DNA of 64,000 bases from Synechococcus sp. KORDI-100 (GTDB lineage: Bacteria; Cyanobacteriota; Cyanobacteriia; PCC-6307; Cyanobiaceae). The stretch covers positions 2,604,001 through 2,668,000 of the forward strand of contig NZ_CP006269.1 in assembly GCF_000737535.1 (NCBI RefSeq), read 5' to 3'. This document shows positions 1 through 64,000 of this stretch, piece after piece (within the stretch, counting starts at the first letter, position 1; each line of letters starts with the position of its first letter). The position numbers and the translations under genes are program-made. The notes under the pieces were generated by a model. That model was not told the origin of the DNA. It made no database searches and saw nothing but the letters and a program-made list of their open reading frames with translations.

Positions 1-262
1 CCTGGCAAGCGATGCCGGTCTACTGCTGCTTGATGAACCCACCGCCCTGCTGGATCCCGAGAGCCAACGCACGGTGCTTGATGCAGTCCAGACGCTTTGT
101 CAGCAAAGAGACCAGCCCCTGACAGCTCTCTGGATCACCCATCGCCTTGAGGAACTGGACAAGGCCGATGGCGCTGCGCGGATGAAGGACGGTCGGATCG
201 AACCATGGCAGGACGGCCGAGCTCTGAGGAAACGCTTGCAGGCCGCGAGGTCCGGCAGGTAA
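1..262 (+). CDS. ABC transporter ATP-binding protein, 3' end (partial)
   Basis: The open frame enters from the left edge (first complete codon at position 2) and encodes about 86 residues of an ABC ATPase C-terminus. Visible are the Walker B segment LLLLDEP, the following D-loop (ALLDP) and the switch histidine in WITHRLEEL. Walker A and the signature motif lie outside the window. The ALLDP form and short tail resemble CbiO/ECF-type or other small import ATPases, but the substrate cannot be read from this fragment. It ends 16 bases before tRNA-Asn on the same strand. Family assignment is secure; the specific transporter is unknown. Confidence 0.85.
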   Translation, partial: LASDAGLLLLDEPTALLDPESQRTVLDAVQTLCQQRDQPLTALWITHRLEELDKADGAARMKDGRIEPWQDGRALRKRLQAARSGR

Positions 263-278
263 GGTCTCAAAGTTTCAA

Positions 279-350
279 TCCTCGGTAGCTCAGCGGTAGA
301 GCGGTCGACTGTTAATCGATTGGTCGCAGGTTCGAATCCCGCCCGGGGAG
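279..350 (+). tRNA. trnN: tRNA-Asn (anticodon GTT)
   Basis: The 72-nt sequence folds into a full cloverleaf. The acceptor stem pairs 279-285 with 343-349. The D arm contains AGCTCAGCGGTAGAGC. The anticodon stem-loop spans 304-320 with GTT at 311-313, and the T arm contains GGTTCGAATCC. The discriminator base is G350. CCA is not encoded, so the 3' end must be added by the CCA-adding enzyme; a cca gene lies in this window at 14.5 kb. A strong terminator follows 4 bases downstream. Confidence 0.97.
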
Positions 351-354
351 CTTC

Positions 355-383
355 AAAGCCACAGCCTGAGCTGTGGCTTTTTT
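355..383 (+). terminator. Rho-independent terminator after tRNA-Asn
   Basis: A perfect 11-bp stem (355-365 with 370-380) closed by the tetraloop CTGA runs into a T tract at 378-383. It begins 4 bases past the tRNA and is the strongest intrinsic terminator in the window. It probably ends the tRNA transcript and possibly read-through from the ABC gene. The 245 bases from here to rpaA hold no convincing gene and probably contain the rpaA promoter. Confidence 0.92.
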
Positions 384-628
384 ATTGACAATCAGAGAAA
401 TTTGTGAATACGGATGTCCAGAAGCGGAAGACTTCCTGAACAGGACGGAGACTCCCGCAAAGGCTGATTTCTCTGAATCGACTGCGCGCCAGTGGGTTAC
501 GGAGATTCTGAGAAGACGTCACCTTCCGCTCAAAATCTGCAGAGAGAAGAAAAGCTTGAGAGAATCCGTTCAACGATGAATCGTTAGCTCTCGCTCTCCG
601 TTCTTCCAGTCATCCCGCTTTCCCATCG

Positions 629-1420
629 ATGAAGCCCTGCATCCTGCTAATCGAAGACGACCGGGACATGCGTGACCTGGTGAGCGGTCACCTCGAGCAC
701 AGCGGCTTTGACGTTCAACGCGCCGATGATGGAATCAAAGGCCAGGCTCTGGCGTTGCAATACACACCGGATCTAATCCTTCTTGATCTGATGCTGCCCA
801 AGGTTGACGGTCTCACCCTTTGTCAGCGACTGCGTCGGGATGAGCGAACAGCCAGCATTCCGATCCTGATGCTGACCGCCCTGGGCGGAACAAAGGACAA
901 GGTGAGCGGCTTCAACTCCGGTGCGGATGATTACCTCACCAAGCCCTTTGATCTCGAAGAACTTCAGGCTCGGGTGAAGGCTCTGCTGCGTCGCAGCGAT
1001 CGCGCCCCGGTTGGATCCAGCAACCACCACGAAATCCTGAGCTACGGACCACTCACCCTTGTCCCCGAACGCTTCGAAGCCATCTGGTTCGACAGTCCCG
1101 TTCGTCTGACCCACCTCGAATTCGAACTTCTGCACTGCCTTCTGCAGCGACATGGCCAGACCGTGGCCCCGTCACTGATTCTCAAGGAAGTCTGGGGGTA
1201 TGAACCCGATGACGACATCGAAACCATCAGGGTTCACGTCCGTCATCTGCGCACCAAGCTCGAGCCAGATCCACGCAAGCCGCGTTTCATTAAAACGGTC
1301 TATGGAGCCGGCTACTGCCTGGAACTTCCAACCGGCGGGCAGCTCGAAGGCCTTCAGGACGCCGTGGCCATGGCCCGCGAGGAACGCAATCTTCAGCAGG
1401 GCGATCGGGCCAGCGCCTGA
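629..1420 (+). CDS. rpaA: RpaA, OmpR-type response regulator (clock/phycobilisome output)
   Basis: The 263-residue protein has an N-terminal receiver domain (about 1-120) with acidic pocket E9-D10-D11, phospho-acceptor D53 in LILLDLMLP and the conserved K in [10 protein letters not shown] winged-helix DNA-binding domain follows (about 140-235), ending in the YGAGYCLEL wing. The near-invariant stretch [20 protein letters not shown] and the whole C-terminal half match cyanobacterial RpaA closely. In Synechococcus elongatus RpaA is phosphorylated by SasA and drives circadian gene expression; it was first described for coupling phycobilisomes to photosystems. The convergent holB unit lies downstream. 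Its functional counterpart rpaB lies 7 kb away. The tail after about residue 235 is acidic and looks lineage-specific. Confidence 0.93.
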
Positions 1421-1434
1421 CGCTCAGAATCCGG

Positions 1435-2379
1435 TCAACGCGAGCTGAGATCCAGCAGCGTCACTTCCCAGGCCAGACGTGGCTGAACAAACGACAGCAG
1501 ATGGCGTCTGAGTTTTTCCAGTCGTCGCAGGGACTGTTCTCCGGCACCTGAGTGCCAGAGATGTTGCTCCCACCAGTTGATCAGCCACAACTGCTGCTCT
1601 CCATCCAACGCCTCGCAGAGATCCCTGGCGAGGGACAGTGCCTCCATGGGCTCCGCCGGCTTTTGTCTCAGACGTTGCGTCAGCTCCTCAGGGAGCGCAG
1701 ACCAACGCTGGCGATGATCCAGCAAGGCCCCAGGAGAACCGGCAGCAAGAGCCAGCAGCTCCGCAGGGTCATCGGCGCAGGCCCCACATTGCTGCAGGAC
1801 CTGATGCATTGACGCTGGATCCAGACGCAGAAATCGAATCAGCTGACAGCGGGAACGGATCGTGCTGAGCAAACGCTCGGGCGCGGCTGTCAGCAGGATC
1901 AGCAGTCCATGCCACGGTTCCTCCAGGGTCTTCAGCAAGGCATTCGCTGCAGCTTCAGCCATCGCCTCAGACGCCTCGATCACGACCATGCCGCGGGCGG
2001 ACTCCACCGGCTGACGCGCCAGGAAACGAGCGACTCCTCGGATCTGCTCCAGTCGCAGCTGAGGTGGCGAACGGCGCGACACGCCGGCCTCCTCTGCCTC
2101 GGTTCTGGACAGAAGACGTCCCTGATGCTGAAACGTCGGCTCCACCCAGAGCAGATCGGGATGATTGCGTTCCAACAGTCGTCGACGCTCCCGAGACGAC
2201 GGGGCACCTCCCGCAAGAACCCCTTCCAGAAAGCGCAGAGCCGCCAGCCGTCGCCCCACGCCATCTGGACCTGCAAACAGGTAGGCCGGAGCCAGGCGTT
2301 GCTGATCAAGAGCCGCCTGCAGAAGATCCACGGCAAGCGGCTGCCCGATCAGGTCATTGAACAGTCCTGTGATCGTCAT
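1435..2379 (-). CDS. holB: DNA polymerase III subunit delta' (clamp loader)
   Basis: The protein is 314 residues. The N-terminal AAA+ fold begins with LFNDLIGQPLAVDLL. The P-loop region reads AGPDGVGRRL, lacking the usual GK[ST], as expected for the non-hydrolysing delta' subunit. The sensor/SRC segment is TIRSRCQLIRF, preceded by NALLKTLEEP. It acts in the clamp-loader complex that places the beta sliding clamp on primed DNA. It is the last gene of a minus-strand set, copper ATPase, tmk, holB, in which consecutive genes overlap by 4 bases, so translation is probably coupled. The rpaA stop lies 14 bases away in convergent orientation. Confidence 0.9.
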   Translation of the reverse strand: MTITGLFNDLIGQPLAVDLLQAALDQQRLAPAYLFAGPDGVGRRLAALRFLEGVLAGGAPSSRERRRLLERNHPDLLWVEPTFQHQGRLLSRTEAEEAGVSRRSPPQLRLEQIRGVARFLARQPVESARGMVVIEASEAMAEAAANALLKTLEEPWHGLLILLTAAPERLLSTIRSRCQLIRFLRLDPASMHQVLQQCGACADDPAELLALAAGSPGALLDHRQRWSALPEELTQRLRQKPAEPMEALSLARDLCEALDGEQQLWLINWWEQHLWHSGAGEQSLRRLEKLRRHLLSFVQPRLAWEVTLLDLSSR

Positions 2380-3005
2380 GCGAAGCGCTGATGCAGGACC
2401 TGCTCAAGTGAGGAGGTCACGTCCATGGATGCACGATCCGCATTGATTCGACACCAATCGCGCTGGCTGGCCAAGGTTTCGAAACCGGCGGCGACGCGCT
2501 CGAGAAATGGGCGCCCCTCCGCTTCAATCCGGTCCTCTTCAAGCCCGTGCCGTCGACGGATACTTTCCGTGACGGGAAGCGCGAGCCAGAACGTCAGGTC
2601 GGGGATGAGGCCAGCGGTGGCGATGCGCTCAAGCTGCTGGATCAGAGCAGCATCCAGCCCCCGCCCATAACCCTGGTACGCCAGCGTCGAACCGGCAAAG
2701 CGATCGCTCAGAACCCAGTCGCCTCGCTCAAGAGCCGGGCGAATCAAGGTGTCAACATGCTGCGCGCGATCGGCGGCGTAGAGTAACAGCTCGGCCCTCG
2801 CACAGGGAGCCTGATCGGCGGCTGTGTGGAGCAGAAGCTGCCGAACCGCCTGCCCCAGAGCCGTCCCACCAGGTTCACGGGTGCAGATCAGACCTGAACC
2901 CTCTGGCATCAACCCGCTTCCAGGCAACCAATCGGCAAGACGTTGAAGCTGCGTCGATTTCCCACAACCATCGATCCCGTCGAGAACGATCAAACGACCC
3001 GTCAT
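2376..3005 (-). CDS. tmk: Thymidylate kinase
   Basis: This 209-residue kinase phosphorylates dTMP to dTDP in dTTP synthesis. It has the P-loop LDGIDGCGKSTQ (about 8-19), the substrate-binding segment CTREPGGTALG, the DR motif in VLSDRFAGSTLAYQG and a lid-region RRRHGLEEDR, with the typical length of bacterial Tmk. The start ATG overlaps the end of the copper ATPase gene by 4 bases, and its own end overlaps the holB start by 4. The tmk-holB pairing is common in bacteria and supports both calls. Confidence 0.96.
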   Translation of the reverse strand: MTGRLIVLDGIDGCGKSTQLQRLADWLPGSGLMPEGSGLICTREPGGTALGQAVRQLLLHTAADQAPCARAELLLYAADRAQHVDTLIRPALERGDWVLSDRFAGSTLAYQGYGRGLDAALIQQLERIATAGLIPDLTFWLALPVTESIRRRHGLEEDRIEAEGRPFLERVAAGFETLASQRDWCRINADRASMDVTSSLEQVLHQRFA

Positions 3006-5311
3006 GCCGGGCGCAGAGCCAGAGCATTAACGACGACCGTGATCGAGCTGAGAGCCATCAACAATGCCGCAAGGGGTGGTGACAGCAGCAGACCATGGCT
3101 TGGCAGCAAGACCCCAGCGGCAATCGGAAGAGCAATCAGGTTGTAGCCGAAGGCCCAGAACAGGTTCTGACGCACTTTCGCCAGGGTGCGTCGAGCCAGT
3201 CGCAGGGCGTCCGGGAGATTGTCCAGCCGATCTCCCAACAGCACCATCCCAGCTGTGTCCTGGGCGATCTGGGTGCCGGTGCCGATGGCGACGCCAAGGT
3301 CTGCCGCCGCCAACGCCGGGGCATCGTTGATGCCATCACCCACCATGGCCACCGGTTGCTCCCGGCGGAGCTGCTCAAGGCGTGCCAGCTTCTGCTCCGG
3401 GCGCATCTGCCATCCCAGCTCTTCTTCGGAGAAGCCGAGGGTCTGACCCAACCGTCGAACCGCCGACTCCCGATCACCACTGAACATCGCCAGTTCGAGG
3501 CCCTGATCGCGCAGCTGCTTCAGCGCCATGGAGACATCCGAACGCAGCTGGTCCTCAATCTCGACGAATCCAAGAATGCTGGTCCCCTCCGCAACCGCCA
3601 CAACAGTTCCGGTGACAGGGGTCCCGCCAGACTCCTGCTGCATCAAAGAGAACGGGTCTGACCAGGCCAGTCCCTGGCCGGTCAACCATTCGGGACGACC
3701 GACACAAACCTCAAGGTCACGACCGACGACACCTTTCAAACCTTCACCGGCAACCGTGCGCACATCGGACACCGGAAGGAGGTCGAGCTCACGGCGCTGA
3801 GCCTCCTGCAGGAGGGCATAGGCCAGGGGATGCCGGCTATCGCTCTCCAAGCTGGCAGCTAGCTGCAGAAGATGATTCGGGTTCTCGGCATGGACAGCCG
3901 TCACAAGAGGACGGCCGAGAGTCAGCGTGCCTGTTTTGTCGAACACCACCTGTTTGACAGCGGCTGCTGTTTCGATGACATCGCCGCCTCGATACAGCCA
4001 GCCACGGCGGGCCGCCAGACCCGTGGCAACGGTGATCACCGTCGGCGTTGCCAGTCCGAGGGCGCAGGGACAGGCCACGACCAGCACGGCAATGGCGAGC
4101 TTAAGGGCCAGCCCGATGGAGGTCTCCGCACCGCTTCCCAGACCGGCTTGATGGCCATGACCGTGGACCATCCCAGGGGAGGAAGCATGCAGAACCTGGG
4201 GCCAGAGCTCAGCACCGATCAGCCACCAGAACAGAAAGACGGCGATGGCAAAAGCGATCACGCCGTAACAGAAACGGCCTGCCACACGATCGGCGAGTCC
4301 CTGAATCGGAGCCCGGCGAGCCTGGGCCTGCTCCACCAGGCGAATGATCCTGGCCAGGGCGGTTTCGGAGCCCACCCTGGTGACCTCGATCACCAGGGAC
4401 GACTCAAGATTGAGACTTCCCGAGGCCAGCTCCGTTCCAGGCGAAGCATCGAGCGGAAGAGGCTCACCGGTGAGGCTCGACACATCCACGGCCGAGCATC
4501 CCTCGACGACCACACCATCAACCGGAACCCGATCACCGGCGAGAAGCTGAACCCGCTCCCCGGGGCGTAAGGCTCCGACTCGCACCTCACGCATGACGCC
4601 GTCCGCCATCAACAGTCGTGCCGTATCGGGCTGTAGCTGAGCCAGCTGCTGCAGGGCCTGACCGGTTCGGAAGCGAGCCCGCTCCTCCAGGAAACGCCCG
4701 AGCAGCACAAAGCCCAGCAGCATGACCGGCTCGTTGAAGAAACAGGGCCAGCCAACGGACGGCCAGATCAGGGCAGCCAGGCTGGCCAGATAGGCACTGC
4801 TGACCCCCAGTCCCACCAGGGTGTCCATGCTGGGGGCCCCTGCCCGCGCGGCTTTGAAGCCTCCGACAAGGATCGGTCGACCCGGGCCGAGAAGGGCAAC
4901 CGTGGCCAGCGTGGCGTGAAACGGCAAGCGACCGATCAGCGGAAGAGAGAGATGACCCGCCTCACTGAGGTGTCCAAGGACGGACAACAGCAGCAACACC
5001 AGGGCCACCATCAGCTGGCGCCACTGACGCCACCAGTTCAAACCCCTGACATCCTCTGCAGCCGAGGGGCCTGAAACAGGCTCGAGCGAGCGCTCACGAG
5101 CTGGGAAGCCACGATCAGCCAGTGCTTTCAGCACGGCTTCGACACTCCCCTCTGAATCAGCGAGATCCAGCCAGGCGGCTCTGCTCACCAGATTCACGTC
5201 AGCCCTTTCAACACCCGGCTGTTCCAGCAGCGTGCGTTCCACAGACCGCACGCAACCGCCGCACTTCATGCCTTCCACATCGAGGACAACCGTTTGAAGC
5301 ACCGGGCTCAC
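3002..5311 (-). CDS. Copper-transporting P-type ATPase (P1B)
   Basis: The protein is 769 residues with a GTG start. An N-terminal heavy-metal-associated domain carries [11 protein letters not shown] (about 14-24). Eight membrane segments are expected from the family. Hallmarks in order are the actuator SLTGEPLP, the ion-path CPC in [11 protein letters not shown] (about 410-420), the phosphorylation site DKTGTLT (about 457), the HP motif in [10 protein letters not shown] and the hinge [16 protein letters not shown]. These define the Cu+ class, as in cyanobacterial CtaA (plasma membrane) and PacS (thylakoid), which feed plastocyanin and cytochrome oxidase. Sequence alone does not decide which of the two it is. 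It is the first gene of the ATPase-tmk-holB unit and diverges from ycf3. Confidence 0.92.
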
Positions 5312-5385
5312 GGAGGATTCGTCTCTTCCCTAACGCTAGGTCGGGCCACAACAGCGTCAGGATGGGGGTCAGCCAGCCATGCATC

Positions 5386-5907
5386 GTGCCTCGCAGCAAC
5401 CGAAACGACAATTTCATCGACAAGAGCTTCACGGTGATGGCAGATCTCATCGTCAAGCTGCTGCCGATCAACGCCCGCTCCAAGGAGGCTTACGTCTACT
5501 ACCGAGACGGGTTGTCAGCCCAGAATGACGGTGATTACGCCGAAGCTCTGGAGAACTACGAGGAGAGCCTGAAGCTTGAGGACAACCCCACCGACCGGGG
5601 CGAGACCCTCAAGAACATGGCCATCATCTACATGTCCAACGGTGAGGAAGACCGGGCGATCGAGACCTACCGCCAGGCCCTTGAGGAGAACCCCAAGCAG
5701 CCTTCCTGCCTCAAGAACATGGGACTGATCTTTGAAAAACGCGGACGAATTGCTGAAGAGGAGGGCCGACAGGACGATGCCGATCGCTGGCTGGACCAGG
5801 CAGCAGATGTGTGGACCCAGGCCGTTCGCCTCAATCCCGGTGGCTACCTGGACATTGAAAACTGGCTGAAATCCAGCGGTCGCAGCAGTGTGGACGTTTA
5901 TTTCTAG
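5386..5907 (+). CDS. ycf3: Photosystem I assembly protein Ycf3
   Basis: The GTG at 5386 gives a 173-residue protein, the usual Ycf3 length, and restores the conserved N-terminus with [16 protein letters not shown] later ATG at 5437 would cut off this conserved part, and the frame upstream to 5122 runs antisense to the copper ATPase. Three tetratricopeptide repeats are visible (about 35-70, 72-105, 122-155), including [20 protein letters not shown], followed by the ending [17 protein letters not shown]. Ycf3 is a thylakoid-associated chaperone for assembly of the PsaA/PsaB core. It is divergent from the copper ATPase, with 74 bases between the starts. Confidence 0.95.
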
Positions 5908-6021
5908 CTAAAAATTTCTAAAGATAATAATTTGCAGCGCATTCATCTTTGAACAAAATCTATTTTAATAAGAAAATTCAATTCTGAGGCCAGCGTTGAT
6001 CAATTCCCTGCAACTAAGAGT

Positions 6022-6761
6022 TCAGATTTTTAAACGACTTGGGTGGTAAAGCCGTTCATGGTCCGCGTAGATGTTCACGTCAACAGGACTTGAGCAGATC
6101 ACACCGACTTCTCTTTCACCATCTTTCAAGTAAGAGAACGTGAATGAATGTTCCGATTGTGGATCAAACTCACGAATTACCTGTACACGCTCCTCCCATG
6201 GGATCAAACCATAACCTCCGTACTTCCAAAGCGCATCAACATCGTGGCCATAATTGACAAATCTCAGGGCACCCAACCTCATGCCTGGAAGGTTCGAAAA
6301 ATAAACTCTTGACTTGCCATGCATCAACACAATTTCCTCAAAGTAAAGCTCGTTATAAATGCCAATGTCGGCATTTTGATCAAACCGCAAATGCCATGAC
6401 GCAAAAGCACGAATTTCCGCTTTTGGATCTGATGTCAACTCAGGCAGAACATCAACAGAACCATCAGCCTGTCTTAGATATCGGCATTGATACTGATAAT
6501 TAGCATCCTGCAGAGACAGCTCCAAAAAATTAGATGCTCATCATTGGGCTTGATTGTTTTAAAGAGCCCAAGAATCCAGGCCCTAAGCTGACGATCGTTC
6601 TCGGCGAGCGGCGGATTGGAGTCCAGATCAACGGGAACATCAGCAGACATGACAGCCGAGCCGAGCCATACAGACGAACTGAATAGTCCAGATATGAAAA
6701 GAGCAAGCCACAACACAAATACTTTTGGACGTTGTTGAAACAACAACCTCATTGCGACCAC
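6022..6761 (-). pseudogene. Exported protein of unknown function, split by a frameshift
   Basis: Two overlapping minus-strand frames look like one gene. The upstream part (6761 down to about 6530) encodes an N-terminus with a signal-peptide or membrane-anchor segment (VFVLWLALFISGLFSSSV) and then LENDR/LRAWILGLF-type sequence. The downstream part (to 6022, 167 codons if read alone from a TTG at 6525) continues with NYQYQCRYLRQADGS and a compact beta-rich region. The frames join if one base is added to the A6 run at 6524-6529 (T6 in the mRNA sense). This suggests a single-base deletion, a sequencing slip, or slippage at U6. Joined, the protein would be about 245 residues. I recognise no family. 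The region is noticeably more AT-rich than its neighbours ycf3 and radA. Confidence 0.6.
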
Positions 6762-6884
6762 AAATCACGACACAAAATTGATGCTATTCAGCGTCTCAAC
6801 AGTCGACCATGGACGCTCAGACAGGACCCTCCAATGGGTGAAGTCACCCTCCAGATCCTGAACAGCTCACGCCGGCGAAAGCGA

Positions 6885-8279
6885 TCATCCATCCGCCCTC
6901 ACCTGCTCACCCAAAGCCAAGACCAACGCTTCACTGACACTCTCGGCCTCCAGCAAGGCCAGATCCAAACCTGCCGCCAGTGGTCCCAGACCACTGCCCT
7001 TGGGAACCACAGCGCGTTTGAACCCGAGCCGCGCCGCTTCCTGGAGACGAAGTTCGAGCTGACCGACCGGGCGCAACTGGCCGCCCAGTCCCAGTTCGCC
7101 GATCAGAACGGTGCCCGCAGGCAAGGTGAGATCGCGAAAACTGGCCACCACAGCCGCGGCCACGCCGAGATCGGCCGCCGGTTCCTCCACCTCCAATCCG
7201 CCGGCCACTGCCAGGTAGCAGTCGAAACGCGACAACGGCAGACCCATGTGCTTTTCCAGCACGGCCAGGATCTGATGCAGTCGATTCGTGCCGATCCCCG
7301 TTGCCGTCCGTCGCGGGCTGGCATAACTGGTGACGTTGACGAGGGCCTGGAGGTCGACGACCAGTGAGCGGGTGCCCTCGCAGGCCACGATCGTGGCCAC
7401 ACCAGAGGCACGGGCATCACTGAGGAACAGTTCGCTGGGGTTGCCCACTTCAGCGAGCCCAGCCGCCTGCATCTCGAACAGGCCCAGCTCATGGGTGGCG
7501 CCAAAGCGGTTCTTCACGGCTCTCAGCAGCCGATGACTGGCAAAGCGGTCGCCCTCGAAGGTGAGCACCGCATCCACGAGATGCTCGAGCACCTTCGGGC
7601 CCGCCAGCATGCCCTCCTTGGTGACATGACCGACCAACAGCAGCGAGATGTTCTGTCGCTTCGCCAGCCGTTGCAGCGCCGCCGCACATTCACGCACCTG
7701 GCCAACCGACCCTGGAGCGCTGGTCAGGTTGGCGTCATGCAACGCCTGAATGCTGTCGATGATCGCCACGGCCGGTCGCAGCGCCTCAAGCTCCTCAAGC
7801 ACCAGTTCCAGATCGGTTTCGGCCAGCAACTGCAGCTCCGATGCTCCAGCGGCGAGCCGCTGCCAACGAAGCTTCACCTGCTGGGCTGATTCCTCGGCAC
7901 TGACATAGAGCACCGAGCTCTCGGAGGCCATCGCCGACGCGCTCTGCAGCAGCAAGGTGCTTTTGCCGATTCCAGGATCACCGCCCACCAACACCAGAGA
8001 ACCGGGCACCAGACCGCCTCCGAGAACCCGGTCGAACTCCTCCGAGCCAGTCGCCATCCGCTGCAGAGGACGATCGTCCAGGGAGGCCATGGCGGTGGAG
8101 CGTCGCGGAGCAGCTGCCTGGGCAGGATCCGGGCCCTCTCGACGACGACGACCGTCCTCGCTGGGGATGGTCTGTTCCACCAATGTGTTCCAGCTCCCGC
8201 ACTCCGGACAGCGTCCGAAGAACTGACGTGTCTTGGCACCACAGGCCTGACAGACGAAAAGGGAGCGGGAGCGTGGCAC
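6885..8279 (-). CDS. radA: DNA repair protein RadA (Sms)
   Basis: The protein is 464 residues with a GTG start. It has an N-terminal zinc finger (FVCQACG and FGRCPECGSW), a RecA-like ATPase with Walker A GGDPGIGKST (about 99-108), the RadA-specific KNRFGATHELG motif and a C-terminal Lon-protease-like domain (about 300-450) with VAGGLEVEEPAADLGVAAAV. RadA is a branch-migration helicase acting in recombinational repair. It diverges from rpaB; the 90 bases between the two starts must hold promoters in both directions. Confidence 0.95.
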   Translation of the reverse strand: MPRSRSLFVCQACGAKTRQFFGRCPECGSWNTLVEQTIPSEDGRRRREGPDPAQAAAPRRSTAMASLDDRPLQRMATGSEEFDRVLGGGLVPGSLVLVGGDPGIGKSTLLLQSASAMASESSVLYVSAEESAQQVKLRWQRLAAGASELQLLAETDLELVLEELEALRPAVAIIDSIQALHDANLTSAPGSVGQVRECAAALQRLAKRQNISLLLVGHVTKEGMLAGPKVLEHLVDAVLTFEGDRFASHRLLRAVKNRFGATHELGLFEMQAAGLAEVGNPSELFLSDARASGVATIVACEGTRSLVVDLQALVNVTSYASPRRTATGIGTNRLHQILAVLEKHMGLPLSRFDCYLAVAGGLEVEEPAADLGVAAAVVASFRDLTLPAGTVLIGELGLGGQLRPVGQLELRLQEAARLGFKRAVVPKGSGLGPLAAGLDLALLEAESVSEALVLALGEQVRADG

Positions 8280-8369
8280 TGAGAACTATGAAGAAAGTTG
8301 CTGTTGAGTGAACAGAACGGGGGAACAACCTTTTATGTGTGGCGAGAAGCACTAAGCGCCACAGGCGTT

Positions 8370-9116
8370 ATGACCACCACGGCTCCCTCTAAGGAAACAA
8401 TCCTCGTGGTCGATGACGAGGCCTCGATCCGACGGATTTTGGAAACGAGGCTCTCGATGATCGGATACAACGTCGTCACCGCTTGCGACGGCACCGAAGC
8501 CCTGGAGCTGTTCCAGAACTGCGTTCCCGACCTGGTGGTCCTGGACGTGATGATGCCGAAACTCGACGGCTACGGCGTCTGCCAGGAGCTGCGCAAGGAA
8601 TCGGATGTTCCGATCGTGATGCTCACCGCCCTTGGTGACGTGGCTGACCGGATCACTGGCCTGGAGCTCGGCGCCGACGATTACGTCGTGAAACCCTTCA
8701 GTCCGAAGGAGCTGGAAGCCCGGATTCGCTGCGTGCTTCGCCGGGTGGAGAAGGAGCAGGTGGCCGGAATCCCCAACTCGGGCGTGATTCAGGTCTCCGA
8801 TCTGCGCATCGACACCAACAAGCGCCAGGTGTTCCGTGGTGATGAACGGATCCGACTCACCGGCATGGAGTTCAGCCTTCTCGAACTCCTGGTGAGCCGA
8901 TCAGGCGAGCCCTTCAATCGCGGCGAGATTCTCAAGGAAGTGTGGGGGTACACGCCGGAACGACATGTCGATACCCGCGTGGTCGATGTTCATATTTCAC
9001 GTCTTCGCTCCAAACTGGAAGACGATCCGGCCAACCCCGAGCTGATCCTCACAGCCCGCGGCACCGGTTATCTGTTCCAGCGCATCGTCGACTCCGTTGC
9101 CTCCGAAGGGTCCTGA
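8370..9116 (+). CDS. rpaB: RpaB (Ycf27), OmpR-type response regulator
   Basis: The start ATG at 8370 gives 248 residues and the standard N-terminus ending in ETILVVDDEASIRRIL; the open frame upstream to 8298 is not conserved-looking. The receiver domain has D15-D16, phospho-acceptor D59 in LVVLDVMMPKLDGYG and K in DDYVVKPFSPKE. The winged helix covers about 145-240 and ends ARGTGYLFQR. RpaB binds HLR1 elements and controls high-light and photosystem genes, working with RpaA on circadian output. I found no convincing HLR1 in its own upstream gap. Its 3' end overlaps the presumed plsX start by 20 bases. Confidence 0.94.
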   Translation: MTTTAPSKETILVVDDEASIRRILETRLSMIGYNVVTACDGTEALELFQNCVPDLVVLDVMMPKLDGYGVCQELRKESDVPIVMLTALGDVADRITGLELGADDYVVKPFSPKELEARIRCVLRRVEKEQVAGIPNSGVIQVSDLRIDTNKRQVFRGDERIRLTGMEFSLLELLVSRSGEPFNRGEILKEVWGYTPERHVDTRVVDVHISRLRSKLEDDPANPELILTARGTGYLFQRIVDSVASEGS

Positions 9117-10401
9117 AAGCTCCCCGGCCGACTGGTCGCGGAGCAAAAGCAGCCGTCCACGGGCCATTCGCCGCCTGGTGATCTGGTACCGGCGTAATGC
9201 CACCGTGACCACCCTTGTCGACAGCGCCACCAGCTCCGCCAGCGCCGCCGGCAATGTGGCCGGAACGATGGTGTCGGGCGCCGGGACCGTTGCGAGCAGC
9301 GTTCTGCAGCCCTTGGTGTTTGATCCCCTGCGACGGCTGCAGGGCGGCAGCATTGACACCATCGAAGAACGCGACAGGCTCTGGGTTGCCGTTGACGGCA
9401 TGGGTGGGGACAATGCGCCGGGTTCGATCCTGGAAGGCTGCCTGCAGGCGATCGAGCGGCTGCCACTGAAGATCAAATTCATCGGCGAACACGATCGGGT
9501 CCTGGCCGCCGCCAGGACACTGCAACTGAGCGACCAGCTCAAGGCAGCGATTGACAACGGTCATCTGGAGCTGGTGGCCAGCGGTCCCTCGATCGGGATG
9601 GATGAGGAGGCGACAGCCGTGCGGCGCAAGCGCGACGCCAGCATCAACGTCGCCATGGACCTGGTGAAGAAGGGCCAGGCTCTGGCGAGTTATTCAGCTG
9701 GGAACTCAGGAGCCGTGATGGCATCAGCCATCTTTCGACTGGGCCGGCTCAAGGGAATCGATCGTCCAGCCATCGGGGCCCTGTTCCCGACCAAGGATCC
9801 CGGTCAACCGGTGCTGGTGCTGGATGTGGGGGCCAACATGGATTGCAAGCCCGCCTACCTGCATCAGTTCGCATTGCTTGGGAACATCTACAGCCGTGAT
9901 GTCCTGCAGGTTCGTCGCCCCCGCATCGGCCTGCTCAACATCGGTGAGGAGGAGTGCAAGGGAAATGACCTGGCTCTCCGCAGCTTTGAACTCCTGCGTG
10001 ACGAACAACGTTTGCATTTCGCCGGGAACTGCGAAGGCAGGGATGTGCTGTCCGGAGAGTTTGATGTCGTCGTCTGCGACGGATTCACCGGCAATGTTCT
10101 GCTCAAGTTTCTCGAATCCGCAGGCAGCGTGCTGCTCGGCGTCTTGAGGGCTGAGCTTCCCCGTGGACGTCGAGGCAAGGTGGGCTCGGCATTCCTGCGA
10201 AGCAATCTCAAGCGCATCAAGAAGCGACTGGACCATGCCGAGCATGGAGGAGCTCTGCTGCTCGGGGTCAATGGCATCTGCGTCATCGGCCACGGCAGCA
10301 GCAAATCCCTGTCGGTTGTCAGCGCTCTGCGGCTGGCCCATTCCGCCGCCAGTCATGGCGTCATGGACGACTTGGCGGAATTGCAGAGTTGCTGTGGTTG
10401 A
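9097..10401 (+). CDS. plsX: Phosphate acyltransferase PlsX with N-terminal extension
   Basis: PlsX makes acyl-phosphate from acyl-ACP for phospholipid synthesis. The core begins at about residue 92 with VAVDGMGGDNAPG and continues through DEEATAVRRKRDASI, AGNSGAVMA, LDVGANMDCKP, NIGEEECKGN and VVCDGFTGNVLLKF. The roughly 90 residues before the core (TTG start at 9097, inside the rpaB 3' end) are Arg-rich and then Ala/Ser/Val-rich, and could be an amphipathic membrane contact. A shorter product starting downstream is possible. It is the first of four lipid genes on the plus strand (plsX, fabH, fabD, plsC). Confidence 0.92.
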   Translation: MPPKGPESSPADWSRSKSSRPRAIRRLVIWYRRNATVTTLVDSATSSASAAGNVAGTMVSGAGTVASSVLQPLVFDPLRRLQGGSIDTIEERDRLWVAVDGMGGDNAPGSILEGCLQAIERLPLKIKFIGEHDRVLAAARTLQLSDQLKAAIDNGHLELVASGPSIGMDEEATAVRRKRDASINVAMDLVKKGQALASYSAGNSGAVMASAIFRLGRLKGIDRPAIGALFPTKDPGQPVLVLDVGANMDCKPAYLHQFALLGNIYSRDVLQVRRPRIGLLNIGEEECKGNDLALRSFELLRDEQRLHFAGNCEGRDVLSGEFDVVVCDGFTGNVLLKFLESAGSVLLGVLRAELPRGRRGKVGSAFLRSNLKRIKKRLDHAEHGGALLLGVNGICVIGHGSSKSLSVVSALRLAHSAASHGVMDDLAELQSCCG

Positions 10402-10428
10402 CTGACGCCACACGTACCCGTCTCCTCT

Positions 10429-11448
10429 TTGGTTGCGCAGCCGTTCAGGTCCGCTGGTGTGCTGCTCAGGGGCTGCGGCAGCGCCACCCCGTCCCGTTCG
10501 ATCAGCAACGCTGACCTTGGGCAACGGGTCGACACAAGCGACAGCTGGATCCGCAGCCGCACGGGAATCACAGCACGCCGTGTGATCGGACCATCGGAAT
10601 CGCTGATCGACCTTTGCGCTTCGGCTGCGTCCGGCGCCTTGGCCATGGCGGACTGGGAGGCCGGCAGCCTCGACCTCATCCTGCTGGCCACCTCAACGCC
10701 GGACGACCTGTTCGGATCAGCGCCACGTCTGCAGAGTCGTCTCGGTGCGGATCACGCCGTTGCCTTCGACCTCACGGCGGCCTGCAGTGGCTTCCTGTTT
10801 GCGGTCATCACCGCTGCTCAGTACCTGCGCAGCGGGGCCATGCGGAGGATCCTGGTGGTTGGTGCTGACCAGCTGAGCCGTTGGGTGGACTGGGATGACC
10901 GCCGCTCCTGCGTTCTGTTCGGAGATGCGGCAGGTGCTCTGGTGATGGAAGCCTCCCCGGATGACCGTGACGACCTCAACGGCTTCCTGATGCGCTCCGA
11001 CGGCCGCCGTGGCGATGTGCTGCAGCTGCCGCAGATCGACAAGCGGGCTCCCCTGGTTGGGGATGCGAGTCACCAGCAGGGTGGATTTCAACCGATTCAG
11101 ATGAACGGCCAGGAGGTCTACAAATTCGCAGTTCGCGAAGTTCCTGGAATCCTGGACGAGCTCCTCCAACAAGCCGAGCTGGGAGCGGATCAGCTGGACT
11201 GGCTGCTGTTGCATCAGGCCAATCAGCGTATTCTCGATGCTGTCGCTGAACGGTTCGCCATCCCGCCAGCCAAGGTTCTCAGCAACTTGGCGAGCTACGG
11301 CAACACCTCAGCGGCGACGATTCCTCTGATGCTCGATGAAGCGGTGCGGGACGGTCGCATCCAGGCTGGCCATCGAATCGCCAGCAGTGGTTTCGGAGCT
11401 GGCCTGAGCTGGGGTGCTGCTCTGTTGCGTTGGAGCGGGCCGGCGTAA
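10429..11448 (+). CDS. fabH: 3-oxoacyl-ACP synthase III (FabH)
   Basis: FabH condenses acetyl-CoA with malonyl-ACP to start type II fatty-acid synthesis. The 339-residue protein shows the Cys-His-Asn triad: C119 in DLTAACSGFLF, His in LLLHQANQRI and Asn in YGNTSAAT, plus the ending GFGAGLSWGAALL. The start is a TTG at 10429, the only common start codon between the in-frame plsX stop and the conserved AQPFRSAGV segment. It lies 27 bases after plsX and 28 before fabD in a probable operon. Confidence 0.95.
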   Translation: MVAQPFRSAGVLLRGCGSATPSRSISNADLGQRVDTSDSWIRSRTGITARRVIGPSESLIDLCASAASGALAMADWEAGSLDLILLATSTPDDLFGSAPRLQSRLGADHAVAFDLTAACSGFLFAVITAAQYLRSGAMRRILVVGADQLSRWVDWDDRRSCVLFGDAAGALVMEASPDDRDDLNGFLMRSDGRRGDVLQLPQIDKRAPLVGDASHQQGGFQPIQMNGQEVYKFAVREVPGILDELLQQAELGADQLDWLLLHQANQRILDAVAERFAIPPAKVLSNLASYGNTSAATIPLMLDEAVRDGRIQAGHRIASSGFGAGLSWGAALLRWSGPA

Positions 11449-11476
11449 CCTCCGGCACTTCTGCTGCAACGAACCG

Positions 11477-12370
11477 ATGACGATCGCCTGGGTGTTCCCT
11501 GGTCAGGGATCTCAGAAGGTGGGGATGGCAGACCCGCTGATCGAGCTGCCAGGAGCAGACGAACGTTTCCAAATCGCCTCCGAGGTCCTGGGCAGGGACC
11601 TGCTGGCCATCTGCCGTGGAGAAGCCGGCGACGCTGAACTCAGCGATCTCAACGACACCCGCAACACCCAGCCGGCCCTGTTCGTCACGGAATCGCTGTT
11701 GGTGGACAGCCTGATCGCCCAGGGACGCGAGGCGGAGCTTCTGGCGGGTCACAGCCTCGGAGAGCTGGTGGCTCTTTATGCAGCCGGAGTCTTTGATCTG
11801 GAAACGGGTCTGAACCTGATGAAAACCCGCTCTGAACTGATGGCCAAGGCCGGTGGTGGTGCCATGACGGCCGTGATCGGTTTCGATCGGAGTGAGCTGA
11901 CCGAACGCGTGGCCGCCAGCGAAGGTGTTCACATCGCCAATGACAACAGCGATGCGCAGGTTGTTCTCTCCGGCCAACCCGATGCCCTGGAGAGCGTCTG
12001 CACAAACCTGCGCTGCAAACGGGCCATTCCCCTGGCGGTTTCCGGAGCCTTCCACTCCCCATATATGCAGGATGCGGCAGATCGCTTTGCCGGGGAACTG
12101 GATCGCGTCGTCTTCCAGGACGCCCGGGTTCCGATCCTAAGCAACAGTGATCCAACGCCAAGCCGCAGCGGAGAGGAGCTGAAACAGCGTTTGAAGCAGC
12201 AGATGACCAGCGGCGTCCGTTGGCGCGAAACGATGCGACGCTTCCAGGACGCTGACATCCAGACACTGGTGGAGATCGGACCTGGCAACGTGCTGAGTGG
12301 CCTGGCCAAACGCTCGACGACGGGCATCACCCTCGCGCAGATCGCGGGTGCGGCGGACCTGGGGCTGTGA
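11477..12370 (+). CDS. fabD: Malonyl CoA-acyl carrier protein transacylase (FabD)
   Basis: The 297-residue enzyme transfers malonyl from CoA to ACP. Motifs are the N-terminal VFPGQGSQKVGM, the nucleophile S93 in GHSLGE, an Arg in MKTRSELM and the catalytic His in SGAFHSPYM (about 195), followed by the C-terminal VEIGPGNVLSGL. The ATG at 11477 starts the conserved IAWVFPGQGSQ segment directly; the frame upstream overlaps fabH and is not used. Its stop overlaps the GTG start of plsC by 4 bases. Confidence 0.96.
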   Translation: MTIAWVFPGQGSQKVGMADPLIELPGADERFQIASEVLGRDLLAICRGEAGDAELSDLNDTRNTQPALFVTESLLVDSLIAQGREAELLAGHSLGELVALYAAGVFDLETGLNLMKTRSELMAKAGGGAMTAVIGFDRSELTERVAASEGVHIANDNSDAQVVLSGQPDALESVCTNLRCKRAIPLAVSGAFHSPYMQDAADRFAGELDRVVFQDARVPILSNSDPTPSRSGEELKQRLKQQMTSGVRWRETMRRFQDADIQTLVEIGPGNVLSGLAKRSTTGITLAQIAGAADLGL

Positions 12371-13029
12371 GCGGGACGCGTTCTGCCCTGGTCACCAAGA
12401 CCCCGAAACCGAGCCTCACCTACCAGCTGGTGAGCAGCCTGCTGGTGTTCCCGGTCTTCCGGGGGCTGTTCCGTGGCTCCTGCAGAGGTCATGAGCATGT
12501 GCCGCGTGAGGGACCGCTTGTGGTGGTGGCCAACCATGGATCCCACCTCGACCCACCGCTGCTGGGCCATGCCCTCGGCAGGCCGGTGGCCTTCATGGCC
12601 AAGGCTGAACTGTTCGAGGTGCCCATCCTCGGCTCGATCATTCGTGCCTGCGGCGCTTACCCCGTACGCCGAGGCGCGAGCGACCGGGACGCGATCCGCA
12701 CCGCAACGGCCAAGCTGGAGGAGGGCTGGGCCACCGGCGTGTTCCTCGATGGCACGCGCCAGGCAGATGGTCGGGTGAATCAGCCTCTGCCGGGGGCAGC
12801 CCTGCTGGCAGCCCGCTCCGGTGCACCGCTGCTGCCCGTCGCCATCCTCAACAGCCACCGTGCACTGGGGTCGGGGCACTCCCTGCCTCGCCTGGTCCCG
12901 ATCCAGCTGCGGATCGGCGAACCCGTGCCCGCACCAAGCGGCCGTCGCCGAGCCGATCTCGATGCCACCACTGCAGAACTGCAACGGCGGATCAATTCCC
13001 TTCTGGATCAGGGGTTGCTGCGTCCTTGA
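12367..13029 (+). CDS. plsC: 1-acyl-sn-glycerol-3-phosphate acyltransferase (PlsC family)
   Basis: The 220-residue protein has the acyltransferase motif I VANHGSHLDPP (NHxxxxD, about 53-63) and block III VFLDGTRQADG in place of the commoner FPEGTR. A hydrophobic N-terminal stretch (YQLVSSLLVFPVFRGLF) suggests membrane association. It acylates lysophosphatidic acid to phosphatidic acid, completing the set with plsX, fabH and fabD. A GTG start overlaps the fabD stop by 4 bases. The 3' end overlaps the convergent DUF218 gene by 38 bases. Confidence 0.92.
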   Translation: MSGTRSALVTKTPKPSLTYQLVSSLLVFPVFRGLFRGSCRGHEHVPREGPLVVVANHGSHLDPPLLGHALGRPVAFMAKAELFEVPILGSIIRACGAYPVRRGASDRDAIRTATAKLEEGWATGVFLDGTRQADGRVNQPLPGAALLAARSGAPLLPVAILNSHRALGSGHSLPRLVPIQLRIGEPVPAPSGRRRADLDATTAELQRRINSLLDQGLLRP

Positions 13030-13570
13030 GGTCACGACCGGTGATCACCCAGGTCACCGCCCGCAACCAATCCCCCCAGCGTTTGATCCAACCCTCCTCC
13101 TGACAGCTCGGCTGGCAGTCCACGGGGACCCCTGTGAGATGGATGCCGCGGCTACCGGCCACCACCTGACCAACCGCCATCGATCGAGGGAGGTGGTCGG
13201 CACTGGTCACAAGCAGCACATGACGAATCTCACGCTGCTGCAGCTCATCCACCAGGGATGTGAAATTGCCGAGCGTGTCCTGGGCCCTGTAGTCGAGCTG
13301 GACCCGTTGAGGTGCGAGCCCCTCCTCCTGGACCAGCCAGGTGGCGTACTCCCGATTGCTACCGCCACTGATCAGCAGGGGCAGATCCAGCTCCCCGGCG
13401 AGTTTGGCTCCCATCCGCTCCCGGTCCACATCACCACCGAGAACCAGCACCAGCTGCGGTGCACTGCGATCCAGCAAGGCCTGGCGATAGGGCGCCAACG
13501 GGCCCGCACTCACCATCCAGACCATCAGCCCACCGCCCAGAAGCACACCGGTTCGCACACCTGCCATCAC
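12992..13570 (-). CDS. YdcF-like (DUF218) protein
   Basis: The 192-residue protein begins with a probable membrane anchor (VLLGGGLMVWMVSAG) followed by a DUF218/YdcF Rossmann-like domain. Typical blocks are LVLVLGGDVDRER, LLISGGSNREYA, YRAQDTLGNFTSL and HVLLVTSADHLPRS, with a C-terminal hydrophobic segment. The biochemical role of the family is not settled (SAM or nucleotide binding has been reported for YdcF). Its start overlaps the tsaB stop by 4 bases, so ycf34, tsaB and this gene form a coupled unit. The 3' end overlaps plsC. Confidence 0.82.
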   Translation of the reverse strand: MMAGVRTGVLLGGGLMVWMVSAGPLAPYRQALLDRSAPQLVLVLGGDVDRERMGAKLAGELDLPLLISGGSNREYATWLVQEEGLAPQRVQLDYRAQDTLGNFTSLVDELQQREIRHVLLVTSADHLPRSMAVGQVVAGSRGIHLTGVPVDCQPSCQEEGWIKRWGDWLRAVTWVITGRDLKDAATPDPEGN

Positions 13571-14298
13571 ACCACTCCCACAGGCGAGGTGGGATAAATC
13601 GGCAACACGCTCTGCCAGGGACAGGACCGACCGCAGGCGAGGGCTGCCTGCAGCTCGTTCAGCAAGCGGATCACGTCCGCTTCGACGTTGTCATCCGCTT
13701 CCAGCACCATCGTGCCGAGAGAGCGACCCGGTTGAAGCAGATGGGGCGGTTCAAGCTCCTCAACAACGCCTTGGTTCACCCGATAGAAACCACCAACAAC
13801 ACCACGACTGGGAAGCTCCCGGGTGATCCAGAAGCCTTCACCGGCATCGGGCCGAGCAAGTAGTCGATCGGCAAGACGCGCGGCCATCAGAGCGAAACTG
13901 CTGACGCCCAGAAGTGGCACTCCCAGCTGCTGGGCCAGCGTGCGTGCCATCACAACCGTGAGCCTGGTCCCGGTGAAGCCACCAGGGCCGGTTGCCACAG
14001 CAAGCCCCTGCAGTCCAGACCAACGGGGCGCCGGCAGGACGGATTCGACCCGCCTCAACAGCGTGTTGGAAAGGGCACGACCGTCCTCAAAGACAGCCCA
14101 CCGCGGTTCATGGCCAAGCGGTGTAGGTCCAAGCGGTGCAGGGCCAAGCGTTGCATGGCCATGCGAAGGATCGCCAACTTTGGGATCGAGAACCGTGGCA
14201 TCGAGAACCGTGGGGTCAAGAACCGTTGGATCGAGAACAGCCACGCCGAACCGTTCGGTTGAACTGTGCAGGGCCAACAGCAGGGAAGGGTCGCTCAT
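13567..14298 (-). CDS. tsaB: tRNA threonylcarbamoyladenosine protein TsaB with a repeat insertion
   Basis: TsaB is the non-catalytic partner of TsaD in making the t6A37 modification of ANN-decoding tRNAs. The protein is 243 residues. It has the ASKHA start LLALHSSTERFGVAVL, then LLRRVESVLPAP and the family hallmark VATGPGGFTGTRLT. Between the first and second beta strands (residues 21-65) lie nine degenerate pentapeptides of VLDPT/LGPAP type, encoded by 15-bp tandem units at 14104-14238. This lengthens a surface hairpin without disturbing the conserved core. The start overlaps the ycf34 stop by 4 bases. Confidence 0.9.
   Translation of the reverse strand: MSDPSLLLALHSSTERFGVAVLDPTVLDPTVLDATVLDPKVGDPSHGHATLGPAPLGPTPLGHEPRWAVFEDGRALSNTLLRRVESVLPAPRWSGLQGLAVATGPGGFTGTRLTVVMARTLAQQLGVPLLGVSSFALMAARLADRLLARPDAGEGFWITRELPSRGVVGGFYRVNQGVVEELEPPHLLQPGRSLGTMVLEADDNVEADVIRLLNELQAALACGRSCPWQSVLPIYPTSPVGVV
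14104..14238 (-). repeat. 15-bp coding minisatellite in tsaB (9 units)
   Basis: Nine consecutive 15-bp units keep the reading frame. In coding order the peptides are VLDPT, VLDPT, VLDAT, VLDPK, VGDPS, HGHAT, LGPAP, LGPTP and LGHEP. The units nearest the start are most alike; those further on have drifted toward LGPxP. The pattern indicates repeat expansion by slippage followed by divergence, selected to stay in frame. Confidence 0.9.
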
Positions 14299-14546
14299 CC
14301 CGGCACGGTCTCGCCTGGTCGCAACCGCAGCCAGCGACCTGGATCTGAGGAAAAACTCTCACAACCCCGCACATCCCATTCAATCCCCGCGCCACCATCG
14401 GGCAGATCCATCACGGACACGTGAATCCGAGGGGAGGCAGGCTGAAAATCAGGCGACTCGTTGAGATGGACGGCCCCATGCTGGCGCTCAACCGCGTGAT
14501 AGGCCTGGCAGCGGTCAACCCAGCGGCAGTCCACGCAGATGCACAT
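14295..14546 (-). CDS. ycf34: Ycf34 family protein
   Basis: The 83-residue protein starts MCICVDCRWVDRCQAYHAVE. This cysteine-rich N-terminus (Cys2, 4, 7, 13) and the later SPDFQPASPRIHVSVMD, EWDVRGCESF and PGRWLRLRPG blocks are characteristic of Ycf34, which in cyanobacteria is reported to bind an iron-sulfur cluster and to be linked to photosynthetic electron transport. The ATG at 14546 is chosen because the family starts exactly there; the upstream frame runs antisense through cca. Its start codon overlaps the divergent cca start. Confidence 0.93.
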   Translation of the reverse strand: MCICVDCRWVDRCQAYHAVERQHGAVHLNESPDFQPASPRIHVSVMDLPDGGAGIEWDVRGCESFSSDPGRWLRLRPGETVPG

Positions 14547-15771
14547 GCCTCCTGAAGCCGCGTTGACCGACATTCTGGATCCAAGTGAGGCAGCCAGCAC
14601 TGTTTGGCAACGTCTGAACCCTGGGCAATGGCCATTGCCACTGGAGGCTCTTCCAGACGGCACGGCCCTCGTCGGGGGAGCCGTTAGAGACGCTCTGATT
14701 GATCGCCTGCCCAGCTGCCCCGATCTGGATCTCGTGGTCACCGACAAGGCGCTGGAGCTCAGCGCTCAGCTGTCGACCTCGTTTGGCGGAACGGTCGTTG
14801 TACTGGACGAGCGCAGGGATATCGGTCGTCTGGTGCTTCGAGGCTGGACCATCGACATTGCCCGGCAGGACGGCCAGACCCTTGTGGATGACCTTCAGAG
14901 GCGGGACTACCGGCTCAATGCCATTGCTCTGCCGTTGCGCCCCGGAGGCGGATTGCTGGATCCCACCGGCGGCCTGCGGGATCTTCAATCGGGCCGACTT
15001 GTCGCGGTCAACGAAGACAACCTCAAAGACGATCCCCTACGGCTTTTGCGCGGGCTTCGGCTGATGGCAGAGATCCCCCTCGAGCTGGACCCAGAAACCG
15101 GAGCCTGGATTCGCCGTCACCGCAACCTTCTCGGCCAATCCGCACCAGAGCGGATCCTGGCTGAGCTGCAACGGCTGGTGCGCGCTCCTCACGCTGATGG
15201 AGTTTTGCCGCTTCTGGACGATCTAGAACTTCTGTGCACCTGGGCCGATCCCGCTGGCCAGCATCGCCCCATCCCCGGGACCAGGGAGAGCGCGGAAATG
15301 ACGCCTGACGAACGAGACCGGGCCCTGCCGCTGTCTCGCCTGATGCATCTGCTCGGGGATTCTGGCCTGGACCAGCTGCGGGCCAGCCGCCAGCTGCGAC
15401 AGCGCTGCCGAACACTGCGGCGCTGGGTCCGTAATCGACCTGAGGATCCGGACTCCATGGATGAGCAGGACCGCTACCGCCTGCATTGCGAGCTGGAGGA
15501 GGATCTGCCGGCCTTCATCCTCCACCTTCCCTTCCACCAGCGCGCGACCTGGATCCAGCGTTGGCGGGAGCCGCAGGATCCGTTGTTTCACCCCGCGGCC
15601 GATGTCGATGGGTTAACGCTTCAGCGTGAACTGGGCATCAAACCCGGACCGGTTGTTGGGCATCTGCTTGAGCACCTGAAACGGGAACGGGCCTTCCAAC
15701 GTGTGACCGGTCGAGCGGCATCACTGCAGGAAGCGCAACGCTGGCATGCGTTGCACAGCGACCTGCTGTGA
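14539..15771 (+). CDS. cca: CCA-adding enzyme / poly(A) polymerase family tRNA nucleotidyltransferase
   Basis: The 410-residue protein has the class II nucleotidyltransferase core LVGGAVRDALIDR (about 50-62) and CPDLDLVV (catalytic DxD). The RRDYRLNAIALPL motif, an Arg-rich neck with DDPLRLLRGLRLMAE and a helical tail follow. It adds or repairs the tRNA 3' CCA, which tRNA-Asn in this window lacks. Start candidates are ATG 14539, ATG 14545 or a TTG further in; the first two fall within or touch the ycf34 start codon on the other strand. Whether it adds all three bases or only C or A cannot be decided here. Confidence 0.93.
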   Translation: MHMPPEAALTDILDPSEAASTVWQRLNPGQWPLPLEALPDGTALVGGAVRDALIDRLPSCPDLDLVVTDKALELSAQLSTSFGGTVVVLDERRDIGRLVLRGWTIDIARQDGQTLVDDLQRRDYRLNAIALPLRPGGGLLDPTGGLRDLQSGRLVAVNEDNLKDDPLRLLRGLRLMAEIPLELDPETGAWIRRHRNLLGQSAPERILAELQRLVRAPHADGVLPLLDDLELLCTWADPAGQHRPIPGTRESAEMTPDERDRALPLSRLMHLLGDSGLDQLRASRQLRQRCRTLRRWVRNRPEDPDSMDEQDRYRLHCELEEDLPAFILHLPFHQRATWIQRWREPQDPLFHPAADVDGLTLQRELGIKPGPVVGHLLEHLKRERAFQRVTGRAASLQEAQRWHALHSDLL

Positions 15772-15833
15772 TTAACTCTCTAGGTGTCAACGATGACGGT
15801 CCGACACCGACAGATCGCAATCACCTCTCCTTC

Positions 15834-16256
15834 ATGAGCATCCGCCTGTACATCGGCAACCTGCCACAGACCTTTGACGACAAAGAGCTGGATGCTCTGA
15901 TCAAGAGCGCTGGGGATGGAATCCGCTTCAAGGCGGTTCTTGATCGTGAAACCGGAAGCTGCCGTGGATTCGGATTCGCCAACGTCGATGACCCCAAAGT
16001 GGCGGATGCCGTGATCGAGCAGCTGAACGGAAAGGAGTTCGGCGGCAATTCGCTTCGGGTGGAACGCTCCGAACGCAAGGACAGCAATGGCGGCAACCGC
16101 CGGGGAGGCCCCGGCGGCCCCCTGCAGGCTGGCCGAAAGGCGGCAAACAAGGTGGTTCACAGCGATGCTCCTGCCGAGGAAGCACCAGATCCGCGCTGGG
16201 CAGGCGAGCTCTCCAAGCTCAAGGATTTGCTGGCCAACCAGAAAACCCCTGTCTGA
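15834..16256 (+). CDS. RNA-binding protein with one RRM domain
   Basis: The 140-residue protein has an N-terminal RNA-recognition motif: RNP2 in LYIGNLPQTF (about 5-14) and RNP1 in RGFGFANVDD (about 43-52). A Gly/Arg-rich linker with GGNRRGGPGG follows, then a charged helical tail. This is the cyanobacterial Rbp architecture; such proteins bind mRNA and in some species respond to cold or localise photosynthetic transcripts. The ATG at 15834 opens directly on the RRM; the frame continues upstream to the cca stop without conserved sequence. Confidence 0.92.
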   Translation: MSIRLYIGNLPQTFDDKELDALIKSAGDGIRFKAVLDRETGSCRGFGFANVDDPKVADAVIEQLNGKEFGGNSLRVERSERKDSNGGNRRGGPGGPLQAGRKAANKVVHSDAPAEEAPDPRWAGELSKLKDLLANQKTPV

Positions 16257-16291
16257 AGCGGGTCTCTGCAGCCAGCTGGAAGCCTGAACCC

Positions 16292-17200
16292 TCAGCGGGA
16301 CTGGGCCAGCACGAAGGAGCGGGGAAGGTCAGCAAATTTCGCCAGTTTGCTGACGTAGGCCCTGTGGTTGAAGACGTCGTAATCAATCCGCTCAATTGCA
16401 TCGAGAATTCCGCGATACAACCTGAGTGAGGTCCAGACAGGCCAGCGAGCGTCCCTGGACAACCAGCGCACCCCTGCTTCCGAGCGGGCAAACCATTCGC
16501 GGGCGCGCTGCAGCTGGAAACCCATCAGCTCGCGCCAGGCTGCGTTCAGGCGGCCTGCCATCAGGTCCTCCTCGCTGTACCCGAAGCGTTGGAGATCTTC
16601 CTGTGGGAGGTAGATACGGCCACGACCTCGGTCTTCGCCCACATCCCTGAGGATGTTGGTGAGCTGGTTGGCGATGCCCAGAGCCACAGCAGCATCGGAG
16701 GTGTCCGGCGCCGCACTCCAGGGGGCGGATGTGTAGGCGCCATCGACACCCATCACACCCTGGGTCATCAATCCCACGGTTCCTGCCACGCGATAGCAGT
16801 ACAGACGAAGATCCTCGAAGCTGGGATAGCGGGTCCAGGTGAGGTCCATCCGCTGCCCCTCGATCATGTCGAGGTAGGGCTGGATGTCCTGGGGGAAACG
16901 CTCGATCGTGTCAGCCATGACCGCACCGAGATCGTCGTCGACACGACCGGCGAACAGTGCACGGGTCTGCTCCTCCCAGCGATCGAGGCGATCAGCAAGC
17001 TCGTCGACGGGACGGGCCTGCGCTTCCGGGCTGTCCATCAGCTCATCGGTGCGCCTGCACCAGACGTAAATCGCCCAGATGGCGCGACGCTTGGCCAACG
17101 GCAGCAGCAGCGTTCCCAGATAGAACGTCTTGGCCCACTCAGCGGTCTCGCGACGGCAGGCTTCGAAAGCTGCGTCGAGAGATCGAGCTGCGAGGGTCAT
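16292..17200 (-). CDS. crtB: Phytoene synthase
   Basis: The 302-residue squalene/phytoene synthase family enzyme joins two GGPP to phytoene, the first committed carotenoid step. Two Asp-rich motifs are present: YVWCRRTDELMDSPEA (about 45-60, DELMD form) and NILRDVGEDRGRGRIYLPQED (about 185-205). YCYRVAGTVGLM lies between them. The gene starts 3 bases after the phytoene desaturase stop on the same strand, the usual crtP-crtB pair. Confidence 0.97.
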   Translation of the reverse strand: MTLAARSLDAAFEACRRETAEWAKTFYLGTLLLPLAKRRAIWAIYVWCRRTDELMDSPEAQARPVDELADRLDRWEEQTRALFAGRVDDDLGAVMADTIERFPQDIQPYLDMIEGQRMDLTWTRYPSFEDLRLYCYRVAGTVGLMTQGVMGVDGAYTSAPWSAAPDTSDAAVALGIANQLTNILRDVGEDRGRGRIYLPQEDLQRFGYSEEDLMAGRLNAAWRELMGFQLQRAREWFARSEAGVRWLSRDARWPVWTSLRLYRGILDAIERIDYDVFNHRAYVSKLAKFADLPRSFVLAQSR

Positions 17201-17203
17201 AAA

Positions 17204-18649
<1,446 letters not shown>

Positions 18650-18725
18650 TTAAAAGGCGCGGATCCCACGTCGTTGTGGATGGCTGCTTCTTCTCCTTAA
18701 AGTCGATTGACAGTCCACCGGCGCC

Positions 18726-19073
18726 ATGGCTGACACCCTGCTGAAATGCACGACCCGCCACGTCCGCCTGTTCACGGCCCGGGTGGAAAACGACGATCTG
18801 ATCCCGGATCCGGATCAGCTCACCCTGGATCTCGACCCGGACAACGAATTTCTCTGGTCGGACAGTGCTGTTGCCTCCATCCAGACGCGATTCAAGGAGC
18901 TGGTGGATGCTGGTGCCGGCGGGGAACTCAGCGACTACAGCCTGCGGCGGATCGGCACGGAGCTGGAGGGGAGCATCCGGCAGCTGCTGCAGGCCGGTGA
19001 GCTCAGCTACAACCCGGATGGACGCGTCACCAACTACTCCATGGGCCTGCCTCGCACGCCTGAACTGCTGTGA
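18726..19073 (+). CDS. ndhM: NAD(P)H-quinone oxidoreductase subunit M (NdhM)
   Basis: The 115-residue soluble subunit belongs to the cyanobacterial/plastid NDH-1 connecting arm. The recognisable start is [18 protein letters not shown], followed by [28 protein letters not shown] and the ending [18 protein letters not shown]. It lies about 100 bases from the divergent crtP and overlaps the next gene by 4 bases. Confidence 0.94.
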
Positions 19074-19723
19074 ACCGATCTCGCTACGGTCGAGGACCTC
19101 GGGACAACCAGGACCCGGGGGACAGACGAGGGCAGCGGGAGAGCCGCTACGAGCGTTTCGAACAAGACCGACGTGAGCGGCCGTCCTACGGCGGTCGACC
19201 GCCGGCCTCCGGTGGTGCACCTGGAGCGGGTCCCGGGTTCAGCTTCAACACGCTCACGGCTGCAGTTCTGGCCGGAGTGTTGATCGTGGGGATCGGCATC
19301 GGCAGTGCCGTGACCAGCACAACCGCTGGTGATCAGGGCAACATCGCCAGCAGTCAGCAGCTCGACATGGCGGTTCCCGATCCCGAGTTCTGCCAGCAGT
19401 GGGGCGCCAGCGCCTACGTGATGGACGTTGAGATGTACACAACGATGCGACCGGTCACCAGCTTCGTCACCCAGCCGGCTCTTCAGGCTGGCTGCGTGAT
19501 CCGTCGTGAGAACTGGTCCGTCCTGCGCAGAGAGGGAGCGATCACCCCAGCGCAGGAGAAGGAATGCAAGCAGCGCATGAACACCTTTGCCTACATCGGC
19601 TCGATCCGAGACAAACCCATCGTCCGCTGTGTGTACCAAACCGACGGCAGCGAGAACAAATTCATCACCAAAGGCATCGCCGATGACACCGTCGGAATCA
19701 CGCCGGAGGCTGATCAGTTCTAA
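19070..19723 (+). CDS. DUF3172 family protein, single-pass membrane
   Basis: The 217-residue protein (GTG start overlapping the ndhM stop) has a highly charged Arg/Gly/Pro-rich N-terminus (about 1-60). One transmembrane helix follows ([18 protein letters not shown], about 65-82), then a conserved domain with [29 protein letters not shown] and [13 protein letters not shown]. The order matches the cyanobacterial DUF3172 family, whose role is unknown. Four Cys in the second half could form disulfides if the domain is lumenal or periplasmic. Overlap with ndhM suggests co-expression. Confidence 0.8.
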
Positions 19724-20673
19724 GCCGGCTGACCTTGTCTCAACGGGCTGTCCGGACTGGCGAACACCGGCAGCACGTCCTGTCGGAAGGCCGCTGATGC
19801 ACGGGAGCAGTAACGGGCTGGGTGGGTGATCAGCTTGAGCTGACGACGGACCTGAAGATCAGCCACGATCGGCCGATGAATGGTTCCTGCCGCCAACTCC
19901 CGCTCAACCGAGACGACGGGAACAAAGGCGGCACCGAGTCCTGCCTGCACAGCGTTCTTGATGGCTTCCAGGGAATTCAGTTCCATCTCGATGCGCAGTC
20001 GCTGCACGTCGAGACCGGAGCGGGCAAGCAGTTGATCCACCATCTTCCGCGTCGTTGACTGCGCATCCAGGCAGACAAAACCCAGCCGGTAGAGGTCTTC
20101 CTTGGTGAGCTCCACCAGCCGAGCCAGGGGATGCTTGACCGGCAACACCAGCGCCAGCTCGTCGCTGGCATAGGGAACCACCTGCAGCAGTTCGTTCAGT
20201 TCCGGCGGCAACTCACCGCCAATGATCGCCAAATCGATCTGTCCATTGGCGACGCTCCAGCCGGTGCGGCGGGTGCTGTGCACCTGAAGCTGAACAGCGA
20301 CATCGGGATATTTCTGGCGGAACAGGCCGATCATGCGCGGCATCAGATAGGTGCCTGTGGTCTGACTCGCTCCCACGACCAGAGAACCACCCTTGAGATT
20401 GTGCAGGTCCTCGAGTGCACGGCAGGCCTCATGACACTGGCTGAGGATGCGATCGCAGTAGCTCAGCAGCAGATGACCGGCTTCCGTGAGCTGCGCCTTG
20501 CGTCCTCCACGGTCGAACAGGGACACCTCCAGCTGCTTTTCCAGGTTCTGGATCTGGAGACTGACGGCCGGCTGGGTGACGTAGAGGCTGTCAGCAGCTT
20601 TTTTAAAACTGCCCTCGCTGACGATGGCCCGCAGAATGCGCAGCTGATCGAGCGTGAACGGCAGATCTGCCAT
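19720..20673 (-). CDS. rbcR: LysR-type regulator RbcR (Ycf30)
   Basis: The ATG at 20673 gives 317 residues and the family start [16 protein letters not shown]; an upstream TTG at 20697 would add eight residues. The winged helix-turn-helix (about 1-65) has [19 protein letters not shown]. The effector domain contains [36 protein letters not shown] and [15 protein letters not shown]. This is the CbbR/RbcR class that controls RuBisCO and carbon-metabolism genes in response to metabolites. It overlaps the convergent DUF3172 gene by 4 bases and diverges from the NnrU-family gene. Confidence 0.9.
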
Positions 20674-20751
20674 GGTCGCCTGCTCGCTCGCTGACAACCC
20701 AGCGACTGTAAGCGCCCCTCACGGAACAGAATCAGCAGACTTCACGCTTGG

Positions 20752-21486
20752 ATGGCGATGTCGGATCAACACAGCAGCCTGGTGATGCTGCTGCTGCTGC
20801 TGTTGTTCGCCGTGATCCACAGCGGCGGGGCTGCCCTCAGGAGCCGTGCTGAAGCGCTGATCGGAGCCAGGGCCTGGCGCCTCATCTTCGCGACAGCAAG
20901 CATTCCATCGGCCGTGGTGGTGATCGGCTGGTTTCTGGCTCACCGCTACGACGGTGTGCGCCTCTGGAACCTTCAGGGCCTCCCAGGCATGGTTCCCCTC
21001 GTCTGGCTGGGGACAGCGATCAGCTTTTTGTTCCTCTATCCGGCCACCTACAACCTCCTCGAGATCCCCGCCGTCCTCAAGCCCCAGGTTCGTCTCTATG
21101 CCAAAGGGATCATCCGCATCTCTCGGCATCCGCAGGCGATTGGTCAGATTCTCTGGTGCATGACCCACGCGTTGTGGATTGGCAGCAGCTTCATGCTGGT
21201 GACCTGCGCAGGACTGATTGCGCACCATCTCTTCGCTGTCTGGCATGGGGACCGGCGCTTGCGGGCACGCTTTGGTGACGCCTTTGAAGACCTGCGATCC
21301 AGCACCTCAGTGGTGCCTTTTCTGGCCGTGCTCGATGGGCGACAAACTCTGATATGGCAGGAGTTCCTGCGCCCTGCCCAACTTGGAATCGCCGTTGCGG
21401 TGGCTGTTTTCTGGTGGGCCCATCGCTTCATCTCAAGTGCCGGTGCTCTGATGTTGCACTCCAGCTTGGAGAAACTGCTGAGCTGA
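20752..21486 (+). CDS. NnrU family membrane protein, possible 15-cis-zeta-carotene isomerase
   Basis: The 244-residue integral membrane protein has about six hydrophobic segments. Conserved His residues lie in FAVIHSGGAALRSRAEALIGARAW-type sequence near the N-terminus, in ISRHPQAIGQILW and in LIAHHLFAVWHGDRRLRARFG. NnrU relatives include Z-ISO, the haem-dependent isomerase acting between phytoene desaturase and zeta-carotene desaturase. With crtP and crtB only 2 kb away, a carotenoid role is plausible but inferred. The product could also be a denitrification-type NnrU of unknown function. It lies 35 bases before ndhF on the same strand. Confidence 0.75.
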   Translation: MAMSDQHSSLVMLLLLLLFAVIHSGGAALRSRAEALIGARAWRLIFATASIPSAVVVIGWFLAHRYDGVRLWNLQGLPGMVPLVWLGTAISFLFLYPATYNLLEIPAVLKPQVRLYAKGIIRISRHPQAIGQILWCMTHALWIGSSFMLVTCAGLIAHHLFAVWHGDRRLRARFGDAFEDLRSSTSVVPFLAVLDGRQTLIWQEFLRPAQLGIAVAVAVFWWAHRFISSAGALMLHSSLEKLLS

Positions 21487-21521
21487 GCTGCCTACACTCC
21501 AACTGACCCTGCCAGGAGCGG

Positions 21522-23531
21522 ATGTCTTCGGCTGCTGAACTCGCCTGGCTGATCCCCCTGCTGCCGCTCTTCGGAGCGGTGATCACCGGTTTGGGACTGA
21601 TCAGCTTCAATCGCACGATCAACCGACTGCGAAAACCGGTCGCGCTGCTGCTGATCTCCTGCGTCGGCGCCGCCGCGGTGATCAGTTATGCGGTGTTGGC
21701 GGGACAGCTGGCTGGTGCTCCAGCGGTTGAACATCTGTTTGTCTGGGCCAGCGCCGGCGACTTCAGCCTGCCCATGGGCTACGTGGTTGATCCGCTGGCT
21801 GCGGTGATGCTGGCGCTGGTCACCACCATCGCTCTGTTGGTGATGGTGTACTCCCACGGCTACATGGCCCACGACAAGGGCTATGTGCGCTTCTTCACCT
21901 ACCTGGCGCTGTTCAGCAGCTCGATGCTTGGGCTGATCATCAGCCCCAACCTGCTCGAGATCTACGTGTTCTGGGAGCTTGTGGGGATGTGTTCCTATCT
22001 GCTCGTTGGCTTCTGGTACGACCGCGATGGCGCAGCCCATGCGGCCCAGAAGGCCTTTGTTGTCAATCGCGTTGGTGACTTCGGCCTGCTGCTCGGGATC
22101 CTTGGTCTGTTCTGGGCCACGGGCAGCTTCGATTTCCAGGGCATCGCAGACGGCCTGCAGCAGGCACTGAGCACCGGCTCCATCCCGATGTGGGCTGCCC
22201 TGGCTCTCTGCATCCTGGTGTTCCTTGGGCCGATGGCGAAATCAGCCCAATTCCCTCTGCACGTGTGGTTACCGGATGCCATGGAGGGTCCCACGCCCAT
22301 CTCCGCTCTGATCCACGCCGCCACGATGGTCGCCGCCGGTGTTTTCCTGGTGGCTCGACTCGACCCCCTCTATGGATTGTTCCCGTCCATCCAGGCTGTG
22401 ATCGCCGTGGTGGGAACCATCACCTGCTTTCTGGGGGCGACCATCGCACTCACACAGATGGATCTGAAGAAGGGGCTGGCCTACAGCACCGTCTCCCAGC
22501 TGGGTTACATGATGCTGGCCATGGGATGCGGCGCACCCGTGGCCGGTTTGTTCCACCTGGTGACCCACGCCTTCTTCAAGGCAATGCTGTTTCTGGGCTC
22601 CGGGTCGGTCATCCATGCCATGGAAGAGGTCGTGGGCCATGAGCCAGTCCTTGCCCAGGACATGCGTCTGATGGGCGGCCTGCGCAAGAAGATGCCCATC
22701 ACAGCCATCACGTTCCTGATCGGTTGCGTCGCCATCAGCGGCATTCCTCCGCTGGCAGGCTTCTGGAGCAAGGATGAAATTCTCGGCCAGGCGTTCAACA
22801 GCTTCCCGCTCCTCTGGCTGGTCGGTTTCATCACCGCAGGAATGACGGCGTTCTACATGTTCCGCCTCTATTTCCTCACGTTTGAAGGTGAGTTTCGAGG
22901 CAATGACAAGAGCGTGCAAACGCAGCTGCTCCTCTCGGTTGGCAAGAACCCTGATGAGCATCACGCCCACGGAGGCAGCGTGCATGAGTCGGTCTGGTCG
23001 ATGACAGCACCTCTGGCCGTTCTCGCCGTTCCCTCTGTCCTGATCGGACTGCTGGGCACTCCCTGGAACAGCCGGTTTGCCACTCTGCTCGAGCCCAGCG
23101 AAGCCGTTGAGATGGCTGAACACTTCAGCTGGGAGGAGTTCCTGCCACTGGCTGGAGCGTCCGTGGCGATCTCCGTCACGGGCATCACCATCGCCGTTCT
23201 GGCCTATGCCCTCAAGAGACTTGACCTCGGCCAGCTTGTCGCGGCTCGTTTCCCTGTCATCAATGCCTTTCTCTCGAACAAGTGGTATTTAGATGCCATC
23301 AACGAGCGTCTGTTTGTGAGAGGAAGTCGCAAGCTCGCCCGTGAGGTTCTTGAAGTCGATGCCAAGGTCGTGGACGGCGTTGTGAACCTGACCGGTCTGC
23401 TGACTCTGGGAAGCGGCGAAGGTCTGAAATACCTCGAAAACGGCCGCGCCCAGTTCTATGCCCTGATCGTGTTCGCCGGTGTCATCGGTCTTGTGGTTCT
23501 GTTCGGCGTGCTGGGTGGACCCATCGCTTGA
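21522..23531 (+). CDS. ndhF: NAD(P)H-quinone oxidoreductase subunit 5 (NdhF)
   Basis: This 669-residue polytopic proton-pumping subunit of NDH-1 shows FWELVGMCSYLLVGFWYDR, VNRVGDFGLLLGILGLFW, HVWLPDAMEGPTPISALIHA and QMDLKKGLAYSTVSQLGYMM. These are signatures of the ND5/NdhF antiporter-like family. A clear AGGAG lies just before ATG 21522. The length is that of the respiratory/cyclic NdhF1 class rather than the CO2-uptake forms, but an NdhF1 assignment is inferred from the linked ndhD. Confidence 0.95.
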   Translation: MSSAAELAWLIPLLPLFGAVITGLGLISFNRTINRLRKPVALLLISCVGAAAVISYAVLAGQLAGAPAVEHLFVWASAGDFSLPMGYVVDPLAAVMLALVTTIALLVMVYSHGYMAHDKGYVRFFTYLALFSSSMLGLIISPNLLEIYVFWELVGMCSYLLVGFWYDRDGAAHAAQKAFVVNRVGDFGLLLGILGLFWATGSFDFQGIADGLQQALSTGSIPMWAALALCILVFLGPMAKSAQFPLHVWLPDAMEGPTPISALIHAATMVAAGVFLVARLDPLYGLFPSIQAVIAVVGTITCFLGATIALTQMDLKKGLAYSTVSQLGYMMLAMGCGAPVAGLFHLVTHAFFKAMLFLGSGSVIHAMEEVVGHEPVLAQDMRLMGGLRKKMPITAITFLIGCVAISGIPPLAGFWSKDEILGQAFNSFPLLWLVGFITAGMTAFYMFRLYFLTFEGEFRGNDKSVQTQLLLSVGKNPDEHHAHGGSVHESVWSMTAPLAVLAVPSVLIGLLGTPWNSRFATLLEPSEAVEMAEHFSWEEFLPLAGASVAISVTGITIAVLAYALKRLDLGQLVAARFPVINAFLSNKWYLDAINERLFVRGSRKLAREVLEVDAKVVDGVVNLTGLLTLGSGEGLKYLENGRAQFYALIVFAGVIGLVVLFGVLGGPIA

Positions 23532-23541
23532 TCCTGCTTCT

Positions 23542-23573
23542 GTGTGTCATCGCCTATCGAGGTGATGACACAC
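23542..23573 (+). other. Strong hairpin in the ndhF-ndhD spacer
   Basis: Bases 542-554 of this kilobase pair with 561-573 in a 13-bp stem (one G-T pair) closed by the 6-base loop TATCGA. It sits 10 bases after the ndhF stop and 45 before the ndhD start. No T tract follows, so it is not a standard intrinsic terminator. It may be an RNA processing or stability element within the ndhF-ndhD transcript. Confidence 0.75.
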
Positions 23574-23618
23574 CGGCTGTGATTTCTACAGTCCAACCAG
23601 TGGAGTGCTGGGACAGCA

Positions 23619-25253
23619 GTGATCGAGTTTGCCGTCGCCGGGCCGGTTGAGCCTGTGAACGCGACCGTTCCCTGGCTGAGCCTCGCGATTCTTTTCCCGA
23701 TCGTGGGCTCACTGCTGGTGCCGTTCATTCCCGATGCCGGGGATGGGCGCCGGGTTCGCTGGTATTCGCTCGGCATCACGCTGCTGACCTTCCTTATCAC
23801 CGTTGCTGCCTACCTGAACGGCTATGACCCGAACCTGAGCGGTCTGCAGCTGGCGGAGCGGGTCAGCTGGCTTCCTGACCTCGGGCTCACATGGGCCGTT
23901 GGCGCCGACGGTCTGTCGATGCCTCTGATCCTGCTGACCAGCTTCATCACCACACTGGCCTGCCTGGCCGCGTGGCCCGTGAGTTTCAAACCGAAACTCT
24001 TTTATTTCCTGCTGCTGGCCATGGATGGCGGACAGATCGCCGTGTTCGCCGTGCAGGACATGCTTCTGTTCTTTCTGGCCTGGGAGCTGGAGCTGATCCC
24101 CGTTTATCTGCTGCTGGCCATCTGGGGCGGCAAGAAGCGTCAGTACGCAGCAACGAAGTTCATCCTGTACACCGCCGGCAGCTCCCTCTTCATCCTTCTG
24201 GCCGCACTGGCCATGGGGTTCTTCGGGGGAGGCACACCCAACTTTGAGTACACCACCCTCGCCGCCAAAGACTTCGGAACAGGCTTTCAGCTTCTCTGCT
24301 ATGCGGCTCTGTTGATCGCGTTTGGCGTCAAATTACCAATCGTGCCTCTCCACACCTGGCTGCCAGACGCCCATGGAGAAGCCACCGCGCCGGTTCACAT
24401 GCTTCTGGCTGGCATCCTGTTGAAGATGGGCGGCTACGCCCTGCTGCGTTTCAACTGCGAACTGCTGCCTGCAGCCCATTCGCAGTTTGCACCCCTCTTG
24501 ATCGTTTTGGGGGTCGTCAACATCATCTACGCGGCGCTCACCTCGTTCGCCCAGCGAAATCTGAAGCGCAAGATCGCTTACAGCTCCATCAGTCACATGG
24601 GCTTTGTGCTGATCGGCATCGGCAGTTTCAGCGCCCTCGGCACCAGCGGTGCCATGTTGCAGATGATTAGCCATGGCCTGATCGGGGCCAGTCTGTTCTT
24701 TCTGGTGGGGGCCACCTACGACCGAACCCACACCCTTCAGCTTGATGAGATGGGAGGCGTGGGCCAAAAGATGCGCGTGATGTTCGCCCTCTGGACCGTG
24801 TGCTCACTGGCCTCTCTCGCCCTCCCCGGCATGAGCGGCTTTGTGAGCGAGCTGATGGTGTTTGCCGGACTGGCCACCGATGAGGCGTACACACTGCCGT
24901 TCCGAATTGTGATCTGCGGACTGGCGGCCGTTGGCGTGGTTCTCACACCGATTTATCTGCTCTCCATGCTGAGGGAGATCTTCTTCGGCAAGGAGCGAGC
25001 CGATCTTGTCTCCCACACCAATCTCGTGGATGCCGAGCCCCGCGAGGTCTACATCATCGGCTGCCTGCTGGTGCCGATCATCGGCATCGGTCTCTACCCC
25101 CGCCTGATGACCGACAGCTATCGCTCGTCGATCGAAGCCTTGGTCAACCGGAATGTTTATGCGATGGAACGCATCAGTCGGCCGACCGCTCCGATCATCC
25201 GAGGTCAGCCGGCTGTTCCTGCCTTGCTCCAGGCCCCGGCGCTGCCGGGCTGA
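23619..25253 (+). CDS. ndhD: NAD(P)H-quinone oxidoreductase chain 4 (NdhD)
   Basis: This 544-residue ND4-family proton-pumping subunit contains [61 protein letters not shown] and [20 protein letters not shown]. It starts with GTG at 23619, 87 bases after ndhF. The ndhF-ndhD pairing is typical of the NDH-1L module for respiration and cyclic electron flow around photosystem I. The C-terminus (about 510-544) is Pro/Ala-rich and lineage-specific. Confidence 0.95.
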
Positions 25254-25348
25254 TCAATCCTGACTGATGAATAAGTGCGTGGTTTGAGGGATACGACGGG
25301 GCGACGCGGAGGGAACTTCGTAAGTTCTGTGCGTCCACTCGCTGAACC

Positions 25349-25717
25349 ATGCGCCAGATCAATTTCGGCCTGATCTTTGCCTTTGGCCTGTTGATGGTGT
25401 TCTTCACCCTGGAAAACACCGCAGCGACAACGGTGCATCTCCTGCCGGGGGTTCAGCAGACCATGCCCCTGGCCGGTTTGCTGCTTCTCGTCGCTGGCAT
25501 CGGAGCTGTTTCCGCCTGGTTCTTTGCCGCCTGGACCGGGATGCTCACCAATGTGGACCAACTCAGCAAGGCCAGCGATCTCGAGGCGCAGCAGGTGCGG
25601 ATTCAAGAGCTGGAGAGCGATCTCAGCCGTTACCGCTCCACGGTGGAGACCCAACTGGGCCTGCTGCCTGCCACCACGGTGAGCAGCAGTGACAGCACGG
25701 ATGCAGCTGAGGCCTGA
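25349..25717 (+). CDS. LapA-domain (DUF1049) membrane protein
   Basis: The 122-residue protein has two membrane helices (FGLIFAFGLLMVFFTLENT, about 4-22, and MPLAGLLLLVAGIGAVSAWFF, about 38-58). A coiled-coil-like helix then contains LEAQQVRIQELESDLSRY. This is the LapA_dom architecture, related to E. coli LapA of lipopolysaccharide assembly; its role in cyanobacteria is not established. It follows ndhD by 95 bases, a gap containing a 6-bp hairpin (25313-25327), and precedes scpA. Confidence 0.8.
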   Translation: MRQINFGLIFAFGLLMVFFTLENTAATTVHLLPGVQQTMPLAGLLLLVAGIGAVSAWFFAAWTGMLTNVDQLSKASDLEAQQVRIQELESDLSRYRSTVETQLGLLPATTVSSSDSTDAAEA

Positions 25718-25787
25718 GTCAAATCCCCAGCGTTGACTGGCGTGGTGGGGTCGTCATCGATAGCGTTCAGCCAGTGAGAGTCATCCC

Positions 25788-26690
25788 TTGCAACAGACGG
25801 GTGCGAGCGCTGGAGCTGATGTCGGCGCCCGTCTGGCCATCCGTCTTCTCCAGGATGCCGCTGAAAGCGGGGAGCTCGACCCCTGGGATGTCGACGTGAT
25901 CGCTGTCATCGACGGCTTTCTGGATCAGCTCAGTCAACGCATCAACGTGCCGAAACAGGTTGCTGCTGCCATTGAAGGCCGAGGGGGCAGTTACGAGCGC
26001 GACCTGGCCGACAGCAGCGAGGCCTTTCTGGCCGCCTCCGTTCTGGTTGGCCTCAAGGCGGAATTGCTGGAAGCCAGCATTCTTCCCCCGGCACCGGAGA
26101 TCGAAGAGGGCTTTGATGCCGAATTCGACGAACAGGGATGGCTGGATCCAGCGTTTGACCTGCCCCGACGTCCGGAACGTCATCTGCAGCGTCGTCCGGT
26201 GGCGCCACCACCGTTGCGTCGACCGGTCACCCTTGGAGAACTGATCGAACAGCTGGAGTCGATCGCCGAGCAACTTGAATCCGATGAACTCCAGCAGAAA
26301 CGGCGCCAGCGACAGAAACGCTACAGCGATCGTGAAGCCATCGCCCAGGTGTCCAGCCTGGCTCACCGTGAAAAGCTGCCGGAAACAACCGCGGCCCTCG
26401 GTGTCTTTCTCAATGGCTGGGAGGATGCCCTGAACTGGCTGGATTTCGAAGCACTCGTCGATCGCTGGCGCGATGCCGCCGCCGCCGACCTCGACACCGA
26501 TCGTGTCGGTGTGTTCTGGGCCCTGCTGTTCCTGTCCTCCCAGGGTCGGGTGGAGCTTGAGCAAGTGGGCTGGCTGCACGCGCCGATACGGCTGCGCAGG
26601 ATTCCGGCGGCCGGATCCGTGACGCAATTGCCGATCAGCAATCTGGACGTGCCAGCTTCAGTGCCGACCAGCGACCCCGTGGCGGCCTGA
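25788..26690 (+). CDS. scpA: Segregation and condensation protein A (ScpA)
   Basis: The 300-residue kleisin family protein joins SMC and ScpB in chromosome compaction. The N-terminal helical domain has RLLQDAAESGELDPWDVDVIAVIDGFLDQ-type sequence, then SSEAFLAASVLVGLKAELLE. A Pro/Arg-rich middle (about 115-150) and a C-terminal winged-helix region with GVFWALLFLSSQGRVEL follow. A TTG at 25788 is the likely start because conserved sequence begins within 15 codons of it. No smc or scpB lies in the window. Confidence 0.88.
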   Translation: MQQTGASAGADVGARLAIRLLQDAAESGELDPWDVDVIAVIDGFLDQLSQRINVPKQVAAAIEGRGGSYERDLADSSEAFLAASVLVGLKAELLEASILPPAPEIEEGFDAEFDEQGWLDPAFDLPRRPERHLQRRPVAPPPLRRPVTLGELIEQLESIAEQLESDELQQKRRQRQKRYSDREAIAQVSSLAHREKLPETTAALGVFLNGWEDALNWLDFEALVDRWRDAAAADLDTDRVGVFWALLFLSSQGRVELEQVGWLHAPIRLRRIPAAGSVTQLPISNLDVPASVPTSDPVAA

Positions 26691-26733
26691 GGCACGGTTT
26701 AATGTTCCACATCCTCTGGAGCCTGCAACGCCT

Positions 26734-27912
26734 ATGAAGGCGATGATTCTGGCGGCTGGCAAAGGGACCAGGGTTCAGCCGATCACCCATGTGATCCCGA
26801 AACCCATGATCCCCATCCTGCAGAAGCCGGTGATGGAATTCCTCCTTGAGCTGCTCAAGGAACACGGTTTCAAAGAGGTGATGGTGAACGTCTCACACCT
26901 GGCCGAGGAGATTGAGAATTACTTCCGCGACGGCCAACGCTTCGGCGTTGAGATTGCTTACAGCTTCGAGGGCTGTATTGAAGACGGTGAACTGATCGGT
27001 AACGCCCTGGGATCAGCAGGTGGTCTGAAGAAAATTCAGGACTTTCAGCACTTCTTCGATGACACCTTCGTCGTGATGTGCGGCGATGCTCTCATTGATC
27101 TTGATCTCACCGAAGCGGTGCGGCGTCACCGCGAGAAGGGTGCACTGGCCAGTCTGGTCACCAAGAGAGTTCCGAAGGAACAGGTGAGCAGCTACGGCGT
27201 TGTCGTGACGGACGAAGAAGACAGAATCTCTCATTTCCAGGAAAAGCCAGACGTTGATGAAGCCCTAAGCGACACCATCAACACAGGCATCTACATCTTC
27301 GAACCGGACATCTTCGACCACATCCCTTCTGGTGTTTCGTTCGACATCGGTTCGGATCTGTTTCCGAAGTTGGCATCCATCGGTGCCCCCTTCTATGCCA
27401 TTCCAATGGATTTTGAATGGGTCGACATCGGAAAGGTTCCCGATTACTGGCAAGCCATCCGCAGCGTTCTCCTCGGCGATGTTCGTCAGGTCGGGATTCC
27501 CGGCAAGGAAGTTCGCCCGGGTGTTTACGCAGGCCTGAACGTTGCAGCGGACTGGGACAAGATCAATGTCACGGGCCCTGTCTACGTGGGCGGTATGACC
27601 AAAATCGAAGATGGTGCCACCATCATCGGACCATCGATGATCGGCCCGAGCTGCCACATCTGCGAAGGTGCGGTGATTGATAACTCGATCATTTTTGACT
27701 ACTCACGCATCGGTGCCGGGGTGCAATTGCTGGAGAAACTCGTGTTCGGGCGCTACTGCGTCGGCAAGGATGGGGACCACTTCGACTTGCAGGAAGCAGC
27801 CCTTGACTGGCTGATCACGGATGCCCGCCGGCAGGATCTGGTTGAACCCTCGCCGCAGCAGAAGGCCATGGCCGAATTGCTGGGCACCGATCTCACACCG
27901 GCAGCGAGCTGA
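26734..27912 (+). CDS. Sugar-phosphate nucleotidyltransferase (mannose-1-phosphate guanylyltransferase-like)
   Basis: The 392-residue protein has an N-terminal nucleotidyltransferase domain (about 1-240) with AMILAAGKGTRVQPITH, PKPMIPILQKPVMEFLLE, VMCGDALIDLD, FQEKPDVDEA and FEWVDIGKVPDYW. A left-handed beta-helix with hexapeptide-like repeats follows (about 255-340: VYVGGMTKIEDGATIIGP). It activates a sugar phosphate with an NTP for cell-wall or polysaccharide synthesis. The exact sugar (mannose or glucose) is not certain. The 3' end overlaps metF, in convergent orientation, by 20 bases. Confidence 0.88.
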   Translation: MKAMILAAGKGTRVQPITHVIPKPMIPILQKPVMEFLLELLKEHGFKEVMVNVSHLAEEIENYFRDGQRFGVEIAYSFEGCIEDGELIGNALGSAGGLKKIQDFQHFFDDTFVVMCGDALIDLDLTEAVRRHREKGALASLVTKRVPKEQVSSYGVVVTDEEDRISHFQEKPDVDEALSDTINTGIYIFEPDIFDHIPSGVSFDIGSDLFPKLASIGAPFYAIPMDFEWVDIGKVPDYWQAIRSVLLGDVRQVGIPGKEVRPGVYAGLNVAADWDKINVTGPVYVGGMTKIEDGATIIGPSMIGPSCHICEGAVIDNSIIFDYSRIGAGVQLLEKLVFGRYCVGKDGDHFDLQEAALDWLITDARRQDLVEPSPQQKAMAELLGTDLTPAAS

Positions 27913-28786
27913 AGCCTGCCATTTCAAGAATCAAGGGAATTCTCTCCTCCGCTTTGATCGCCATCAGGTGAACCCCCTGGACGATGTCGAGGTAGCGACC
28001 GACCTGTTCGGCTGCGATCGCCACGCCTTCCGCAGCAGGATTCTCGGCGCGATCCAGGCGAGCGATCAAATCCTCAGGGATGCAGGCACCGGGCACCACC
28101 CGGTTGATGAATCGGGCATTCTTCGCCGATTTGAGCAGAAAGACACCGGCGAGCACGGGGAGCTCCATCGGCCCTGCCAGATCCTTCTGAAAACGCTCGA
28201 GAGCCTGAGGGTCCATCACCATCTGCGTCTGAACGAAACGGGCGCCGGCGTCCCGTTTGCGCATCAGTCGTCGCTGCAATCCGCTCCAGCTCCGCGATTG
28301 CGGATCGGCGGCACATCCGGCAAACAGATCGGTCGGTCCGTCCGCGAGCGCTCCCCCATTGGGATCGTCGCCACGGTTGAATGCCTCCACCTGACGCAGC
28401 AGCTTGACGGATTCGTACTCGTTGACCTGTCGAGCCGTCTGCTGGTCCCCAGCTTTGACTGGATCGCCTGTCAGGCAGAGAAGATTGCGAATCCCCAGAG
28501 CGTGGGCCCCGAGCAGATCCGACTGAAGCGCAATGCGATTGCGGTCGCGACAAGCGAGTTGCAACACCGGTTCCAGGCCGGCATCAAGCAGCAACCGGCA
28601 GACGGCAAGGCTGCTCATCCGCATCACCGCTCGACTGCCATCGGTCACATTGATGGCATGGACGCAACCACTGAGCTTGGTTGCCATGGCGAGGGTATGG
28701 CCGGGATCAGCTCCTCGAGGTGGCATCACCTCCGCCGTGATCGCGGCCTTCCCTGCTTTTAAAACGCGCTGCAGCGCCGTCGTCAA
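27893..28786 (-). CDS. metF: 5,10-methylenetetrahydrofolate reductase
   Basis: The 297-residue flavoenzyme (TIM barrel) reduces methylene-THF to methyl-THF for methionine synthesis. Blocks seen are AAITAEVMPPRGADPG (conserved Glu), CVHAINVTDGSRA, LQLACRDRNRIALQSDLLGA, NLLCLTGDPVKAGD and GARFVQTQMV. The likely start is TTG 28786. It diverges from the PedR-like regulator, with 82 bases between them. Confidence 0.9.
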   Translation of the reverse strand: MTTALQRVLKAGKAAITAEVMPPRGADPGHTLAMATKLSGCVHAINVTDGSRAVMRMSSLAVCRLLLDAGLEPVLQLACRDRNRIALQSDLLGAHALGIRNLLCLTGDPVKAGDQQTARQVNEYESVKLLRQVEAFNRGDDPNGGALADGPTDLFAGCAADPQSRSWSGLQRRLMRKRDAGARFVQTQMVMDPQALERFQKDLAGPMELPVLAGVFLLKSAKNARFINRVVPGACIPEDLIARLDRAENPAAEGVAIAAEQVGRYLDIVQGVHLMAIKAEERIPLILEMAGFSSLPV

Positions 28787-28868
28787 ACCCTGTTCCGTTT
28801 CGGCAGTTCACTATGCAGGATCAAGGTGGAATCGGGGCCTAGCATGGGTGCAACGGGGCGTGTGGACC

Positions 28869-29147
28869 ATGACATCCGCGGAATCGTCCGATCCCCTCAA
28901 CATTTCCCTTTCCACCCGGGAAATCGAAATCATTGAACTGGTCGCCGAAGGCCTCACCAATCAGGAGATCGCTGACCGGCTCACCATCAGCAAAAGAACT
29001 GTCGATAACCACGTCAGCAACGTCTTCACAAAAACCGGTTCAAAGAATCGCGTGGCACTGCTGAACTGGGCTATGGACAACGGCAGGATCTGTCGTGACG
29101 GCTTCAACTGCTGCGCCCTCCCCGAGGCTGAGAACCACGGACCCTGA
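28869..29147 (+). CDS. pedR: Small LuxR-type regulator, PedR-like
   Basis: The ATG at 28869 gives 92 residues: a single LuxR/GerE helix-turn-helix domain with no receiver (LSTREIEIIELVAEGLTNQE, IADRLTISKRTVDNHVSNV). A short tail with NCCALPEAE follows. The size, the stand-alone HTH and the C-terminal cysteine pair match PedR (Ssl0564 in Synechocystis), a redox regulator that responds to photosynthetic electron transport through thioredoxin. The name is by resemblance. The open frame upstream of 28869 is antisense to metF and is ignored. The 3' end overlaps a small ORF on the opposite strand. Confidence 0.8.
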   Translation: MTSAESSDPLNISLSTREIEIIELVAEGLTNQEIADRLTISKRTVDNHVSNVFTKTGSKNRVALLNWAMDNGRICRDGFNCCALPEAENHGP

Positions 29148-29283
29148 CAGCCACTGGCTCCGGCAGGGCCTGCAGGGAACTTGGTGACAGCGGAATCTCA
29201 AACAGAGCGGCGTAATCCAGACATGCCTCAAGGGTGTTCCCCACAAAGCGGAGCACACCTTCTCTGTCGTAGAGACCGACCAT
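29104..29283 (-). CDS. Small conserved-looking protein (59 aa) of unknown function
   Basis: An ATG at 29283 opens 59 codons ending TGA at 29104. The peptide begins MVGLYDREGVLRFVGNTLEA and continues with a cysteine and CLDYAALFEIPLSP, then an Arg/Gly-rich end. The N-terminal pattern (aromatic and Gly, acidic turn, LRFVG, CLDYA) looks like a folded domain rather than a chance frame, and it fills the gap between the PedR-like gene and the CYTH gene. It overlaps the PedR-like 3' end by 44 bases on the other strand. I cannot name a family. Confidence 0.55.
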   Translation of the reverse strand: MVGLYDREGVLRFVGNTLEACLDYAALFEIPLSPSSLQALPEPVAVRVRGSQPRGGRSS

Positions 29284-29352
29284 GGCGAAAAGCCGAGAGG
29301 CCCGATTTAACGCTAAATCTAAAGGAAATCGAAAGACGCTTCCAGTGGCGTC

Positions 29353-29859
29353 TCAGAGCAAGCCCAAACGACGACGCTCCTGTTCCGGCCAGCTCGAGAC
29401 GGGCTGTGAGGCAAGAACGGCATTCGCCCAGCGCGATTCACCTGTCAGCTCCGCAACGCACCAGTCCGGCAGGGTCAGGGTCTGATCGGCTCGGTCCAGC
29501 TCCACCTCCGCCAGCACCAGGGGAGCATTGCGATCAGAAAAGCAGTCCACCACCCAGTCACCACCCTCGAGCTCAAGGGCGTAGCGGGTCTTCTCAAGAC
29601 GGTGGGGCGCCAGCGCCCAGAGAGCTTCCGCGTCGCTGGCAGGGATTGAGTACTCGAACTCGTGGCGGGCAATGCCGCTGGAATCGGCCGCAGCCTTCAA
29701 CGTGAGCCATGCCTGACCATCGCTCTGCAAGCGAAGGCGCACCGTGATGCCCTTCGCACTGGAGGCCAAATAACCCTGGCGAAGCCTCTGGGGTGGACCA
29801 GCCAACGATCTCCAAGCGTCACCTCTGACCAGAAAGCGGCGCTCGATCTCCAGTCCCAT
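29353..29859 (-). CDS. CYTH-domain protein (triphosphate tunnel metalloenzyme family)
   Basis: The ATG at 29859 gives 168 residues beginning with the signature GLEIERRFLV (ExExx form), the start of the CYTH/TTM beta barrel. Further charged strands include GITVRLRLQSDGQAWLTLK, FEYSIPASDAEAL and LVLAEVELDRAD. Such bacterial proteins often hydrolyse inorganic tripolyphosphate, but other substrates are possible. The longer upstream frame overlaps nadK and is rejected. It starts 2 bases after the nadK stop, so the two are probably co-transcribed behind the ndh genes. Confidence 0.85.
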   Translation of the reverse strand: MGLEIERRFLVRGDAWRSLAGPPQRLRQGYLASSAKGITVRLRLQSDGQAWLTLKAAADSSGIARHEFEYSIPASDAEALWALAPHRLEKTRYALELEGGDWVVDCFSDRNAPLVLAEVELDRADQTLTLPDWCVAELTGESRWANAVLASQPVSSWPEQERRRLGLL

Positions 29860-29861
29860 GC

Positions 29862-30812
29862 CTAGTTCGGTGAGGGCTGACTGGCCGTCAGGCTGCCGGC
29901 CCAATGCAGTTTGTGAGCGAGGGTCCGGTAGTACGAGGGGCTCTGATTCAAGACAACCATCAGGGCATGGTGCCGGGCCTGCTGAACCACACAACATTCG
30001 CCAGGTTCCATCACGGTGCAGCCAACACCGTCCTTCCAGAGCTTGATGCGATGATCGGCATCACCCAGGGGCCAGATCACCAATCTAGCCCGGGGGGGAA
30101 CCACCAGTGTGCGGCTTGAAAGGCTCATCGGACAGATCGGAGCCACCACCATCGCTTCAATCCCCGGATGGAGGATCGGTCCACCGGCTGCCAGGGCGTA
30201 GCCGGTGGACCCTGTCGGTGTTGAGAGGATCAGACCATCTCCACGCACCTGGTCCACAACCTCACCATCAATCTCCAACTCGAGCGTGCACGTCGGGGAA
30301 ATCTCATCGCGGTAGGCCCTCAGATAAAAATCATTTAGAGCCCAGTGATGTTCTTCGTCGTCCTCAACATCGGGTTGCTGAAGCAACGCCGGCGAATCAG
30401 CCCGTTCCTCAGCGGAACGACGATCCACCATGGCCTGAAGCATCAATCGCCGTTCAATGGCGAATTGGTCATTCAGCAATCGCTGCCAGATCTCATCACC
30501 TTGAAGCACCCGTTTGTCGTGGGTCAGAAAACCCAGGTGCCCGCCCACATTGATACTCAGAATGGGAATGTCGTGAACAGCAAGATGGCGCGCAGCTCCA
30601 AGCACGGTTCCATCACCTCCCAGAACCACAGCCAGATCAGGCATGGAGTCCTCATTGGCCAACAGGCCGGGGAAGGGATTCACCCGAGCGCCTGACATGG
30701 CTGTCACAACCTGAATGCCATGGCCTTGCAGCTCTGCTGCACATTGACGCGCTTCCTTCTGGGCTAGCTGGCTTTCGGCCCGGTAGATCACCCAGACCCG
30801 CTCAAGACGCAT
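29862..30812 (-). CDS. nadK: NAD kinase
   Basis: The 316-residue enzyme phosphorylates NAD to NADP. It has the motif [16 protein letters not shown] (about 64-79), [12 protein letters not shown] and the second conserved region [22 protein letters not shown]. It lies 18 bases downstream of ndhE on the same strand, placing NADP production in the same transcription unit as NDH-1 subunits. Cyanobacteria usually have two NAD kinases; only one is in this window. Confidence 0.95.
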
Positions 30813-30830
30813 GGACCCGTTGGATGGCGA

Positions 30831-31160
30831 TTACCAGCGGAGCAGATTGAACTGTTCCATATCAACCGTAACCCTGTTGCGATAAAGCGACAGCAGGATG
30901 GCCAGACCAACAGCGGCCTCAGCGGCAGCCACCGTGATCACAAAGACGGCGAAGACCTGGCCCCTGATGAGGTCCCCATCCACGTAGGAGGAGAACGCCA
31001 TCAGATTGATGTTCACGGCATTGAGCATCAACTCAATGCTCATCAACACCCGCACGGCGTTGCGACTGTTGATCAGACCCCACACACCGATGCAGAACAG
31101 CAACGCGGCCAAGAGCAGGAAAGCCTGAAGTGAAGGAAGTCCGGACACAAAATCGTTCAT
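30831..31160 (-). CDS. ndhE: NAD(P)H-quinone oxidoreductase subunit 4L (NdhE)
   Basis: The ATG at 31160 gives 109 residues, the family length, with three helices. Signature sequence is [20 protein letters not shown] and [17 protein letters not shown], carrying the conserved membrane glutamates of the ND4L/NuoK proton channel. The frame upstream to 31223 overlaps ndhG and is not used. It is the last ndh gene of the ndhA-ndhI-ndhG-ndhE unit. Confidence 0.95.
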
Positions 31161-31176
31161 CGATCGATGCAGGGGC

Positions 31177-31779
31177 TCAGGAGGGGCGACGCTCGAGAAG
31201 CAGAGGCGTCTGGGCCTTTTCAATCAGGCCCTGGTCAGCAGCTTCCCCAGTGGCCACATCCGTGGCCAACACATCGCGTCGGGCAAGAACGATGGCTCCG
31301 ATCATCGCCATCAGCAACAGAACGGAAGCGACTTCGAAGGGGAGCAGGTAATCCGTGAACAGGTGCTCACCGATCCGGGCCGTGGCCTCCTCGCCAACCG
31401 CCGGTGGACCGGGCAAGGCCCAGGGGGTGGTGACCACAACGCGAACCAACAGAGCCAGGAGGCCAGCACAAACACCGGCGGAAACCAAACGGCGAGTGGT
31501 GAGGTTGGCGATGGCCTTGAGGTCTTCCCGCTTGTTCACAAGCATGATTGCGAAGAGGATCAGCACGTTGATCGCTCCGACGTAGACCAGGATCTGAGCT
31601 GCGGCCACAAAGCTCGCGTTCAGCAGGAGGTAAAGGCCTGCAACGGCCGTGAACACTCCGCCGAGCAGGAAAGCGGAATAGACGATGTTGCCGAGCAGCA
31701 CCACACCGAGGGCTCCAACAACGACAACCGCAGAGAGCACCAGAAAGCAGATGAGCTCAGTCGTTCCAGCGATGGTCAT
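31177..31779 (-). CDS. ndhG: NAD(P)H-quinone oxidoreductase subunit 6 (NdhG)
   Basis: The 200-residue, five-helix ND6/NuoJ-family subunit includes [40 protein letters not shown] (the conserved V-Y-V-G-A-I pi-bulge helix) and [19 protein letters not shown]. The start overlaps the ndhI stop by 4 bases. Confidence 0.95.
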
Positions 31780-32423
31780 CCGTCGGCCTCCTCCGTTGCT
31801 TCGGCTGATTGTCCTTCATCCGACGCACCAGATGGTTTGGGTGGTTCCAGAGTCTCAAGCACCTGCGCCGGCAGTTTGCCGGCCCGGGGGCGATCAGGAT
31901 CCACACCATGGGGAGACATTTCCCCTGCCGGCAGGTAAGCCAGTTCTCTGAGGGGGCGTATCGATGGATCGGTGGTGACGCTGGTGGGAAGGCGGCCGAG
32001 CGCGACGTTGTCGTAATTCAGGCTGTGGCGGTCAAAGGCAGCCAACTCGTATTCCTCGGTCATCGAGAGGCAGTTTGTCGGGCAGTACTCCACACAATTT
32101 CCGCAGAAGATGCAGACGCCGAAATCGATCGAATAGTTCCGCAGCTCCTTTTTCTTCGTGGCCTTGTTCATCACCCAATCCACCACCGGGAGATTGATTG
32201 GGCAAACACGAACGCACACTTCACAGGCGATGCACTTATCGAATTCGTAGTGAATTCTTCCGCGATAGCGCTCGGAAGGGATGAGCTTCTCGTAGGGATA
32301 TTGCACCGTGACAGGACGGCGCTTCATGTGATCGAAGGTGACCGAGAAGCCCTGGGCGAGATTGCGGGCAGCGTCGACCGCATCACGCGTGTAATCACCG
32401 ACCTGTCTGAGAAATCCGAACAT
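31776..32423 (-). CDS. ndhI: NAD(P)H-quinone oxidoreductase subunit I (NdhI), 2x[4Fe-4S]
   Basis: The 215-residue ferredoxin-like subunit has two cluster motifs: [16 protein letters not shown] and [17 protein letters not shown]. Its clusters carry electrons toward plastoquinone at the thylakoid face of NDH-1. The N-terminus ([20 protein letters not shown]) matches the family. The tail beyond about residue 175 is Pro/Glu-rich and variable. Confidence 0.97.
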
Positions 32424-32495
32424 GGACTTGGAGACGTGGAAGAGGAACGTCAGGAACCTGTGCCCATGATGGCGGCACAGAGGCTGGCGAGAGGG

Positions 32496-33617
32496 TCAGC
32501 CACCAAAAGCGACTGGGAACGCCAGCTTCAATGCCGCCGTCACCAGGAGATTGACCAGTGAGAGGGGCAGCAGGAATTTCCAGCCGAGATCGAGCAGTTG
32601 ATCGATGCGAACCCGGGGGGTGCTCCAGCGCAGAAGGATGGCCACAAACACCAGCAGATACGCTTTCAACACGGTCATCACAATGCCGACGGACCCTGTG
32701 ATCACCTGAACGACAGGGGCGTCAATCGGCTGCCCGAGCCAACCGGCAAGCCACTCAACGGGAATTGGAAACCCCCATCCCCCCAGGTAGAGAACGGAGA
32801 CCAAGACAGCTGAGAGCACCAGATTGATGTACCCCGCCAGATAGAACAGGGCGAATTTCATACCGGCGTACTCGGTCTGATACCCAGCCACCAGCTCCTC
32901 CTCCGCCTCAGGGAGATCGAACGGCAGTCGTTCGCATTCGGCCAGAGCACAGATCCAGAAGATCAGGAAGCCAACCGGCTGCCGCCAGACGTTCCAGCTG
33001 AGGATCCCTGCCCCAGTCTGTTGCCCGACGATGTCGACGGTGCTGAGGGAATTGCTCATCATCACGATGGCCAAGACCGCGAGAGCCAGAGGGATCTCGT
33101 AGCTGATCGACTGGGCGGCGGCTCTCAGACCCCCCAGCAGGGAATATTTGTTGTTCGAGGCATAGCCGCTCATCAGCAAACCGATCGGTTGGATGCTGCT
33201 GAAGGCGATCCAGAGAAAGATCCCCACGCCGACATTGCTGATCAGCAGGTTCTGACCGAAGGGAATGATCAGCCAGGAGACGATCACCGGCACAACCACC
33301 AGCACCGGACCCAGGGTGAACAGCAGGCTGTCAGCCCTCGCCGGAATGATGTCCTCTTTCACCAACAGCTTGAGACCATCGGCCAGTGGCTGAAGAATGC
33401 CGAGGGCGCCCGCATATTCAGGGCCGATCCGCTGCTGGACAGCAGCGGAAATCTTGCGTTCCAGCCACACCGACACCAGCACGCCGACCACGGCGGCGAC
33501 CAGCACCAGCAGCATGGGAAGGGGCAGCCAGAGCAGACGTGCTGCCTCAGCCGACAGCCCAAGTCCCTGCAATGCCTGGCTGAAGCTCAGTTCGAGGTCC
33601 AGTCCCGGACTCACCAT
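32496..33617 (-). CDS. ndhA: NAD(P)H-quinone oxidoreductase subunit 1 (NdhA)
   Basis: The 373-residue ND1/NuoH-family membrane subunit contributes to the quinone pocket. Conserved segments are [59 protein letters not shown] and [20 protein letters not shown]. It is the first gene of the ndhA-I-G-E-nadK-CYTH run and lies 24 bases downstream of the citrate synthase stop on the same strand. Confidence 0.96.
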
Positions 33618-33641
33618 TGCATTGCCTGAAGTTCCTGCAAC

Positions 33642-34832
33642 TTAAGCGGCCGAAGCCTGAGGACGCTCATTGATGGGGATCCAAGCGCGAGGTTCAGAAC
33701 CTGAATAGATCTGTGAAGGACGGAAGATGCGGTTCGCACCCAGCTGCTCACGCCAGTGGGCCAACCATCCGGCCACCCGTGAAATGGCAAAGACAGGGGT
33801 GAACAGATCCCTTGGAATACCCAGCTTTCGGTAAACCAGGCCCGAGTAGAAATCGACGTTCGGATAGATCCCCTTGGCACCAAGGCGTGACTCCGCTTCC
33901 TGCTCGACGGCGCGGGCGACGTCATAAAGCGCATCGTGTCCGAAACGGGCAAACATCTCTTCCGCAAGTGTTTGCAGGATCACCGCACGGGGGTCCTTCA
34001 CTTTGTATTCCCTGTGGCCGAATCCCATGATCTTCCGTTTCGCCGCGATGGCGTCATCGAGATAAGCACCGGCGTTTTCGGGGGACCCGATCTGCTCGAG
34101 CATCGCCAGAACGTCCTCATTGGCGCCGCCATGGAGAGGTCCGGCAAGGGTGCCAACAGCGGATGCCACAACCGCATAGGGATCGGTCAGGGTGCTGGCC
34201 GTGACCCGAGCACTGAAGGTGCTGGCGTTGAGACTGTGCTCCGCATGAAGAATCAGACAGCGGTCAAAAATCCTGGCGGCCAGGGGATCCGGTTCCCGCT
34301 CGGTGAGCATGTACAGGAAGTTGGCCGAGTAGGCCAGATCATCACGGGGTTGAATCGGGTCCTGGCCTTTCCGGATCAACTGGAAGGCCGCGACCATGGT
34401 GGGAATCTTCGCGATCAGGCGGACGACGGCGTCATAGATGTACTGCGGATCATCGATGGCACGACGCGAGTAGAACAGTCCCAGTGAGGCTGCGCTGGAC
34501 TGGAGGGCATCCATCGGATGTCCGGTCGCAGGGAAACACTTCATCATGTCCCGGACCCGGAAACTGACCCGACGGTGCATCTGCACCTGATGCTCAAATC
34601 CAGCGAGCTGATCACGGGTCGGCAGTTCACCCCAAATCAGCAGAAACGCGGTTTCCAGAAAGCTGCTGTTGGTCGCCAGCTCTGCAATCGGAAAGCCGCG
34701 ATAAGTGAGCAGGCCCTGTTGTCCATCGATGTCGCAAATCGCCGACTGGGTGGCTGGAACGCCATCAAGGCCTGGACGGAGCTCAATCCCGGTGCGCGCA
34801 TGGCGCAGTTCGCCCGACTGCTGCTGAGCCAC
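33642..34832 (-). CDS. gltA: Citrate synthase
   Basis: The 396-residue type I/II citrate synthase (GTG start) condenses oxaloacetate and acetyl-CoA, feeding 2-oxoglutarate production for nitrogen assimilation. Motifs are LTYRGFPIAELA, CLILHAEHSLNASTF (substrate His), AGPLHGGANEDVL (catalytic His), GFGHREYKVKDPRA and an Asp in NVDFYSGLVYRKLG. The length is that of the smaller bacterial dimer class. Confidence 0.95.
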   Translation of the reverse strand: MAQQQSGELRHARTGIELRPGLDGVPATQSAICDIDGQQGLLTYRGFPIAELATNSSFLETAFLLIWGELPTRDQLAGFEHQVQMHRRVSFRVRDMMKCFPATGHPMDALQSSAASLGLFYSRRAIDDPQYIYDAVVRLIAKIPTMVAAFQLIRKGQDPIQPRDDLAYSANFLYMLTEREPDPLAARIFDRCLILHAEHSLNASTFSARVTASTLTDPYAVVASAVGTLAGPLHGGANEDVLAMLEQIGSPENAGAYLDDAIAAKRKIMGFGHREYKVKDPRAVILQTLAEEMFARFGHDALYDVARAVEQEAESRLGAKGIYPNVDFYSGLVYRKLGIPRDLFTPVFAISRVAGWLAHWREQLGANRIFRPSQIYSGSEPRAWIPINERPQASAA

Positions 34833-34870
34833 CGCCCTGTTGCCACTGAAGGAAACCTACGTCGGACGGT

Positions 34871-35356
34871 TCATTCCTTCACAGGATCAAGCAGCAGCGC
34901 CGGACGAAGCAGCGCCAGCAACTCCCAGTCGGACGCCTGACCCTTCAGACGGATGAGGCCGGCCTTCTTCAGAACAAGGGCGTTCGATGGCAGTCCGAGC
35001 ATATGAGTGGCCAGCCGACTCAGATCGGGTTCGTGACCGACCAGACAGACCCGCCCGGTAAGGTGCCCGACCAAGGAGAGGGGGTCCCCACAGGGCTGCA
35101 GTGCCTGATGAATCTCGAGGGACGGAGCGAGACCAGCCTCAACAGCGATCTGAGCCGTCTCCAGAGCACGTCGGTAAGGACTGCTGATCAGGCGATCAAC
35201 CAGGACACCTCGCTTGACCAGGGCGCTGGCGACAGCCTGCGTGCGGCGCTGTCCTCTGGCGGTCAGCGCCCTGTCTGGATGATCGAGCCCATCGAGACGG
35301 TCCTCAGCAATCCCATGACGCAACAGCAGCAGGTCAACCGAGTTCGAGTCGGGCAT
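34871..35356 (-). CDS. Histidine phosphatase family protein (SixA-like)
   Basis: The ATG at 35356 gives 161 residues with the phosphohistidine motif LLLLRHGIAED near the N-terminus. ISSPYRRALETAQI follows, then a second His in VCLVGHEPDLSRLA, as in SixA, which dephosphorylates phosphohistidine proteins. The actual substrate is unknown. Its start lies 23 bases inside the 3' end of the DUF3352 gene on the same strand, so the two are probably co-translated. Confidence 0.85.
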   Translation of the reverse strand: MPDSNSVDLLLLRHGIAEDRLDGLDHPDRALTARGQRRTQAVASALVKRGVLVDRLISSPYRRALETAQIAVEAGLAPSLEIHQALQPCGDPLSLVGHLTGRVCLVGHEPDLSRLATHMLGLPSNALVLKKAGLIRLKGQASDWELLALLRPALLLDPVKE

Positions 35357-36923
35357 GCAGGGGCAGCACCGGTTCCTGCTCATCCTGACCAGTCGTTTCA
35401 GCTGCAAGCACCAGGCCGCGCACCCGCGGCTGCAAGGGCTGACCAGCCAGAGCCTGAAGCGTGATCCAGGGGCGCCAGCGGGCCATCAGGTGCTGGGCAG
35501 ACTTCGAATCAAGCAGCAGAGCCTGCGTGGGCGAATGGTCCAAGGTGAGTCGCTGCCACTGCTGCAGTAGGGGCTGCAGCGCCCGCTGGTCGTGGCGTCC
35601 CTGCAACACCTCAAGCGTCTCCCCCCACCAATGGCGCCCGGCCTCCTGAGCCGTTGCCACGGCCAACTGGGCCTGCAAACCGTCGCCATGGCCCCGCTGC
35701 CGGACCAGGCGTGTCCAGACCTGCAGCATCTCCCCGTCGCCGGCCAGCTGGGAACGGGCGAGGCCATCCGCCTCAAGATCGCCGTTCACCGCTTCGAGAT
35801 CCGGATGGCCTGAACGGCTGGCGAGCAACCAGCCTGATTCCTGCTGCAGCCACAGCAGAGGTCCATCGTCACGACCGACGATCGAATCGAGCGCTGATCG
35901 ATTGCTGAGCTGTGCTCGCAGCAGCGGACCAAACCATTGACTGAAGGGGTGGGAATCCTCGCGATCCAGCAAGCGCACGGAATCCTGCAAGGACACCATC
36001 CACGACGCGCGACCACCGGCATCGGTCGCGAGATCCTGAAGCGGCGTCCAGGGTGCGGTCTCCCAGCGATCGCGGAAGCGCAGCCTGGCCTCCACCGCCA
36101 GATCCGTGCCCTGAGGGCGCAAGGCGGCCACAAGTCCAGTGAGATCGCCGCGTTCAGCAATCACCGAGGGCAGCTGCAACCAGTGCTGCAGAGCTCGGGG
36201 TGACGCCGTCAGCAAGGCAACCCCATCACCGAGCTCGGTCAGCTGCTGCTGCAGCCCTGCATCGCCGAGTTGGTGCTGATCCTGCAACTGAGACACATCC
36301 AAGGCGGCCTCCAGGACGCCGCGGCCCGATGCGAGCAGCAGAAGATCGTCGTCAATCAGGGCTGTGGCGAGGGGCTGGGGATCGCGGCCGAGAAGGGCAC
36401 CGCGACCACTGATCAGGCCCATGCCGCGATAGCGGCTCACCTGCAGATCGGTCCCGGCAAGGCTGCGGGTCTGCCAGAAGCGCTGCAGGAAGCGGCGGGC
36501 CCCGTCACTGTCCCGACTGGTGAGCGCCAGCACCCATCCAGGCGGATCACCGGCGTCGCCGGCATCGATGAGCGTGAGGCTCAGTTCCGACCCCAGCCAT
36601 CCCGTCAGCTCCCGGTCGAAATCAAGACCTGCCAGAGCAAATACACCATCGCGCCAGCGCCTTGCAGCATCCCGGGACGCACGGCGTTCGGAAGGCTGTG
36701 ACACGGCCTGCACATAGGCGGGCAGCCGAACGGGATCCGCCAGCCAGTGCAAGGCAAGATCCGCTTCTCTGGGAACAAAACGTGCCGCACGTGGCAACTC
36801 CAGAGGCTGGGAAGCCAGACGCAGGGGACTGCGCCGATCGATCCCCCACAGCAGGGTGAACGCCAGCAGCAGCAGCGCCAGCAACACCCCTGCAATGCCT
36901 GTAAGGAATGAGCGGGCCTTCAT
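35334..36923 (-). CDS. DUF3352 family protein with N-terminal membrane anchor
   Basis: With ATG 36923 the protein is 529 residues; ATG 36959 would add 12 charged residues. A single hydrophobic helix (FLTGIAGVLLALLLLAFTLL) anchors or exports it. The remainder is Leu/Asp/Arg-rich and repetitive in style (LPRAARFVPREADLALHWL, GLDFDRELTGWLGSELSLTL, WVLALTSRDSDGARRFLQRF), matching cyanobacterial DUF3352 proteins of unknown role, likely facing the periplasm or lumen. It diverges from the rhodanese gene. Confidence 0.78.
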   Translation of the reverse strand: MKARSFLTGIAGVLLALLLLAFTLLWGIDRRSPLRLASQPLELPRAARFVPREADLALHWLADPVRLPAYVQAVSQPSERRASRDAARRWRDGVFALAGLDFDRELTGWLGSELSLTLIDAGDAGDPPGWVLALTSRDSDGARRFLQRFWQTRSLAGTDLQVSRYRGMGLISGRGALLGRDPQPLATALIDDDLLLLASGRGVLEAALDVSQLQDQHQLGDAGLQQQLTELGDGVALLTASPRALQHWLQLPSVIAERGDLTGLVAALRPQGTDLAVEARLRFRDRWETAPWTPLQDLATDAGGRASWMVSLQDSVRLLDREDSHPFSQWFGPLLRAQLSNRSALDSIVGRDDGPLLWLQQESGWLLASRSGHPDLEAVNGDLEADGLARSQLAGDGEMLQVWTRLVRQRGHGDGLQAQLAVATAQEAGRHWWGETLEVLQGRHDQRALQPLLQQWQRLTLDHSPTQALLLDSKSAQHLMARWRPWITLQALAGQPLQPRVRGLVLAAETTGQDEQEPVLPLHARLELG

Positions 36924-36976
36924 GGGCCTGCGGAACGGTCTTCGCTCATCTTTGTCCATCGCCGCAGAATGGCGCC

Positions 36977-37330
36977 ATGCAAAGCACGGATCCACGGTCG
37001 ATCACAGCGCCTGAGCTGCATCGCTGGCTCAATGCTAAGGGCCCGCCACCGAGGCTGATCGATGTGCGTGAAGACAGCGAGGTGCAGATCGCTCCCTTTC
37101 CTGAAGACGTGCTGCATCTTCCTCTCAGTCGATCCGGCGAGTGGATGGAGACGGTTCTTGCCGACCTATCGAGCGACCGGGCGGTGGTGGTTCTGTGCCA
37201 TGCCGGAATCCGCAGCCGACATTTCGGTCTGTGGCTGCTTGCACAGAATGCCGCTCTGGAGGTGTGGAATCTTGAGGGTGGCATTGATGCCTGGAGTGTC
37301 CAGGTCGATCCCGCAGTTCCCCGGTACTGA
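36977..37330 (+). CDS. Rhodanese-like sulfurtransferase domain protein
   Basis: The ATG at 36977 gives 117 residues: one rhodanese fold with RLIDVREDSEVQIAPFP, the active-site loop VVVLCHAGIRSRHFG (Cys in a CHAGIRS loop) and LEVWNLEGGIDAWSVQVDP at the end. It probably carries persulfide or has a regulatory role; the substrate is unknown. The stop and the hrcA ATG share one base (TGATG), so translation is coupled. Confidence 0.92.
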   Translation: MQSTDPRSITAPELHRWLNAKGPPPRLIDVREDSEVQIAPFPEDVLHLPLSRSGEWMETVLADLSSDRAVVVLCHAGIRSRHFGLWLLAQNAALEVWNLEGGIDAWSVQVDPAVPRY

Positions 37331-38310
37331 TGCAGCCCCTGTCCACACGACAACAACAGGTGCTTCGGGCCACCGTGCATCACTACGTGGACACCATCGA
37401 GCCGGTGGGCAGCCGCACCCTTGTCCAGCGTTTCGGGCTGAAGGCCAGCTCAGCGACGGTCCGTTCCGCCATGGGCGCCCTGGAGCAGCGGGGACTGCTG
37501 ACCCAACCGCATCCATCAGCCGGACGAGTTCCAAGCCCGCTGGGCTATCGCCATTACGTGGACTGCCTGCTGCCGGAGCCCGGCATTGCCGTGCAGCATC
37601 TTGAACGGGAGCTCACGGGCCTCAGCCTGCGCTGGGCGGCTCTTGATGATCTGCTGCTGCAGCTGGCGCGCCGACTCACCGATTTCACGGGCCTGATGAG
37701 TTTGATCACGCGGCCGGGGGGCACCCAGGCGCAGCTGGAAGCAATCCGGCTGGTCTCCAGTGGCGATCGGCTGCTGGTGATGCTGGTCGAGGACAGCGGA
37801 TGTGCGAGTCATCTCAATCTCCGCCTTCCCCTCTGCGCCAAAGACGAACTCAAAGCGGTGGAACGCTGGACCGATCAGCAACTCGCCGAAGGGGGACTGA
37901 ACTGGAATTCACTGCCTCCCCATTTGCAGAGAAGCGGGGATGTTCTGCGCAGTGCGCTCGACCAATCCAGCTCGGTGACGGGGATGGATCAACCCACCGT
38001 GGTGCATGGTTTATCGCGCCTGCTGGCCGAGCCGGAATTTCAGACGGTTCAGGAGCTGAGGCCACTGATGGAGCTGATCGATGAACGCCCGGGAGCGCTT
38101 GTTGGAGCCGGACAGCAGGCCAGGGTCTGGATCGGTGATGAACATCCCCAGAGTGCCCTGCAACCCTGTGCCGTAGTGCAGGCTCCCTACCGCTGCGGAG
38201 GCGAGGGGATCGGACAGGTCGCCCTGATCGGACCCATGCGCATGGCCTATGCCACCGCCCGCGCCGCTGTGCAGAGGGTGGCCCGACACCTTGAGCTTCT
38301 GCTCAGCTGA
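37330..38310 (+). CDS. hrcA: Heat-inducible transcription repressor HrcA
   Basis: The 326-residue protein has an N-terminal winged-helix domain: LSTRQQQVLRATVHHYVDTI, GSRTLVQRFGLKASSATVRS and QPHPSAGRVPSPLGYRHYVD. A GAF-like dimer domain and the C-terminal QVALIGPMRMAYATARAAVQ follow. HrcA represses chaperonin genes through the CIRCE operator; I see no CIRCE element near the gene itself. A tandem repeat follows in the gap to trpB. Confidence 0.95.
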   Translation: MQPLSTRQQQVLRATVHHYVDTIEPVGSRTLVQRFGLKASSATVRSAMGALEQRGLLTQPHPSAGRVPSPLGYRHYVDCLLPEPGIAVQHLERELTGLSLRWAALDDLLLQLARRLTDFTGLMSLITRPGGTQAQLEAIRLVSSGDRLLVMLVEDSGCASHLNLRLPLCAKDELKAVERWTDQQLAEGGLNWNSLPPHLQRSGDVLRSALDQSSSVTGMDQPTVVHGLSRLLAEPEFQTVQELRPLMELIDERPGALVGAGQQARVWIGDEHPQSALQPCAVVQAPYRCGGEGIGQVALIGPMRMAYATARAAVQRVARHLELLLS

Positions 38311-38326
38311 ACACGGGGACTCAATA

Positions 38327-38406
38327 GGTCAACGTTTGCGTGACCGATCAACAGTTGAGTCACTGGTCAACGTTTGTGTAACCGGTCAACTGTGTAACCG
38401 GTCAAC
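38327..38406. repeat. 19-bp tandem repeat between hrcA and trpB
   Basis: Five copies of G(G/A)TCAAC begin at 38327, 38346, 38365, 38384 and 38400, giving spacings of 19, 19, 19 and 16 bases. Unit 1 reads GGTCAACGTTTGCGTGACC, so its ends are inverted half-sites GGTCA and TGACC separated by nine bases; units 3 and 4 end in TAACC. The array fills most of the gap between the convergent hrcA and trpB genes. It has no spacers, so it is not CRISPR. Confidence 0.88.
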
Positions 38407-38423
38407 AGCCTCGCAACTGTTCG

Positions 38424-39686
38424 TCAGAGCCGGTCGCCAAGCTTGTCAGCAACGGTGTTGACGTCCTTGTCGCCACGACCTGAACAGTTGATCACGATCT
38501 CGCTGCCATCCGGAAGCGTGGGACAGAGGGATTCGAGCCAGGCGAAGGCATGGGCCGTCTCAAGCGCCGGGATGATTCCCTCAAGCTCACTGACCGTCCT
38601 CAGGGCATCGAGGGCCTGCTGGTCGGTTACAGCGGCGTATTCAGCACGCCCGATCTCGCGGAGATAGCTGTGTTCAGGCCCCACACCGGGGTAATCAAGT
38701 CCGGCACTGATGGAATGCGCTTCCTGGACCTGGCCATCTCCATCCTGAAGCAGCAGGCTCATGGCGCCGTGCAGAACACCGACGCGCCCCTCCGTGATGG
38801 TGGCGGCATGGCGGCCGGTATCGACGCCGTCACCGGCCGCCTCCACACCAATCAGTCGGACGGAGGTGTCCTGAACGAAGGGATGGAACAGCCCCATGGC
38901 ATTGGAACCTCCCCCGACACAGGCCAGGAGGACATCCGGCAGACGTCCGAACGCTACAAGACACTGCTGCTTCGCTTCCTGACCGATGACAGCGTGAAAG
39001 TCGCGCACCAGCATCGGATAGGGATGGGGCCCGGCGACGGAGCCGAGAATGTAGTGGGTGCTCTCGACATTGGTGACCCAGTCGCGAATCGCCTCGCTGG
39101 TGGCGTCCTTGAGCGTGGCGGTGCCAGCTGTGACCGGCTGCACTGTCGCCCCGAGCAATCGCATCCTGAACACATTGAGGGCCTGACGACGCATGTCCTC
39201 GGCACCCATGTAGATCACACACTCCAGACCGAATCGAGCGCAGACCGTGGCCGTGGCGACGCCATGCTGACCCGCGCCGGTCTCGGCAATGACCCGTTTC
39301 TTACCCATGCGCAGGGCCAGCAACGCCTGCCCAAGGGCGTTGTTGATCTTGTGAGCGCCGGTGTGGTTGAGATCCTCACGCTTCAACCAGATGCGGGGAC
39401 CACCATCGGCCCGGCGGTAATGGGCTGTGAGACGCTCCGCTTCGTAGAGAGGCGTGGCCCGGCCCACATAATTTTTTAGGAGATGATCGAGCTCCGCTTT
39501 GAAACCCGGGTCATTCCAGGCCTGAGCCGCTGCTTGTTCCAGCTCGGCGAGGGCGGGCATCAACGTTTCAGGGACGTACTGGCCGCCGTAGCGCCCGAAA
39601 CGGCCGTGAGCGCCTGGACGTGCAGCAGGCTGGAGGCTGGCTGGATCCGGGGAGCTGCCGGTGCCGGTCGGCAAGGTGCTGGTCAC
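38424..39686 (-). CDS. trpB: Tryptophan synthase beta chain
   Basis: The 420-residue PLP enzyme joins indole and serine to tryptophan. Motifs are [19 protein letters not shown], the PLP lysine in [28 protein letters not shown] and the phosphate loop [12 protein letters not shown] variable N-terminal extension of about 25 residues precedes the core. A GTG at 39686 is the likely start. trpA is not in the window. Confidence 0.97.
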
Positions 39687-39707
39687 TGAGCCACGCGCAT
39701 CGTCGGC

Positions 39708-40667
39708 TCAGCGTAAGCAGGCAATCACGCGATGCCGTGGATCACAGGCGCTGACCTGCAAATCCTGAAATCCTGCGCGATCCAGGGCCGCTGGCATATC
39801 CAGGCGGAAATAGTCCTCGATGTAGGGCTCGGTGCTCTTGAGCAGAGTCGCCACCGCAGCAGGCAATCGCTGCAGAACGGAGGAGGCGGGGTCCTGATCC
39901 ACCATCACAAGGGCACCGCCGGGGCGGAGCAATCGGGCCGCTTCCGCCAGCACGGCATGGGTGGCCTGCTGAGGCAACTCATGGCAAACGAACTGGAGGC
40001 TGATCAGATCCAGCGAACCGGCCTCGAGGCCTGTGTTCTCGGCGGCAGCATGGCGCCACTCCGAGATGATCCGTCCCTCATCCCTCACCCTGGCTACAGC
40101 GAGCATGTCCGGAGAGAGGTCGAGCCCGACCACCTCAGGCCGGGGCAGCCCGTTCTGATCAGCACGACGGTTCAACCAATGGGCGAGAGCCAGCGTGCTG
40201 ACGCCGACGGAACATCCCAGATCCAGCACCCGCCGCAGGGGGCCTTGCAGCAGCGGTTCAAGTGCGGTGTGAATGGCATCACGCAGACGACTCTGGGCCT
40301 CGATCGGACTGAGTTCGGCCTCAGGCCAAACCCGCAGGGCCATGGCATCGGTGGCCTGTTCCGCTTCCGCTGCGGCCTGCCAGCAGAGATTGCCCTGCTC
40401 ATAGGCATGGAATCGAACCCTGTAGTAGTCGGGCGGCCTCAACCCAGGGGTGGCGCTGGAGAGCACCAGGGGTTCAGCAGCCATCCGCAGCTCCCTGCGT
40501 CGTTTCCGCCAGGGAATGCCATTGCGCTCAGCGGTGCGAATGATCAGTTGACGGGCCTGAAAGAACAGAGGTCGACGCAACAGGCCAATGCCGATCAGTC
40601 GCTCGATCACCCGACCCAGTCCCCTGCTCGAGTCAGCCCAGCGGGGCGTCGGCGTGGCATCGGTCAT
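39708..40667 (-). CDS. SAM-dependent methyltransferase
   Basis: The ATG at 40667 gives 319 residues. After an Arg-rich N-terminal region (about 1-130), the class I methyltransferase domain has motif I RVLDLGCSVGVSTLALAHWL, then VVGLDLSPDMLAVAR, a motif-IV-like DLISLQFVCHELP and LLRPGGALVMVDQDP. The substrate is unknown; the N-terminal part is typical of a plant and cyanobacterial small-molecule methyltransferase group. Its start diverges from the SUI1 gene by 28 bases. Confidence 0.87.
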   Translation of the reverse strand: MTDATPTPRWADSSRGLGRVIERLIGIGLLRRPLFFQARQLIIRTAERNGIPWRKRRRELRMAAEPLVLSSATPGLRPPDYYRVRFHAYEQGNLCWQAAAEAEQATDAMALRVWPEAELSPIEAQSRLRDAIHTALEPLLQGPLRRVLDLGCSVGVSTLALAHWLNRRADQNGLPRPEVVGLDLSPDMLAVARVRDEGRIISEWRHAAAENTGLEAGSLDLISLQFVCHELPQQATHAVLAEAARLLRPGGALVMVDQDPASSVLQRLPAAVATLLKSTEPYIEDYFRLDMPAALDRAGFQDLQVSACDPRHRVIACLR

Positions 40668-40695
40668 TGAGGATGGGGGGGATTGCAACAGGCCA

Positions 40696-41019
40696 ATGCC
40701 GAAGGGAGGCTGGCAGGAGTTCTCCAGCAATGAAAGTCTGCAACGTCCGGCGCAGACGACAGCTGCGACGCCAAGACCTCAACAGTTGGTGAGGGTGCAG
40801 CCGACGCGCGGCGGCAAAGGCGGCAAAACGGTGACCGTGATCCGAGGCCTGGAACTTGATGCCGCCGGGTTCAAGGCCCTGCTCAAGAAACTGAAAACCA
40901 GGATCGGCAGCGGCGGCACCGCCAAGGACGGGGTGATCGAGCTGCAGGGGGATCAGGTGGACCTGGCTCTGGACCTGCTGGCCAAGGAGGGCTATCGACC
41001 GAAGCGAGCCGGTGGTTAG
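40696..41019 (+). CDS. SUI1/eIF1-like translation factor (YciH family)
   Basis: The ATG at 40696 gives 107 residues. The second half is the SUI1 fold: [37 protein letters not shown] and [20 protein letters not shown]. Bacterial YciH proteins affect initiation fidelity in vitro; their role in vivo is unclear. The frame upstream to 40588 is antisense to the methyltransferase. cysC follows 31 bases later. Confidence 0.92.
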
Positions 41020-41050
41020 GGGAGAATGGCGCGCACTTCAGCCCCAGCTC

Positions 41051-41695
41051 ATGACCGCCAGCCCCACCTACGGAGAGCTCACCAACCAGGGGGCGTCCAC
41101 CAACATCGCCTGGCATCAGGCTTCGGTCGATCGGGCGGCACGGGCAGAGCAGCGAGGCCATCGCAGTGCCATCCTCTGGTTCACCGGACTGTCTGGCTCC
41201 GGTAAGAGCACCTTGGCCAATGCCGTCAACGCCGCCCTGTTCCAACGCGGCCTGGCCACCTACGTGCTGGATGGCGACAACGTCCGCCACGGCCTCTGCA
41301 AGGACCTCGGCTTTTCCGATGCCGACCGGGAAGAGAACATTCGTCGCATCGGTGAAGTGGCGAAGCTGTTTCTCGATTCGGGCGTGATCGTTCTCACGGC
41401 CTTCGTCTCGCCGTTCCGCGCAGACCGCGACAAGGCGAGGGCTCTGGTCGCAGACGGCGACTTCATCGAAATCCACTGCGCTGCAGATCTGAGCGTGTGC
41501 GAATCACGGGACCCCAAGGGTCTCTATGCCAAGGCCCGCAGCGGCGCCATCAAAGACTTCACAGGGATCTCCAGCCCCTATGAAGAGCCTGAACATCCCG
41601 AACTGAAGGTGAACACGGGCGATCAGGATCTCGACGCTTCGGTGAACACCGTGATCACCGCGCTTGAGGAACGGGGGGTGATTCCGGCGCGCTGA
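41051..41695 (+). CDS. cysC: Adenylylsulfate (APS) kinase
   Basis: The 214-residue kinase phosphorylates APS to PAPS. The P-loop is [17 protein letters not shown] (about 43-59), followed by [46 protein letters not shown] and the substrate loop [20 protein letters not shown]. The N-terminus [17 protein letters not shown] is also family-typical, supporting ATG 41051. The 3' end overlaps the convergent AI-2E permease gene by 41 bases. Confidence 0.96.
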
Positions 41696-42731
41696 CGCCC
41701 TGGCGCGCAGCATCGGCCAGGGTCTTGACGCAACTGGCCACCGGGACGGCCAGCAGCAATCCCAGCAGTTCTCCGATGCCGAAAATCGCGCCGACCCTGG
41801 CTCCGATCGGCAAGGCGATCAACAACCAGGCGGGCTGAAGCCCGACGATGCTGCCCATCAACCGCGGCTGGATCACCTGATCGACGATCTGACCAACGGT
41901 GATCGCCGCGGCCAGCAGTTCCAGCCCGATTCGCAGGTCCTGGACCGTCAGAATCGCGCTGACGAACAGAATCGTCAGTGCGCTGGCGTATGGAATCAGG
42001 GTGGTGAATCCGATCAACACCGCAAACAGCACGCCGTAGGGGATCTGCAGCAGGCTGAAAACCAGCAGTTGCCCGCCGCTGAGGATCAGGGCCAGGAGCA
42101 CCTGGCCGGCGAAATAGCCCCGGAACGTGCGTTCCAGCGTGTTGATGACAAGACTCCGCCAGCGTTCGGGCAGCCAGAGCGCCAGGCCTGCGGTGATCGA
42201 GTCACCGCCCAGCAGCAGAAAAACGGCCAGAACCAGAACGATCACCACATTGATCGTTGTTCCGACGGTGGCACCGAGGATTCCCAGAAGGCGCTGACTG
42301 ATCTGGGTTGCCACACGGCTGAACTGGCTGATCAGATCGCTGCTGAGGTCGGCGAAATCCGATGGCAGCCCATGATTCACGGCCCAGTCCTGACCTTTGT
42401 TCACCAACTGCTCGGCAGCAATGAGCAGGGCCGGTGAAGCGCTGATCAACTGGCTGAGCTGCTCCACGAGCAGGGGGACCAACTCCACGGCTGCCAGGAC
42501 GACCAGGCCGATGGTGAGCAGAACCACCGCGGCGATCGCCAGCCCGCGCTGGACGCCCCGCGCGATCAGCCAGCGACAGGGAAGATCGAGCAGAAAAGCG
42601 ATCAGAGCAGCAGTGAGGAACAGTCCCGGGAAGGGAGCGAACTGAACCAGCACCCTTTTCAGCACAAAGATGTTGATGCCCAGCACGGGCAGAAACAGTC
42701 CAATTCGCAGCCAGGAGGGCCAGGTCGACAT
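41655..42731 (-). CDS. AI-2E transporter family (PerM-like) membrane protein
   Basis: The 358-residue protein has about seven or eight helices, with [20 protein letters not shown] near the start. The family segments [55 protein letters not shown] and [20 protein letters not shown] follow. This is the AI-2E/PerM/YdiK superfamily; members export various substrates, and autoinducer transport is not implied. ATG 42731 is preferred over a TTG two codons upstream. Confidence 0.88.
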
Positions 42732-42741
42732 CGGCAATGCG

Positions 42742-43326
42742 TTAAGTGTGGCGTTGAGGCGTTGTCATGGAGTCCAGGTAGGCCTTGCTGCCGATCTCCA
42801 GCAGACGTGAGTCCTTGCTGACGACCGCATCGTGAAGGCTCCTGCGGTGTTCGGCCAGCCGCGTGGCGAGTTCCTGATCGCTGGTGGCCAGGATCTGCGC
42901 CGCCAGCAGCCCGGCATTCAGGCCTCCACCGATGGCGACCGTGGCCACAGGAATGCCTCCTGGCATCTGCACGATGGAGTGAAGCGAATCCACTCCTGAG
43001 AGGGCCTTCGTGGCCACCGGCACGCCGATGACCGGCAGGGTGGTGAGGGCTGCCACCATTCCCGGTAAATGCGCCGCACCACCAGCGCCGGCAATGATCA
43101 CCCGGAATCCCTGGTCACGGGCCTGTTCCGAGAAGGCCACCATCTCGAGGGGCGTGCGGTGGGCAGACAGCACGCGCACCTCCACCGCAACGCCGAGCTC
43201 CCGCAGAATCGCCGCAGCTGGCTCCATCGTGGCCAGATCGGAGTCGCTGCCCATCACCACGGCGACACGAACCGAAGCTGAGGCGTTCTCTGCTGTGGGC
43301 ATGAGAGGTTCCAGCGAGACTGTCAT
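42742..43326 (-). CDS. purE: N5-carboxyaminoimidazole ribonucleotide mutase (PurE)
   Basis: The 194-residue purine enzyme has [18 protein letters not shown] (catalytic SDSD loop, about 22-39), [14 protein letters not shown] (His-Arg) and [16 protein letters not shown], with a C-terminal [14 protein letters not shown]. The first about 18 residues are outside the fold and variable. It diverges from nagA by 32 bases. Confidence 0.96.
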
Positions 43327-43358
43327 CGTCCCGCACCAGGCCGACCAGGCCAGACCCG

Positions 43359-44510
43359 ATGCGACGGATCACCGACGTGCGCCTGCCCGCCCCCGAGCCT
43401 GGGGCATCGGATGCACTCCACTGGCTGGAGCTGGACAGCCGCGGGACCATCGTCGACATCCAGCCAACCGCAGGAGGCGAATCCCTGGCGGGTGAATCCT
43501 GGTGCGGTGACTGGGTCAGCCCGCGCGGCATCGATCTGCAGATCAACGGCGGGCTGGGACTGGCCTTTCCCGAACTCACCAGCGACGATCTGCCACGCCT
43601 GATCGAACTGCTCGATCAGCTCTGGGCCGATGGTGTGGAGGCCATCTCCCCAACGCTGGTGACCTGTGGCATCGAACCACTGCGGGAGGCCCTGGGGGTG
43701 CTGCGCCAGGCCCGTAGCCTGCACGAGCCCGGCCGCTGCCGGTTGTTGGGTGCCCATCTGGAAGGTCCGTTTCTGGCAGAAGCCCGTCGCGGTGCACACC
43801 CGTTGGAGCATCTGGCCCCACCGAGTCTCACGGCACTGAAGCAACGCATCGCTGGCTTTGAAGACGACATCGCTCTGATGACCCTGGCTCCAGAACTGGA
43901 GGGCGCCGATGCGGTGATCGCTGAGTTGCAGGACCACGGTGTGCTGGTGGCACTGGGACACAGCGCTGCCAAGGCGGAGGACGCCAAGAAGGCGTATGCA
44001 GCAGGGGTCGGGATGATCACCCATGCCTTCAACGCGATGCCCGGTCTTCACCACAGAGCGCCCGGGCCCCTGGGAGAAGCCTGCCGGCAAGGCGGGATTG
44101 CCCTCGGGCTGATCGCCGATGGCGTGCATGTGGCGCCCACGATGGCTGTGCTGCTGCAGCGCCTCGCTCCAAAGCAGATCGTGCTGGTGAGCGATGCCCT
44201 GGCTCCTTATGGCCTGGCGGATGGCGAACACCGTTGGGATGAACGGGTGCTGCTGGTTCGCAACGGCACCTGCCGCCTGGAGGATGGGACCCTCGCGGGA
44301 GTCACGCTGCCGCTGCTCGAAGGCGTGAAGCGGCTGGCCAGCTGGACTGAACGACCGGGTGCAGCCATCTGGAGTGCCACGGTCGCCCCTCGACTGACGA
44401 TCGACCTGGCGAGCAGCCTTGGCAACAGCCTGATTGGCCAGCCTCTGAACACGCTGCTGCGCTGGAACCAAAGCGAGACCGGTGAGCTGAGCTGGCAGAG
44501 CGCTGCTTAA
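43359..44510 (+). CDS. nagA: N-acetylglucosamine-6-phosphate deacetylase
   Basis: The 383-residue amidohydrolase removes acetate from GlcNAc-6-phosphate, leading to amino-sugar recycling. The N-terminal [15 protein letters not shown] resembles the E. coli-type DVQLNG form rather than an HxH metal site. HLEGPF has the metal-ligand Glu, [13 protein letters not shown] and [16 protein letters not shown] carry the His ligands, and [12 protein letters not shown] has the catalytic Asp. It stands 0.8 kb from the end of the chitinase gene, with chlM between them. A chitin-to-GlcNAc link is possible, but nagA also serves cell-wall recycling. Confidence 0.93.
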
Positions 44511-44536
44511 GATCCCGCCGACCCAACTCCTCCCCC

Positions 44537-45250
44537 ATGGCCCCTGATCAGCTGCTGGAGCAGAAACAGGCCGAGAAGCAGGAGGTGAAGGGCTATTTCG
44601 AAACCACAGGGTTTGACCGCTGGAACCGCATCTACAGCGAAAGCGACGATGTGAACAAGGTGCAGCGCAACATCCGCATCGGTCATCAGAAAACCGTGGA
44701 TGAAGTGCTGGCCTGGATCAAGGACAGTGGTGCGCTCAGCGACGTGAGCTTCTGCGATGCCGGCTGTGGTGTCGGCAGCCTCAGCCTGCCGCTGGCGGCC
44801 ATGGGAGCAGGTTCGATCAGTGCCAGCGACATCTCAGAGGCCATGGCCCAGGAGGCGGAGCGCCGGGCCCGCGAGGCTGGCCTCGACATGGCCAAGCTCA
44901 ACTTCTTCGCCAGCGACCTGGAAAGCCTGAGCGGCTCCTTCCACACGGTGTGCTGCCTGGACGTGTTCATTCATTACCCCCAGCAACCGGCTGAGGAGAT
45001 GGTGAAGCACCTCTGCGGCCTCACCGAACAGCGGTTGATCGTGAGCTTTGCGCCCTACACGCCGCTGCTGGCACTGCTGAAGGGCATTGGCCAGCTGTTC
45101 CCGGGCCCCAGCAAAACCACCCGGGCTTACACCCTCAAGGAAGACGGCATTGTGAGCGCCGCAGAAGCCTGCGGCTTCAAGCTGGAGCGCCGCAGCCTGA
45201 ACAAAGCACCCTTTTATTTCTCCCGCCTGATCGAGTTCCGCAAAGCCTGA
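44537..45250 (+). CDS. chlM: Mg-protoporphyrin IX methyltransferase
   Basis: The 237-residue enzyme transfers a methyl group from SAM to Mg-protoporphyrin IX in chlorophyll synthesis. Features are the N-terminal EVKGYFETTGFDRWNRIYSE, typical of ChlM/BchM, SAM motif I CDAGCGVGSLSLPLAAMGAG (about 75-94) and ASDISEAMAQEAERRA. The conserved FAPYTPLLALLKGIGQLFPG and YFSRLIEFRKA end follow. It lies 26 bases after nagA on the same strand and ends near a bidirectional hairpin. Confidence 0.96.
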   Translation: MAPDQLLEQKQAEKQEVKGYFETTGFDRWNRIYSESDDVNKVQRNIRIGHQKTVDEVLAWIKDSGALSDVSFCDAGCGVGSLSLPLAAMGAGSISASDISEAMAQEAERRAREAGLDMAKLNFFASDLESLSGSFHTVCCLDVFIHYPQQPAEEMVKHLCGLTEQRLIVSFAPYTPLLALLKGIGQLFPGPSKTTRAYTLKEDGIVSAAEACGFKLERRSLNKAPFYFSRLIEFRKA

Positions 45251-45280
45251 TCAGATCTGCGCCAGCCTCTTCAGAACAAA

Positions 45281-45304
45281 TCCTTCCCTCAACTGAGGGA
45301 AGGA
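45281..45304 (-). terminator. Hairpin terminator between chlM and the chitinase gene
   Basis: A perfect 10-bp stem (45281-45290 with 45295-45304) has a 4-base loop. Read on the minus strand it is followed by GATTTGTT-like T-rich sequence, so it best suits the chitinase transcript. On the plus strand no T tract follows chlM. A second, shorter GC-rich hairpin (45321-45334) lies next to it. Confidence 0.65.
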
Positions 45305-45343
45305 TCAACACCCAGCACCACCCTCCGCTGAGGGAGATTCGGA

Positions 45344-48300
45344 TCAAACCAGGCTGGTGAAATCCGACAGGCTGAAATCGCCGTTGCCGCCAATGATGGC
45401 GTCGAATTCAGGGGCGCGACCGATCACCTCGGCATAGCTCGCCCCCTGGCGCAGCAGATCATCGGCAGCCTCCACGAGGCTCGCCTCACCTTCAGCGTCG
45501 TTGCTGAGAGCCCAGAACATCATTCCGCCCAGCCCCTTCTCCTCCACGTAGGCCGCTTTACCGGCAATGGTGGCTGTGGTTTCCATGGAGCTCCATTCGT
45601 CTCCGTCGTAGAGGAACGCCGCCTTGTTGTCGTCGTCCCAATAGAGGTTGCGGGTTCCCGTGACGACATCGTTGAGGACATCTTTGTAGTCGTAGACGCC
45701 CGCCTCGAAGGAACCGGTGGCATCACGGCCGGAGCCGGGCTGCTGGTAGCCGAAGCTTCCACCATCGGAGACGTTCCCCCAGGCGCGGGTGTAGGCCGGG
45801 GCCCCCATCACGACCTTGCTGAGCTCAACACCAGCCGACTCGAACACATCGACAGCCCCGGTGACGTCGTAGTTGTTGGCGTCGCCAGTCATCGCAGCCT
45901 GATGCCCCGTCATGTTCTCCCAACCGCCGTGGAAGTCGTAGGTCATCACGTTGTAGAAGTCGACGTAAGGATCGATGCCTTCAAGGTTGAGGTTGGCGAG
46001 CTTCTCTTCGCCACCAGCGGTGGCAATCGACACCTCAAAGTCGCGCCCTGTGCGGTCCGAGAGATCATCGAGGGCCGTGCGCAGATCGCGCAGCACCAAC
46101 TCAAAGTTGGCACCATCACTGGCGGAAACCGCATTGCCGGCCTTGCCACCGCCGCCCGGGTATTCCCAATCGAAATCGACCACGTTGAAGAAGTCGTAGG
46201 TCTCGAAAATGCGGACGGTCTCGCTGACGAACTTGTCGCGACCCTCCTGGGTGGCGTAGGCGGTGCTGAACTCATCGGACAGCGTCCAACCGCCCAGGGC
46301 AAAGCCGAGGTTGACCTCCGGATTGAGTTCCTTGAAGCGACGCAACTGCTCAAAGTTGCCGGCGTCGTTGGTGCCAACGCCGTTCCAACCCACCGGAACC
46401 GACGTCACCGTGATGGCATCGCCGTTCTGCGTGGTGTTGTAGCGCCCTAAGTTGTCGTAAATGTCCAACAACTCCGGTGCCATGGCGGCGTACTCACTGG
46501 CGCTGAAGCTGCGGCTGACCTGATCGGCCTCAGGGAAGCGTTTCTGCAAAGCTGCAAATTCGTCGAACAACGTGATCGACCCATCCGCCTTCACATCGAA
46601 GAAGCTGTAATTCATGTGGGTCATCGACTGGCCGTCGACATCAGACAGATTCACGTCACGGCTGTAAATACCCCACTCCTCGAAGTAGGTCACAACCCGC
46701 TTGTCGGTTGTGCCATTGGGGCGGTCGTAGTCGATGGTGACCGTGCCGCCCTCCGTCACTGGAGTGCTCTCAGTCACAAAGCTGTTTTCAATAACAGCGC
46801 TGTCTTCCAAGACTGAGTCGTCTTCAGAGACCTGGCTGTCCTCAGTCCCAGCGACCTCGCTATCAGTGGCCTCAACAGCGTCACCGGTATCGGGCTGTTG
46901 AGGAGTATCGGGCTGTTGAGGAGTATCAGGCTGCTCAACCACAGATGAGTCAGGCTCCGACTCAGCCTCGAACTCTTGCTGAGGCACCTCGGCGGCAGTT
47001 GAGGCGAGATCAAACACCTGATTGGGATCAACAACGTCGCCGGAGCCCTGGTAATAAGAGCTCTGCGCAGAACCTGCGGCCAGGGGGGCTGACCAGGACT
47101 TAGGACTCAGGGTGACGATGTAGCGGCCATCGTCACGGAGCGAATTGGTGAACTCGAAGTTGCTGACGCTCTTCAACGGTGCATCGGAGACAAAGCTCAC
47201 CGTCCAGTCGGTGCCGACCGACATGCCGCTGGTGTTGGTCACCGTGACGTTGCCAGCGAAGGTCCCTGACCAACCATCGGTGATCGTGGCGGACACCACC
47301 AAGCCGGACGCAGCGGGTTCAACCTCATCGGAAGGCTCAGGACTTGGTGGTTCGGAATCGCTGGCCATGTCCATGCCGGACTCCGTGCCCATCTCGCCAT
47401 CCATCTCCATCTCTGGATCCATGTCCGTCTCGGAATCCATGTCCATATCCGGATCCATCTGCATGGAGCCGTGCTCGCCCATGGAATGGCTGTCGTGGGG
47501 GGGCTGCTCGTTCACCGCCGCATCACCGGACCGGGTCTGGAAACCATCCGTCAGCTCACCGGCAGGCGCTTCGGGGGTCAGCAGAGCCGTGCGGTCCTTG
47601 AGCGTCAACGAGTCGACCGAGCGACGAAAGGGGACTTCCAGGTTGTCTTCGACGATCTGGTCGAAGTGGAATTCCAGGCTGGCCCCAGGAATGTCGTCCA
47701 GGTTGGTGTTCTTGAAGATGAAGGTCTGCCCGGTGGGCTCGGTCGAAATGACCAGATCAGCACCGTCCTGCGTGACTGAGAGGCGCTCGCGAGTGCCGTA
47801 ATAGAGAAAACTGATCTTGTCGGTGGCCGGATCAAAGTCGGCGATGGTCTCGACCTTGCCGTATTCGTGGGAACGGATGTAGGTGGTATTCGGGTCTTTC
47901 TCACCGATGCCCAACTCCCAGGACACTACACCGCCCAGGTCCTGGCGTAGGTGTTCATTGCCGACAACGCCGTAGTCCTCCAGAGCCAGCTGGTCGTAGG
48001 TCACCCCCACGAGGGTCATCTTCTGGGCGTCATTCCAGGGGCTCAGAAACGTGACGTCGCCCTCTTCGGTTTTGCCAAGAATCAGGTTGTGAACGGACTG
48101 CCCGCCGAAATCCAAACGATCGATACCGGGGCGGAAGTCAGTAACCTCCCCTGAGTAGATATCAACCTCGAAGGTGCGTGTTGGCGCATCAGTCGTCGGT
48201 GCTTCAGCCTCAGGCTGAGGTTCGGGCTCAGGTTGGGGTTCGGGTTCGGGTTGGGCCTGCGGCTCTCTATCTGGCTGCGGCTCGGGTTGGGGCTCAAGCT

Positions 48301-48688
48301 CAGATTGGAGCTCGGGCTGAGGATCGGGTGCACTGTCTTGCTCTGGCTCAGGCTCCGAGCTCTCCACGACTGAATCAACAAAAAACATCTCGTCCATCAA
48401 TGTCCCGCTGTTGGGCAGACCCACGCTGACGGCGTTGAAACTCAGGCTCAAGGAGCCTCCGGCAGGAATGGACGCACCCCAACTCGGGGGGCGAACGGTC
48501 ACCTCAAAGGAGCCATCCCCCAGATCAACAATGTCATAGGTGGACGACCAAACCTGAACATCTTTTTGGTTGGTACGAAACGTGTAGGACCAGTCGCTGA
48601 GGGCGGTATCCCCAGTATTTGTCAGAGTCAGCTGACCCGACATTCCTCCCCAATAAAGACTGCCAGAAACAGACGATTGAAGTGCCAA
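45344..48688 (-). CDS. Large modular GH18 chitinase with CBM2-like modules
   Basis: The protein is 1114 residues with a TTG start at 48688; a TAA lies only a few codons upstream and no better start is visible. Order: a CBM2-like beta module (about 5-103: SGSLYWGGMSGQLTLTNTGD); a Pro/Glu/Gln linker (about 108-168); a domain of unknown type (about 169-375: DFDPATDKISFLYYGTRERL); a Met/Asp-rich acidic linker (about 400-440); a second CBM2-like module (about 459-553: DGWSGTFAGNVTVTNTSG); a QPDTPQ-repeat acidic linker (about 560-640); and a GH18 barrel (about 655-1085). The barrel has VVDFDWEYPGGGG with the acid E842, VMTYDFHGGWENM and MMFWALSNDAEG. It should cut beta-1,4 GlcNAc polymers. No N-terminal signal peptide is visible; the hydrophobic C-terminus (SLSDFTSLV) would suit type I secretion, an inference. 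Confidence 0.9.
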   Translation of the reverse strand: MALQSSVSGSLYWGGMSGQLTLTNTGDTALSDWSYTFRTNQKDVQVWSSTYDIVDLGDGSFEVTVRPPSWGASIPAGGSLSLSFNAVSVGLPNSGTLMDEMFFVDSVVESSEPEPEQDSAPDPQPELQSELEPQPEPQPDREPQAQPEPEPQPEPEPQPEAEAPTTDAPTRTFEVDIYSGEVTDFRPGIDRLDFGGQSVHNLILGKTEEGDVTFLSPWNDAQKMTLVGVTYDQLALEDYGVVGNEHLRQDLGGVVSWELGIGEKDPNTTYIRSHEYGKVETIADFDPATDKISFLYYGTRERLSVTQDGADLVISTEPTGQTFIFKNTNLDDIPGASLEFHFDQIVEDNLEVPFRRSVDSLTLKDRTALLTPEAPAGELTDGFQTRSGDAAVNEQPPHDSHSMGEHGSMQMDPDMDMDSETDMDPEMEMDGEMGTESGMDMASDSEPPSPEPSDEVEPAASGLVVSATITDGWSGTFAGNVTVTNTSGMSVGTDWTVSFVSDAPLKSVSNFEFTNSLRDDGRYIVTLSPKSWSAPLAAGSAQSSYYQGSGDVVDPNQVFDLASTAAEVPQQEFEAESEPDSSVVEQPDTPQQPDTPQQPDTGDAVEATDSEVAGTEDSQVSEDDSVLEDSAVIENSFVTESTPVTEGGTVTIDYDRPNGTTDKRVVTYFEEWGIYSRDVNLSDVDGQSMTHMNYSFFDVKADGSITLFDEFAALQKRFPEADQVSRSFSASEYAAMAPELLDIYDNLGRYNTTQNGDAITVTSVPVGWNGVGTNDAGNFEQLRRFKELNPEVNLGFALGGWTLSDEFSTAYATQEGRDKFVSETVRIFETYDFFNVVDFDWEYPGGGGKAGNAVSASDGANFELVLRDLRTALDDLSDRTGRDFEVSIATAGGEEKLANLNLEGIDPYVDFYNVMTYDFHGGWENMTGHQAAMTGDANNYDVTGAVDVFESAGVELSKVVMGAPAYTRAWGNVSDGGSFGYQQPGSGRDATGSFEAGVYDYKDVLNDVVTGTRNLYWDDDNKAAFLYDGDEWSSMETTATIAGKAAYVEEKGLGGMMFWALSNDAEGEASLVEAADDLLRQGASYAEVIGRAPEFDAIIGGNGDFSLSDFTSLV
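46887..46940 (-). repeat. 18-bp tandem repeat in the chitinase linker
   Basis: Three 18-bp units start at 46887, 46905 and 46923, the third diverged. They encode the repeated hexapeptide QPDTPQ in the linker just before the GH18 domain. The frame is maintained, as in other slippage-expanded Pro/Gln/Asp linkers of secreted glycosidases. Confidence 0.85.
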
Positions 48689-48823
48689 AACAATAATGAT
48701 CCAACTCCATAGACCTTAAAAATTCAAAGAGAAGCCTATCTTAAAAATAGCTGAGAAAGATCAAAGAACTCGCCACAATGAACCGCTTATATAAATTCGA
48801 GTACCACAACTTTTGCCATCAAA

Positions 48824-48875
48824 CATCCCCAAAATAGGGGATGACAATGACTTAAAAAGTCCCCCAGTCGGGGGG
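48824..48875 (-). terminator. Two adjacent terminator-like hairpins at the end of the RluA-like gene
   Basis: On the minus strand a stem of five G-C pairs (48861-48865 with 48870-48874) and the loop GACT is followed by five T (48854-48858). The hairpin lies within the last codons of the RluA-like gene and the T tract runs into its TAA stop. Seventeen bases further on, a 7-bp stem (48824-48830 with 48837-48843) forms a second hairpin. The pair probably ends RluA-like transcription before the chitinase promoter region. The rest of 48689-48851 is AT-rich with no gene seen. Confidence 0.7.
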
Positions 48876-49772
48876 AAGAGAAGACTGCAAGGCCAATCCT
48901 CCAGCCACCAGCCGCCAGGCATGCAGCCGATACCCCCCATCCCCTGGCGTTGCTGTGGATGAAATCTCACGATCCAGCAGATAGAGCAGATCCCCCAGCA
49001 AGGGGCTGCCCAGCTGCGCCAGATGAATGCGGATCTGATGCGGCCGCCCCGTGCTGATCGTCACCTGCAAACGATCGCCCTCAGCCGTGCGCTCCAACAG
49101 CTCCAGCTCGGAGTGGGCTGGAAGCCGTTTGCGGATTGGCTGCTCTTTCAGCGGTTCCGGCCCCCAGATCCAACCCAGCAGAGGATGCGGCCGTTCCACC
49201 ACATCACTGCTCACCGTCAAACACTGCCCCAGCTCCAAGCCCGGCACCCGCCGACTCCAGGCTTGATATACCTTGCGGCAACCACCATCGGGCCGGAATT
49301 GCCTCGACCAGAGGGCGCGCGTTTGGGGACTGCGAGCACAGACCTGCAGACCGGAGGTGAATCGCCCCAGGCGGTGCACCGGCCGCGCACAGGTGGGTTC
49401 AAGCAAGGCGGTGAGCGTGTGGCGCAGGAAACCTCCTCCGGGCATCACCGGCAAACCGGAGGGCTTGTTGATCACCAGCAGGTCGCCATCGTCGTGGATC
49501 GTCTCCCACTGATCGGAAATGGCCGGCTCCAACCAGGGAGGACGCCGCCAGAGAATCGATTCACCCCCTCGCAACAACCGATCCGCCTCAAGGCGCTGGC
49601 CATCGCAATCCAGCTCTCCGTTGACGATCCGCTCAAGCCATAACTCCGCAGCGGAGTGGCGATAGCGCCTGGCCAGCCAGTCGCTCAAAACGATGCCAGC
49701 CTCAGCCGTTGGCACCCGATCCCGGTAGACCCAGCCGTCGTTGAACGCCGCCTCGCGCCAGCCAGGCTTCAA
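48852..49772 (-). CDS. RluA-type pseudouridine synthase-like protein lacking the catalytic Asp
   Basis: The 306-residue protein has an S4-like N-terminal part (about 28-80: VLSDWLARRYRHSAAELWLE), then the RluA core with LLVINKPSGLPVMPGGG, PVHRLGRFTSGLQVCA, CRKVYQAW and STGRPHQIRIHLAQLGSPLL. In RluA enzymes the active-site loop is HRLDRxTSG; here position 136 is Gly, so the Asp that attacks the base is missing. It may be a diverged non-catalytic relative or a lineage form with a different mechanism. It overlaps the response-regulator stop by 4 bases. Confidence 0.85.
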   Translation of the reverse strand: MKPGWREAAFNDGWVYRDRVPTAEAGIVLSDWLARRYRHSAAELWLERIVNGELDCDGQRLEADRLLRGGESILWRRPPWLEPAISDQWETIHDDGDLLVINKPSGLPVMPGGGFLRHTLTALLEPTCARPVHRLGRFTSGLQVCARSPQTRALWSRQFRPDGGCRKVYQAWSRRVPGLELGQCLTVSSDVVERPHPLLGWIWGPEPLKEQPIRKRLPAHSELELLERTAEGDRLQVTISTGRPHQIRIHLAQLGSPLLGDLLYLLDREISSTATPGDGGYRLHAWRLVAGGLALQSSLPPDWGTF

Positions 49773-50500
49773 GTCACCAGACGGTGCTCCAGGGCGTAGC
49801 GCACCAGTTCGGTGCGGCTGGAGGTGCCCGTCTTGTTGAACAGACGGCTCACGTACTTCTCAACATTGCGGATCGAGGTCTCCAGCTGGCGGGCAATCTC
49901 CTTGTTCATCAAGCCTTCGGCGACCAGCTGCAGAACGCTGGCCTCCCGTGGCGTGAAACTGTGCACCACCGGGTCCTTGGAGGGCAGGGCTTCGGCCTGG
50001 GCCAGGAGTGAGCGGATCTCGGTGATCTGCTTCGCCATCTGACCCATATCCGTATCAGCGAAACGGGCCGCTTCCTGCAACAGGCGCTGCTGGCGCTGGG
50101 CCACATTGCGCACCCTGGCCACCAGCTCATCGGGGTCAAAGGGCTTGGGGATGTAGTCATCAACGCCGGCGAGATAGCCCTGGGTGCGATCCGCTGTCAT
50201 GCCCTTGGCGGTGAGGAAGATCACTGGTGTGCCGCCGAGCCGTTCATCAGCCCGAAGCTTCTTCAGCAGGCCATAGCCGTCCAGGCGCGGCATCATCACG
50301 TCGCTGATCACCAGATCGGGAAGCATCTGCTGCGCTTTGGCGAAACCCTCTTCGCCGTCAACCGCTGTGGCGACTTCAAATCCTTCATCTTCCAGGTAGG
50401 CCTGGACAGCCGTGCGCAGGCCAGGTTCGTCATCAACAAGCAGCAATCGGGGAGCCGGTGCCTCCTGTTCGTCTGTTGCGGGAATCGGCGCGTCGCTCAT
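49769..50500 (-). CDS. NarL/LuxR-type response regulator (Ycf29-like)
   Basis: The 243-residue protein has a receiver domain (about 17-130: LLLVDDEPGLRTAVQAYLED, LVISDVMMPRLDGYGLL with the phospho-acceptor Asp, DDYIPKPFDPDEL). A helical linker follows, then a LuxR helix-turn-helix (about 180-240: FTPREASVLQLVAEGLMNKE, ARQLETSIRNVEKYVSRLF). This architecture matches Ycf29 (TctD-like), conserved in cyanobacteria and red-algal plastids. Its targets are unknown, and the identification rests on overall similarity. No histidine kinase lies next to it. Confidence 0.88.
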   Translation of the reverse strand: MSDAPIPATDEQEAPAPRLLLVDDEPGLRTAVQAYLEDEGFEVATAVDGEEGFAKAQQMLPDLVISDVMMPRLDGYGLLKKLRADERLGGTPVIFLTAKGMTADRTQGYLAGVDDYIPKPFDPDELVARVRNVAQRQQRLLQEAARFADTDMGQMAKQITEIRSLLAQAEALPSKDPVVHSFTPREASVLQLVAEGLMNKEIARQLETSIRNVEKYVSRLFNKTGTSSRTELVRYALEHRLVT

Positions 50501-50539
50501 CGCTGCAGTCGCTCTGGCAGCAATGTATGAACGACTGCC

Positions 50540-51085
50540 TCAGGGAGCCAGTGCGGGTAACAGCTCCTGGCGTTCGGGAATCAGGGTGCTGTACCCCAAC
50601 GAGAGGGCTTTGTCTCGCAAGGTGGCCGGGTCCATCCCCGCGGTTTCCGGCACACAGGCGGCCCACCAGACCAGATGATCCTCTCGATTGGTGGCATTCA
50701 CCGATCCGCCGGGATTCAGGGTGTGGATGTACGTGGCATTCAGGGTGCGTTTCACCCGCAGCGGAGAGTCACGACTGCAGCTCACCGACTCGTAATAGAT
50801 GTTGAGATCGGCTGGGGACTCTTCCCAGACCTGATATCTGCGGATGTCCGGATCCGTCTGCCCTTGCTTGACGGCATAGATCCCGATGATCCGACTGCCT
50901 CCGGCATCAGGCTTCTCAATCAGGATCTGAAGATCACTGGGCCTGGAATTGCGCATCTGCTCCAGGACATCCTTGCGATCAACCGCCTGGAGAGGGTCGG
51001 CACCGAACATCCCGGCACCGAACACCCCCGGGAGCACGGCAACCGCGGCCATCAGCAGGTTGGACCTCAGGGAGCGCATTCGCAT
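50540..51085 (-). CDS. Exported protein of unknown function
   Basis: With ATG 51085 (or 51079) the product is about 181 residues. It begins with an Arg-containing signal peptide (SNLLMAAVAVLPGVFGAGMF). The mature part has conserved-looking blocks RPSDLQILIEKPDAGGSRII, PADLNIYYESVSCSRDSPLR and a second Cys in WWAACVPET, which could form a disulfide with the first. I do not recognise a family. Its start lies 2 bases from the divergent cysteine desulfurase start. Confidence 0.7.
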   Translation of the reverse strand: MRMRSLRSNLLMAAVAVLPGVFGAGMFGADPLQAVDRKDVLEQMRNSRPSDLQILIEKPDAGGSRIIGIYAVKQGQTDPDIRRYQVWEESPADLNIYYESVSCSRDSPLRVKRTLNATYIHTLNPGGSVNATNREDHLVWWAACVPETAGMDPATLRDKALSLGYSTLIPERQELLPALAP

Positions 51086-51087
51086 CT

Positions 51088-52266
51088 GTGCAGAAACCTT
51101 CGCACCATGGTGGCAAGAACGTTCTGATCGATCTGACTCCCCAACCCCTTGCTTTCGATCACCAGGCGACCACCCCCTGCGCTGAGGAGGTGATCGAGGC
51201 AATGGCGCCCTACTGGAGCGACCACTGGGGGAACCCCTCCAGCCGCCAGCATCGGCTCGGTCTGAAAGCCTCAGCCGCGGTCAGCCTGGCGCGCAATCAG
51301 CTGGCTGCGTGCCTGGCGATCACGCCGGAGCAAATTGTGTTCACAAGTGGAGCCACGGAGGCCAACAACCTGGCATTGCTCGGCCGGGCGCGTGCCTGTG
51401 GCCATGGCCATCTGATCAGTGTCGCCAGTGAGCATCGCGCTGTGCTTGATCCGCTGCGGCAACTCGAACGCGAAGGGTTCAGCGTCACCCTGCTGAAGCC
51501 AGGGCGCGATGGCCTGATCACCGCGAAACAGCTCGAGGAGGCGGTCACCAGCAACACCATTCTGGTGAGCGTGATGGCTGCCAACAACGAAATCGGGGTC
51601 TTGCAGCCCTTGAACGCTCTCGCCGCGATCTGCCAGGCCAACAGCATTCCTTTTCACTGCGATGCAGCCCAGGCTTTTGGACACATTCCCTTCCAGCCGG
51701 ATGCCCTGGGACTCGATCTGGTCAGCTTGAGCGCCCACAAGCTGTACGGCCCCAAGGGCATCGGCGCCCTGGTCATCAAGAACGAGATCGCCCTCACTCC
51801 GCTGCAGTGGGGTGGCGGACAGGAGCATGAACTGCGCGCTGGCACGCTGCCAACGCCCCTGGTTGTGGGCTTTGCAGCCGCTGCCCGCCTGGCACTGGTT
51901 GATCTGGAATCCCGTGCTGTGCGATTGCGCAGCCTGCGTGATCAACTCTGGGCAGGTTTGAAGCAGAACCTTCCGCAGATTCAACTGAACGGCTCCCTCG
52001 AGCCGCGTCTGCCCCACAACCTCAACATCACAGTCCCGGGGATCAACGGCAGCCGCCTGCATCGCGCCCTGCGACCTCACCTCGCCTGCAGCAGCGGCTC
52101 TGCCTGCAGCCGCGGCGAGCCATCCCATGTGCTTCAAGCGATTGGCCACTCCCTCCGGGACGCCGAAGCATCGTTGCGGCTCAGTCTGGGACGGACGACA
52201 AGCGAAAGGGATATCGATGCAGCCATCCAACTGATCACATCGACCATCCATGCGCTGAACCCGTGA
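51088..52266 (+). CDS. Cysteine desulfurase (IscS/NifS family)
   Basis: The 392-residue PLP enzyme releases sulfur from cysteine for Fe-S and thio-cofactors. Motifs are AFDHQATTPCAEEVIEAM, GNPSSRQHRLGL, VFTSGATEANNLAL, SEHRAVLDPL, the PLP lysine in SLSAHKLYGPKGIGAL (about 214) and the persulfide cysteine in CSSGSACSRGEPSHVL (about 330). The loop SGSACS is IscS-like (group I). A GTG at 51088 is the only usual start in frame ahead of the fold. Confidence 0.93.
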   Translation: MQKPSHHGGKNVLIDLTPQPLAFDHQATTPCAEEVIEAMAPYWSDHWGNPSSRQHRLGLKASAAVSLARNQLAACLAITPEQIVFTSGATEANNLALLGRARACGHGHLISVASEHRAVLDPLRQLEREGFSVTLLKPGRDGLITAKQLEEAVTSNTILVSVMAANNEIGVLQPLNALAAICQANSIPFHCDAAQAFGHIPFQPDALGLDLVSLSAHKLYGPKGIGALVIKNEIALTPLQWGGGQEHELRAGTLPTPLVVGFAAAARLALVDLESRAVRLRSLRDQLWAGLKQNLPQIQLNGSLEPRLPHNLNITVPGINGSRLHRALRPHLACSSGSACSRGEPSHVLQAIGHSLRDAEASLRLSLGRTTSERDIDAAIQLITSTIHALNP

Positions 52267-52299
52267 GCTCACTAATTTCCAGCTGATTGATCCTCTGGA

Positions 52300-53106
52300 A
52301 TGACCAGCTCCTTATCACCCTCACTGGATGTCGGCCTTGCGATCCGAGATGGTTGGCAGGCGTTCTGTCGCGCACCCTGGCCCTTCGTTGGCTTCATCGT
52401 GCTGACGGGGGTTCTGTCCCAGATCGCGATGCAGATTCCAGGCATTGGCTGGTTGGTGGCGTCGATCGTCATCAATCTCTGGGGAGGCGTAGGACTGATC
52501 CGAGGCTCCTGGATCGCACTCGAGGGCCGCACACTGCGGTTCGCCGATCTGACGGGCTGGGATGGCCGGGCTGCCCTGCGCCTGTTCACGCGCCAACTGG
52601 TGCTGGCTCTGCTGCTCAGCCTGATCGTGCTGGTGATGATCAGCCTCGCGTTTGTCGCGTCCGGTGGGCCAGCGATGCTTGTGGAGCTGGTCGACAAACT
52701 CGTCGCGCTGACCCCTGATGAAGAGCTGATGGCACAGGAGCTTCTGTCAACCGGTTCAATGCTCGGTGAGCGCCTGGTGACAAGCCCGGTGGCCGGTCTG
52801 TCTTTTCTGATCGGAGGGGTGCTGCTCCTCTACCTCCAGGTGAACCAGGCCTTCCTTGGATTCATCGCGCTGCTGGAAGGTCGTGGACCGATCGGCGCCA
52901 TCCAGCGTGGACGTGTTGTGGTGGACGGCCAGTGGTGGCAGGTGCTGGGTCTGCTGATCCTGGAAACGCTGATCCTGTTCATCGGCTTCGTCCTGGTTCT
53001 GGTTGGTCTGCTGGCTGCCGTTCCGCTGACGTTCTGCATCAGCGGCGCGGCCTACCGCCAGCTGTTCGGGACGGAGGATCAGGCCGGATTGCTCAACGGC
53101 CTTTGA
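52300..53106 (+). CDS. Multi-pass membrane protein of unknown function
   Basis: The 268-residue protein has about five or six hydrophobic segments, including LVLALLLSLIVLVMISLAFV, LSFLIGGVLLLYLQVNQAFL and LILFIGFVLVLVGLLAAVPL. A short cytosolic-looking start contains GLAIRDGWQAFCRAPWPFVG, and an amphipathic ARG/GR segment (GAIQRGRVVVDGQWWQ) precedes the last helices. The pattern resembles the DUF975/YciC-like group of membrane proteins, only loosely. It is convergent with the DUF456 gene. Confidence 0.72.
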   Translation: MTSSLSPSLDVGLAIRDGWQAFCRAPWPFVGFIVLTGVLSQIAMQIPGIGWLVASIVINLWGGVGLIRGSWIALEGRTLRFADLTGWDGRAALRLFTRQLVLALLLSLIVLVMISLAFVASGGPAMLVELVDKLVALTPDEELMAQELLSTGSMLGERLVTSPVAGLSFLIGGVLLLYLQVNQAFLGFIALLEGRGPIGAIQRGRVVVDGQWWQVLGLLILETLILFIGFVLVLVGLLAAVPLTFCISGAAYRQLFGTEDQAGLLNGL

Positions 53107-53110
53107 TCCA

Positions 53111-53620
53111 TCAACGGACAGTCAGGATCACGAATCCTGTGACCCCGACCAAGGCCAGCAGCACCTGTGCGACCTGGCTCACCAGCAAGGCCACCACCAC
53201 GGCCAAACCCACCCTGGCCGCCTGACTCAGCCTGGCTCCCCAGGCCAGATCCGGGGCACGGGACCCAAGCGACCAGGCTTCAACAAGGGCTGCGCCAAGC
53301 CAGGGAGCCAGGAGCAGCGCAACACCACCTGAGATCAGACCGATCAGCACGCCCGCACCGGCACCCAGCAGCGCCCAACGGCTGGCCTGCTGCTTGGCCG
53401 TCGCCAGACCCACCGCCAGGACGTCGGCCATCAGCCCCAGCCCGAAAATCACAAACGCGAGCAGGAACGCAGGCCATCCGGCGAGCAAACCCACCTGAAG
53501 ACACCACAGGCCTGCACCGAGGGGCAGCCAGAGCAACCCGGGCAGCACGGGCAGAATCACTCCCGGTACAGCCAAAACCTGCAGGCCCAGCGCCAACCAC
53601 CAGATCAGCTCAGGCGTCAT
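53111..53620 (-). CDS. DUF456 family membrane protein
   Basis: The ATG at 53620 gives 169 residues with several helices. Typical DUF456 features are [40 protein letters not shown] and [20 protein letters not shown], followed by a Gly-rich segment and [12 protein letters not shown]. The function is unknown. The start lies 11 bases inside the rsmH 3' end on the same strand. Confidence 0.82.
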
Positions 53621-54506
53621 CAGCCCTGCGACGTGCCAGCCGCCATTTCGCACTGCGGCTCCGGGGATTGCTCTGCTGCTCGTCTGCAGAGGCAATCAGA
53701 GGTTTGCGGGTGATCCGCTGCAGGCGCGGATCCTGAAGAAAGGCCTGCTTCACCCGACGGTCCTCCAGCGAGTGAAAGCTGATGATTCCCAGCAGACCAT
53801 GCGGTTCCAACCAATCCGGAGCCTGCTGAAGCAACCGTTCCAGGGCCTCCAGCTCTTGATTGACAGCGATCCGCAGTGCCTGAAACGTCCGCGTTGCAGG
53901 GTGGATCCGTCCACGCCGAGCCTTTGGTGGATAGCAACCGGCAATTGCATAGGCGAGGGCGGCCGTGCCGGAATAGGCACCCTGGGAGGCCAGATCGGAT
54001 TTGATGCGCCGGGCGATTCGTCGCGACAACCTCTCATCGCTATAGGCGTAAATCAGGTCGGCAAGCGCTGACTCCTCCAGTCGTTCGATCAGTTCACCAG
54101 CCGTTTCAGCTCCCCCCGCCGGGTTCATGCGCATGTCCAGTGGACCATCCAGCCGGAAGCTGAAGCCTCGTTCAGCCTGATCCAACTGCGGACTGCTCAC
54201 CCCCAGATCCACAAGCACCATCGCTGCCGGTTCCTCCGGGGTGAAATCAGCGAAATTCATGGCCCTGATCTGAATTCGATCCGAAAACAGCGCCAGCCGA
54301 TCCGCCGCCGCGGCTCGGGCAGCTGGATCCTGATCCAGGCCCAGCAACCTGAGATGGGGATGACGTTCCAGCAGCAGGGCGCTGTGGCCACCTCCTCCGA
54401 GGGTGGCATCGATGAGCAACCCGTGCTGACTCGGCAAAAGCTCGGACGCCTGCATGACGGCATCCGCCAGCACAGGCAGGTGAGAAAACTGAGGCGAATT
54501 CGACAA
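53610..54506 (-). CDS. rsmH: 16S rRNA (cytosine1402-N4)-methyltransferase RsmH
   Basis: The 298-residue methyltransferase (formerly MraW) modifies C1402 in the 30S decoding centre. Motifs are [23 protein letters not shown] motif [45 protein letters not shown], a helical insertion, [19 protein letters not shown] and [16 protein letters not shown]. It diverges from ndhH by 55 bases. Confidence 0.96.
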
Positions 54507-54561
54507 CAGCTGCCCGGGGGGGACTCCTTAAGATTGAGTCATCGCAGAGTCCGTCGGTCCC

Positions 54562-55746
54562 ATGACGCAGCTTGAAACGCGTACGGAGCCGATGGTGGTC
54601 AACTTCGGCCCCCATCACCCCTCCATGCATGGGGTGCTGAGGCTGGTGGTGACCCTGGATGGTGAAGACGTCGTCGATTGCGAGCCCGTGATCGGGTATC
54701 TCCATCGCGGCATGGAGAAAATCGCCGAAAACCGCACGAACGTGATGTTCGTGCCCTACGTGAGTCGCATGGATTACGCGGCCGGCATGTTTTATGAGGC
54801 GGTCGTGGTCAATGCACCCGAGCGGCTGGCTGACATCTCTGTTCCCAAAAGGGCCAGTTACATCCGCGTCCTGATGCTGGAACTCAACCGGATCGCCAAC
54901 CATCTGCTCTGGCTTGGCCCATTTCTGGCCGACGTCGGCGCCCAGACACCCTTCTTTTACATCTTCCGGGAACGGGAGATGATCTACGACCTCTGGGAAG
55001 CCGCCACTGGACAGCGCCTGATCAACAACAACTACTTCCGCATTGGAGGAGTTGCCGCTGATTTGCCCTGGGGTTGGCTTGAAAAATGTCGAGACTTCTG
55101 CGACTGGTTCGGCCCCAAGATTGATGAATACGAAAAACTGATTACCAATAACCCGATCTTCAGGCGCCGTATTGAGGGTCTCGGAACGATTGCTCAGCAG
55201 GATGCCATCAACTGGAGCCTCTCCGGTCCGATGCTTCGGGCATCAGGGGTCGCCTGGGACCTGCGCAAAGTGGATCATTACGAGTGCTACGACGATTTCG
55301 ACTGGGATGTCGCCACAGCCACCGAAGGTGATTGTTATGCCCGTTACAGAGTGCGCATTGAGGAAATGCGCCAGTCGGTGAAGATCCTGCGCCAGGCCTG
55401 CGAGATGATTCCCGGAGGGCCCACCGAAAATCTTGAGGCCAGACGCCTCAATGAGGGCAAAGGCAGTGAAGCCACTGGCTTTGACTATCAATACGTGGCC
55501 AAGAAAGTTGCACCCACATTCAAGATTCCCGATGGAGAGCTCTACACCCGTCTTGAGTCAGGCAAAGGGGAGATCGGCATCTTTATCCAGGGCAACAATG
55601 ATGTGACGCCCTGGCGCTTCAAGATCCGAGCAGCCGACAGCAACAACCTGCAGATCCTTCCTCACATCCTGAAGGGCCACAAAGTTGCTGACATCATGGC
55701 CATTCTTGGCTCGATCGACGTGATCATGGGCTCCGTTGATCGTTAA
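54562..55746 (+). CDS. ndhH: NAD(P)H-quinone oxidoreductase subunit H (NdhH)
   Basis: The 394-residue peripheral-arm subunit (49-kDa/NuoD type) helps form the quinone-reduction site with NdhK. The sequence includes [77 protein letters not shown] and the C-terminal [20 protein letters not shown]. It is a single gene at this locus, away from the other ndh clusters in the window. Confidence 0.97.
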
Positions 55747-55831
55747 TTGATTTGTAGGACCAAAAACCTCTGACCCAACAAAGTCATCCCCAAATCCATC
55801 AGACAATAAGCTTGATTAGGATTCTTAAAGT

Positions 55832-55990
55832 TTAAGAGTTCTCGTTTTCTGCGTCCTCACGTTTGCCTTCATCCTCTGGCTTTAGGTCAACGATCATTTT
55901 ATTGTTTGCCTTCAAGCAGAAACAACGGTCTGCAGGCAACATTGACAAGACAAACAGGATCAGTCCGATTCCAATGATCCATCCGTCAGC
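55832..55990 (-). pseudogene. Possible 5'-truncated small membrane-protein ORF
   Basis: A minus-strand frame ending TAA at 55832 reads a plausible peptide: a hydrophobic helix GWIIGIGLILFVLSMLPADR, then CFCLKANNKMIVDLKPED and a charged end EGKREDAENENS. No ATG, GTG or TTG lies in frame upstream of the helix before a stop, and the upstream DNA instead encodes the glycosyltransferase remnant on the other strand. The best reading is a small gene whose 5' end was replaced; chance is possible. The 55747-55831 gap holds nothing recognisable. Confidence 0.35.
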
Positions 55991-56550
55991 TTTCTGATCC
56001 CTGTGTTCAACGAAACACGCACAATTATAGAATGCATGCAGTCATGCATCGTATGCAGCTATCGAAACAAAGACATCATTGTGATCGATGATGGATCAGA
56101 CGATGAGATCAGCCATGAAGCAGAAAGCATTCAAGACTGCCACCCAAAACACAGGATCAAGGTTTTCAAACTAAGGCGAAACAAGGGGAAAATTGCAGTA
56201 TTAAATGATGCTCTCAAGCGGATCAAAAGTGAACTGATTGTCACCCTGGACGCTGACACGGTATTTGCAAGCAAGCACTCTCTGGACACACTGCTAGCCC
56301 CCTGATCCATCAGAAACGTTGTTCTGGAACGACGGCCAATCTTCACCTGCGTCATCCCAATGAACCTCTTGGAATGGTTCAGAGCATTGAATACACGAAG
56401 GTGCGCAACAGCAGCAAGCGGGCACAAAGTCTGCTGCAGTCCATTCTGATTCTGCCTGGGGCCATCAGTGCCTTCCGGCAGGAGGCTCTGACAGCAATTG
56501 GCGGCTTCTCTGCAAGCACCATGGCAGAGGATGCTCAGATCGGTTCACCA
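55964..56550 (+). pseudogene. Decayed family-2 glycosyltransferase (polysaccharide synthase-like)
   Basis: Two fragments in different frames form a GT2 ruin. Fragment A (to the TGA at 56303) has PSVSFLIPVFNETRTI, VIDDGSDDE, KLRRNKGKIAVLNDALKR and LIVTLDADT. Fragment B (from about 56374) has QSIEYTKVRNSSKRAQSLLQ, LPGAISAFRQEALTAIGGFS and STMAEDAQ. These match the N-terminal and central parts of processive beta-glycosyltransferases of the PgaC/NodC/cellulose-synthase-like group. The sequence between the DADT and EYTKVRN blocks is shortened and frameshifted, and the QxxRW motif and C-terminal membrane helices are missing. Base composition is AT-rich. It is almost certainly non-functional. Confidence 0.8.
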
Positions 56551-56606
56551 CCTCCATGGGACTCTGATCAACACACCTGGCCATCCCCGCTGATCACAAG
56601 CTCACG

Positions 56607-57095
56607 ATGTCCAACGTTTCCAAGGGCCGATCAAGCAATCCGACAACCTGGCTCAACCTCAGGCGCGATGTCCGTTTCGGTGACACCGACGCCGCCGGCG
56701 TGATGCATTTCCACCAGCTCATGCGCTGGTGTCATGAAGCATGGGAGGAAAGCCTCCAGCGCTACGGAATCGCTGCAGTCGAGATCTTCCCGGGTGGTCG
56801 AGGTTCGGAGAGCAAACCAACCATCGCTCTGCCGGTGATCCACTGCGAAGCGGATTTTCTCAAACCCGTTCATGGAGGCGATGAACTGATCGTGACGCTG
56901 GAGCCGGAACGGCTGGAGCCGGGCAGCTTCCAACTGCGCAGCACCTTTTTGCTGAAGCACACGGAAACGATCGTGGCCCGTGGTTTGATTCGCCATCTGG
57001 CCATTGACATCGCAAGCCGTCGTCGCTGCCATCTTCCGGAGTGCGTGGATCGTTGGCTGGAGGCCTCTGGTCTGGGACAACTCAGAGAGCTCTGA
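56607..57095 (+). CDS. menI: Hotdog-fold thioesterase, probable DHNA-CoA thioesterase
   Basis: The 162-residue 4-hydroxybenzoyl-CoA-type thioesterase has the active-site segment VRFGDTDAAGVMHFHQLMRW (catalytic Asp) and a C-terminal LIRHLAIDIASRRRCHLPE. It sits at the edge of the menE-menC-menA-menF group, which supports hydrolysis of 1,4-dihydroxy-2-naphthoyl-CoA in phylloquinone synthesis, as shown for the Synechocystis homologue Slr0204. It is convergent with menE, overlapping by 14 bases. The start ATG lies just past the glycosyltransferase remnant. Confidence 0.85.
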   Translation: MSNVSKGRSSNPTTWLNLRRDVRFGDTDAAGVMHFHQLMRWCHEAWEESLQRYGIAAVEIFPGGRGSESKPTIALPVIHCEADFLKPVHGGDELIVTLEPERLEPGSFQLRSTFLLKHTETIVARGLIRHLAIDIASRRRCHLPECVDRWLEASGLGQLREL

Positions 57096-58281
57096 CCCAA
57101 TCCCGCCAGCGCTGACGTTGCCATTTGCCTGCTGCAGACGGCGCCAGTTCAGGACATGACAACCAACGTCGTGGCCGATCCGCTGGCGCCCAGCCAGTGG
57201 TGAGCTTCTGCAACGCCGGCAGCACGGAGGGATCCGACGTGCGAACCAGCACCACCAAACGCTCACCCCATTCCGGATCCTCCACACCCAGGATCAGCAG
57301 CGCCTGAACCGGAAGATCCTCCTGTTCAGCCGCTTGCAGCAGCCGGACCTCCAGCTGCTCAGGGAAGACCGTCTCCCCACCGGAGTGAACGGCACCGTCA
57401 AGACGACCCAGGATGCGCAGCCCTGCGCTGAGATCCGCAGCGTCTCCGGATCGCCACCAGCCAGCGTCATCCGAAAGGCTGCTGAACGCCTGCTGCCCCA
57501 ACGGCGACCAGCTTCCGAGCGCCAGGCGAGGCGTCCGCACCCCCAGAGCTCGATTCGGCAGCAGCCGCAGCTCCACATCGTTCAGGGCATCCCCACAACC
57601 GTTCTCTCCCGCCAAGAACCGCTGCGGCGGAAGGGCCGTCACCATCGCCGCGGTTTCGGTGGCCCCGTAGCAAGGGGCAAGTCGGATCCCCGCCTGACGG
57701 GCCCGTTCCGCCGCTGTGACAGGCAGAGCTGCACCACCAACCCAGATCAGGGCAAAGCGTTGCAACCAATGCAACCCGCCTGGATCATCCAGCAACCGGA
57801 CCAACTGGGTGGGCACCAGAGACAGCAGCCAGGGCTGTTGAGCAGAATCTGGCAAAGAGGACAGGCACTCCAGTAGGGTCGATGGTTCCTTGAGTTGTGC
57901 TGGCGACAGCCAGACATGGGTCGTTCCCCAACAGCGACTGCGCCACCAGGGCATCAAGCCGCTCATGTGATGGAACGGCAGAGGGTTGAACAGACATGTC
58001 TGCTCCGGGGCCAGTCCGATCGATCGCAACCAATCCCCGGTTGCGGCAGCGGACCGGTCGAGATGGAGGCATGGCTGAGCACAGAGACGCCGCTCCCCGC
58101 TGCTGCCCCCGGTCGAGAGCAGCACGCCGGAGCCCGGGGGCAGCAGCCCTGGATCGGGCGAATCCGTCGAGGCGGAGGGGCCGAGGAGCTGCACCCATTC
58201 AGATCTCGCCAGTGCCCTGGCCAACGCAGCGGCGCTGGACTGCGGAGATGCCGGATCACACACCAACCTGGAGAGGGACAT
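57082..58281 (-). CDS. menE: O-succinylbenzoate-CoA ligase (MenE)
   Basis: The ATG at 58281 gives 399 residues. This ANL-family adenylating enzyme activates OSB to OSB-CoA for phylloquinone. It shows the P-loop LLSTGGSSGERRL, LFNPLPFHHMSGLMPWWRS, the A5 motif APCYGATETAAMVTALP, DDAGWWRSGDAADL and LRILGRLDGAVHSGGETVFP (hinge and A8 region). It is shorter than typical ANL enzymes, as usual for cyanobacterial MenE. Its ATG shares one base with the menC stop. Confidence 0.9.
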   Translation of the reverse strand: MSLSRLVCDPASPQSSAAALARALARSEWVQLLGPSASTDSPDPGLLPPGSGVLLSTGGSSGERRLCAQPCLHLDRSAAATGDWLRSIGLAPEQTCLFNPLPFHHMSGLMPWWRSRCWGTTHVWLSPAQLKEPSTLLECLSSLPDSAQQPWLLSLVPTQLVRLLDDPGGLHWLQRFALIWVGGAALPVTAAERARQAGIRLAPCYGATETAAMVTALPPQRFLAGENGCGDALNDVELRLLPNRALGVRTPRLALGSWSPLGQQAFSSLSDDAGWWRSGDAADLSAGLRILGRLDGAVHSGGETVFPEQLEVRLLQAAEQEDLPVQALLILGVEDPEWGERLVVLVRTSDPSVLPALQKLTTGWAPADRPRRWLSCPELAPSAAGKWQRQRWRDWVRAL

Positions 58282-59249
58282 CAGGCCGCCGCCGCCCACA
58301 CCTGGCTGGGATCAGCACTGAACAGCGGTCCTGAGGGACACCAACCCGGTGCCAGGCCAGGGGCAGCAGGGGTCGGCCCCGTCATCTGCAGTGCTGCCAG
58401 GTGATTCAACCAGCGCCTGCCGATGCCGCTTTCGAACGCGGTGCTCACCATGCGCCAGGGCACTCCCTCCTGCAGCTGACGCAACAACGGTCGGGGATCC
58501 CCCTCCAAGGCCGGGCGACGGACCTGCCACCCGTGCCAGCGGTCGCGCAACTGCGGATCAACATGCAGGGACTCATCGAGGGCGACCGGGCCCTGCTGGG
58601 CTAGGGCTTCCAGCCCCTCATGATCCTCAGGGGGCAACGGCTGCTCCAACCAGGCGAAGCGCGGATCACCAACCAGGGCCTGCATCCAGGCTCTTGCCGT
58701 CGCACGGTCCCAGCCACCGTTGGCATCAAGGCGAAGCTGCGCCGTTGACGGCAATCGCTGCATCAACTGCTCCAGCCAGCGACGCTCAAGTCCATCGGCT
58801 TCAGCGGCCACTTTCCATTTGAAGGTCATCGCCCGCAGGCGGCCGCGCTGCTCAAGCAACCGATCCAGCTGGGAGAGCATCAGGCCACCAGCGGGGAGCA
58901 GCTGAGCACCGCCGGGAGCATCCAGCCAGCCATGACGGGATCGGGAGCCAACCAGCCCATCCAGTTCCGCCAGAGCAGCTCCGAGCCCGAAACCAAGGGC
59001 ACCCGGCAACTGCGGCAGCAACGTTTCCAGGTGCTCCCTTGACAGAGATGACGGCAAAGCGGCCAGCTGTTGCTGACAGCGCGGCAAGCGACTCGGATCC
59101 AGTGGTGCCACCTCCCCCCAACCGGTCGCACCTGAGGACGCCTCCAAACGCAGCAACCAGCCACAGCGATCCTGCAAAACCCCAGCCGCCGTGCGCAGCG
59201 GCCGGATCAGCGCGAACCGGAACGGTCGGATCTGCAGCTGAAGGTCCAT
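58281..59249 (-). CDS. menC: o-Succinylbenzoate synthase (MenC)
   Basis: The 322-residue enolase-superfamily dehydratase converts SHCHC to OSB. The catalytic lysine is in MTFKWKVAAEADGLE (KxK), metal ligands are in LRLDANGGWDRA (Asp), FAWLEQPLPPEDHEGL (Glu) and GPVALDESLHVD (Asp/Glu). It ends near ESGIGRRWLNHLAAL. It sits between menA (upstream, 10-base gap) and menE in the minus-strand operon. Confidence 0.92.
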   Translation of the reverse strand: MDLQLQIRPFRFALIRPLRTAAGVLQDRCGWLLRLEASSGATGWGEVAPLDPSRLPRCQQQLAALPSSLSREHLETLLPQLPGALGFGLGAALAELDGLVGSRSRHGWLDAPGGAQLLPAGGLMLSQLDRLLEQRGRLRAMTFKWKVAAEADGLERRWLEQLMQRLPSTAQLRLDANGGWDRATARAWMQALVGDPRFAWLEQPLPPEDHEGLEALAQQGPVALDESLHVDPQLRDRWHGWQVRRPALEGDPRPLLRQLQEGVPWRMVSTAFESGIGRRWLNHLAALQMTGPTPAAPGLAPGWCPSGPLFSADPSQVWAAAA

Positions 59250-59259
59250 CCCTTCATGG

Positions 59260-60198
59260 TTAGGGCCGCAGCGCTCCCATGGCCAGTCCGAGACTCAAAC
59301 CCAGCCCGTTCCATGCCTGAAAACGCAAGGCGAGGAATTTGCTGCCGCTGATCCGCATGGGCTGATCGTGATGGTCAAGAAGCAGGCGACTGAGTGCCAG
59401 ACCGGCTGGAAGTCCGAGCCAACCCAGAAGGGCTGTCAGCGGCCACTCCCCGAGAAGCACCGGGATCGATTCCGAAGCCAGCACGACCGTGATCCAGACG
59501 GGAATCAGGGCTGCGGAACGGGCCGTTCCCAAGCGCACCACTGGGGAATGCTTGCCGTGGGCTGCGTCCTCGTCGACCTGATGAAAGTGGGAGCAGAACA
59601 ACACCAGACTGGTCGCCAGAGCGGGACCCGCACCAAGCTGAAACGCTGTGTGCCACGGAATCTGTACCTCCCCTGGCGGCCCAAGCACCAAGAGGGCTGC
59701 AGCTGTGGCCAGCGGCCCGAACGCGAGCCAGCAAAGGGGCTCTCCCAGCCCGAGATAACCGAGCCTGAAGGGGGGCCCCTGATAGACGTAGCCGATGCCG
59801 CAACACGCGAGCACCAAAGGCAGGACCGCTGGCTGGCTACGCCAGGTCAGCCAAGCGATCAGCAGCAGACCCAGCAGCAGCGCGGCATTCGCCAGCAGGG
59901 TCAAGCCGTCTCGACGACCGGTCAGATTCACCAGGGAATGGGGTTTGCCAACCCGGTCCACCCCGGTCTCCGCGTCGAAGAGATCGTTGCTGAGGTTCTC
60001 CCAGAGCAGAAGCAGAACAGCCGCCAGCAGAAATCCAAGCAACTGGTCCCAGCGCATGGGCTCCGCCGAACCGAGGCGCCAACCACTGGCCAGCAGCGCC
60101 GGCATCACAGCAACGGAATACATCGGCCATTTGATGGCCGCACGCCAGAGTTTTCGGCGTTGGTCGTAACGGGTTGCGACAGCCTGAGGCTCTGACAT
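59260..60198 (-). CDS. menA: 1,4-dihydroxy-2-naphthoate phytyltransferase (MenA)
   Basis: The ATG at 60198 gives 312 residues. The UbiA-family prenyltransferase has the Asp-rich motif ENLSNDLFDAETGVDRVG (about 75-92) and a second, FHQVDEDAAHGKHSPVVRLG. About eight or nine membrane helices are seen. It attaches the phytyl chain to DHNA in phylloquinone synthesis. The N-terminus RKLWRAAIKWPMYSVAVMPA fits the cyanobacterial class. It is first of menA-menC-menE and diverges from menF by 71 bases, the probable shared promoter region. Confidence 0.93.
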   Translation of the reverse strand: MSEPQAVATRYDQRRKLWRAAIKWPMYSVAVMPALLASGWRLGSAEPMRWDQLLGFLLAAVLLLLWENLSNDLFDAETGVDRVGKPHSLVNLTGRRDGLTLLANAALLLGLLLIAWLTWRSQPAVLPLVLACCGIGYVYQGPPFRLGYLGLGEPLCWLAFGPLATAAALLVLGPPGEVQIPWHTAFQLGAGPALATSLVLFCSHFHQVDEDAAHGKHSPVVRLGTARSAALIPVWITVVLASESIPVLLGEWPLTALLGWLGLPAGLALSRLLLDHHDQPMRISGSKFLALRFQAWNGLGLSLGLAMGALRP

Positions 60199-60269
60199 GG
60201 ACTCGAGCGCTTCAGGAAGGGTCAGGACCCATACATTTGAGCAGTCCACCCGCAAGGCATTCCCCGCGG

Positions 60270-61670
60270 ATGACGGCTGACCACCGTTTCAGCAGACTGC
60301 TCGATGTCGCTCGCAGCGGCTGGGAACAGCGCAGCTGTGAAGACACTCTGCTCAGCCTTGCGCTGCCCCTGGAGGGCATCGATCCCCTGCCAGCCCTGCC
60401 ATATCTGGCCAACACCGATGCGTATCGCTTCCTTTGGGACTGCGCACCAGGGCTCTCCATAGCGGCGAGTGGACGTTGCCAGCATCTGGAACTGGCAGGG
60501 TTGCGGCGTTTCGAGCTGGCCCAGCGCTTCTGCGACGTCACGCTGGGACGACTCATCGATGCGGTCCCGGCGACACCACCCCAGGCGCGACCGAGGGTGT
60601 TGCTTGCCTTCAGCTTTTTCGAGCAGAGCGACGAACGCGATCATCTGCCCAGTTCAGTCCCGTCCGTGCAGGCGGTGCTGCCGCGATGGCAGCTCAGCCG
60701 ACAGGGGCAACGCGGCTGGTTGCGCATCAACGGTGCCGTCAGCGACATCGCCGACGCCAGAGAACTCGCCGAACAGCTGTGGCTGAAGGCCAGAGAACTC
60801 GAGGCACACCCTGGCGGCCCACCGCTCCGAGACAGCGCGCCGATGCCGATTCCGGGTCGATTGGCGGCACAACCCTGGCAGGACCGCTACCGCCAGGCCC
60901 TGGATCGAGGCCTCGAGCTGGTGAATGGAGCACAGCTGCACAAACTCGTGCTGGCGGTTCGGCAGTCCATCGACCTGGAGGAACCGCTCGACACGCTGCC
61001 ACTGCTTCAGCGCCTGAGACGCCAGCAGGCGGGCAGCTGTCGCTTTCTTTGGCAACGCCAAAGCGGTGACGCTTTTTTCGGGGCCTCGCCGGAACGATTG
61101 CTCTGCCTTCGAGGTGACAACCTCCGCATCGATGCCCTGGCTGGTACGGCTGGGCGAGGGGATGACGGCAGCCAGCTGCTCCGCTCCGACAAGGATCGGC
61201 GCGAGCACGAACTGGTGGTGGAGACCATCACCGGCCGCCTGCAGCAGGCAGGCCTGAACCCCTGGCATCGACGCCAGCCACAGCTGGCCCGCCACGGCCT
61301 GCTGACCCACCTGCACACGCCGATCACCGCCGACGCCGGAGGTCGATCAGCGCTGGCGCTGGCTGAGGGCCTGCACCCAACACCAGCGGTCGCCGGCTTG
61401 CCGAGGCGGGAAGCCATGGCATGGCTGCGGGCCCTTGAGCCATTCGAACGTGGCGGCTATGCCGCGCCGATCGGATGGATCGACAGTGCCGGGGATGCGG
61501 AATTACGGGTGGCCATCCGATGCGGCCATGCCCGGGGCCATCGACTGGATCTCACGGCGGGGGCAGGCCTTGTGCGCGGCTCGGTCGCCGAGCGGGAACT
61601 GCAGGAGGTGGGCCTGAAACTGGCGGTGCTCGCCGATCAACTGGAGCTGCGCTCAGCGCTTTGGCAGTGA
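60270..61670 (+). CDS. menF: Isochorismate synthase (MenF)
   Basis: The ATG at 60270 gives 466 residues. The chorismate-binding domain (about 200-460) has YRQALDRGLELVNGAQLHKL, ILAVRQS-type sequence, [44 protein letters not shown] and LTHLHTPITADAGGRSALAL. It ends GAGLVRGSVAERELQEVGLK. It converts chorismate to isochorismate, the first phylloquinone step. The frame upstream to 60174 overlaps menA and is rejected. It overlaps the convergent S9 peptidase by 18 bases. Confidence 0.94.
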   Translation: MTADHRFSRLLDVARSGWEQRSCEDTLLSLALPLEGIDPLPALPYLANTDAYRFLWDCAPGLSIAASGRCQHLELAGLRRFELAQRFCDVTLGRLIDAVPATPPQARPRVLLAFSFFEQSDERDHLPSSVPSVQAVLPRWQLSRQGQRGWLRINGAVSDIADARELAEQLWLKARELEAHPGGPPLRDSAPMPIPGRLAAQPWQDRYRQALDRGLELVNGAQLHKLVLAVRQSIDLEEPLDTLPLLQRLRRQQAGSCRFLWQRQSGDAFFGASPERLLCLRGDNLRIDALAGTAGRGDDGSQLLRSDKDRREHELVVETITGRLQQAGLNPWHRRQPQLARHGLLTHLHTPITADAGGRSALALAEGLHPTPAVAGLPRREAMAWLRALEPFERGGYAAPIGWIDSAGDAELRVAIRCGHARGHRLDLTAGAGLVRGSVAERELQEVGLKLAVLADQLELRSALWQ

Positions 61671-63683
61671 GCGCAAGCGCCATTCAAGCGACGAATCACT
61701 GATCGCCGTCCCAAACGGTTCGGCACGTCCTCCGACGTGTTGCTGAAGGAATGCCTCCACCAGCGCCACCATGGCCAGGGCATTGCGTGGGTTGGCCAGA
61801 CCGTGGCCTTCGTCAGGAAAGACAACGAAATCGATCGGCAACTGTCGCTTCGCCATGGCCGAGGCAATGGCCTCGCTCTCCTGCAGTTTCACCCGCGGGT
61901 CGTTGGCACCATGGCCCAGCAACAGCGGCCGCTGGATGCGATCAACGTGATTGATCGGGGAGATCGCATCCAGATCCACCCGACCCACACCGATCATCCG
62001 CTCGAACATGGCACGTCCGGCCGCCCAGTACGGCGGCAGTGACGCCAGCATGGTTCGCAGATTGGCTGGTCCAACCTCCGAGATGGCGGCAGCGAAAAGC
62101 TGAGGATCCCTGGTGAGGCCCGCCAGTGCTGCATAGCCTCCGTAGGACGCACCCATGATCACCAGACGATCCGGGTCAGCGATGCCAGCATCAACCGCCC
62201 AACGCACGGCATCGACCAGATCGTCCTGCATGGCGCCGTACCACTCCCCTTCGCCGGCCAGCAGATGGGCTTTGCCGAAACCGGTGGAACCGCGGTAGTT
62301 CACGCTCAGGACGTGATAGCCGCGATTGGCCAGGAGCTGATGCATGGAGTTGTATCCCCAGAAATCCCGGGCCTGGGGACCGCCATGCACCAGCAGCACA
62401 AGGGGCTGGGGTCCCTCGGCAGTCAGCGTTGTGCGCGTGAGATAGGCCGGCAGACGGCGACCATCACGAGCCTTGAGATCCAGGCTCTCCATTGGAGCCA
62501 GGGCGTACTGCTCAAGCCTTGGCTGAAGAGCGAACAGTTTGCGCGATGTCTGACGCTCGCGATCCCACAACCAGTATTCAGCGCTGCGATCGGAGGAACT
62601 GATCGCCACCAGCCAGAGCCGATCGGCCCGATCACGATCGAGAATCGAGAAGCTGGCGTCACCGGCGAGACGCTCCAGGGCATCGAGATCAGGCTGAACC
62701 GCGTCATCAAGGACAACCCGCTGGCTGCGGAGGTCGGTCTCCACCAGCACTGTCGGGACACCGGTCTCCATGTCGCTGAGTGCAAAGCCCACAGCCCCGG
62801 CGTTGGAACGATGCACCAACTCGGAGCGGCAATCCATGCCGCTACCGCAGCGGACTAACTGATCCCGGTGCCAACGCACGATCCGGGGACGGTCCTCGCC
62901 CGTGGTGAGGGCTCCGTACAACCACAGTCCATCCCGGGTGAATCCGAGCGGGCCGGACATGCGGGCATCGTTGAAGTCAAACCGCTGGAAGGGCCGCCAC
63001 GTGGTTTCACCCGGAAGACGCAGCTCATAGGCAGCGCCGCCATTGGGCAGCGGTTCAGCCCGCAGGTAGGGATGCCAGTCGCCATCGACATGCATGACGC
63101 TGACGGGACGACCGTCCTGCACCTTGTGAAGCAATCGCATGGCCCCGGTGCGGAGGCTCAGCACATACAGATCGTGGTACCTGGGATCACGGTCATTGAG
63201 GCCTACCACAAGCTCATCGGGAGCCTCGCGATCAGCGGCCAGCAACATGGCCCGCACACCCTTGGCCGGTGTCAGATCAACACTCTCCCCGGTGGTGGGA
63301 TCAATGCGCACCAGCACCGTGTTCTCATCGCCATCGCCATCACGACTGGAAATCAGATAGCGACCATCCGCGGTCCAGCCGGCCGGGTCGTGGGGTCGAC
63401 GGCTGGCACGGGTCAGTAAACGTGCCGGAGAACGACCGTCGAGATCCCTCACCCAGAGGTTGAGGACACCATTGTAGGGGGCCAGAAACACCAGCCTCTT
63501 GCCATCAGGGCTGAGATCAACGGCCGCGATTTCAGGGTTGCCGAACAGCACCTCGCGGGGAATCAGCGGCGGTTCAGACGCAGCGGCACGCGGCATCAGG
63601 GTGACTGGCATCGCCAGCAGAACCCCGCTGAGCAATGCGACTGTCTGGCAGGCCCCTGATGTTGTCCAAAACCGACGGCGCAT
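61653..63683 (-). CDS. S9 family (prolyl oligopeptidase-like) peptidase, exported
   Basis: The ATG at 63683 gives 676 residues with a signal peptide (MRRRFWT start, then TVALLSGVLLAMPVTLMPRA). The N-terminal WD/TolB-like beta-propeller (about 30-380) has VDLSPDGKRLVFLAPYNGVL and RYLISSRDGDGDENTVL. The C-terminal alpha/beta hydrolase has LVLLVHGGPQARDFWGYNSM, nucleophile S513 in IMGASYGGYAAL, Asp in LGHGANDPRV and His in FPDEGHGLANP. It is a dipeptidyl or oligopeptidyl peptidase, probably periplasmic. The upstream frame to 63761 overlaps the spacer and is not needed. Confidence 0.93.
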   Translation of the reverse strand: MRRRFWTTSGACQTVALLSGVLLAMPVTLMPRAAASEPPLIPREVLFGNPEIAAVDLSPDGKRLVFLAPYNGVLNLWVRDLDGRSPARLLTRASRRPHDPAGWTADGRYLISSRDGDGDENTVLVRIDPTTGESVDLTPAKGVRAMLLAADREAPDELVVGLNDRDPRYHDLYVLSLRTGAMRLLHKVQDGRPVSVMHVDGDWHPYLRAEPLPNGGAAYELRLPGETTWRPFQRFDFNDARMSGPLGFTRDGLWLYGALTTGEDRPRIVRWHRDQLVRCGSGMDCRSELVHRSNAGAVGFALSDMETGVPTVLVETDLRSQRVVLDDAVQPDLDALERLAGDASFSILDRDRADRLWLVAISSSDRSAEYWLWDRERQTSRKLFALQPRLEQYALAPMESLDLKARDGRRLPAYLTRTTLTAEGPQPLVLLVHGGPQARDFWGYNSMHQLLANRGYHVLSVNYRGSTGFGKAHLLAGEGEWYGAMQDDLVDAVRWAVDAGIADPDRLVIMGASYGGYAALAGLTRDPQLFAAAISEVGPANLRTMLASLPPYWAAGRAMFERMIGVGRVDLDAISPINHVDRIQRPLLLGHGANDPRVKLQESEAIASAMAKRQLPIDFVVFPDEGHGLANPRNALAMVALVEAFLQQHVGGRAEPFGTAISDSSLEWRLRSLPKR

Positions 63684-63720
63684 CCATTCGCTCACCAGGC
63701 CCCACAGTCTGGCGAGGCGT

Positions 63721-64000
63721 TCAGGACGTGCGATGAAGCCGTTCGATGGTTTGATCCGCAAGCGGTTGCTGCATCAGCCGTTCCACCTCGCGGACCCCGG
63801 TGGGACTGGTGACATTGATCTCACTGAGCATCCCACCGATGACGTCGATTCCCACAAAGAACAACCCTTCCGCGCGCAGCGCCGGAGCGAGAGCCGAACA
63901 GATCAGGCGCTCCCGGTCGCTCAGTTCGGTGGCTTCGGCCTGACCACCCACCGCAAGATTGCTGCGGAATTCCCCACCACTGGGCCTCCGGTTGATGGCG
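63721..64000 (-). CDS. gshB: Glutathione synthetase, 3' end (partial)
   Basis: The C-terminal 92 codons or so run off the right edge. Visible are [18 protein letters not shown], characteristic of GshB ATP-grasp enzymes, and [20 protein letters not shown] with the metal-binding Asp/Glu/Asn. The ending [19 protein letters not shown] follows. It ligates glycine to gamma-glutamylcysteine. It lies 37 bases upstream of the S9 peptidase on the same strand. Confidence 0.93.

What the first reader, a model, noticed from the sequence alone, without database searches (positions are those of the whole stretch)
45344..48688. Very large free-living cyanobacterial chitinase with two CBM2-like modules and no classical signal peptide
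A 1114-residue GH18 enzyme with two separated CBM2-like modules and three low-complexity linkers stands in an otherwise core-gene region, 0.8 kb from nagA. Chitin use has been described for some marine picocyanobacteria, so this strain may bind or degrade chitin particles. The absence of an N-terminal signal and the acidic, hydrophobic C-terminus point to non-Sec export, possibly type I.
Basis: partly seen in the sequence, partly recalled or inferred. Interest (0 to 1): 0.6.

Follow-up and report, generated by a model that had tools for sequence, protein, structure and literature searches.

The report
Secreted chitinase ChiA of marine Synechococcus
This is a chitin-digesting enzyme that some ocean cyanobacteria release; the same enzyme is already proven in a relative (Synechococcus WH7803), so the gene is a new member of a known family, but it carries an unnamed middle domain that may bear on how it leaves the cell.

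Summary
Observation confirmed: 45344-48688 (-) encodes a 1114-aa protein (TTG start conserved in close relatives) with a GH18 chitinase domain (E 6.6e-70), two CBM2 modules (residues 14-90, ~467-554) and three low-complexity linkers, and no room for a signal peptide. It is the orthologue of ChiA from Synechococcus WH7803 (same domain order; GH18 part ~90% identical), whose deletion abolishes extracellular chitinase activity (PMC10651935). Published exoproteomics already says these chitinases are abundant outside cells without a signal peptide (PMC4949707). So it is not new in kind, nor unusually large (relatives about 900-1350 aa). nagA nearby is conserved synteny regardless of chiA. Type I export is plausible (two HlyB-HlyD pairs, pI 4.05, no Cys) but unproven.

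The parts
45344..48688 (-). chiA, 1114-aa secreted GH18 chitinase (orthologue of WH7803_2068)
   Evidence: ORF; Pfam GH18 and CBM_2; same domain order in WH7803 L038:8168-11341
48419..48649 (-). first CBM2 module, residues 14-90
   Evidence: Pfam CBM_2
48191..48364 (-). linker 1, Pro/Glu/Gln-rich, residues 109-166
   Evidence: composition
47483..48199 (-). MID domain, residues 164-402: conserved domain without Pfam family, predicted tandem beta module
   Evidence: alignment A3 with about 60 invariant columns; AlphaFold2 pLDDT 86; weak matches to C-terminal caps of RTX enzymes; no Pfam family
47324..47503 (-). linker 2, Met/Asp-rich, residues 396-455
   Evidence: composition
47027..47290 (-). 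second CBM2 module, residues ~467-554
   Evidence: Pfam CBM_2, 28.6 bits over cut-off 24
46721..47023 (-). linker 3, acidic Ser/Thr/Asp/Glu, residues 556-656
   Evidence: composition
45497..46699 (-). GH18 catalytic domain, residues 664-1064; catalytic DFDWE at 838-842
   Evidence: Pfam; Foldseek to Serratia ChiA 1.5e-26; D, D, E invariant in 22 homologues
45347..45442 (-). conserved C-terminal tail, residues 1083-1114 (RAPxFDxVxGGDGxFxxxDFTxLA)
   Evidence: alignment A1, motif at the stop codon in nearly all complete homologues; only convincing match in own genome is chiA itself
44537..45250 (+). chlM (Mg-protoporphyrin IX methyltransferase), left boundary of the chiA site
   Evidence: TIGR02021 211.6 bits against cut-off 158.9
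48852..49772 (-). RluD-like pseudouridine synthase, right boundary of the chiA site
   Evidence: chlM and this gene are separated by about 63 bp in nine of twelve sister genomes without chiA; name from my reading of the sequence
43359..44510 (+). nagA-like N-acetylglucosamine-6-phosphate deacetylase; neighbour, not part of a chiA operon
   Evidence: TIGR00221 198.5 bits, below cut-off 225.65; present with or without chiA

Best explanation
It is ChiA, the secreted endo/exo-chitinase of marine Synechococcus. Shown here: GH18 barrel with the conserved D-x-D-x-E acid, two CBM2 modules, a conserved MID domain and a conserved tail; same architecture as the experimentally proven WH7803 ChiA. Inferred: the protein leaves the cell without Sec, its CBM2 modules hold it on chitin, the GH18 domain releases chitobiose and short oligomers, and these are finished by the GH3 enzyme, NagA and NagB that the genome also encodes. 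Less certain inference (about one half): export is by the type I (HlyB-HlyD-TolC) route, with the RTX-cap-like MID domain and/or the conserved C-terminal tail as the recognition part. In this strain it acts without the two CBM2-only helper proteins known from WH7803.
For: Pfam GH18/CBM_2; PDB relatives: bacterial chitinases, best E 2.3e-85, Foldseek to Serratia ChiA 1.5e-26; catalytic D, D, E invariant in 22 homologues; WH7803 chiA aligned over residues 2-1110, same domain order, GH18 91% and MID 80% identical; WH7803 chiA knock-out loses endochitinase and chitobiosidase activity in spent medium (PMC10651935); homologues abundant in exoproteomes and without signal peptide (PMC4949707). Downstream genes in the genome: GH3, nagB-type isomerase, nagA in the window. 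Export: HlyB over its curated cut-off next to an HlyD at C1:456k and a second pair at C1:305k; pI 4.05, no cysteine, as usual for type I substrates (own knowledge); MID halves match C-terminal caps of RTX lipases, epimerase and serralysins; a MID-bearing GH9 relative ends in a bluetail domain. Own genome has only three CBM2 modules: two in chiA, one in a GH9 protein.
Against: No activity or secretion data for this strain. The first residue of the DxxDxDxE motif is N here (N/S/T in relatives). Type I: no RTX nonapeptides; MID structure matches are weak (Foldseek E 0.03, Z at most 5.4) and profile comparison of MID halves to an RTX C-terminus is not significant; the tail is predicted to be folded with the GH18 domain (pLDDT about 74-93), which fits a structural role as well as a signal. 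The HlyD of the C1:456k system is near-universal in the genus with or without chiA, so co-occurrence does not discriminate.
Confidence: 0.9

Rival explanations
1. Same chitinase, but exported by another route (type IV pilus-associated export, outer-membrane vesicles, or lysis) with MID being a carbohydrate- or surface-binding module rather than an export module.
For: No RTX repeats; MID has many invariant H, E, R, W residues and travels with CBM2 in polysaccharidases, as a binding module would; freshwater ChiA relatives lack MID yet are presumably secreted.
Against: MID halves resemble caps of type I substrates; protein is acidic and Cys-free; a MID relative ends in a bluetail domain.
Confidence: 0.4
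2. The enzyme's main role is not feeding but attachment to, or attack on, chitinous particles or diatoms.
For: Two CBM2 modules; PMC4949707 suggests a role against diatoms; expressed without chitin (PMC10651935).
Against: WH7803 chiA mutants attach to colloidal chitin as well as wild type; GlcNAc catabolic genes present.
Confidence: 0.15
3. A degraded or inactive chitinase homologue kept for binding only.
For: First position of the DxxDxDxE motif is N; chiA decays in some relatives (G075, stops in frame).
Against: Open frame intact; catalytic D, D, E invariant; WH7803 orthologue, 91% identical in GH18, is required for activity.
Confidence: 0.04

Closest known systems
ChiA of Synechococcus WH7803 (WH7803_2068), PMC10651935
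   Same: Order CBM2-MID-CBM2-GH18-tail; GH18 91%, MID 80%, second CBM2 77% identical; no signal peptide
   Different: Different genomic site; WH7803 has a neighbouring MID+CBM2 protein (WH7803_2069, L038:6032-7903) and WH7803_2345; this genome has neither
ChiA of Synechococcus RCC307, UW105, UW140 and marine single-cell genomes
   Same: MID, two CBM2, GH18, tail
   Different: MID is N-terminal, before both CBM2 modules; GH18 about 55-61% identical
Freshwater Cyanobium/Synechococcaceae GH18 + CBM2 chitinases (L053-L064)
   Same: Two CBM2-like modules, GH18, same tail motif
   Different: No MID; longer N-terminal part of GH18
Serratia marcescens ChiA and Bacillus circulans ChiA1 (GH18)
   Same: Catalytic fold
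   Different: About 24-27% identity; Sec-exported (own knowledge); other accessory domains
C-terminal caps of RTX type I substrates (MIS38 lipase, Serratia LipA, serralysins, alginate epimerase/lyase)
   Same: Local fold of each MID half, Z 2.5-5.4
   Different: MID is internal or N-terminal, two copies, no RTX nonapeptides, no significant sequence match

Membership tests
GH18 chitinase | Match to Glyco_hydro_18 over curated cut-off | tested here: met
   236.7 bits against 29.6, full-length 1-317
GH18 chitinase | Catalytic DxxDxDxE with acid E and two D before it | tested here: met
   NVVDFDWE at 835-842; D, D, E invariant in 22 homologues; the first, less conserved D is N/S/T in this family
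GH18 chitinase | Hydrolysis of chitin | not testable with these tools
   shown for the WH7803 orthologue by knock-out (PMC10651935)
Marine picocyanobacterial ChiA | GH18 at the C-terminal end with CBM2 modules before it | tested here: met
Marine picocyanobacterial ChiA | Sequence orthology to WH7803 ChiA | tested here: met
   residues 2-1110 matched; GH18 91% identical
Marine picocyanobacterial ChiA | No N-terminal signal peptide, found outside the cell | tested here: inconclusive
   absence of signal met by sequence; extracellular location known only for relatives
Type I secretion (RTX) substrate | RTX nonapeptide repeats GGxGxDxUx | tested here: not met
   none by pattern; some type I substrates lack them (own knowledge)
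Type I secretion (RTX) substrate | Cognate HlyB-HlyD exporter in the genome | tested here: met
   two pairs, one HlyB over the TIGR01846 cut-off (735.6 against 725.55); HlyDs below the TIGR01843 cut-off; none next to chiA, so that either is cognate is not shown
Type I secretion (RTX) substrate | C-terminal uncleaved secretion signal recognised by the exporter | not testable with these tools
   a conserved tail exists but is predicted folded
Type I secretion (RTX) substrate | RTX C-terminal cap fold | tested here: inconclusive
   weak structural matches of both MID halves, Z at most 5.4; no sequence-profile match

The most novel reading that the evidence does not exclude
MID is an unrecognised export module: a tandem of RTX-cap-like folds, free of RTX repeats and placed inside or at the N-terminus instead of at the C-terminus, that marks Sec-independent polysaccharidases (GH18, GH9) for type I export in picocyanobacteria and roseobacters.
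Probability: 0.15. Interest if true: 0.65.

Novelty: new member of a known kind. Interest (0 to 1): 0.28.

Why it matters
The chitinase itself adds one more genome to the known chitin-using marine Synechococcus. What could matter is the export question, which the published work leaves open ('non-classical'): the MID domain and the conserved tail give two definite pieces to delete in a strain (WH7803) where clean knock-outs and an activity assay already exist. The clean empty site between chlM and rluD also makes gain and loss of chitin use traceable strain by strain.

Tried and rejected
Tail as a general secretion tag: rejected, profile search of the own genome finds only chiA and one chance match at E 0.89. 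Tail as EF-hand-like calcium loop: the first ligand position is I/V, so not adopted (reading). nagA-chiA operon: rejected, opposite strands, chlM between, nagA stays when chiA is absent. Remnant of chiA in relative G267, whose chlM-rluD gap is about 560 bp: no convincing match. Exporter co-occurrence: HlyD of the C1:456k system is near-universal in the genus, the other one scattered, so uninformative. PDB sequence search with the MID profile: nothing above chance. RTX C-terminus of a Ruegeria protein against MID halves by hhalign: not significant, while MID halves against repeats of the neighbouring Ruegeria protein are (93-95% probability).

Full report
Observation. The open frame at 45344-48688 on the minus strand encodes 1114 residues from a TTG codon. 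The DNA before the TTG diverges among relatives while the codon and the protein after it are kept in sister genomes, so the start is credible. Pfam finds one GH18 domain (664-1064, E 6.6e-70) and two CBM2 modules (14-90 and ~467-554) over the family cut-off. Three low-complexity linkers separate the parts. There is no signal peptide: CBM2 starts directly after the start codon and no 19-residue stretch is strongly hydrophobic.

What it is. All close relatives are chitinases of marine Synechococcus. WH7803 ChiA (WH7803_2068) has the same order of parts and is 91% identical in the GH18 domain. The 2023 paper PMC10651935 describes it as GH18 plus two CBM2 and shows by CRISPR deletion that it is required for endochitinase and chitobiosidase activity in spent medium. 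The 2015 exoproteome paper PMC4949707 found these chitinases outside cells, 8.5% of the RS9917 exoproteome at the most, with carbohydrate-binding domains in the N-terminal half, no signal peptide, and predicted non-classical secretion.

Domain anatomy. It has no Pfam family and no relative of known structure by sequence. Sixteen copies share about 60 invariant columns. It sits between the CBM2 modules in WH7803 and in the genus of this strain, but in front of them in RCC307, UW105, UW140 and marine single-cell genomes; freshwater relatives lack it. It also occurs in CBM2-GH9 cellulases of related cyanobacteria (L081-L085, L136), in a CBM2 protein next to chiA in WH7803, and in a Ruegeria plasmid protein next to an RTX calcium-binding protein. 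In 386 genomes over the phylum it was found in only 14, 12 of them in the picocyanobacterial family. AlphaFold2 gives a confident model (pLDDT 86). No Foldseek match is significant (best E 0.034), but four of the first five are RTX lipases and the fifth an RTX toxin domain; realigned, the rows are mostly type I substrates, chiefly their C-terminal caps, matched by one half of MID or the other, with Z up to 5.4; other repeat proteins also appear lower in the list. This is suggestive only: such Z values can mean a common arrangement.

Tail. Nearly all complete homologues end with RAPxFDxVxGGDGxFxxxDFTxLA at the stop codon; some marine single-cell forms continue for further residues. The profile finds nothing else convincing in this genome. 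The model folds it with the catalytic domain, so it may be structural.

Export. The genome holds two HlyB-HlyD pairs, one HlyB above its curated cut-off. The protein is acidic (pI 4.05) and Cys-free. One MID-bearing GH9 relative ends in a bluetail domain. Against: no RTX repeats, no exporter near chiA, and the more conserved HlyD is near-universal in the genus. I put type I export at about one half.

Genomic site. In genus members with chiA it lies next to chlM, nagA, purE and cysC, and in several next to rluD on the other side; in two, autotransporter-like genes lie on that side instead. In nine of twelve genus members without chiA, chlM and rluD are separated by about 63 bp, with an inverted repeat in those that I read; the other three have gaps of about 105, 175 and 560 bp. 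chiA is thus a presence/absence cassette at one site; one genome of another genus (G075) carries a decayed copy. nagA stays in place either way, so its nearness is not evidence of a chitin operon.

Wider chitin route. The genome has a GH3 enzyme, a NagB-type isomerase and the NagA-like protein. It has only three CBM2 modules, so the WH7803 accessory proteins 2069 and 2345 are absent; in WH7803 loss of 2345 lowers activity.

Verdict. A real, intact ChiA; new member of a known kind; low to moderate interest. The open part is the MID domain and the export route.

Noticed in passing
G000:C1:2687785-2690592 (L069:3785-6592), outside the window: A second CBM2 protein of this genome: 936-codon frame with GH9 cellulase (E 1.1e-131) and one CBM2, also without an evident signal peptide. 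A cellulase in a marine picocyanobacterium seems little described.
   Followed up: partly
L042:5078-8524, L043:6944-10381, L059:6944-10369: Three ChiA relatives from marine MAGs have a conserved N-terminal extension MKGYxxALLSASLMSLSxPPMA in front of MID that looks like a signal peptide; either a lineage with Sec export or an upstream start artefact.
   Followed up: no
L090:927-2744 (-), L091:2183-4057 (+): CBM2 proteins of related cyanobacteria with a chitinase-like middle part end in a single module that resembles one half of MID, that is, at the C-terminus where a type I signal would be.
   Followed up: partly
L086:11064-14783, L088:10886-18001: In two sister genomes large autotransporter-like genes (PATR repeats and beta-domain confirmed in the first) lie directly beside chiA instead of rluD.
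   Followed up: no
L112:2739-3296 (G267): A close relative without chiA has an approximately 560-bp chlM-rluD gap with no convincing chiA remnant.
   Followed up: yes
L137 (G075:C1:938000-944500): Pseudogene of chiA with several in-frame stops, while a separate intact MID+CBM2 protein (553 aa) survives elsewhere in that genome.
   Followed up: partly
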